In this document: piece by piece, positions 1 to 35,947 of the stretch | Layout: the number at the start of each line of letters is the position of its first letter | Numbering within the stretch: the stretch's first letter is position 1 | Assembly: GCA_026417995.1 (NCBI GenBank) | Contig: JAOACF010000010.1 | Location: 1-35,947, forward strand | DNA: 35,947 bases | Reading direction: 5' to 3' | DNA from: Negativicutes bacterium | GTDB taxonomy: Bacteria > Bacillota > Negativicutes > Sporomusales > JAOACF01 | The notes under the pieces: model-generated | Seen by the model: only the letters and a program-made list of their open reading frames with translations | Told to the model about the DNA's origin: nothing | The model's database searches: none | Made by a program: the position numbers and the translations under genes

Positions 1-10
1 TACATGGGTT

Positions 11-397
11 GTGATAAAAGTACATGACCTGTTAGGGGGAATATGGTTGAATTTATCACGCACAGTTCGCAAAAAACGTATGTACTACCGGCAATTTAGC
101 CACGCAGTCAAAATTTTTGCGCAAACTTGTTTTATTGGTTTTCTTATTCTGTGCTGGTTCTTTGATCCCAAGCTAGTGTTTTCCCTGGCTGTTATCATTT
201 TCCTGCTGAGTCTGCTCCTATTAAACCCGTGTGGGATTCGCCAAAAGGTCCCCGGACTTTCGTCCCCTAATCCCGGCATCCGTTTTCTGGCAATTTTTTT
301 CTATACTCTGGCTATTTTGGCCTTAGTCAGCTACATGTCACACCAATCCGCGCAACTTAGCATCCTGTCGAAAGAGGCGAACAGCCTCTTTGTTTAA
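11..397 (+). CDS. small membrane protein of unknown function (start uncertain; ATG at 80 is an alternative)
   Basis: ORF with two to three hydrophobic segments; stop codon lies in a terminator-like hairpin. Confidence 0.55.
   Translation: MIKVHDLLGGIWLNLSRTVRKKRMYYRQFSHAVKIFAQTCFIGFLILCWFFDPKLVFSLAVIIFLLSLLLLNPCGIRQKVPGLSSPNPGIRFLAIFFYTLAILALVSYMSHQSAQLSILSKEANSLFV
371..397 (+). terminator. intrinsic terminator overlapping the end of the 11..397 CDS
   Basis: AAAGAGGC-GAACA-GCCTCTTT followed by GTTTAATTT. Confidence 0.65.
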
Positions 398-457
398 TTT
401 AAGAAGGAAAACGATAATTTCGTCGAAAACAGTAGTATCGAAGGAGAGTGATAGGTT

Positions 458-2275
458 TTGCCTGAGGTATATGGGGAGATAAGCGGCCTTAGAAAAAGTA
501 TCATAGACAGATTGGAACAATTTTATGCCGCAACCGTTCCATTTGGTCAGATTATCCTGCCCGAACTGGCTAGTGAATTGCTGGCAATCACAGCGCAAAT
601 CAACCGAGAAGTAGCCATTTACCTAAATCGGCGAGGTCAAGTTACTGCTGTAGCGGTTGGCGATGTCAGAACCGTGGCGCTGCCGGAATTGGACGGGCGG
701 AGAGCTGAAAACCGGTTATGTGGGATTCGTTGCATACATACTCATCCGGGAAGCGACAGCGAATTAAGCGGGCCTGATTTGACGGCGCTCACCGTGATGC
801 GCTACGATGTAATGGTTGCTATAAGCGAAAACCAGGGAGTGGCAGAGGCCAGCCTTGGTTTTATTTCGCCAGCAAGCGCCGCCATCTCTGAAGTAAGTAC
901 GATTGGCCCAATTTCCCTGCAAGAACTTGCGCAGATCGATTTTACATATTTATACCTCGAAATTGAAAGACAACTAGGCATCAAAAACAGGTCAGCCATC
1001 ACTGCCGAAAAAGAAAAAGCGCTTCTGGTAGGCGTAGAGAAACACGGGGGCTGGGAAATCACTGCATCGCTTGAGGAATTGGCGCAGTTGGCAGAGACGG
1101 CGGGAGCGGAAGTATTGGGAGTTATCTCGCAAAAAAAGGAACGCCCTGACCCGGCTTTGTTTATCGGCCGAGGAAAACTTGAAGAGGTGCGTCTGCTCCG
1201 GCAGCAGTATGGGGCCAATCTCGTTATATTTGATGACGAATTGTCGCCTGCCCAGCAACGCAATCTGGAACAGGCTTTAAACGTAAAAATCATTGACCGG
1301 ACGGCTCTTATCCTGGATATTTTTGCACAGCGCGCCCGGTCACACGAAGGGAAGCTCCAGGTAGAGCTGGCGCAACTCAAGTACAATCTGCCCCGTCTGG
1401 GGGGGCAAGGCCTGGTGTTATCCCGTCTGGGTGGCGGCATTGGCACGCGCGGCCCCGGCGAAACCAAACTAGAAGTCGACCGTCGACGCATACGCGGGCG
1501 CATCAGTGAAATTGAAAAAGAAATTGATAATATCAGAAAACACCGGGGTTTGCATCGCGAACGACGTCAGCAGGCTAAAATCCCCACCATTGCGTTAGTT
1601 GGCTATACCAACGCAGGAAAATCCACATTACTCAACAAATTGACTAATGCCGGCGTCTTGGCCGAAGATAAACTATTCGCTACGCTTGACCCGACTACCC
1701 GGCGAATTACCCTCCCTAGCGGCAAAGAAACGCTACTGACCGACACCGTCGGCTTTATTCAGAAGCTGCCGCATCAGCTTATCGCCGCTTTTCGGGCAAC
1801 ATTTGAAGAGGTAGTTCAAGCCGACTTGCTGCTGCATGTACAGGATATCAGCCATCCCCTGTTTGAAGAGCAATGCGGAGCCGTTTTTGAGGTGCTGCGT
1901 GAATTCAAAGCAGATACTAAACCGTTAATCAATGTGTACAACAAACTTGATAAAATTGGCGACCCGTATCTGTTGCAGCGGCTCTTACGCCAGCCTTGCA
2001 GCGTGGCCATATCAGCACTGACCGGCGAAGGTATAGACCGCCTGTTCACTATGCTTGACGCCTTTGTATCCGTTCACCTTATCGATATGGATTTGCTACT
2101 GCCGTACAGCGAAAGCGGCTTATTGTCACGCCTTTATGACGGCGGCACCGTACACAGCGTAGAATACCGCGACGGCGGTATCGCCGTAAAGGCCTCTTTA
2201 CCGCAGGATTTAGCCAACCGATTGAAAAATTTCATACAAGGAGATGTTACAACAAATGATCCAATTTCCGGCTAA
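458..2275 (+). CDS. hflX: ribosome-associated GTPase HflX with a ~190-aa N-terminal extension carrying a JAMM-like motif
   Basis: G1 GYTNAGKST, G3 DTVG, G4 NKLD; HflX N-domain from about 'LLVGVEKHGG'; TTG start after AAGGAGAG; extension contains HTHPGSDSELSGPD. Confidence 0.95.
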   Translation: MPEVYGEISGLRKSIIDRLEQFYAATVPFGQIILPELASELLAITAQINREVAIYLNRRGQVTAVAVGDVRTVALPELDGRRAENRLCGIRCIHTHPGSDSELSGPDLTALTVMRYDVMVAISENQGVAEASLGFISPASAAISEVSTIGPISLQELAQIDFTYLYLEIERQLGIKNRSAITAEKEKALLVGVEKHGGWEITASLEELAQLAETAGAEVLGVISQKKERPDPALFIGRGKLEEVRLLRQQYGANLVIFDDELSPAQQRNLEQALNVKIIDRTALILDIFAQRARSHEGKLQVELAQLKYNLPRLGGQGLVLSRLGGGIGTRGPGETKLEVDRRRIRGRISEIEKEIDNIRKHRGLHRERRQQAKIPTIALVGYTNAGKSTLLNKLTNAGVLAEDKLFATLDPTTRRITLPSGKETLLTDTVGFIQKLPHQLIAAFRATFEEVVQADLLLHVQDISHPLFEEQCGAVFEVLREFKADTKPLINVYNKLDKIGDPYLLQRLLRQPCSVAISALTGEGIDRLFTMLDAFVSVHLIDMDLLLPYSESGLLSRLYDGGTVHSVEYRDGGIAVKASLPQDLANRLKNFIQGDVTTNDPISG

Positions 2276-3500
2276 ATTAGAGGCGCTGCGTACAGAAGCT
2301 CTCCGGAAAGCTCAGCCCCTTTTTCACGCTATTGATGAATCCGCCATGCAAAATACGCATAAAGTATTGAATTCCTTTGCCCGGCACCAAGTATCTGATT
2401 TTCATTTCCACCATACTACAGGCTATGGTTATGGTGATGCTGGCCGGGATAAACTCGACGAAATATGGGCGGATATTTTCGGCTGTGAGAAAGCGCTGGT
2501 ACGGAGCCAGTTTGTTTCCGGCACGCATGCTCTGGCAGCCGTACTGTTCGGCATTCTTCGCCCGGGGGACGAATTGCTGTCCGTTACCGGAGCTCCCTAC
2601 GACACGATGCAGACAGTGATTGGCTGCACCGCTAAACCGGCGCCCGGCTCACTTGCCGATTTCGGCGTAGCTTACGCCGAAGTTCCAATGAATGAGGGGG
2701 GCATTGATAGCGAAGCAATAGCGTCGGCAATCAATGAACGCACAAAAATGGTTTTAATCCAGCGTTCACGTGGCTACAGCATGCGTAAACCGCTGACTGT
2801 AGCCGAAATAGGTGCAGCTTGCGCCGCAATTAAAGCACTCAAGCCAGATTGCATTTGCTTTGTCGACAATTGCTACGGCGAATTTGTCGAACAATATGAA
2901 CCAACTGCGGTTGGCGCCGACATTATTGCCGGCTCACTCATTAAAAATCCCGGCGGCGGTATAGCGCCAACAGGAGGGTATATCGCCGGACGATCCGATC
3001 TCGTGGAACTGGCTGCCGCCCGTCTTACTGCGCCGGGTATCGGCTCTGAATTGGGCGCTTCTCTGGCGGATAACCGGCTTTTGTTTCAGGGCCTCTTTCT
3101 GGCGCCGCACACGGTAGCTCAGGCACTTAAAGGAGCAGTATTTGCTTCTATCTTTTTCTCTCTGCTTGGCTATAAAACCCTGCCGCATCCTGAAGAGCCG
3201 CGCAGCGATATTATCCAAGCAATTGAGCTGGGTACACCCAAAAAAATGATCGCCTTTTGCCGCGGCCTGCAAAGGCTATCACCCGTTGAATCCCATGTCC
3301 GACCTGAACCCAGTCAAATTCCCGGGTATGCTGATGCCGTCATCATGGCTGGCGGAACATTCGTCCAAGGCTCGTCAATAGAACTAAGTGCCGATGGCCC
3401 GCTGCGGCCGCCATATGCGGTATACTTGCAAGGAGGCTTAACTTTTGAGCACGCGCTTCTCGGGATTATGGGCGCTGCTGCGGAGCTTTGCCCGGATTAG
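2256..3500 (+). CDS. methionine gamma-lyase family / YnbB-type PLP-dependent protein
   Basis: family-like sequence (HHTTGYGYGDAGRDKLDEIWADIFG...), PLP Lys region GSLIKNPGGGIAPTGGYIAG; immediately downstream of hflX as in Bacillus ynbB; SD AAGGAG before ATG 2256. Confidence 0.88.
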   Translation: MIQFPAKLEALRTEALRKAQPLFHAIDESAMQNTHKVLNSFARHQVSDFHFHHTTGYGYGDAGRDKLDEIWADIFGCEKALVRSQFVSGTHALAAVLFGILRPGDELLSVTGAPYDTMQTVIGCTAKPAPGSLADFGVAYAEVPMNEGGIDSEAIASAINERTKMVLIQRSRGYSMRKPLTVAEIGAACAAIKALKPDCICFVDNCYGEFVEQYEPTAVGADIIAGSLIKNPGGGIAPTGGYIAGRSDLVELAAARLTAPGIGSELGASLADNRLLFQGLFLAPHTVAQALKGAVFASIFFSLLGYKTLPHPEEPRSDIIQAIELGTPKKMIAFCRGLQRLSPVESHVRPEPSQIPGYADAVIMAGGTFVQGSSIELSADGPLRPPYAVYLQGGLTFEHALLGIMGAAAELCPD

Positions 3501-3615
3501 GCTGGAAAAATCTAATAAAAATATTCCTAAAACAATATATTTCCATAATTTTAGACAGGAAAAGTGTTCATTTTGTCGAATAAAATCGGAGATTATAATA
3601 TTTTACGGTGATATT

Positions 3616-4506
3616 GTGGAATACATAGGGTTAACCATTGGTGCCATGGCCGTTACCATCTTACTTGTCTATAAATTGGCCAACAGCGTTTTTCGCCTCG
3701 GCCTCAAGCTGAAACCTCTCATTCTGTGTGCAATCTGCGCTCTTTTTCTAAGTATAATCCTGCCGCGCATTGTTGTCGGGTTTGCCGGTCTGGCGGGTAC
3801 AATCGGTTTTTTAGCAGTCGTTGCCATAATCTTTGCCTATTTTGTCGCGTACTACGAGGGAGAGCAAGAGCCTCAGATATCCAATTCGGCCGCCGCATTG
3901 ATAGAACAGCCATTGCAGGATGCTAGTAAATCAGAGCCCGGGCACGTATTGCCTGCCACGTCCCTTCACCGAGCGGTTGACCGCCAGTCAGCTGTTACGG
4001 AAGAAGTGTCGTCGACAATTGTTGCGGTTGTGCCGCATGTATCAGATTCAAAAGCAGGCTTTACTGAATCTGGTGATTTAGTTGTTTCCGATGAACCAAA
4101 AGAAGAAGTTTTTTTGCCTGCTGATCTCGATGACCTGCTTGACCTAGCTTTTGCAGCTAAGGAGCGAGCCGAACCATCAGCGGCCTTAATCTATTTCCGT
4201 GAGGCACTGAAACGCCATCCGGAAAGCGAAGCTGCTCCATACATAGTCGTTGAAATCGCCACATTGCTCAAAGACAAAGGTTCATATGACGAGGCTATCC
4301 GTGTATTTATCGAGGGGCGCAACCTTCCTAAGGTTCAGGCGGATGGCGTCTTATCGCAGGAATTTACGGAAACAATCGCCTATTTGCGAATAACCCGCAA
4401 CGCCCTGCTTCAACGCCGCTTGGGCTTTGTCCCATTTCATAAAATTCCCGCTGATGTCACGAAAGACATTGACGAAGAATTTCGTGAATGGCGCAATCTT
4501 GCTTAG
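3616..4506 (+). CDS. membrane-anchored protein with C-terminal TPR-like repeats
   Basis: N-terminal TM helices, C-terminal 'LDLAFAAKERAEPSAALIYFREALKRHPESEAAPYIVVEIATLLKDKGSYDEAIRVF'; GTG start chosen at 3616 rather than ORF start 3445. Confidence 0.7.
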   Translation: MEYIGLTIGAMAVTILLVYKLANSVFRLGLKLKPLILCAICALFLSIILPRIVVGFAGLAGTIGFLAVVAIIFAYFVAYYEGEQEPQISNSAAALIEQPLQDASKSEPGHVLPATSLHRAVDRQSAVTEEVSSTIVAVVPHVSDSKAGFTESGDLVVSDEPKEEVFLPADLDDLLDLAFAAKERAEPSAALIYFREALKRHPESEAAPYIVVEIATLLKDKGSYDEAIRVFIEGRNLPKVQADGVLSQEFTETIAYLRITRNALLQRRLGFVPFHKIPADVTKDIDEEFREWRNLA

Positions 4507-4533
4507 ATCTAAATCGTAGGAGGTTTTTGTGTC

Positions 4534-5304
4534 GTGAAAAAAAGTGCAGACATACTTGGCCTGCCGGTCATCAGCATCACTGAAGGAAAGGAACTGGGAA
4601 AAGTAAAAAATCTTGTAGTCAATCCGGCTGCCGGTTCAGTTGCAGCTCTGGCAATTGACGACGGCAAATGGTATTTAGGTGCAAAGCTTCTGCCCTTTAG
4701 CGCAATTATTGGCTTAGGCGAATATGCAGTGACAATTGAAAGCTCAAGCAACGTCTCTTTATATAGTGAAAACCCGGAGCTTGAAAAACTGCTTACTGCT
4801 GAAGTCGGGGTAATCGGCAGTAAAGTACTCACAAAATCAGGCCGTATATTAGGTAAAGTAAATGAATTCATTGTCGATCTTTCCGGTAAGATTACTGCCT
4901 GCGAAGTGGAAGATGCGAACGGCGAAGTATCCCACCTGCCGTCGGGACGCGTACTTACCTTCGGTAAAGAAGTGTTAATTGTGGGCGAAACAGATGAACC
5001 GCTGGTCGCCGCAACATCGGCACCAAAAGTAGATTTCACTCCCGTTACGCCTGTACCAGCGCCTGCGGTGACTGCTTCCGCTGAGCCTACGCCTGTGACC
5101 GAACCAGCCCCTGCCGCTGATGATTCTGCGAAAAAATTCGATGACAAACATCGCAAGTTTCTATTAGGAAAAAAAGCCTCTCGTCGCATCGAAACAGATA
5201 ATGGTATGATCATAGTTGAACAGGGGGGCGAAATAACCGAAGAGGTTATTCAAAAAGCCAAGCTAGCCGGTAAATTTGTCGAACTATCTATGAGTATTTC
5301 CTAA
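4534..5304 (+). CDS. PRC-barrel domain protein
   Basis: two PRC-barrel-like repeats (DILGLPVISITEGKELGKVKNLVVNP; GSKVLTKSGRILGKVNEFIVDLSGKI); AGGAGG SD. Confidence 0.85.
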   Translation: MKKSADILGLPVISITEGKELGKVKNLVVNPAAGSVAALAIDDGKWYLGAKLLPFSAIIGLGEYAVTIESSSNVSLYSENPELEKLLTAEVGVIGSKVLTKSGRILGKVNEFIVDLSGKITACEVEDANGEVSHLPSGRVLTFGKEVLIVGETDEPLVAATSAPKVDFTPVTPVPAPAVTASAEPTPVTEPAPAADDSAKKFDDKHRKFLLGKKASRRIETDNGMIIVEQGGEITEEVIQKAKLAGKFVELSMSIS

Positions 5305-5329
5305 TAAATAACCTATACCTGACGTATAG

Positions 5330-5398
5330 AGCCCCCGGATGCTAGGCGGGAGCCGAGGAGTGAAGCGTTCCCGGCGACCACCAACGTAGATGGGGGCT
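5330..5398 (+). ncRNA. candidate structured RNA / cis-regulatory element upstream of VanW-family gene (family unknown)
   Basis: closing stem AGCCCCC (5330-5336)/GGGGGCT (5392-5398), adjacent GA/AG apposition, internal stem GGGAGC (5348-5353)/GTTCCC (5367-5372); no T-tract follows. Confidence 0.4.
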
Positions 5399-5463
5399 TA
5401 TCAGCAAGCTGTGCTGGTTTTCCTGTCTAACTTTTAACTTTGGCTAGGAAAGGGTACTGTACT

Positions 5464-6846
5464 GTGCAAACTACTACACCTACTTCAAACCGAAGGCAAA
5501 ATTTGATATTATTTTTCGGAATCATTCTCTTTTTCAGTATGGTTAGCTTTTTCGCTACCAGCACGGCATTCATGGTAACTAATGAGATCTATCATGGTGT
5601 GGTTATCGGCGATCTACCGGTTGGCGGCCTTACACCCGCAGAGGCTGAGGCAAAAATCAGAGCATCCTTCCAGGCTCTCAGCAACAAGCCGCTGGTAATG
5701 CTTGAATACAATGGTTCTCGCTGGGCGCTCATGACTGCTGATATCGAATTTCAAATCAATGCCGCGAGACTGGTTCAGGAGGCTTACGCAGTCGGCCGGA
5801 CAGGCAATATCTTGCAACAACTAAAAGAACGCTATATAACGCTCAACCGCGGCAGCCAAATCCCCTTGGCAGTTACTTACGACGCCAGAAAATTGCATAC
5901 CATTGTTAACGGCATTGCCCAACAAATTGAGCGAGCCCCACGCAACGCGGCGCTTCGGTTTGAGGGATCACATCCGATTCTTGTCCCGGAAGAAATTGGC
6001 TTACAACTTGATACCGAAAAACTATTAACTGACATTGCACTTCGTATAAACAACCAGCCAGGCTCGCTGCTGCCGCTCCCTGTCAGCGAAATCGCGCCTG
6101 CAATCCGCAATTTTGACCTTGCCGGTATAGATACGCTCATTGCCTCTTTTAGCACTGAATTTGACAGCAGCGATATTAACCGATCGCAGAATATTTACCT
6201 AGCTGCCAAGAGCATTAGTGGTGCTTTGGTCAAAGCCGGCCAAGAGTTCTCCTTTAATACGCTTGTTGGCCCCCGCTTAGCCCATAATGGCTATAAAGAG
6301 GCTCCTGTATTTATTGAGGGAAAATTAGTACCGGACTACGGCGGGGGAGTATGCCAGGTTAGCAGTACGCTATACAACGCAGTTCTACTTGCCGATATGA
6401 TGATTATCGAACGTACGCCGCACTTCCGTCCGCCGCTATATGTACCGCTGGGGCAAGATGCCACAGTCGCGGATAACCTACTTGATTTTAAATTTAAGAA
6501 TACGTCGTCAGGCAATATTTATATTAACTGCGAGACACAAGGCAATCATCTGACAGTCTTTATTTATGGTCAATACAAAAACCGTGCTGTGGATATTCGG
6601 ATTGTATCCGGCGATAAAAAAGAAATCGAACCGGCAACAATTATCAAGCAAGATCCTGAATTAGAACTTGGTAAACAAGTTGTAGAAGTAGAGGGGCAGA
6701 AAGGCTTTCAGGTTGCCACCTACCGGGTAAAACTAAAAAATGGGCAGGAAATCCAGCGAGAACTCCTTGCCTTTGATGAATACAAACCGGTTGATCATAT
6801 AATCCGTGTCGGCACGAAAACTACTCAGCATATCATCAAGAAATAG
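5464..6846 (+). CDS. VanW family protein with putative peptidoglycan-binding domain
   Basis: VanW signature region 'LVKAGQEFSFNTLVGPR...YGGGVCQVSSTLYNAVLLADM'; GTG 5464 preceded by GGAAAGGG; N-terminal TM. Confidence 0.88.
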   Translation: MQTTTPTSNRRQNLILFFGIILFFSMVSFFATSTAFMVTNEIYHGVVIGDLPVGGLTPAEAEAKIRASFQALSNKPLVMLEYNGSRWALMTADIEFQINAARLVQEAYAVGRTGNILQQLKERYITLNRGSQIPLAVTYDARKLHTIVNGIAQQIERAPRNAALRFEGSHPILVPEEIGLQLDTEKLLTDIALRINNQPGSLLPLPVSEIAPAIRNFDLAGIDTLIASFSTEFDSSDINRSQNIYLAAKSISGALVKAGQEFSFNTLVGPRLAHNGYKEAPVFIEGKLVPDYGGGVCQVSSTLYNAVLLADMMIIERTPHFRPPLYVPLGQDATVADNLLDFKFKNTSSGNIYINCETQGNHLTVFIYGQYKNRAVDIRIVSGDKKEIEPATIIKQDPELELGKQVVEVEGQKGFQVATYRVKLKNGQEIQRELLAFDEYKPVDHIIRVGTKTTQHIIKK

Positions 6847-6853
6847 CCTAGGT

Positions 6854-6886
6854 AACCCAGCATGCTCACCATGCTGGGTTTTTTTA
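6854..6886 (+). terminator. intrinsic terminator
   Basis: AACCCAGCATG-CTCAC-CATGCTGGGTT followed by TTTTTT. Confidence 0.9.
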
Positions 6887-6998
6887 TTATCTGCTGCTCG
6901 CCTCTGGCACGCATGATTGATGCGGAAGGAGATAACGGGTTTTTGTAGAAGGAATTAATAATAATCATACTTGAACGGTCTTGCGAGAGAGGGACAAC

Positions 6999-8141
6999 AT
7001 GCCGATTGCAGATATCAATTTTGCTAGTGGCCTGCCGGTTTATATAACCCCGCAAACTGCACCCAACAGAATAACCTATGCGTCAAGAGTGTTGTCGACT
7101 TCGACGCATACCATTACGATCAGCATTCCCTATGATAAGGGCCGGTTGCTGTTATGGCCGGTAGGAGCCAGATTAGAGATTTCGTTGTCCTATCAGGGGG
7201 AGGACTTTAGCTTTACTACTGAGGTTATTCAGCGCGACCTGGGGGAAATTAAGTCTTACACAATTATGCGGCCATACACAATCTCCCGGAGCACATATCG
7301 GCCGAACAAGCAAAACGGCATGTCGCGCGTTATCGCAATTACCAGCGGTAAGGGAGGGGTAGGCAAGACTACCTTCACCATAAATCTTGCGATTGCCCTA
7401 GCTGCTTACGGGCAGCGTGTTTTTATTATTGATGCTGACCTGGGAACAGCTAATGTCGATGTTTTACTGCGCCTCACGCCACAGTATAATATTACTCACC
7501 TATTAACCGGCGAAAAAAATTTGCTAGATATTACCATATCCGGCCCCGGTAACATTGCAATCATTCCGGGTGGCTCTGGTATGCAGGAGTTAACGCAATT
7601 GAGCGAAAGCCAGTTTTCGCGGGTCATTAATAGTTTTAACCAACTAGATGGACTGGCAGACATCATTTTGCTGGATACTGGCGCCGGTATTTCGAAGGAT
7701 GTATCCAACTTTCTACTGGCATCTGACGAAATTATTGTTGTTACTACTACCGAACCACACGCGATTACTGATGCTTATGCAATTTTAAAAGTAATGAAAA
7801 ACCTTGATTGCCAGGCAAAACAAATGCTTGTCGTCAATAAGGCAGAAAGCGTAGCGGAAGCAAATTCGGTTGCCGCCAAACTTACAATGGTGCTTCGTAC
7901 CTATCTAAACCGTGATGCGGAATATTTAGGATATATTATCGAAGACCGCGCGATCAGCCGATCGTTGAAGGAACAAACCCCATTGATACTCTCTAACCCT
8001 CAGGCAACGGCCGTGGTTAATATTCGGGAAATTGCCGCTAAACTGCTAAATAAGCCGGCTATTAAGCCGTCAGGTATTACAGGCTTCGTTAATAGAATGT
8101 TTTCTCTAGTTAATAAAAAAACAGCAGGGCTATTTCAATAG
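6999..8141 (+). CDS. FlhG/YlxH-like MinD/ParA ATPase with N-terminal YcgR-N (PilZN)-like domain
   Basis: deviant Walker A SGKGGVGKTT, DADLGTANVDVLL; N-terminal ~90 aa beta-rich 'ITISIPYDKGRLLLWPVGARLEISLSYQGEDFSFTTEVIQRDLG'; SD GAGAGGGA before ATG 6999. Confidence 0.85.
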   Translation: MPIADINFASGLPVYITPQTAPNRITYASRVLSTSTHTITISIPYDKGRLLLWPVGARLEISLSYQGEDFSFTTEVIQRDLGEIKSYTIMRPYTISRSTYRPNKQNGMSRVIAITSGKGGVGKTTFTINLAIALAAYGQRVFIIDADLGTANVDVLLRLTPQYNITHLLTGEKNLLDITISGPGNIAIIPGGSGMQELTQLSESQFSRVINSFNQLDGLADIILLDTGAGISKDVSNFLLASDEIIVVTTTEPHAITDAYAILKVMKNLDCQAKQMLVVNKAESVAEANSVAAKLTMVLRTYLNRDAEYLGYIIEDRAISRSLKEQTPLILSNPQATAVVNIREIAAKLLNKPAIKPSGITGFVNRMFSLVNKKTAGLFQ

Positions 8142-8150
8142 ACTGATCGA

Positions 8151-8187
8151 AACACAGAAGCGAACCATTGCGGTTCGCTTCTGTGTT
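8151..8187. terminator. bidirectional terminator-like hairpin between convergent genes
   Basis: 16-bp perfect inverted repeat AACACAGAAGCGAACC/GGTTCGCTTCTGTGTT. Confidence 0.75.
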
Positions 8188-8225
8188 TATGAGTAGTTTA
8201 CGAATATCCTTTTGAATAGTCAACT

Positions 8226-8843
8226 CTAAAACAGCCTAAAAACGCCAATAACCTTACCTAAAATACTAACATTACTCGTGTATATAGGCTCCATCGCATC
8301 ATTTTCGGGCTGTAGCCTGACCAAATCACGCTCTTTGAAAAACCGCTTAACGGTAGCTTCCTCATTATCAATAAGAGCAACAACAATATCCCCATTCCGG
8401 GCGGTAGACTGCTCGCGAACCAAAACATAATCACCATCCAGAATGCCAGCGTTGATCATACTGTTCCCCTGAACAGTCAGCATAAATACATTATCGTCAC
8501 CAATCAGCTCGGTGGGCAGTGGATAGGTTTCCTCAATGTTTTCGACTGCCAAAATAGGCTGACCCGCTGTCACCCTTCCCACCAAAGGGACCGGGGTCAT
8601 ACTCTTTTGCCGCCAGGGCACCTCATCAAGAATTTCTATTGCCCGTGGCTTAGTAGGGTCACGACGAATCATCCCCATCTCTTCCAACTTTTCAAGATGA
8701 GTGTGCACTGTCGAACTTGAGCTCAGGCCTACTGCCTCGCCGATTTCCCGAACAGAAGGAGGGTAGCCTCTGGCGCGAAGCGTTTCTTTTATATAAGCTA
8801 AAATTTGTTGTTGCCTTTTCCCAATCAAATGCTCTTTACTCAT
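8226..8843 (-). CDS. lexA: SOS transcriptional repressor LexA
   Basis: winged HTH N-domain ([25 protein letters not shown]), cleavage-site/Ser-Lys protease domain ([40 protein letters not shown]); ATG 8843. Confidence 0.97.
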
Positions 8844-8928
8844 GTTATATCCACTCCATTTAAAAAATAGCAAATTACATTATTAACTATAATATTTATT
8901 ATAAGTATAGCACAAGTTTATAATTTTG

Positions 8929-8942
8929 CAAACATTTGTTCG
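8929..8942. promoter_or_regulatory. LexA (SOS) box 1, overlapping the lexA -35 region
   Basis: CAAACATTTGTTCG, one mismatch to CGAACNNNNGTTCG; lexA promoter candidate on - strand TTGCAA-N16-TATACT. Confidence 0.8.
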
Positions 8943-8960
8943 AAAAGACACTTTAATCTA

Positions 8961-8989
8961 TTGACCGAACATATGTACTGTGTTAAAAT
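8961..8989 (+). promoter_or_regulatory. sigma-A-type promoter of the yneA-like gene with LexA box 2 (8966-8979) inside the spacer
   Basis: TTGACC-N17-TAAAAT; box CGAACATATGTACT. Confidence 0.8.
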
Positions 8990-8997
8990 ACAGTTAT

Positions 8998-9011
8998 AGA
9001 ACATTTGTTTG
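8998..9011. promoter_or_regulatory. LexA (SOS) box 3
   Basis: AGAACATTTGTTTG, near-consensus palindrome. Confidence 0.65.
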
Positions 9012-9025
9012 GAGAGTGTGGCTAG

Positions 9026-9379
9026 ATGAAAACCTCACAGAATCATCAACAAATACTAATAAAACTGTGTTTCGGAATACTGCTAATCGCGATTTTACTA
9101 ATGGAATTTGATGCTAGCGTTATAAAAGCCAACAATTCGTATATAGAAAGCAAAGCCTTTATTGAAGTCCGCGTTCAACCGGGAGAATCTGTTTGGTCTA
9201 TAGCATCCAGATATGTTACCGATAAAGACGATGTACGAGAGTTAATTATGGCAATTCGGCAGCGCAACGAGCTTTCTGCCAACGCGGAGATTTTTGCGGG
9301 CCAAACACTTAAAGTACCGATGAAAGCCCATAACCATAGCAATACGATTGTATCTGCAGCCGCAAAAACCGGAAACTGA
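9026..9379 (+). CDS. yneA: LysM-domain membrane-anchored protein, YneA-like SOS cell-division suppressor
   Basis: N-terminal TM, LysM 'VQPGESVWSIASRYVTDKDDVRELIMAIRQRNELSANAEIFAGQTLKVP', divergent from lexA with SOS boxes. Confidence 0.8.
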   Translation: MKTSQNHQQILIKLCFGILLIAILLMEFDASVIKANNSYIESKAFIEVRVQPGESVWSIASRYVTDKDDVRELIMAIRQRNELSANAEIFAGQTLKVPMKAHNHSNTIVSAAAKTGN

Positions 9380-9397
9380 TTATAAATGATATCAAGG

Positions 9398-9425
9398 CCG
9401 CTGAATGAAACGTCAGCGGTCTTTG
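9398..9425 (+). terminator. intrinsic terminator
   Basis: CCGCTGA-N8-TCAGCGG followed by TCTTTGTT. Confidence 0.65.
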
Positions 9426-9666
9426 TTGCATTGTGTAACCTGATACAAAAAGCAATTTATTATAAATTATATCATCTATCGAGTACTTTAAAGCCCTTTT
9501 CTATATACTAATTACGTCCGATAATATCCATTATGTTAAGTTAACCGTAGAGAGGGGTCATTTTTCCATTTCCCCGCGAATAATTATCGCAAAAAAACGC
9601 CAGACATTGCGATTATCTAAACATAACAGCATTATGCGACTTTGTTACTACTAGGGGGCATTTATA

Positions 9667-10121
9667 ATGTTCTGGATAATCCGCTTCATTATTGAATGGT
9701 CTGTTTGGCTCATACTCGCTGACAAAAGCGTTGGCATGAAATTTTCCCTGTAAGTTTTCTGGCTGGACTTTTTGGGGCAACTACTGATATTATAATTAAT
9801 CGCTATCGCCTGTGGCAGTATGACGACCATACCTCTATGTTACCTGAACTGGTGAATACATGGGGACTGTATATGGTTGTGGCATACCTATTCATTCAGT
9901 GGTTACCAGAGCGAAAGACATTCTGGCGAATGTTTAGCTATTGGTTCGTGTGGGTTGGTGCTATGATTATCGTTGAATGGTTGCATTTTAAGACTGGCCA
10001 CATGAAGTATCCTATGTGGTGGACGATTTATCATTCATACTTCGCTAACTGGATACTGTTCTATTTGTTTTACCAGTACCACAAGATTTTTCAGTTTGAG
10101 AGATTATCACAGAAAACTTAG
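9667..10121 (+). pseudogene. CBO0543-family-like membrane protein, frameshifted near 9745-9753
   Basis: ATG 9667 encodes MFWIIRFIIEWSVWLILADKSVGMKFSL*; continuation in the frame of ORF 9837 reads (V)SFLAGLFGATTDIIINRYRLWQYDDHTSMLPELVNTWGLYMVVAYLFIQWLPE...; strong-looking SD before 9667. Confidence 0.65.
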
Positions 10122-10445
10122 TGTAAGCTCAATGCACCAATGTTTTTTCGGCATAACTTAGAATTCGACCGATGGGATGGTGTTACGACGGCGTTCGGTA
10201 ATGGCATTCGTACGCGTCTGCCAGGCAATCAGGAAAACTATCGTTTAAAATTTGTCAGGGGTTGGCAATTTTTCCGCCAACCCTGCTGGTTACTCAAAAT
10301 ATACGGGCTGCTCAGGGCGATGATAAGTTAGCAGAATTAATTTATGCGAAACATTTCTTGCAAGCAGCATAGACTGCTGGATATTGAATTATACTAAAAT
10401 CGTACAACTCCATAAGCATTTACTAAAAAAAGGATGTGATGCAAA

Positions 10446-10586
10446 CTGCCGCTCAAGTCATCGTACAAATCCAGTTCTACCCGGCACCTGTATGATTTTG
10501 CGGAAGAAATTACTGAATTTGCTCCCACAACTGATAGCTTATCCACTTCACAGCAAGCTGCAGCGAAAAATTCATCCCGTTTGTAG
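10446..10586 (+). CDS. possible 46-aa small protein with CTG start
   Basis: AAGGATGTGAT (one mismatch to AAGGAGGTGAT) 5 nt before CTG; reads LPLKSSYKSSSTRHLYDFAEEITEFAPTTDSLSTSQQAAAKNSSRL. Confidence 0.3.
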   Translation: MPLKSSYKSSSTRHLYDFAEEITEFAPTTDSLSTSQQAAAKNSSRL

Positions 10587-10627
10587 TAGCATATGTCCGA
10601 TTAACACAAACAGGTGGGTTGAATGTA

Positions 10628-10828
10628 ATGGACTCCAGGAAAAAAATCCCTTGGCTGAGAAATGATGCCTTTGACCCTGATCTATTGTACGAAGTTGCTG
10701 ATGAAATCTCCCCTCCTCCACATTTTGAAGAGCCGGATCAGCCGGCTGACACTAAGCCCATATCCCGCGATTATATTGCTAATATTGATTACGACTCTTT
10801 CCTCGACGATATGACAATACCCGGTTAA
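10628..10828 (+). CDS. small acidic protein of unknown function
   Basis: AGGTGG SD 10 nt before ATG; followed by a terminator; sits beside coat-like genes. Confidence 0.5.
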   Translation: MDSRKKIPWLRNDAFDPDLLYEVADEISPPPHFEEPDQPADTKPISRDYIANIDYDSFLDDMTIPG

Positions 10829-10838
10829 ATAATCTCTA

Positions 10839-10863
10839 AAAAGGGCCATTAGGCTCTTTTTAA
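10839..10863 (+). terminator. intrinsic terminator
   Basis: AAAAGGGCC-ATTA-GGCTCTTTT. Confidence 0.7.
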
Positions 10864-10883
10864 GCTTTAAACAGAATAATCCT

Positions 10884-10924
10884 CCCTGTGTTCATACATA
10901 TTACAAATAAGGACACAGGGGGTG
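10884..10924 (+). promoter_or_regulatory. 5'UTR hairpin that could mask the SD of the 10930 CDS
   Basis: CCCTGTGT (10884-10891) complementary to ACACAGGG (10913-10920), directly abutting GGTGAT SD. Confidence 0.45.
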
Positions 10925-10929
10925 ATCTT

Positions 10930-11139
10930 ATGGAAATCTTGACCAGCAAGGAAAAAGCGTATCTGAAAGAAGCAGTCCAGTTCGAAAATCTTTTTGTCGC
11001 CAAGTGCAACATTTATGCTGATCAGTGTCAAGATGAAGGTTTAAAGGTAGCTCTGTTTGAGATGTCAAAAACCAAACGCAATAATGCCAACCGACTCAAA
11101 CATGTTTTAAACCAAATGTTGCCTACTAACTATCAGTAA
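10930..11139 (+). CDS. small helical protein, probable spore-coat-associated
   Basis: ATG 10930 after GGGGGTGAT; 'LTSKEKAYLKEAVQFENLFVAKCNIYADQCQDEGLKVALFEMSKTKRNNANRLKHVLNQML'; paired with CotF-like gene. Confidence 0.7.
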   Translation: MEILTSKEKAYLKEAVQFENLFVAKCNIYADQCQDEGLKVALFEMSKTKRNNANRLKHVLNQMLPTNYQ

Positions 11140-11153
11140 TATGGAGGTCGGCC

Positions 11154-11537
11154 ATGGCCAACATCAAGTATTCACAATCGAAGGGAAACAGGTTATCCGA
11201 TCGGGATATGCTCTTGGATTTGCTAGCGACCGAGAAGTACATGTCCCATTTCTATGATCATGCAGTTATGGAAAGTTCAACTGATTTAGTCCGCAATACC
11301 TTCCAAACACTCCAACAGCGCACTCAGGACAGTGCATACAAAATCTATCAGACAATGCTTCAGAACGGCTGGTACAGTACTGACAAACAAACTAAAGCCG
11401 GCGGACGCAAGGTCAGTCGCAACGACGGCAAGGGTAGCATGCCGCTAAATCCAGGCTTTAATGGCACGTTTCGCGGCAAAACCGGAATCAAGTCATACCG
11501 TCCCCGCTATATTGAACATTATAATACCCCCCAGTAG
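11154..11537 (+). CDS. spore coat protein, CotF-like
   Basis: CotF-like 'LSDRDMLLDLLATEKYMSHFYDHAVMESSTDLVRNTFQTLQQRTQDSAYKIYQTMLQNGWY'. Confidence 0.85.
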   Translation: MANIKYSQSKGNRLSDRDMLLDLLATEKYMSHFYDHAVMESSTDLVRNTFQTLQQRTQDSAYKIYQTMLQNGWYSTDKQTKAGGRKVSRNDGKGSMPLNPGFNGTFRGKTGIKSYRPRYIEHYNTPQ

Positions 11538-11540
11538 CAG

Positions 11541-11566
11541 AAAAACCAGGAGAAATCCTGGTTTTT
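11541..11566. terminator. bidirectional intrinsic terminator with GAAA tetraloop
   Basis: AAAAACCAGGA-GAAA-TCCTGGTTTTT between convergent genes. Confidence 0.9.
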
Positions 11567-11568
11567 CG

Positions 11569-12579
11569 CTATAGCACAATATTTAAGGCATCAAGTACAT
11601 GATCAATCCGGTTAAAGATAGTTACTTGCTCAGAGCCGGCAAATAAAAGCCCTACTGCATAATTATCTTCGGTTAAGATCAGCGAGCCGCTATCTCCCGG
11701 CAAGCTCATAGGACCGGCAATCACCTGATCGGTAAATAGACCATACTCGCGGCTAGTCATAAAAACTTTAACCGTGACATCCACTGCTATGATAATGCTA
11801 TAGGTCAAACCTGTGCTGCGGCCGCTTTTTTTCACCGGCATGGCAAGCTGAGGCTCTTTAATTCCTGCCAATGCCCCAACTTCAATAATTTCGGGGTGTA
11901 TGGCATCGGGATCCGTCGGTTTGGCAACAGCACAGTCAACCAAATTTACTTTTTCATTGGCGCGCAGTACCTGAATACGGTATTGGGGCTTGACATAACC
12001 GATACATATATTAAGCGTGCGCTCAAACACGCTTGCTATCTTGCACTGGGGTTTTGCTAATTCTCGCTGCAAGGGGATAAATCGTTCTAAATAGCCAAGT
12101 ACGGTTTTCTCACAATCTCCTCCATCAAAAATTCCCGGCTGCAAAATGGGATCTCCTAGTTGTGCACGGCCGTCAACACCGTCAGTTAAATTTGCAAGTA
12201 CATGGTTGTTGGATAAAATGAGGGGTAATCCTGTGCTGCGATCTTTAACAACTGCACCGAATGTTCCCGCTGATATTTTATAATGCCCAACGCTCATTCC
12301 CGGCTGGGCAGGCCGCCGAAACTTTGTCCGTTCGTTAAAAAAACGGATGTCGCCCACTTCAATTACATCGGTCATAGTACCGTCAACTTTTTTGGGAATT
12401 ATATGCCTCCGGCTAAGTTCCGCTTTGCCGTGTTTTTTGCGAACCAATACGACTACTGCTTTTTCCCCGGTATCCTTTCCCCTGACCCATTTATGACCTT
12501 GACCAACGCCGACAATGTTTTCATCAATTCCGCTTAGCTCCCGGAATAACGGCAACGATATTCGCCTTTGCACTTCCAT
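11569..12579 (-). CDS. trypsin-fold (Nal1-like) serine protease-like protein
   Basis: candidate triad: SNNHVLAN (His), NLVDCAVA (Asp), LPGDSGSLIL (Ser). Confidence 0.75.
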   Translation of the reverse strand: MEVQRRISLPLFRELSGIDENIVGVGQGHKWVRGKDTGEKAVVVLVRKKHGKAELSRRHIIPKKVDGTMTDVIEVGDIRFFNERTKFRRPAQPGMSVGHYKISAGTFGAVVKDRSTGLPLILSNNHVLANLTDGVDGRAQLGDPILQPGIFDGGDCEKTVLGYLERFIPLQRELAKPQCKIASVFERTLNICIGYVKPQYRIQVLRANEKVNLVDCAVAKPTDPDAIHPEIIEVGALAGIKEPQLAMPVKKSGRSTGLTYSIIIAVDVTVKVFMTSREYGLFTDQVIAGPMSLPGDSGSLILTEDNYAVGLLFAGSEQVTIFNRIDHVLDALNIVL

Positions 12580-12634
12580 GCCCCCTACATATCATTTCTA
12601 TTTTATGATATGCGCATTAAACAGCCGGGGAGCC

Positions 12635-13555
12635 TTATGTTCCGATGTCAGCCTTGATCTGATTAACCGCGCTGCGGGCGGCCATTTCGCCTCGCTCTAC
12701 GTATAGCATAAATCGGCGCTTGTCTTTAGAACTTATGTCTTGGGTAGCCGGCCGAATCACAATATCCGAGTAATGCTCTCCTTTCAATAGCGTAACTTCC
12801 CGGTTCATAATATCAATGCATTGCATTAATATTTCTCCCACGGTATTAATCTGATAATTAGGAGAACCGTCATAGCCCAAATCAACGCCGATAATATACT
12901 CGGCGCCCATCTGTCTTAATATATCGCTTGGCAAGTTATTTTTTACCGCACCGTCAACAAGGGTCATGCCTTTATACTTTTTGGGAAAAAACACCCCTGG
13001 TATCGAAATGCTGGCTCGTACGGCGTCAACCAGACGAGTATTATGAAAATATTTGGCATTTAATATTTTGCGAAACGACGGCAGCGGTGTCGTGAAAAAC
13101 ACCGTGTCGCCTGTGTTAAGATCGACGGCGGTGATAGCAACGGGAATGCGCGTATTTCTTACCGTACAGTCCTGCCACCATGTACCCAAATACTGCTCAA
13201 TTTTATCTCCTTTAATAAAGCCCTGCGGTAGTGACGACCAGCGCATTTTAAAAAAGGTTTTAACGCCATGTTTGATAATTTCCGAAACAGGCAGCTTAAA
13301 ATCAATTAACTCATTAAGCTTTAGGCGGTCAAGCTCAGCTTTCATATCAGAGGGGCTGTACCCGGAAGCATAGAGAGCCGCCACAATTGCCCCGGCACTG
13401 GTACCGGCGATCAAGTCTATGGGAATCTTATAGTCACAAAGAACTTTTAAGACCCCGATATGCGCCGCTCCGCGCGGACCGCCGCCGCTAAGCGCCAAAC
13501 CGACCCGCGGGCGGTTTGGCGGTCGCTTTTTTGGGAAATGTTTCAATTTTATCAC
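12635..13555 (-). CDS. patatin-like phospholipase (RssA-type)
   Basis: GGGPRG oxyanion loop, GTSAG nucleophile elbow, LVDGAV Asp motif. Confidence 0.93.
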   Translation of the reverse strand: MIKLKHFPKKRPPNRPRVGLALSGGGPRGAAHIGVLKVLCDYKIPIDLIAGTSAGAIVAALYASGYSPSDMKAELDRLKLNELIDFKLPVSEIIKHGVKTFFKMRWSSLPQGFIKGDKIEQYLGTWWQDCTVRNTRIPVAITAVDLNTGDTVFFTTPLPSFRKILNAKYFHNTRLVDAVRASISIPGVFFPKKYKGMTLVDGAVKNNLPSDILRQMGAEYIIGVDLGYDGSPNYQINTVGEILMQCIDIMNREVTLLKGEHYSDIVIRPATQDISSKDKRRFMLYVERGEMAARSAVNQIKADIGT

Positions 13556-13563
13556 CCCACAGT

Positions 13564-13596
13564 TACCCTAATGTATTTTATGAACACATTAGGGTA
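13564..13596. repeat. 11-bp perfect dyad upstream of patatin gene
   Basis: TACCCTAATGT-N11-ACATTAGGGTA. Confidence 0.7.
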
Positions 13597-13606
13597 GCCG
13601 GTGAAA

Positions 13607-13635
13607 AAAATAACCGTCTCCAAAAGACGGCTATT
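13607..13635 (-). terminator. intrinsic terminator of the GGDEF gene
   Basis: on - strand AGCCGTCT-TTTGG-AGACGGTTATTTTTTT. Confidence 0.8.
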
Positions 13636-13646
13636 GAAAATTCTCA

Positions 13647-15137
13647 TTAATAACGTTGCTCCGCACCTAACGAAAAATCTAACCCAAAGATACGTACACA
13701 GTTTTTGCTCATGCTTTTTGCTGCATATAGCGCCTTATCAGCGTGATCAATTAATTCTTCGGCAGTAGAAGCATCAGAGGGATACTCCGCTACTCCTACA
13801 CTCACCGTAAGTGTGCCGCCCGGTTGGGTTTGTTTATTCGGGAATGGATATTTTTCAACATTAAACCGGATCCGCTCAGCAATGATCCGTGCTTCGCCGA
13901 GAGTGGTTTCCGGGCAAAGGACTACAAACTCCTCACCCCCGTAACGAGCAACAATATCCACATCCCTGACGGAATCGCGAATAACTGTGGCAACGCTTCG
14001 CAATACTTCATCACCCATACGGTGGCCATAGGTGTCATTATACCGTTTATAATTATCAATATCAATCATGAGCAAAGCTAACGGACGTTCATAGCGTAAA
14101 GCCCGCTTAACCTCCATGTCTAGGGCCGAACGGAAATACCGATAATTGGACAATCCGGTAAGGCTGTCAGTAACCGCCTGCATCTGGACATCGGCCACAT
14201 GCGTGGCATGAGCAATGGTAAGGGCAATTTGGCTGGCCAAAGACCGCAAGAGGTCAAGATCATATTTATTCATAATTTTACCCGCAGGTGTTTCTACATC
14301 CATGACGCCAATAACGCGATCATTGACGATTAGTGGCACCGCTACTTCGCTGGCACCCTGACTGGTTCCTGGAATATACCGGGGGGCGCACGTCACGTCC
14401 GGCACATAAACCAGTTCTCGCAATCGGCATGCGTATCCGATTACGCCTTGTGATATATGTACCCGGATATTGTCTCGGTACCCGCGATGGGCCATAATCC
14501 GCAGTTCCTGAGTTTCTTCCTCCAGCAGAAAAATAGCGGCATTGATAAATCCTAATTCGTGCGTCAAACCATCGACGATTTCTGCCAGAACTTCAGTCAA
14601 AATCACCGTTCGCTGTACGACCGAAGTAATCCGGTACAGCGCGGCGAGTTTTCGGTGGGCCTGTTCCAAATCCATGAACTGAAAGTCGAGATTGGACATT
14701 GCTATACAAAGCTCACGGTTAACTACGTCATGCTGTTCGCAAATCGTGTTGAATTCTTCCTCAATCAACACACTCTCGGTAATGTTTTGCACAAAAGCGA
14801 TAAAGCTGTTAGCTTCTGCCGCCGGCGCTAAATGCCACTTGAAGTATTCGGTTAACCCTCGGGGCGATACATAACAGATTTTGGGGATAACGACCAGTTT
14901 TGCTCCTTCCAGACAATTCTGTTGCGCCCCACACACTATGTTAGTATTTTGTTCACCAAATAGCCGATACATAATCTTGCTAAACGACTTTCCTATCAAT
15001 CGCTGCCGTTTGGCAATCCCCAGACCTGTCATCTGAATTTCACGAATGTTCCCATCTCCGCCTATCAGTATAAAAGCCGACGGAACAGCATCCTTAACCA
15101 GGTTCAGGAAGCTTTCATATAGGAGTTCGTTAGCCAT
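13647..15137 (-). CDS. PAS-GAF-GGDEF diguanylate cyclase
   Basis: GGDEF-class motif ARYGGEEF, I-site RDVD five residues upstream, GAF-like middle domain, PAS-like N-terminus; start refined to ATG 15137. Confidence 0.92.
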   Translation of the reverse strand: MANELLYESFLNLVKDAVPSAFILIGGDGNIREIQMTGLGIAKRQRLIGKSFSKIMYRLFGEQNTNIVCGAQQNCLEGAKLVVIPKICYVSPRGLTEYFKWHLAPAAEANSFIAFVQNITESVLIEEEFNTICEQHDVVNRELCIAMSNLDFQFMDLEQAHRKLAALYRITSVVQRTVILTEVLAEIVDGLTHELGFINAAIFLLEEETQELRIMAHRGYRDNIRVHISQGVIGYACRLRELVYVPDVTCAPRYIPGTSQGASEVAVPLIVNDRVIGVMDVETPAGKIMNKYDLDLLRSLASQIALTIAHATHVADVQMQAVTDSLTGLSNYRYFRSALDMEVKRALRYERPLALLMIDIDNYKRYNDTYGHRMGDEVLRSVATVIRDSVRDVDIVARYGGEEFVVLCPETTLGEARIIAERIRFNVEKYPFPNKQTQPGGTLTVSVGVAEYPSDASTAEELIDHADKALYAAKSMSKNCVRIFGLDFSLGAEQRY

Positions 15138-15244
15138 TAACATCACCCTAGTAGTTACGAGTATATACTGAAATTCGCTGTCAGTAGACAATTTCCTGCA
15201 TAACTTCCAAAAACTTAGATTATTGTACTGTTTGTCGGATATTG

Positions 15245-15278
15245 CAAAAAAAGACCTATCCTCGTCAGGATAAGTCTT
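15245..15278 (-). terminator. intrinsic terminator
   Basis: AAGACCTATCCT-CGTC-AGGATAAGTCTT with T-tract on - strand. Confidence 0.85.
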
Positions 15279-15287
15279 CTGCGTATA

Positions 15288-15824
15288 TTAGCATTTGATA
15301 TAGGAAGCGCCGCGTTCGATTGCCCGCTCATTGATTTCCAGCAGATCAGGTTTTTGGGCAAACATTTTGGCAAACGCCTTATTGACTGATTGCGAATTCA
15401 CCGTTCCGGTTGCAGCGATCAAAGCGCCAAGCACAACCATATTGGCGACCTTACTGTTGCCAAGTTCCGCAGCCACATCGTTAGCCGGTATTTGATACAC
15501 TTTAACATCGCTACGAGCTACGGTACGCTCAATCAATGAACTGTTTATAATGATAACTCCTCCCGGCTGAACCATAGGTTCAAACTTGTCAAGTGACGGA
15601 AGGTTCATTGCTACCAGTGCAGTAGGCTCCGTTACGATAGGAGCGCCGATTGGCTCGTCGGAAACGATAACCGAGCAGTTTGCTGTACCGCCCCGCATCT
15701 CCGGACCATAGGACGGGATCCACGACACTTGTTTGTTCTCCAGCATTCCTGCATATGTCAGCAGCTGCCCGATCAGCATGACACCCTGACCGCCAAATCC
15801 TGCCATAATAATTTCCGATGTCAT
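15288..15824 (-). CDS. 2-oxoacid:ferredoxin oxidoreductase gamma subunit
   Basis: [46 protein letters not shown]. Confidence 0.93.
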
Positions 15825-16573
15825 TTTGCCACCCCCTCCGGTGCCTTAAATTGGCCAAGCGGATAATACGGAATCATTTTTTGCTCCAGCCAGGCTGCAG
15901 CTTCGAGCGGCGACATACCCCAGTTGGTCGGACAGGTAGATAAAATCTCTACCATGGAAAAGCCGTGTCCGTTGATCTGGATTTCAAAGGCTTTCTTAAT
16001 TGCTGCCTTGGCTTTAGCCATATTGGCCGGATTATTTACTGCTACACGTGCAATAAACGAGGCTCCATCTAAAGTAGCCAACATCTCTGACATCCGGATA
16101 GGCATTCCGGCGCTATCGGCATTCCTTCCGTATGGCGAGGTATTGGTAACTTGCTCGATTAGACTGGTCGGGGCCATTTGCCCCCCAGTCATACCATAAA
16201 TTGCATTGTTTACGAAAATGGTAGTAATCTTTTCACCTCGAGCTGCTGCATGGACAATTTCAGCGCAACCAATTGCGGCTAAATCGCCGTCCCCCTGATA
16301 CGTAAATACCACTGTGTCGGGCTGCGACCTTTTTATGCCGGTTGCGACCGCAGGAGCGCGTCCATGTGCAGCTTCAAACATGTCACAGTTGAAATACTCA
16401 TAGGCAAGAACTGAGCATCCTACCGGCGCCACTCCAATGGTCTTATCTCTGACATCGAGTTCATCGATCACCTCGGCTACTAAGCGGTGGATAATGCCAT
16501 GGTGGCAACCGGGACAATAGTGAAAAGCAACATCCTTCAGCGACTGGGGCCGGGAAAACAATTTTTCCGCCAT
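15821..16573 (-). CDS. 2-oxoacid:ferredoxin oxidoreductase beta (TPP) subunit
   Basis: [17 protein letters not shown]...[19 protein letters not shown]-binding region. Confidence 0.93.
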
Positions 16574-16574
16574 A

Positions 16575-17642
16575 TCAGTTCCCCCCTCTTTCTTTAAGGG
16601 TTTTTACTATCTGCTCATATACTGCTTTAGGACTGGGTATCATGCCGCCCGTCCGCCCGTAGAAAGCCACCGGCCTTACGCCGTTAACCGCCAGCCGGAC
16701 ATCTTCCACCATCTGTCCGGCGCTAAGCTCGACTGCCAAAAATGCTTTTGCCGTTTTGGCATATTTCGCAAACGGTGCAGCAGGAAACGGCCATAGTGTT
16801 TGCGGGCGAATTAAGCCAACCTTGTAACTTTCGCTTCTGGCTTTTTCCATAGCCGAACGGGCAATCCTTGAGGTAATGCCATACGCAACTAGAATTAGAT
16901 CAGCATCTTCAGTATATAGCTCTTCCCACCGGGTTTCATTTTTCTGAATGGCGGCGTATTTTTGCTGAAGATGGATATTATGTTGTTCAAGCTTCTCGGG
17001 CTGCAAATGCAGTGAATTGATAATATTGGGTTGAGTACGACCCCGCATGCCATTAGCCGCCCATGCCTTAATAGAGGGGACTGTATCAGTAGCCTTGAAC
17101 TCAACAGGTTCCATCATTTGACCCAAAGCGCCATCGCCAAGCAACATAACCGGATTACGATATTGATCCGCCAGATCGAAGGCTTGAATCGTCATGTCTA
17201 CAATTTCCTGAACAGAATTAGGGGCCAGCACGATATTGCGGTAATCGCCATGCCCACCGCCTTTAGTAGCCTGGAAATAATCGGCCTGTCCAGGCTGAAT
17301 GCCTCCCAAGCCTGGCCCGCCGCGCATAATGTTGACAATAACGCAAGGTAGCTCAGCGCCGGCGATATAGGAAATACCTTCTTGCTTTAAGCTAATGCCC
17401 GGACTGGAGGAGGACGTCATAACTCTGACACCTGTCCCTGCCGCACCGTAGACCATATTAATGGCTGCCACTTCACTTTCCGCCTGCAGAAAAACTCCTC
17501 CGACCTGCGGCATGCGTTTCGCCATGTATTCGGTAAGTTCGGTCTGCGGGGTTATCGGATAGCCGAAATAGCGCCGGCAACCGGCAACGATTGCTGCTTC
17601 CCCAATCGCCTCATTGCCTTTCATGAGTATTTTCTCCGCCAT
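16575..17642 (-). CDS. 2-oxoacid:ferredoxin oxidoreductase alpha subunit (VorB/KorA-type)
   Basis: [45 protein letters not shown]. Confidence 0.93.
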
Positions 17643-17658
17643 GTAAAGTCAACTCCTC

Positions 17659-17862
17659 TCACTTATGGATTTCAATAACAACATCCGGACAGGCTTTGGC
17701 ACACAGTGCACAGCCGATACATTTCGCATCATCGGAACATGTGGCCGGTTTGTAGCCTTTGCTGTTAAAGCGGTTAGCAATAACAACTATTTTTTTGGGA
17801 CAAACAGCGGTACACAATTCACAGCCTTTACATCTTTCTTCGTTAAACACCGGTTTAGGCAT
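17659..17862 (-). CDS. 2-oxoacid:ferredoxin oxidoreductase delta subunit, 2x[4Fe-4S] ferredoxin
   Basis: CKGCELCTAVCP and CIGCALCAKACP. Confidence 0.93.
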   Translation of the reverse strand: MPKPVFNEERCKGCELCTAVCPKKIVVIANRFNSKGYKPATCSDDAKCIGCALCAKACPDVVIEIHK

Positions 17863-17895
17863 GCTGATATCCTCCTTAACTGTCTTAATAACATA

Positions 17896-18771
17896 CTATT
17901 CCCTTATTCCCAGATACCCCAAACGCTTAGAAATATACTGTGCCTTGTCTTTGAGGTGCTGAATAAGCGTTTCATATCTGTCAGCTAAAACTGCTGAGCT
18001 TGCACTGGATATTGATAAAGCGGCAATCACACAGCCGGCGGCGTCATAAATCGGTACGGCAATGCAGGTAATGCCTTCGATGGTTTCGTTGCAACCAATT
18101 GCATACCCCTGAGCACGGACTTTGGCAAGCTCTTCCTGCAGTTTCTCTATTGTAGTAATCGTAAACGGCGTATACGAGCGCAACCCACGCGAAATTACCT
18201 CCTGCACTACTTCACTCGACGCATTCGCGAGTAATATTTTGCCAACGGCCGTGCTGTGCACTGCAATCGTAAAATCAAATTTGGGAATAATGAGAAACGG
18301 TCGCTGCGGCTCCATCTTTTCTACAATAATTAATTCACCGCGCGATAACATCGCCAACAACACAACTTCTCCTGTTTCGTCAGCAATCTCGGTCATAACC
18401 GGCTTCGCGGCTTTACGAACGTCTAAACGCTCCGCACATATATTGCCCAAATGCATTAGCTTAATACCCAGCGAATACCGACCACTACAGTTTTGCTCAA
18501 CAAAACCTCGGCCCATTAACGTCTGAAGCAGGCTGTGGACCGTACTTTTCTGAACGCCCATCCTTTTCGCCAGTTCGGTTACCCCCATATCTGACGAATG
18601 CTCCCCCAAAATCGATAATAACTCAAGCGCCCGATCAACTGACGCAATTATATAAGGTGAATTTGGTTTGATTTTCCTCCACCTCCGTTTCCGTACACTG
18701 AACAGCGTTCTGATATATACTATTCGTACTATGCGAGAAAAATTCCTGCTTCCCTTTTGTGTTTTCCTCAT
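17896..18771 (-). CDS. IclR-family transcriptional regulator (true start uncertain, probably near 18672)
   Basis: SVDRALELLSILGEH...GVTELAKRMGVQKSTVHSLLQTLMGRGFVEQ wHTH plus IclR effector domain; strong GGAGGTGGAGG SD inside the annotated ORF. Confidence 0.9.
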   Translation of the reverse strand: MRKTQKGSRNFSRIVRIVYIRTLFSVRKRRWRKIKPNSPYIIASVDRALELLSILGEHSSDMGVTELAKRMGVQKSTVHSLLQTLMGRGFVEQNCSGRYSLGIKLMHLGNICAERLDVRKAAKPVMTEIADETGEVVLLAMLSRGELIIVEKMEPQRPFLIIPKFDFTIAVHSTAVGKILLANASSEVVQEVISRGLRSYTPFTITTIEKLQEELAKVRAQGYAIGCNETIEGITCIAVPIYDAAGCVIAALSISSASSAVLADRYETLIQHLKDKAQYISKRLGYLGIRE

Positions 18772-18779
18772 GAATACAA

Positions 18780-18805
18780 AATACCCCGTATGTCTACGGG
18801 GTATT
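18780..18805 (-). terminator. intrinsic terminator downstream of pduL
   Basis: AATACCCCGTA-loop-TACGGGGTATT then TTTTG on - strand. Confidence 0.8.
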
Positions 18806-18820
18806 CAAATTTGTCCATTC

Positions 18821-19396
18821 CTATTTTACAATTTGTACAGTTGCACCTGTTTCGAGGCCGGCAGCGTTACCTTCATCTGTGTCGATATGCATTTCTAGGC
18901 TAAAGCTATCATGTACCCGAACCAAAACATTATCAAAAATTAAGCCTCTCTCACCACCGCACCGAACCCGAACAATATCTTTGTCCTTAACACCCAGCTC
19001 GGCTGCTTCCGCCGATGTCATATGGATATGGCGGCAAGCAGCGATAACTCCTTCCGGAATGGTTACTTCGCCTTTGGGGCCCCTAATAGTTATCCCTGGT
19101 GAATTTTTTAAATCGCCGGAATCGCGTACAGGAGGGTTAACTCCCAGCTTTACTGCATCAGTTAATGCCAGCTCGATTTGCGTCTGTTTGCGAACAGGCC
19201 CGAGAATTCGCACTTTCATCGAGCCTTTTTCGGTCACTAATTCCACGGTCTCCTTAGAGGCATACTGCCCGGGCTGCGAAAGCTCTTTCCAGGGAGTAAG
19301 TTCATACCCTTTGCCGTATAATACATCCAGGTCTTCCCGCGACACATGGATATGGCGTGCGGACACGCCTACCGGAATATTTTTTGCTGCTGTCAT
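18821..19396 (-). CDS. pduL: phosphate propanoyltransferase/phosphotransacylase PduL
   Basis: PVGVSARHIHVSREDL, ACRHIHMTSAEAAELGVKD, LEMHIDTDEGNAAGL. Confidence 0.93.
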   Translation of the reverse strand: MTAAKNIPVGVSARHIHVSREDLDVLYGKGYELTPWKELSQPGQYASKETVELVTEKGSMKVRILGPVRKQTQIELALTDAVKLGVNPPVRDSGDLKNSPGITIRGPKGEVTIPEGVIAACRHIHMTSAEAAELGVKDKDIVRVRCGGERGLIFDNVLVRVHDSFSLEMHIDTDEGNAAGLETGATVQIVK

Positions 19397-19429
19397 TCAA
19401 GATCACTCCTAATAAGTTTTTGAAGTTTT

Positions 19430-19777
19430 CTACTCGATAATTTCCGAAAAATATACAACTGTCACGGTATCAGTTTCTGTAAGCGGCTTGTCATAGATCG
19501 ATTTGAGAAAAACCAGCAAATCGTCGATATTGGTCAGATCAGGATTTTCGCCTTGCAGATCATCCATTGTCAATTGGCAAATCGGTTTAACGAGTACGCG
19601 GTCAATGACTGCCGTGTAGATTTTTTTCTTCTGTGCAAAACGTTTACCCACAGTCACCCAGACAATATCGCCTTCCGAATATTTGTGCGTCTTGTCACCT
19701 AACCGGATCGTACAGATTTTACGACGGCAAACCAATTGACTGTGATAATTTGATGAGTAAAAATTTAAAGCACGCAT
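19430..19777 (-). CDS. ASCH/PUA-like domain protein
   Basis: 'CTIRLGDKTHKYSEGDIVWVTVGKRFAQKKKIYTAVIDRVLVKPICQLT' ASCH-like pattern. Confidence 0.6.
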   Translation of the reverse strand: MRALNFYSSNYHSQLVCRRKICTIRLGDKTHKYSEGDIVWVTVGKRFAQKKKIYTAVIDRVLVKPICQLTMDDLQGENPDLTNIDDLLVFLKSIYDKPLTETDTVTVVYFSEIIE

Positions 19778-19803
19778 ACTCTATCCCTCTCATCCCCTAG
19801 TTT

Positions 19804-20967
19804 TTAGCCGAGGCATTTCTTAATTCGCTCCACAGCTTCCTTAAGCCGATTTTCCGGCTGCACTAATGCGATGCGGATATATCCTTCACCGTGCTCGCCA
19901 AAAGCAACCCCCGGTACCACAGCGACACCTGCTCGTTTGATTAAATCGGTAATAAATTCAAAGGATGTCTGCTTGGTCGGAACAGGCGCCCAAATATACA
20001 TGGACGCAAGTGGCTTATCGACCTTCCAGCCCATTTCATTAAAACCGTCAACAATAATGTCACGCCGTCTTTGGTAAGCCGCGGCAGTTTCGCGAACACA
20101 GTCCTGCGGACCGGATAATGCTGCAACAGCCGCTTTCTGAATTGGATAGAAGACCCCATAGTCAAAGTTTGATTTGAGGCGTCCCAGCATGGCGATGACT
20201 TCCGCATTGCCTACAGCAAAGGCAACACGGCAGCCTGCCATATTATATGTCTTGGAGAGGGAATGCATTTCAATGCCGATGTCTTTTGCGCCAGGAACGC
20301 TAAGGAAGCTGTCCGGACGATAGCCGTCAAAAACAAGTTCACTGTAGGCAAAGTCGTGAACCACCAGAAACTGATATTTATGCGCCAAGGCGACGACTTT
20401 CGCGAAAAATTCGCGTGGCGCAACTGCTGCCAAAGGATTATTGGGATAGTTGATAATCATAAATTTAGCGCGGCACAGCACGGATTCGTCAATAGCGTCA
20501 AGGTCAGGCAAATACCCGTTTTCCCGCTTGAGCGGCATCCGGTAAAGCTCTGCCCCGGCCACCAGCGGTCCGGCGCTAAAGATAGGGTAACCGGGATCGG
20601 GAACTAAAACAATATCGCCCGGATTCACCACACATAGGCCTAGGTGGGCCAATCCATCCTGCGACCCCATGAGTGAATGGATTTCTGTTTCCGGATTTAA
20701 GACGACGCCGAATTTTTCTTGATACCAGTTGGCAACTGCGCGCAAAAAATCAGATGTTCCCCGAGATAGCGTATAACCATAGTTGGTAATATCGCGAGAC
20801 GCTTCAATGAGCGTGTCGATGATGTGCGGAGCAGGCGCCATATCCGGACTGCCAATGCTCAAGGTAATTATGTCCCGACCGGCGGCTTCCTCGGTTTTAC
20901 GCATATCATCGACTTGCGTAAATATCGCCGAGGCCAGCCCCTGCATACGATCCGCTTGTATTCGCAT
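19804..20967 (-). CDS. class I/II PLP aminotransferase (LL-DAP aminotransferase/AlaC-like)
   Basis: SIGSPDMAPAPHIIDTL, NYPNNPLAAVAP, SLSKTYNMAGCRVAFAVG Lys motif. Confidence 0.92.
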   Translation of the reverse strand: MRIQADRMQGLASAIFTQVDDMRKTEEAAGRDIITLSIGSPDMAPAPHIIDTLIEASRDITNYGYTLSRGTSDFLRAVANWYQEKFGVVLNPETEIHSLMGSQDGLAHLGLCVVNPGDIVLVPDPGYPIFSAGPLVAGAELYRMPLKRENGYLPDLDAIDESVLCRAKFMIINYPNNPLAAVAPREFFAKVVALAHKYQFLVVHDFAYSELVFDGYRPDSFLSVPGAKDIGIEMHSLSKTYNMAGCRVAFAVGNAEVIAMLGRLKSNFDYGVFYPIQKAAVAALSGPQDCVRETAAAYQRRRDIIVDGFNEMGWKVDKPLASMYIWAPVPTKQTSFEFITDLIKRAGVAVVPGVAFGEHGEGYIRIALVQPENRLKEAVERIKKCLG

Positions 20968-21022
20968 GTCAATCCCAAACCTCCTGCCGGCAGATTAGTT
21001 CATTTATTCGGAGATGAATACA

Positions 21023-22426
21023 CTAATTCCTGTCACGCTTTCGCTTATTTTGAATATATTCATGGATGCTCGCCGCTGCCTTTTTCCCGGCACCCATCGC
21101 CAGAATAACCGTGGCTGCCCCGGTAACAATGTCCCCGCCGGCAAATACCCCTTCTTTAGAAGTTTTTCCACTTTCATCGGCGATAATATTCCCCCGTTTA
21201 TCGACGGCCAAGCCTGGCGTTGTCTGCTGCACGAGCGGATTAGGTCCCTGACCGATTGCCATAATCACAGTGTCTACATCCAGAATGAAGTTGGAATTGG
21301 GAACAGGGACCGGCTTGCGCCTGCCGGAAGCATCAGGCTCGCCAAGTTCCATGCGAATGCATTCCAGCCCTTTTACCCAACCCTGTTCATTGCCTAATAT
21401 GCCAACCGGGTTGGTCAGCAGCCTAAACTCGACGCCTTCCTCTTTGGCGTGCTCCAGTTCCTCTTGCCGCGCCGGCATCTCTTCTTCCGAGCGGCGATAA
21501 ACAATATACACCGTGTCAGCCCCTAAACGCAAAGAGGTTCTGGCAGCATCCATCGCCACATTGCCTGCTCCTACTACTGCTACGCGGCGTCCGATATGAA
21601 CTGGAGTTCCCGACTGTGGAAAGCGGTAAGCTTTCATTAGGTTTACCCGTGTCAGGAATTCGTTAGCCGAATAAACCCCATTTAGGTTTTCGCCGGGAAT
21701 ATCCATAAAGTGGGGTAATCCGGCGCCGGTACCGATAAAGACCGCATCGTAACCTTCTTCTTGCAGGAGTTCATCAATGGTGAAGGTTTTGCCGATAATG
21801 GCATTGACAACAATGTCAACCCCCATCTGTTTGAGTTCTTCAATTTCCGTACGCACGATATCCTTCGGCAGACGGAATTCGGGAATGCCATACATTAATA
21901 CCCCGCCTGGGGCGTGCAGCGCTTCGAATATCGTGACTTTATAGCCTAACCGTGCCAAATCGCCGGCGACGGTAAGACCTGCCGGACCGCCGCCGATTAC
22001 CGCCACCTTGCCGGCAGGCTCATCGGAGGGAGGAGCAGTTTTACGCGGCGGCCTGTTACGAGCAAAGTCAGCGGCAAACCGTTCCAGACGGCCAATTCCA
22101 ACAGGCTGCCCTTTTTTGGCCAGAACGCACAGTTTCTCGCATTGATCTTCCTGAGGACATACTCGGCCGCACACGGCAGGAAGATTGTTTTTGGTTTTGA
22201 TCTCTTCAATGGCCTCTAAATATGAGCCTTCGCGTATATGTTTAATGAATGCCGGAATATTGATTTCCACAGGACATCCCTGACGACAGGGCGCTGTCTT
22301 GCACTGCAGGCAGCGCGCCGCCTCTGCTTGCGCAGTCGCTTCGTCATATCCCAGCTCCACTTCGGAAAAGTTGCGCCGTCGCTCATGGGCCGGCTGTTCG
22401 GGCATAGGATGTTTTACTGATGACAC
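21023..22426 (-). CDS. NfnB/SudA-type (glutamate synthase small chain-like) FAD/[4Fe-4S] oxidoreductase
   Basis: CLQCKTAPCRQGCPVEINIPAFI, GGGPAGLTVAGDLARLGY, GAGNVAMDAAR; GTG 22426 after GGAGGTGAT. Confidence 0.9.
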   Translation of the reverse strand: MSSVKHPMPEQPAHERRRNFSEVELGYDEATAQAEAARCLQCKTAPCRQGCPVEINIPAFIKHIREGSYLEAIEEIKTKNNLPAVCGRVCPQEDQCEKLCVLAKKGQPVGIGRLERFAADFARNRPPRKTAPPSDEPAGKVAVIGGGPAGLTVAGDLARLGYKVTIFEALHAPGGVLMYGIPEFRLPKDIVRTEIEELKQMGVDIVVNAIIGKTFTIDELLQEEGYDAVFIGTGAGLPHFMDIPGENLNGVYSANEFLTRVNLMKAYRFPQSGTPVHIGRRVAVVGAGNVAMDAARTSLRLGADTVYIVYRRSEEEMPARQEELEHAKEEGVEFRLLTNPVGILGNEQGWVKGLECIRMELGEPDASGRRKPVPVPNSNFILDVDTVIMAIGQGPNPLVQQTTPGLAVDKRGNIIADESGKTSKEGVFAGGDIVTGAATVILAMGAGKKAAASIHEYIQNKRKRDRN

Positions 22427-23247
22427 GCGCAATCACCTCCGCATCGTTTGCTGCCGCGCTCGTAATCGTGGTACATCCGCTGTCGTGCCATTAAGCCGTC
22501 AAAATCGACCAGATGCGCGTCAAATTCGGGGCCATCTACGCAGGCAAACTTATTTTTATTGCCTACGCTTACCCGGCAGCCGCCGCACATTCCGGTTCCG
22601 TCGACCATTATGGGGTTGAGACTGACGAGCGTATGCACGTTATGCGGACGAGTAACCTTGGCAACGCTTTTCATCATAATAACCGGTCCGATGGCCATAA
22701 CTCTGTCAACTGTTTTCTGCACCAAGATTTCTTGCAGCGGATCGATTACGAGTCCTTTACGCCCCTTGGAACCGTCATCAGTTGTGATAATAAGTTCATC
22801 ACTAACAGCGGCCATTTCTTGCTCTAAAATTAACAGTGCGGAATTGCGTGCCCCAATGATCGAGATAACAGTATTACCCGCTTCTTTATAAGCGCGGGCA
22901 ATGGGATACAGCGGCGCAACGCCGATGCCGCCTCCCACGCATATGACCGTACCGAATTTCTCAATTTCGGTTGCCGTGCCAAGCGGTCCCGCCAAATCAA
23001 GCAGGCTATCCCCCACATTTAGCATGCCCAATTGCCGGGTAGTGTTGCCAACCTCCTGAAAAATCAAGGTAATCGTGCCAGCTTTACGGTCAAAATCAGC
23101 TATCGTCAGGGGAATCCGTTCTCCGTCTTCGTCAATGCGTAAAATGACAAATTGGCCAGGTCGGCACTTTTTGGCAATAAGCGGCGCATCCATGACAAAT
23201 AGTTTTACTCCTTGGGATAGCTCCCGCTTTTCTTTAATTATATACAT
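22414..23247 (-). CDS. NfnA/SudB-type ferredoxin-NADP(+) reductase alpha subunit
   Basis: RPGQFVILRIDEDGERIPLTIADFD flavin site, GGGIGVAPLYPIARAYKEAG, C-terminal 2Fe-2S Cys cluster CGGCRVSVGNKNKFACVDGPEFD; ATG 23247. Confidence 0.9.
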   Translation of the reverse strand: MYIIKEKRELSQGVKLFVMDAPLIAKKCRPGQFVILRIDEDGERIPLTIADFDRKAGTITLIFQEVGNTTRQLGMLNVGDSLLDLAGPLGTATEIEKFGTVICVGGGIGVAPLYPIARAYKEAGNTVISIIGARNSALLILEQEMAAVSDELIITTDDGSKGRKGLVIDPLQEILVQKTVDRVMAIGPVIMMKSVAKVTRPHNVHTLVSLNPIMVDGTGMCGGCRVSVGNKNKFACVDGPEFDAHLVDFDGLMARQRMYHDYERGSKRCGGDCACHQ

Positions 23248-23270
23248 CTTGAAAACCTCCTTGCTCCCCA

Positions 23271-24554
23271 TCACGCATTCACCAGTCGCATGCCCCGTTT
23301 TTGCACTTCATGTACCAGACGTTCTTCGTCAATTGTTGTTAACTGTCGGTTGTCTAGCAAAATCCTGCCGTCCACCAAAACGGTATGGACATCGCTGGCA
23401 TGGGCGGCGTACGCCAACAGCGACATGCGGTCATGCCGCGGGTACCAGTGAACTTGTTTCATATCAAGAGCAATGATATCCGCCCGGTAGCCGGGTTCAA
23501 GTTTGCCGATACAGCCTTCCATTGCCAGGGCTCGCGCGCCCTGGCAAGTAGCCATATCCACAGCTACACTGGCGGGAATAGCAGTCGGGTCGCTGGTCTC
23601 CATCTTGTGCAGCAGTGCAGACAGCCTAATTTCTTCCAGCATATCCAAATTGTTATTGCTCGCTGTGCCGTCAGTGCCCAAACCTACGCATATACCGGCC
23701 TTTAACAGGGCGGGAACCGGCGCAATACCGCTGGCAAGCTTCATGTTACTGCCGGGATTATGCGCAACCCGCACATTTTTCTCTGCCATCACAGCTATAT
23801 CTTCTTCCGATAAATGAACGCAGTGAGCCGCTAGGACGCCGCAGTCAAGAACGCCTACGTCCCGCATTAAAAGGATGGGCGATTTCCCGTACTGGCGCTT
23901 ACAATCCGCCACTTCACGGTCAGTTTCCGAGAGATGAATATGGATTTCTGCCTCAAGCTTATGCGCCAGATCTACTACTTTGCTGAGGTAATCCGGAGGA
24001 CAGGTGTAAGGCGCATGCGGCCCCAGCATTACACTGATCCGGCCTTCCGCCGCTCCGTGCCAGTCGCGGAAAAACAGTTCGCTTTCATCAAGAGCCTGAG
24101 CGCCAGTCGGCGCCACGCCCGCCATCCCTCTGGCAAGCACGGCTCTGATCCCGCTCTCCTCAACCGCTTTGGCCACATCGTTCATGAAAAAATACATGTC
24201 AGCGAAAGTGGTCGTACCTGTTTTAATCATTTCGGCAATAGCCAGCAATGTACCCCAATATACATCATCGGCTGTAAGTTTAGCCTCTGCCGGCCAAATT
24301 TTTTGCTGCAGCCAATCCATAAGCAGCATATCATCGGCATAGCTGCGAAAGAGCGTCATGGCGGCATGGGTATGCGTATTAATCATGCCTGGCATAATTA
24401 ATTTATCTTGACAGTTAATAATCCGGTCAGGCCGCCACTCTGTCGGTATGTCACCAACAGCTTTGATACTATGGCCTTCGACGGCGATATCCGCGGTTTT
24501 GACCGAACCATCCGGCATGATCGCTTCCCCGCCTGCTAGCAACACCCTGTTCAT
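23271..24554 (-). CDS. mtaD: 5-methylthioadenosine/S-adenosylhomocysteine deaminase
   Basis: amidohydrolase MPGMINTHTHAAMTLFR, LGPHAPYTC, GLGTDGTASNNNLDMLEE; ATG 24554. Confidence 0.92.
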   Translation of the reverse strand: MNRVLLAGGEAIMPDGSVKTADIAVEGHSIKAVGDIPTEWRPDRIINCQDKLIMPGMINTHTHAAMTLFRSYADDMLLMDWLQQKIWPAEAKLTADDVYWGTLLAIAEMIKTGTTTFADMYFFMNDVAKAVEESGIRAVLARGMAGVAPTGAQALDESELFFRDWHGAAEGRISVMLGPHAPYTCPPDYLSKVVDLAHKLEAEIHIHLSETDREVADCKRQYGKSPILLMRDVGVLDCGVLAAHCVHLSEEDIAVMAEKNVRVAHNPGSNMKLASGIAPVPALLKAGICVGLGTDGTASNNNLDMLEEIRLSALLHKMETSDPTAIPASVAVDMATCQGARALAMEGCIGKLEPGYRADIIALDMKQVHWYPRHDRMSLLAYAAHASDVHTVLVDGRILLDNRQLTTIDEERLVHEVQKRGMRLVNA

Positions 24555-24558
24555 TTTC

Positions 24559-25212
24559 CTAACCTCCTTGCCTGCGATAATGCTCAAGATAAAAAGCATG
24601 CATAACCGCAACATCTTTTTCACTTAATAATTGCGCCCCGCCCAGCGAATTAGCGTAAATATATATACGGGCGGCCTTTTCAATGAGTTCACACGCCGTC
24701 ATCGCTTCCCTGAGCGATTGGCCGCAACCTACCACCCCATGATTAGCCAGCAGTACGCCGTTTTTCCGCTGCAAGCCGGCGACGGCATTATCTGCGAGTT
24801 CTTTTGTGCCGGGAAGCGCATAGGCAGCAACTTCGACAGCACCGCCAATTACCTGCACCAAATCTTCAATTATCGGGGGAATGGCTTTCCGGGCAACGGC
24901 GCAAGCGCTGGCAAATACGCTGTGCGTATGCACCACAGCCTGAACATCATGTCTAGCCTGGTATATGGCAAGATGCAGCGGCAACTCCGATGACGGTTTA
25001 AGCCGTCCGGCTACAACTTGTCCTCTCATGGTCACAAACACAATATCAGCAGGCGTTAATTTCCGGTAATCCTGTCCTGAGGGAGTAACAGCCACCAGTT
25101 CCAGCCCGGGAACACGGGCACTGATATTGCCCCACGTTCCTGCTACCAGACCTGTTTCCAGCATTGTCCGTCCGGCGGCCAGAATGTTTTCACAAATTTC
25201 ACGGGTTTCCAA
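24559..25212 (-). CDS. class II aldolase (fuculose-1-P aldolase/MtnB-like fold), candidate 5-methylthioribulose-1-P aldolase
   Basis: GTWGNISAR, TPSGQDY, SSELPLHLAIY (catalytic Glu), VHTHS and ANHGVV zinc-site motifs; placement within methionine salvage operon. Confidence 0.88.
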   Translation of the reverse strand: METREICENILAAGRTMLETGLVAGTWGNISARVPGLELVAVTPSGQDYRKLTPADIVFVTMRGQVVAGRLKPSSELPLHLAIYQARHDVQAVVHTHSVFASACAVARKAIPPIIEDLVQVIGGAVEVAAYALPGTKELADNAVAGLQRKNGVLLANHGVVGCGQSLREAMTACELIEKAARIYIYANSLGGAQLLSEKDVAVMHAFYLEHYRRQGG

Positions 25213-25235
25213 GCGCTCATCCTCCCGGTAGAAGA

Positions 25236-26477
25236 TTATGCCCTGCTTAAATAAGCCGCCTGCTCCGGCGACAACTGATCAATATCAATACCCATTGCCT
25301 TTAGCTTAAGCGCAGCCACTCTGCTGTCGACCTCAGGCGGAACCTCATACACCTTGGCCGGCATATTTTGGTAGTTATTGGCAATATGAATAACTGACAG
25401 CGCCTGCAAGGCAAAGGACAAGTCCATGATTTCTGTCGGATGACCGTCACCTGCGGCTAGATTAACCAGGCGACCTTCGGCCAGAAGATAGATTTTGCGG
25501 CCATCTGCCAGACAGAATTCCTCGACATTGCGCCGTACGCGCCGTCGTGCTACAGCCAGTGAATTTAAATCTGCCTTATTGATTTCCACGTCAAAGTGAC
25601 CCGCATTGGCCAGGATAGCGCCATGTTTCATCTCTTTAATGTGTTCGGCGCGAATTACGTCAATGCAGCCGGTCAGGGTAACAAAAAAGTCGCCAACACG
25701 GGCGGCCTCCTGCATCGGCAGCACCTTAAACCCGTCAAAAACCGCTTCAATTGCTTTTACCGGATCGATTTCGGTGATAATCACGTTAGCGCCCAAACCT
25801 TTGGCCCGCATGGCCACACCTTTGCCGCACCAGCCGTAACCGGCCACAACCACCGTTTTGCCGGCGACCGTCAAGTTGGTGCTGCGCATGATTCCGTCCC
25901 AGGTAGATTGTCCGGTACCGTACCGGTTATCAAATAAATATTTGCAATAAGTGTCGTTTACGGCAACCATCGGGAATTTGAGGCGCCCCTCGGCTTCAAG
26001 CGCACGCAGTCGAATAACCCCGGTAGTCGTTTCTTCCGACCCTCCCAGGATGTTCGCCGCCAGATCGCTGCGTTCGCCGTGCAGCAGTGCAACCAGATCG
26101 CCGCCGTCGTCAACGATTATGTCCGGACGCGTATCCAACGCTTTATGCAAAAAGTTGTCATACTCTGCCGCCGTGCAGTCATACCAGGCAAAAACCTTAA
26201 CTCCCTGGCTGGCGAGCGCAGCGGCTACATCATCCTGAGTTGACAGAGGATTGCTGCCGGTAACGGCCACATCGGCTCCCGCTTGCTGCAATAAGAGGGC
26301 GAGATAGGCCGTCTTGGCCTCAAGATGCATGGTCACTGCTACTTTTTTGCCTGCCAGCGGACGCGATGCGATAAACTCTGTGCTTAATACATTGAGTACC
26401 GGCATAAATTCCTTAACCCAGTTAATTTTCTCCATCCCCTGCGGCGCAAGGGCCATATCTCTCACTAAAGACTGCAT
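25236..26477 (-). CDS. ahcY: adenosylhomocysteinase family (short, archaeal/Thermotoga-like C-terminus)
   Basis: [50 protein letters not shown]; ends [12 protein letters not shown]. Confidence 0.94.
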
Positions 26478-26480
26478 AAC

Positions 26481-27524
26481 TTATTCGCCACCTTTCTTAA
26501 CTTGAAGCCGCTTGATCGCCTGGTCAAAGGGCGCCCTGAGCACGCCATGCTCGGTAATAACCCCGCTGACCAAGTAATGCGGCGTGACATCAAACGCCGG
26601 GTTGAATACTTCCACATCCTGAGGGGCGATACGCACCCCGCCCAGTGTTGTAACCTCATCCGGCTTCCGTTCCTCGATAGTAATATCCTCACCGCTCGCG
26701 ATGGTAAAATCGAAAGTCGAAACGGGGGCTGCGACATAGAAAGGTATACCGTGCTCTTTGGCCAGTACGGCGACGCTGTAAGTTCCGATTTTATTAGCAA
26801 CATCCCCGTTGAGCGCAATCCGGTCCGCCCCGACAATTACAGCCTGAACCAGCTTCCGTTTCATGACCCAACCAGCCATATTATCGGTAATCAGCGTTAC
26901 TGGTATCCCTTCTCGCTGTAACTCCCATGCCGTAAGTCTGGCTCCCTGCAGCAATGGTCGGGTTTCATCGGCATACACGCGGACAATCTTTTGCTGCCTC
27001 CAAGCCTCGCGGATTACTCCCAGGGCTGTGCCAAAGGCCACGGTGGCCAGCGCTCCGGCATTGCAATGCGTGAGAACGGCCATTGGCTTCTCAAACAGTT
27101 CTGCACCATAGGCCGAGATACGCCCGTTAACGGCAGCGTCTTCCTCAGCGATGGCAAGCGCCTCCTGTTCAAGAGCATGTATAAGCGCTACTTCATCCCT
27201 TTCCGGCCGGAACCGGCTGGCGGTGGACAGCATGCGGTCAATCGCCCAAAATAAATTCACAGCGGTTGGTCGCGTTTGCCGCAATTCTTCAGCTATAGCC
27301 AACAGTTTCTCCCAAAAGCCGCCCGTTCCGGCAATCTCTTTGGCGCCGAGCACCAAGCCAAAAGCGGCTGCGGCGCCGATCGCGGGCGCGCCACGCACTT
27401 CCAGCCGGCGAATGGCTTCCGCTACCCTGCGGTAATCGGCGCATTCGATATATACAATGGAATGGGGAAGCTTCGTTTGATCTAGCAGCGTCAGGCAGCC
27501 GTCTCCCCAGGTAATTGAACGCAA
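26481..27524 (-). CDS. mtnA: S-methyl-5-thioribose-1-phosphate isomerase
   Basis: RGAPAIGAAAAFGLVLGA, THCNAGALATVAFGTALGVIREA, ADETRPLLQGARLTAWEL, VGADRIALNGDVANKIGTY. Confidence 0.96.
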   Translation of the reverse strand: MRSITWGDGCLTLLDQTKLPHSIVYIECADYRRVAEAIRRLEVRGAPAIGAAAAFGLVLGAKEIAGTGGFWEKLLAIAEELRQTRPTAVNLFWAIDRMLSTASRFRPERDEVALIHALEQEALAIAEEDAAVNGRISAYGAELFEKPMAVLTHCNAGALATVAFGTALGVIREAWRQQKIVRVYADETRPLLQGARLTAWELQREGIPVTLITDNMAGWVMKRKLVQAVIVGADRIALNGDVANKIGTYSVAVLAKEHGIPFYVAAPVSTFDFTIASGEDITIEERKPDEVTTLGGVRIAPQDVEVFNPAFDVTPHYLVSGVITEHGVLRAPFDQAIKRLQVKKGGE

Positions 27525-27539
27525 TGCTTCGTCACCCCT

Positions 27540-28334
27540 TTATAATTTAAAGCCGCCATACTCGGCAAGCGCATGCAGGCAGGTGCAGTCGGCGCCGGGA
27601 TTGATTTTGCCGATTGCAGCCATAATCAATTTTTTAATTTTTTCAGCGTTATCCCGCATAGTGTCCAATACCTCGCCGTGCGTTAGCGGTAGCGGCGAAA
27701 TACCGGCGGCAAAATTAGTAACCATGGATACTGTTGCATAGCACATTTCCGCTTCACGGGCGAGCACTACTTCTGGTACGTTGGTCATTCCTACCAGATC
27801 GCCGCCTAATTTGGCGTACGCTCTGATTTCGGCGGGTGTTTCAAAGCGGGGACCTTCCGTGCATACATAGGTACCTTTCGGATGAATGCGTATGCCGGTC
27901 TCTTCCCCTGCTGCCAGCAGCACAGCACGCAACGTAGGGCAGTACGGCTCGGTGACATCGACATGGACTACCCCGCGCTCACCACCTTCGTAAAAAGTAT
28001 GATGTCGGCTTTTAGTGAAATCAAGAAACTGGTCCACCAGCACAAAATCGCCCGGTTTCATTTCAATGTTGAGCGATCCAACAGCGGTTGTAGCAACAAT
28101 CGCCTTGACACCAATCTTTTTCATAGCCCAGATATTAGCCCGATAGTTAATGAGATGAGGCGGTATCGAATGGCTGCTGCCATGCCGGGGGATAAAAGCC
28201 ACCGCTTTCCCTGCGTAGTCGCCCACTTTATATTTTACCTCGCCATAGGGTGTGGCAATTTCAGCTTCCCGTACATTGGCTAAAATCCGCGGGTCATATA
28301 CGCCCGTACCGCCAATAATTGCGATTTCAATCAT
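27540..28334 (-). CDS. mtnP: S-methyl-5'-thioadenosine phosphorylase
   Basis: IIGGTGVYDP, FIPRHGSSHSIPPHLINYRANIWA, TEGPRFETPAEI, GMTNVPEVVLAREAEMCYATVSMVTNFAAG; SD GAGGTGA, ATG 28334. Confidence 0.95.
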   Translation of the reverse strand: MIEIAIIGGTGVYDPRILANVREAEIATPYGEVKYKVGDYAGKAVAFIPRHGSSHSIPPHLINYRANIWAMKKIGVKAIVATTAVGSLNIEMKPGDFVLVDQFLDFTKSRHHTFYEGGERGVVHVDVTEPYCPTLRAVLLAAGEETGIRIHPKGTYVCTEGPRFETPAEIRAYAKLGGDLVGMTNVPEVVLAREAEMCYATVSMVTNFAAGISPLPLTHGEVLDTMRDNAEKIKKLIMAAIGKINPGADCTCLHALAEYGGFKL

Positions 28335-28379
28335 GAATGCTGTCACCTCAACAAAATGTTTGTTTAAAACTGTTTTATT

Positions 28380-28470
28380 CTGTACTGCGGCTCAATTCCC
28401 TGCCAACACCGGCAGTTTTCACCTGCATCCGGCCTAATGCCGCCGACCTGGAGCAAATACCGTCTACCCG
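28380..28470 (-). promoter_or_regulatory. structured leader candidate upstream of the mtnP operon
   Basis: overlapping, mutually exclusive hairpins sharing CUGCC on the - strand (CTGCCGGTGTTGGCAG versus GCAGGTGAAAACTGC). Confidence 0.3.
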
Positions 28471-28503
28471 CCACTATATGGTTGAATTCGAAAGCTTTAT
28501 GAT

Positions 28504-29433
28504 TTATCTGCTCCTGATTTCCTCATGCATTACCGCAAACTGTTCATCCAGCCACACATGACCAACGAACATAATTCTGCCGGGCGCAGCATAGCGAGGA
28601 TCAAAAATGAGCACATGCCAAAAAGCTCCTTCCTCCCGGACCTGATAGGCAAGATATCTGGCCCAACTGCGCATAATCCGGCCGGTTTCGCTGTCGGCGG
28701 CAGTGCGGACTGCCGGGTTGAACGATACATCCGGCACAAAAATGTCCTCGCTCACACCCCCGCGCCAAGTTACTTTTCCGCCACGAAAACCGTCAGGCGT
28801 CTCAACCATATAGCGCCACTCAGTAAGGCTGCCGATCGGAGGAGTTGCCAAAACTGTACCCGCATGCGGAAAAGAGTTTCGCAGGTCTTTGGCAATATCA
28901 TAATGAACATAAACCCTGAAGCTCAGATACCCCAGCATAATCACCAGCAAAAACACCAGGTGTCTTCGTGGGTTGCTCTTATGTCCTAGCCAAAGAAACA
29001 ACCCCAGCATTACCAGCAGATACGGATCAACGATCGGCAGAATATCCCAGGCGTATGGCAGGCGGCTCCAGGGGAGAAGCACTTTAGTGCCGTACGAAGT
29101 CATCAAGTCCAGAGTGCTGTGCAGCAACCCGGCCGCCAGCGTGAGACTCAGCAGACGCTTTCCCTCCAGAGACGGGCATATAGCTTTAAACGATAGTGTT
29201 ATAGTCAGGGCTAAAATCACTAGCCCCGGCAGCGAATGTGTGTACGTCCGATGCCACAGTAAATTGACCCCTGTCCCGTATATTGCCGAAATCATATCGG
29301 CATCAGGCAGTTCAGAAGCCAAAACCGTCGCCGCCAGCATCCATTTTTCGACCTTGCCGGATATTGTTCTTTCGGGCGGCGCCGTTAACTTATACAAACA
29401 GTATCCGGCAAGGCCGTGGGTAACGTTGTCCAT
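28504..29433 (-). CDS. YdjM-like membrane-bound metal-dependent hydrolase family protein
   Basis: MDNVTHGLAGYCLYKL, ELPDADM, WHRTYTHSLPGL, LLHSTLDLMTSYGTKVLLPWS. Confidence 0.88.
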   Translation of the reverse strand: MDNVTHGLAGYCLYKLTAPPERTISGKVEKWMLAATVLASELPDADMISAIYGTGVNLLWHRTYTHSLPGLVILALTITLSFKAICPSLEGKRLLSLTLAAGLLHSTLDLMTSYGTKVLLPWSRLPYAWDILPIVDPYLLVMLGLFLWLGHKSNPRRHLVFLLVIMLGYLSFRVYVHYDIAKDLRNSFPHAGTVLATPPIGSLTEWRYMVETPDGFRGGKVTWRGGVSEDIFVPDVSFNPAVRTAADSETGRIMRSWARYLAYQVREEGAFWHVLIFDPRYAAPGRIMFVGHVWLDEQFAVMHEEIRSR

Positions 29434-29499
29434 GCATCCTCCGCTCAATTCACGTCATCGATAACAATAGTATATCCCGAACTGTCCGGGAATTCTAAA

Positions 29500-29530
29500 A
29501 TGCAAGGGGCCTCTTTCAGGCCCCTTGCAT
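29500..29530 (-). terminator. terminator hairpin overlapping the iorB stop
   Basis: ATGCAAGGGGCC-TCTTTCA-GGCCCCTTGCAT; stop codon in loop; moderate U-tract (TTTTAGAATT). Confidence 0.7.
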
Positions 29531-30100
29531 CTCCCATCCTTTGTTAAATGCAGCCAGGTTAACCGGAACCGACTTGTCGGAAACAGACGTCTTAATAGCC
29601 TCTTCCCAGACATGTTTATCAAAACCAAAAATTTTGGCAGCCACTCCAAGCAGCAGTACGTTAACTGCCCGAACTTCCCCTATTTGCCGCGCCGCTTCAA
29701 CTGCGTTAATTCGAACAACGGAAATACCAGCCTGCTCCAGGCGTTCATACACAGCTTCGGGGTAAGAAGCGGCACCAAGGATGACAGGAATCGGCGGAAT
29801 CTCCAGATCATTCACAACTATGACGCCGCCGGGCTTCAGATATTCCGCCCAGCGCAGCGCTTCGAGCTTTTCAAAAGCGATAATTAGGTCGGCTTGACCC
29901 ATTTCGACAAGCGGCGTATATACCTTATCCCCAAAACGCACATGAGTCACGACGCTGCCGCCGCGTTGCGCCATACCATGGACTTCCGACTGCTTAACAT
30001 CAAAACCGCTTAACCTAGCTGCTTCACCCAATACTTTGCTGGCAAGCAGCGTTCCCTGGCCTCCAACTCCGACAATGAGGGCATTAAACGGCTTGCCCAT
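29516..30100 (-). CDS. iorB: indolepyruvate:ferredoxin oxidoreductase beta subunit
   Basis: ALIVGVGGQGTLLASKVLGEAA, SEVHGMAQRGGSVVTHVRFG; ATG 30100 overlaps iorA end. Confidence 0.92.
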   Translation of the reverse strand: MGKPFNALIVGVGGQGTLLASKVLGEAARLSGFDVKQSEVHGMAQRGGSVVTHVRFGDKVYTPLVEMGQADLIIAFEKLEALRWAEYLKPGGVIVVNDLEIPPIPVILGAASYPEAVYERLEQAGISVVRINAVEAARQIGEVRAVNVLLLGVAAKIFGFDKHVWEEAIKTSVSDKSVPVNLAAFNKGWEMQGA

Positions 30101-31833
30101 TATATTCCCGCCTTTCCGATAGCTGAAAATTTGCAAACCTGAACGCATACGCCGCAGCCGTTACATAAAGCTTCGTTAATACTAACTTTGCCAGGTTTAT
30201 TTTCAAGAGCAGGACACCCCAGTTTAAGACACATCTTGCAGTATTTGCACTGCTCATTGACTATATAACCGGTGCGGTGCTTTTCTTTTTCAATAAGGGC
30301 GCATGGCTGCCGGGTAATAACTACCGCCGGCTCGCCGCAATTTAGCGCTGCACGGAGCGCTTTCTCGACCTCGTCCAAATCCATGGCATTAACAATCCAT
30401 ACTTTTTCCACGCCGCATGCCCGTACCAGCGCTTCGAGATTAACCTGACGTACAGGCTCCCCTTTAATGGTAAACCCTGTCCCAGGATGATGCTGGTGCC
30501 CTGTCATTCCGGTAATGGAGTTGTCCAAGATAACCAAGGTTAATATTCCTTTATTATATACCACATCCATTAAGCCGGTCACACCGGAGTGCAGAAAGGT
30601 TGAATCGCCGATTGTCGCCACTACTTTCTTGTCAGGCCGCATTTTCGCTATGCCCATGGCATTGCCAATGCTTGCTCCCATACAGACGCATGTCTCGACT
30701 GCGCTTAACGGCGGCAAAACTCCCAAGCTGTAGCAGCCAATATCACTGGTAACGATAGCACCAAGCTTATTGATGATATAAAACACGCCGCGGTGCGGGC
30801 AGCCGGGACAAAGAACCGGCGGACGAACCGGGATATCTGACGCTAAAGCTGGATTGCCAGCGTTCTCGCCTAACAACTTCTGCCGGATGATCGCCGCTGA
30901 TAGCTCTCCAATCCGTGGAAACAATTCCTTGCCGATCACTTTAAGACCGAGGGCTTTTATCTGCTCTTCAAGAAATGGCTCGCCTTCTTCAATAACGTAA
31001 ACCACCGGATGGGCAGCGATAAATTCACGGATTAATGTATCCGGTAGCGGAAATGTCAGGCTTAATTTCAGATAGGTAGCGCGGTCGCCCAAAGCTTCAC
31101 GGGCATATTGATAAGCGATACCACTGGTGATTACGGCAAACTCCGCCCCATTCCCCTCCACCCTATTACCGGGAAAAGTATTCGCATATTCCGCCAGCCT
31201 GCCGAGGCGCTCCTCAAGCGAAAGCCGTAGTTTTCTTGCATTAGCCGGGATGACTACGTATTTCGCAACATTTTTCTCATAGTTTTTTAGCGGCAACTCG
31301 CAGCGCTCGCCCATTTCAACAAGACCCTTGGAATGCGAAATACGGGTTGTAGTACGCAGCATGACCGGCATATCAAACGTCTCACTGATCTCCAGGCCGG
31401 CAGCTACGAAATCTTTGGCCTCCTGGCTGTCCGAGGGCTCTAACAGCGCAATCTTCATAAATTTGGCGTAATAGCGGTTATCTTGTTCATTCTGCGAGCT
31501 GTGCATGCCTGGGTCATCGGCGGACACCAAAATAAAACCGCCGTTAACGCCGGTATACGCAAACGAAAACATAGGGTCAGCCGCAACGTTCACTCCCACA
31601 TGCTTCATAGCGGCAATCGCTCTCGCGCCAGCAATCGATGCGCCTTGCGCTACCTCTACCGCGACTTTTTCGTTGGGAGCCCATTCACAGTAAATTTCAT
31701 CATACTGTGCCATGTTTTCCAGTATCTCGGTGCTGGGCGTGCCGGGGTAAGCGCAGGCTGCCCGTACACCTGCTTCGTAAGCGCCGCGGGCAATTGCTTC
31801 ATTGCCAGATAACAGCCTCTTAATAGAAAACAC
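30100..31833 (-). CDS. iorA: indolepyruvate:ferredoxin oxidoreductase alpha subunit
   Basis: LLSGNEAIARGAYEAGVRAACAYPGTPSTEIL, CPGCPHRG, GDSTFLHSG...DNSITGMTGHQ, C-terminal CKYCKMCLKLGCP and CNGCGVCVQVC. Confidence 0.95.
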   Translation of the reverse strand: MFSIKRLLSGNEAIARGAYEAGVRAACAYPGTPSTEILENMAQYDEIYCEWAPNEKVAVEVAQGASIAGARAIAAMKHVGVNVAADPMFSFAYTGVNGGFILVSADDPGMHSSQNEQDNRYYAKFMKIALLEPSDSQEAKDFVAAGLEISETFDMPVMLRTTTRISHSKGLVEMGERCELPLKNYEKNVAKYVVIPANARKLRLSLEERLGRLAEYANTFPGNRVEGNGAEFAVITSGIAYQYAREALGDRATYLKLSLTFPLPDTLIREFIAAHPVVYVIEEGEPFLEEQIKALGLKVIGKELFPRIGELSAAIIRQKLLGENAGNPALASDIPVRPPVLCPGCPHRGVFYIINKLGAIVTSDIGCYSLGVLPPLSAVETCVCMGASIGNAMGIAKMRPDKKVVATIGDSTFLHSGVTGLMDVVYNKGILTLVILDNSITGMTGHQHHPGTGFTIKGEPVRQVNLEALVRACGVEKVWIVNAMDLDEVEKALRAALNCGEPAVVITRQPCALIEKEKHRTGYIVNEQCKYCKMCLKLGCPALENKPGKVSINEALCNGCGVCVQVCKFSAIGKAGI

Positions 31834-31890
31834 CCCTTCAACGAATAATGATAGATTTTTCGCGACTCTGCTTAAATTATCCTGCTAAAA

Positions 31891-32325
31891 CTATAAATTT
31901 ACCCCAACCAGGCCGCCCAACGCCCCTGCGGCGATACCGGCGCCAAATTTATTAGCAAGCACTAGCAGGGATATTGTCTCTTTATTTATTTCCATGCCGA
32001 TGCCAACCGAAATAATTACATACAATACCCCAACGGCTACACCAATTACCAGACCTTTGGCTCCTGCTTTTTGCGCCGCATAAGCGCTCCCAGCAAAGAT
32101 GCTGAGCATTGTAACAGCTACCATGATATATTGCAGGTACTGATCGATATAAATATTCTCTGCCAATAAGCCAAATATTGACAAAAACACGGTAAGTATG
32201 ACCGATATTCCCAGGCTAACCAAAACGCCTTTGCCGATCAGCACCGGAATGCTGACAGCCACCGGCTGCCTGGCAGTATAGCGTGTACGCCTCACAAGTT
32301 TGGACACACCGATCCCCCTCCCCAA
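31891..32325 (-). CDS. TIGR04086-like small membrane protein
   Basis: four hydrophobic segments, 'AGSAYAAQKAGAKGLVIGVAVGVLYV'. Confidence 0.75.
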   Translation of the reverse strand: MGRGIGVSKLVRRTRYTARQPVAVSIPVLIGKGVLVSLGISVILTVFLSIFGLLAENIYIDQYLQYIMVAVTMLSIFAGSAYAAQKAGAKGLVIGVAVGVLYVIISVGIGMEINKETISLLVLANKFGAGIAAGALGGLVGVNL

Positions 32326-32388
32326 TTATGGTTATTGTAAATGTATGCAAAAAGCGGGCGTTTATACCTAAAGGCAATTTGCCCGCAT

Positions 32389-32419
32389 GAAAAAAGAACT
32401 GGCTATAATCGCCAGTTCT
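32389..32419 (-). terminator. intrinsic terminator overlapping the surE stop
   Basis: AGAACTGGC-TATAATC-GCCAGTTCT, T6 on - strand; surE TAG spans stem/loop junction. Confidence 0.88.
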
Positions 32420-33161
32420 CAATCTCTTTCATAATACTATAGTGCGTTAAATCGAAATGCACCGGCGTAACTGAAATATAACCGGCTTTAACAGCGGCAA
32501 CGTCGCTGTCCTCGCCGTTATCACTGTCAATAGGCTCGCCACCCATCCAGTAGTACATACGGCCGCGGGGATCGAAGCGGCGCTGAAATATATTTGCATA
32601 CTGCACAACGCCCAGTTTGGCCACTTTAACGCCTCTAATATCTGTCTCAGGCAAATCCGGAACATTGACGTTCAAAAGGGTACGCGGCGGAAGTGACTGT
32701 TTTTCCAGCACCGTTTGCACCAGCCGCACTGTAAACCTGGCGGCTACGGAAAAATTGCGGGACTGCCAGCTATTCAGCGACACGGCAATTGCCGGAAAAC
32801 CGTACAAGGCACCTTCAATTGCGGCGCTCACTGTTCCCGAGTAGAGAACATCGGTGCCGAGGTTGGGGCCGTGGTTAACGCCGGATACTATAATATCAGG
32901 AGGCTCATCGAGCAGTGCCTCCACGGCGATTTTTACGCAGTCGGTCGGCGTACCGTCCACACGCCAGCCGCATACCCGCGGGTGATTAATACAGTATTCA
33001 TCAACCCGGATCGGATGATGAACGGTGATGGCCTGGCTGGTGGCGCTACGTTCACTCACCGGGGCTACCACCGTTACTTCACCAATCTCAGACAGTGATT
33101 GCCAGAGCGCTTGTATTCCGGAAGCGCCAATTCCGTCATCATTGGTCAACAAAATCCGCAT
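32403..33161 (-). CDS. surE: 5'-nucleotidase SurE
   Basis: MRILLTNDDGIGASGIQAL, SGVNHGPNLGTDVLYSGTVSAAIEGALYG; ATG 33161. Confidence 0.97.
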   Translation of the reverse strand: MRILLTNDDGIGASGIQALWQSLSEIGEVTVVAPVSERSATSQAITVHHPIRVDEYCINHPRVCGWRVDGTPTDCVKIAVEALLDEPPDIIVSGVNHGPNLGTDVLYSGTVSAAIEGALYGFPAIAVSLNSWQSRNFSVAARFTVRLVQTVLEKQSLPPRTLLNVNVPDLPETDIRGVKVAKLGVVQYANIFQRRFDPRGRMYYWMGGEPIDSDNGEDSDVAAVKAGYISVTPVHFDLTHYSIMKEIENWRL

Positions 33162-33306
33162 CGAAAATTCCCTCCAAGTCGGCTTCACACAGATGTAATC
33201 TCCATCCCTTGAGGAGCGCATTCGGCTTAACAAAATCAAAGCTTTCGAGCCTCAACCATAAGGGCAATTTAGGTTTAGAAGCTAAAACTTCTCTGACCAT
33301 TCTTCT

Positions 33307-34041
33307 TTATAGTTGGCCCAGAAACTTATGAGTCTGGGGCACTACCCGCACATCACGTAAAACTTGCAAGGCCTGCTCCTGCAATAAGAGAACGGCTTCA
33401 GGCGATATTGGCCCACAGAATTCATTAGGTGTAACCGGCTGAATTATGAGCGGGATGCGTGCGCTAACGCCGGCTACTAATTCTACTGCATGAACAAATT
33501 CTTCTGTAGTAGTATCTGCAGTTACCACAATCTTAACAAAAACAGAACATTCTGACGCCAGCTTTAAAAACGAGCGGTGTTCGTCCCAAGTGCTGCCGGC
33601 ACCGGCGCTGGGCAATTTAATATCCATGCTGATAATATCGATATGCGGCAGCACTACAGCCAGTTCGCGACAGAGCGTACCGTTGGTCTCAAGGTAAATA
33701 CGGCCGTTTAAACGGGGCGCAAGTGCAGCAATCAATGACGAATGGCAAAGCGGCTCTCCTCCCGTAAGACTGATCGAGTGATGCGGCAATTTTGTCAAAC
33801 GGTTAATAAAATGTGCCAATTCTTCCACACTTATGGGGTTGGCTGTATAAATAAAATCGCGCCGGCCTGCAGTCTGTTCAATACGTGCGTCTTTTGCACC
33901 AGTGCGCGATTGCGGAGTATCACAATAGCGGCACTTAAGATTGCATTCGGAAAAGCGGACAAAAATTTGGCGACAGCCGACATATAATCCCTCACCTTGG
34001 ATGGAAGAAAAAATCTCAACAAGATTAGCTGCAGATTTCAT
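33307..34041 (-). CDS. queE: 7-carboxy-7-deazaguanine synthase (radical SAM)
   Basis: LVEIFSSIQGEGLYVGCRQIFVRFSECNLKCRYCDTP, SLTGGEPLCH; ATG 34041 overlaps queD stop (TGATG). Confidence 0.93.
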   Translation of the reverse strand: MKSAANLVEIFSSIQGEGLYVGCRQIFVRFSECNLKCRYCDTPQSRTGAKDARIEQTAGRRDFIYTANPISVEELAHFINRLTKLPHHSISLTGGEPLCHSSLIAALAPRLNGRIYLETNGTLCRELAVVLPHIDIISMDIKLPSAGAGSTWDEHRSFLKLASECSVFVKIVVTADTTTEEFVHAVELVAGVSARIPLIIQPVTPNEFCGPISPEAVLLLQEQALQVLRDVRVVPQTHKFLGQL

Positions 34042-34427
34042 CAAGTCCTCCGGCTGTAAGCAGCGGCTGAGTACGGCGATTCCCATACCTTGACCAGCGA
34101 GACTCTAATGCCGCGTTCCGGAACATTCAGCAATGCGCTTTTCGACAGCTCATCAAAAATATATTGGGCGATATTTTCGGCTGTGGGATTAATTTCCCGA
34201 AAAGGCGGTGTATCATTGAGATAGTAGTGGTCAAGCGTCGCAAGCACTCCGTTAACCTCTTGCTTAAACTCTTTAAAATCAATGAGCATGCCTTGCTTAT
34301 CGAGTTGTGCACCTGTTAACGTTACTTCTACCCTCCAGTTATGTCCGTGCAGCCGGCAGCATTTTCCCTGGTATTCTGGAAGTCGGTGAGCAGCTTCAAA
34401 TTCACTCAGGATGGTTAACTCAAACAT
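34041..34427 (-). CDS. queD: 6-carboxytetrahydropterin synthase
   Basis: FEAAHRLPEYQGKCCRLHGHNWRVEV, FKEFKQEVNGVLATLDHYYLND, NPTAENIAQYIF. Confidence 0.95.
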   Translation of the reverse strand: MFELTILSEFEAAHRLPEYQGKCCRLHGHNWRVEVTLTGAQLDKQGMLIDFKEFKQEVNGVLATLDHYYLNDTPPFREINPTAENIAQYIFDELSKSALLNVPERGIRVSLVKVWESPYSAAAYSRRT

Positions 34428-34470
34428 ATCGTCACCCCAATTTAAATGTTATAGCAAAACAAATAATGAG

Positions 34471-34503
34471 AAAAAAAGATGAGTTAGCGTTAAACTCATC
34501 TTT
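34471..34503 (-). terminator. intrinsic terminator downstream of the GT2 gene
   Basis: AAAGATGAGTT-AGCGTTA-AACTCATCTTT with T-tract on - strand. Confidence 0.88.
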
Positions 34504-34521
34504 AGACCTGCGAATTGTCAG

Positions 34522-35805
34522 CTACTTAGCCGCCTGTTTTCCCAGCAGGCTGTCTTTGGGGAAGTTGCCTGACTGGCTCAGCAGGATATCATGGTAGCTA
34601 AGTCCGCGTGTATGCTGCGTATGGCTCCACCGCCGGTCATTGCGGTGGAGATAGCCAATAAAGGTAATGGGTATCCAGCTATAAACAAATAGCGGGTAAA
34701 AGATCGAATAAAACCACACTTTCCAGGGTGCACGAATTTTGGCCAATACCAGTACAGGAAAGACATACTGCCCCACTGCAATAATTGTCCAGACCTCAAT
34801 TGGCAATACCATATAAAGTATATTAGTATAAAACGGCGTAATATGATACAGGTAGCTAAGAGCCACAAATGTTGTCGACAAGATTAAAAAATGCGGTTGA
34901 AGCAAGTGGAGCACGCCATCAAGCAGACGAATATCACGCTGCTTGATCCCTTCGGCTAGTAGACGGGGAATATACCGGGAGGCTACGTCAAAATGCCCCT
35001 GAGCCCAACGTTTGCGCTGATGCCATGATTGCATAAACGTAAGCGGTTTCTCATCATATACAATGGCATCGTGCGCCCAAGTGGTGCGAATGCCTCGCAG
35101 CAAAGCCTTCATTGTAAACTCCATGTCTTCGGTAAGGCAAGTAGCACCCCAGCCGTGACGCTCCAGCACATCAGTGGCAATGCACATGCCGGTACCGCCT
35201 AAAACGCTGGATAAACCAATATTATATTTTGCCAAATGCCAGATGTGGTTTACCACCCAGAAGGAAATGGCAAAAGTGCCGGCAATCCATGTATCGCAAG
35301 GATTTTTTGCGTCAAGATAGCCTTGAATAACCTTTTCTCCTTTGCACAGGCGGCTGTTCATTTCCAGCAAAAAGTCGGGATGAACCAAATTATCGGCATC
35401 AAAAACAACTACAGCGTCATAGCGGCGCTTCATTTTAAACAGCTTATTGAACATCCATTCCATAGCGTAACCCTTGCCGCGCTGCTCCAGATTGAAACGC
35501 TCGTGGACAATCGCACCGGAAGTTTTAGCGATTTGCGCCGTCCGGTCGCTGCAATTATCGGCGATAACAAAAATATCATACAAATCACGCGGATAATGGA
35601 GCATATGTAAATTATCAATCAACTGACCAATGACATTTTCTTCGTTATGGGCAGCAATTACAATGGCGAAGCTATGCCTCGGCTCCATGATTTTACTCTC
35701 TTTTCGGTTCCAGATCCCAAAGAAAGCGAGAATAAAGTAGTACAAAGTGAAAAAGATAATAATGAGTTGCATTGGAATCATTATGTAATCGAAAACATAG
35801 TTCAT
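34522..35805 (-). CDS. processive family-2 glycosyltransferase, membrane-bound
   Basis: VVFDADN, TEDMEFTMKAL, QRKRWAQG (QXXRW), flanking TM helices; ATG 35805 after AAGGAGC. Confidence 0.9.
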   Translation of the reverse strand: MNYVFDYIMIPMQLIIIFFTLYYFILAFFGIWNRKESKIMEPRHSFAIVIAAHNEENVIGQLIDNLHMLHYPRDLYDIFVIADNCSDRTAQIAKTSGAIVHERFNLEQRGKGYAMEWMFNKLFKMKRRYDAVVVFDADNLVHPDFLLEMNSRLCKGEKVIQGYLDAKNPCDTWIAGTFAISFWVVNHIWHLAKYNIGLSSVLGGTGMCIATDVLERHGWGATCLTEDMEFTMKALLRGIRTTWAHDAIVYDEKPLTFMQSWHQRKRWAQGHFDVASRYIPRLLAEGIKQRDIRLLDGVLHLLQPHFLILSTTFVALSYLYHITPFYTNILYMVLPIEVWTIIAVGQYVFPVLVLAKIRAPWKVWFYSIFYPLFVYSWIPITFIGYLHRNDRRWSHTQHTRGLSYHDILLSQSGNFPKDSLLGKQAAK

Positions 35806-35947
35806 GGATCTTGCTCCTTTAGCAATTTTGGGCTTCCGTCTACCTGCCAAAATTCATTGTAATGACCTGCGTAATCCGTGTCAAGTCACAATATTGCATG
35901 TAATTTTTCCTGATGGCAGGCACGGACTGATGCGCAATATCCTATGC

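Follow-up and report, generated by a model that had tools for sequence, protein, structure and literature searches.

An N-terminal domain of predicted JAMM fold, with an intact metalloprotease-type motif, on the ribosome-splitting GTPase HflX of Negativicutes and other Bacillota

In a Negativicutes bacterium, the GTPase HflX carries in front of its ordinary ribosome-binding part a 186-residue domain with a predicted JAMM fold and all five residues of the JAMM/MPN+ metalloprotease motif, an arrangement shared by most HflX-bearing genomes of the class. The gene lies in the window, here meaning the whole stretch of 35,947 nucleotides analysed (contig JAOACF010000010.1 of assembly GCA_026417995.1). 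Separately, both JAMM domains and HflX are familiar; HflX is nearly universal, has ties to heat shock, to ribosomes stalled by antibiotics, and to hibernation, and is regarded as a GTPase only. No description of a JAMM-HflX fusion was found in the open-access literature, judged from titles and abstracts, and HflX goes unmentioned in Iyer et al. 2006. No Pfam or NCBIfam model matches residues 1-186 above its own cut-off; the domain is absent from both collections and its carriers are therefore annotated simply as 'GTPase HflX'.

The hflX gene starts at a TTG codon, which an AGGAGAG box precedes by about 10 nt. Its parts and its downstream neighbour are as follows.

458..2275, + strand: hflX, encoding 605 aa from a TTG start codon; canonical HflX preceded by a JAMM-like domain
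458..1015, + strand: JAMM/MPN+-like N-terminal domain, residues 1-186, from AlphaFold2, Foldseek against the PDB, and homologue alignments
1016..2059, + strand: canonical HflX core, TIGR03156 (GTP_HflX), residues 187-534, E 3.5e-147 and 6.7e-148 in two scans
2244..3500, + strand: Met_gamma_lyase-family gene (ynbB-like), downstream of hflX, PF06838 E=4.9e-181

Residues 187-605 are a full, ordinary HflX with all domains present. The equivalog model TIGR03156 scores 489.9 bits against a cut-off of 216.75, the Pfam domains GTP-bdg_N (from residue 203), GTP-bdg_M, MMR_HSR1, and HflX_C span residues 203-589, and the best structural matches of the full-length AlphaFold2 model are 50S- and 70S-bound HflX, HflXr, and GTPBP6. 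From this complete domain set, the protein is predicted to split ribosomes with GTP hydrolysis. The preliminary description of the sequence had put about 190 residues ahead of the HflX N-domain, in good agreement with the 186 that precede the TIGR03156 match. The end of hflX and the Met_gamma_lyase-family gene share 32 bases (2244-2275), which suggests translational coupling; the order hflX-ynbB recurs in Anaerospora (locus L083, neighbour identified by eye), and a PRC-barrel domain protein is encoded near hflX at window positions 4534-5304.

The fold of the N-terminal domain was predicted by AlphaFold2 from 57 natural homologues with a pLDDT of 85.9 and a pTM of 0.83, the order of elements from residue 35 on being a-b-b-b-a-b-b-b-a. 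The top 50 Foldseek matches in the PDB were JAMM/MPN proteins or JAMM/MPN-containing complexes throughout, including the Jab1/MPN domain of Prp8, CSN5, RadC, BubCD, Cap3, PfJAMM1, AMSH/STAMBP, Sst2, and BRCC36, with the pseudo-JAMM of Prp8 accounting for several of the top matches. Among the viral models of BFVD, JAB/MPN-type phage proteins were prominent, and the top matches that bear a name include minor capsid proteins as well as RadC-like JAB, MPN, and proteasome-subunit-like ones. Single JAMM structures gave TM-scores to the target of 0.3-0.55, the best being 0.55 for P. furiosus JAMM1, modest values that are expected because the domain is a divergent member. By both model and matches, the domain has the cytidine-deaminase-like alpha/beta fold of JAMM proteins.

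Sequence comparison points less clearly in this direction. The window protein reaches 12.4 bits against Pfam Prok-JAB, below the cut-off of 25, and members of the family scanned singly match Prok-JAB in 46 and RadC in 25 of 55 cases, weakly (best E 5e-4 and 9e-4, respectively). A single-sequence search of the PDB with the domain returned low-value chance matches only, a profile being needed; with a profile of the domain, AMSH-like proteases, Sst2, Prp8, and proteins resembling Rpn11 come up at E 0.02-0.9 over the HTHP...LSxxD segment. Across 399 genomes of the phylum, the same profile picks up three bona fide RadC proteins (L200-L202) at E of about 5e-5 to 9e-4, and alignment of profiles by hhalign against RadC gives E=1e-4, pairing HTHPxGxxxLSxxD with HNHPSGDPTPSxxD, while shuffled or reversed controls stay at E of at least 0.013. 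Other weak matches were discarded: 6ner, a BMC-H protein, matches around H94 but lacks the motif and was taken as chance, L059 and L060 lack HxHP and are not homologues, and neither is L199, by eye a response regulator/HD protein. Taken together, it is almost certain that residues 1-186 form a JAMM fold homologous to the JAMM family.

The motif itself reads E51 in NREVAIYLN, followed by H94-T-H96-P-G-S-D-S-E-L-S104-G-P-D107, which is HxHx7SxxD with an upstream Glu, as the preliminary description had correctly read and located it. The published JAMM motif is EXnHS/THX7SXXD, and AfJAMM holds its zinc with H67, H69, and D80, a water being bound by E22 and the oxyanion hole flanked by S77 (PMC300881). 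The His-His-Ser-Asp spacing of the window protein equals that of AfJAMM, and the distance from Glu to the first His is 43 residues as against 45. The corresponding codons and one nearby loop are listed below, with conservation among 66 long-form HflX proteins from the class and in a wider set of 128 proteins from across Bacillota that includes the lineages lacking the site.

608..610, + strand: Glu51 codon, predicted general acid-base; 66/66 in the class, 124/128 in the wider set
737..745, + strand: His94-Thr95-His96 codons, predicted zinc ligands and bracing Ser/Thr; H94 and H96 66/66 in the class, 118/128 in the wider set
767..769, + strand: Ser104 codon, predicted oxyanion stabiliser; 66/66 in the class, 124/128 in the wider set
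776..778, + strand: Asp107 codon, predicted third zinc ligand; 66/66 in the class, 122/128 in the wider set
662..724, + strand: residues 69-89, the loop leading from strand 2 to strand 3; modelled with lower confidence, pLDDT blocks 63-74

All five positions are thus identical in every one of the 66 class proteins. These were recruited by phmmer similarity to the whole domain, the motif playing no part, and the conservation is therefore not circular. A separate scan of contigs, in which Sporomusa, Pelosinus, and Selenomonas are the named relatives from the class, used a pattern that itself contained HTHP, so His conservation in that scan was set aside as evidence. In an alignment of 55 rows, the invariant columns number only 11 out of 187 and take in all five motif residues; for 11 invariant columns placed at random, the probability of including all five is 2.6e-7. 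Fold and conservation together bear out the earlier proposal that a ribosome-splitting GTPase is here fused with a domain of metalloprotease fold. The loop of residues 69-89, in which V73, L75, P76, R86, L87, and G89 are near-invariant in the alignments, is possibly a substrate-facing insertion. Judged by the motif residues, lineages bearing the full E/H/H/S/D set are likely to possess a zinc-competent hydrolase.

The site has been lost where the domain has not in three small lineages. The f71 proteins (L187-L189, L191) keep the JAMM-fold domain with no His ligands, the f115 proteins (L192-L197) have the His pair replaced by F/R or F/K while retaining Glu and Ser, and L273 likewise keeps the domain with the site lost. 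Comparable loss of the JAMM site is known from the MPN- proteins Prp8 and CSN6, and these HflX lineages appear, from their sequences, to be natural pseudo-enzymes. The suggestion, raised at the outset, that the domain might be a degenerate structural one fits these three lineages and does not hold for the window protein and most homologues.

Retention of the domain without its His ligands also argues for a non-catalytic role, and the domain could be a structural or RNA-contacting module throughout, a wedge or docking platform that aids 70S splitting or anti-association and in which any zinc is structural. A parallel is the Jab1/MPN domain of Prp8, a catalytically dead part of the spliceosome that is also among the top structural matches. 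According to the available part of a 2025 review on mycobacteria, the N-terminal extension of mycobacterial HflX contacts uL16 and H38, reaches H69-H71, and is required for rRNA disordering; that part of the review also places N-terminally extended HflX in Clostridium and Paenibacilli, with no domain identified there (PMC12493154). That extension, however, is only 39-58 aa long by the same account and is not a JAMM domain. Moreover, E51 and S104 are not ligands and would be unneeded by a structural site, yet they are invariant alongside the ligands, and their strong retention outside the site-less lineages argues for catalysis. A purely structural role is for these reasons rather unlikely.

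The association with HflX is consistent across the genomes searched, where the domain was seen only in cis with HflX. Using the whole 187-residue stretch, phmmer finds matches in 108 of the 151 genomes of the class, those in G089 and G097 being neither HflX nor motif-bearing. Full HflX is present in 109 of the 151, and when phmmer, HflX-model, and N-terminal-length results are combined, 105 of these 109 carry the domain on HflX. Four class genomes (G021, G022, G072, G110) have a short HflX without it, and the other genomes without the domain mostly lack HflX altogether. Genome G005 encodes two JAMM-bearing HflX paralogues (L007, L218). In the sample of the phylum, the domain occurs in frame with HflX in 73 of 399 genomes, counted after four non-HflX matches were dropped, and HflX proteins fall into two classes: in one the core is preceded by about 0-75 residues, in the other by about 155-230 that include the JAMM domain, a few rows being truncated or mis-started. 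Carriers outside Negativicutes include Candidatus Formimonas warabiya and Fervidicella metallireducens, and the domain reaches another phylum in Fusobacterium animalis (WP_016339937.1, 30% identity, HTHPGGNPHLSSVD), in whose HflX the five catalytic-type residues are present by eye. The Fervidicella hflX (L150:2255-4064) is in two pieces of 311 and 211 aa and looks frameshifted or split. Three HflX proteins of family f81 (L247, L254, L260, from G198, G350, and G236) are about 740 aa long with a C-terminal extension of about 360 residues, which in L247 and L260 resembles tRNA-dihydrouridine synthase (Dus) by eye, a possible HflX-Dus fusion.

On a tree of the HflX core, the domain label changes a minimum of about 10 times, and at least two of these changes are forced by well supported branches. 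A single clade of all domain-bearing HflX is not rejected (p-AU 0.07), and since the backbone is poorly resolved, one gain followed by losses or several gains fit alike. The short HflX of G110 (L276) is nested among domain-bearing relatives and has lost the domain entirely.

As HflX splits the ribosome by binding via its N-domain, the fused domain would be carried along with it, and the reading we favour, with moderate confidence, is that HflX delivers an active JAMM hydrolase to ribosomes. The N-domain of GTP-bound HflX would dock on stalled, drug-blocked, or idle 70S ribosomes and then split them, bringing the JAMM domain to the interface of the large subunit, probably close to uL16/H38 and H68-H71, the place taken by the shorter extension in mycobacteria. 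There, zinc held by H94, H96, and D107, with E51 as the base and S104 stabilising the intermediate, would hydrolyse a bond, peptide or isopeptide, in some protein located there or close by, be it a nascent chain, a ribosomal-protein tail, a bound factor, or HflX itself. That the substrate lies on or at the ribosome is a step we infer and hold about evenly balanced, leaning slightly against. The domain may in this way link ribosome rescue to proteolysis, as the preliminary description had suggested, and this broad HflX subfamily can tentatively be pictured as a two-headed rescue enzyme, one head splitting stalled ribosomes and a zinc-protease head cutting a protein thereby exposed, whether a ribosomal protein, a nascent chain, or a factor bound there.

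Two other hydrolytic roles have to be weighed against delivery to the ribosome. The domain might cleave HflX, or a small modifier on HflX, and so toggle the GTPase instead of acting on the ribosome, which would agree with its occurrence in cis only and with Cap3-like bacterial JAMM proteins, represented among the fold matches, that deconjugate a partner enzyme. Around the JAMM-hflX loci compared, however, there was no conserved neighbour and no Ub-like partner, E1, E2, or Ub-like operon as a rule, so that self-processing seems improbable. The sole locus with Ub-like genes upstream, L147, has two of ThiS / Mut7-C type at positions 3281-3830, just upstream of JAMM-HflX and adjoining a gene that by eye is aldehyde ferredoxin oxidoreductase-like; this is not the general pattern. 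The domain could also clip the N-terminal extension of bL27 near the peptidyl transferase centre, a region that HflX reaches in established structures. Prp, the cysteine protease known to cleave bL27 in Bacillota, was found in 26 of 26 relatives tested, the window's own genome included; a second clipping enzyme is thus unneeded, and this role is hardly credible.

If the two-headed picture is true, HflX would give these bacteria a JAMM activity tied to the ribosome, a counterpart to that of Rpn11 at the proteasome. With an intact protease-type site on the HflX of most Negativicutes, many other Bacillota, and Fusobacterium, ribosome rescue may be coupled directly to proteolysis, and the substitutions E51Q and H94A are precise handles for testing this coupling, with the natural site-less lineages as controls.

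Among known systems, the domain resembles the JAMM/MPN+ metalloproteases (MEROPS M67-type) AfJAMM, PfJAMM1, AMSH/Sst2, CSN5, and Rpn11 in its exact EXnH(S/T)HX7SXXD motif, AfJAMM-like spacing, and predicted fold, but differs in being remote in sequence, fused to a ribosomal GTPase, and, in these bacteria, without a Ub-like substrate that is known. RadC (PF04002) is the closest bacterial sequence relative detected and has the HxHP...SxxD core in common with it. In contrast to the HNHPSGDPxPSxxD of RadC, the window domain has HTHPxGxxxLSxxD, and both the RadC signature and the RadC N-terminal region are absent from the window protein (HTHPGSDSELSGPD, in an HflX context); the domain is therefore RadC-like and not RadC, of which the same genome encodes a separate copy. 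Residues 187-605 are equivalent to HflX, HflXr, and GTPBP6, whereas the HflX proteins characterised so far have no such 186-residue domain. The mycobacterial extension, as described in the review (PMC12493154), occupies the same position in the chain and indicates where the extension may sit on the 50S subunit, though it has no JAMM motif. The Jab1/MPN domain of Prp8, finally, shows a JAMM fold within a large RNP-associated protein and is a parallel for the site-less HflX lineages; it is eukaryotic, catalytically dead, and regulates the Brr2 helicase, whereas the window domain retains all five residues.
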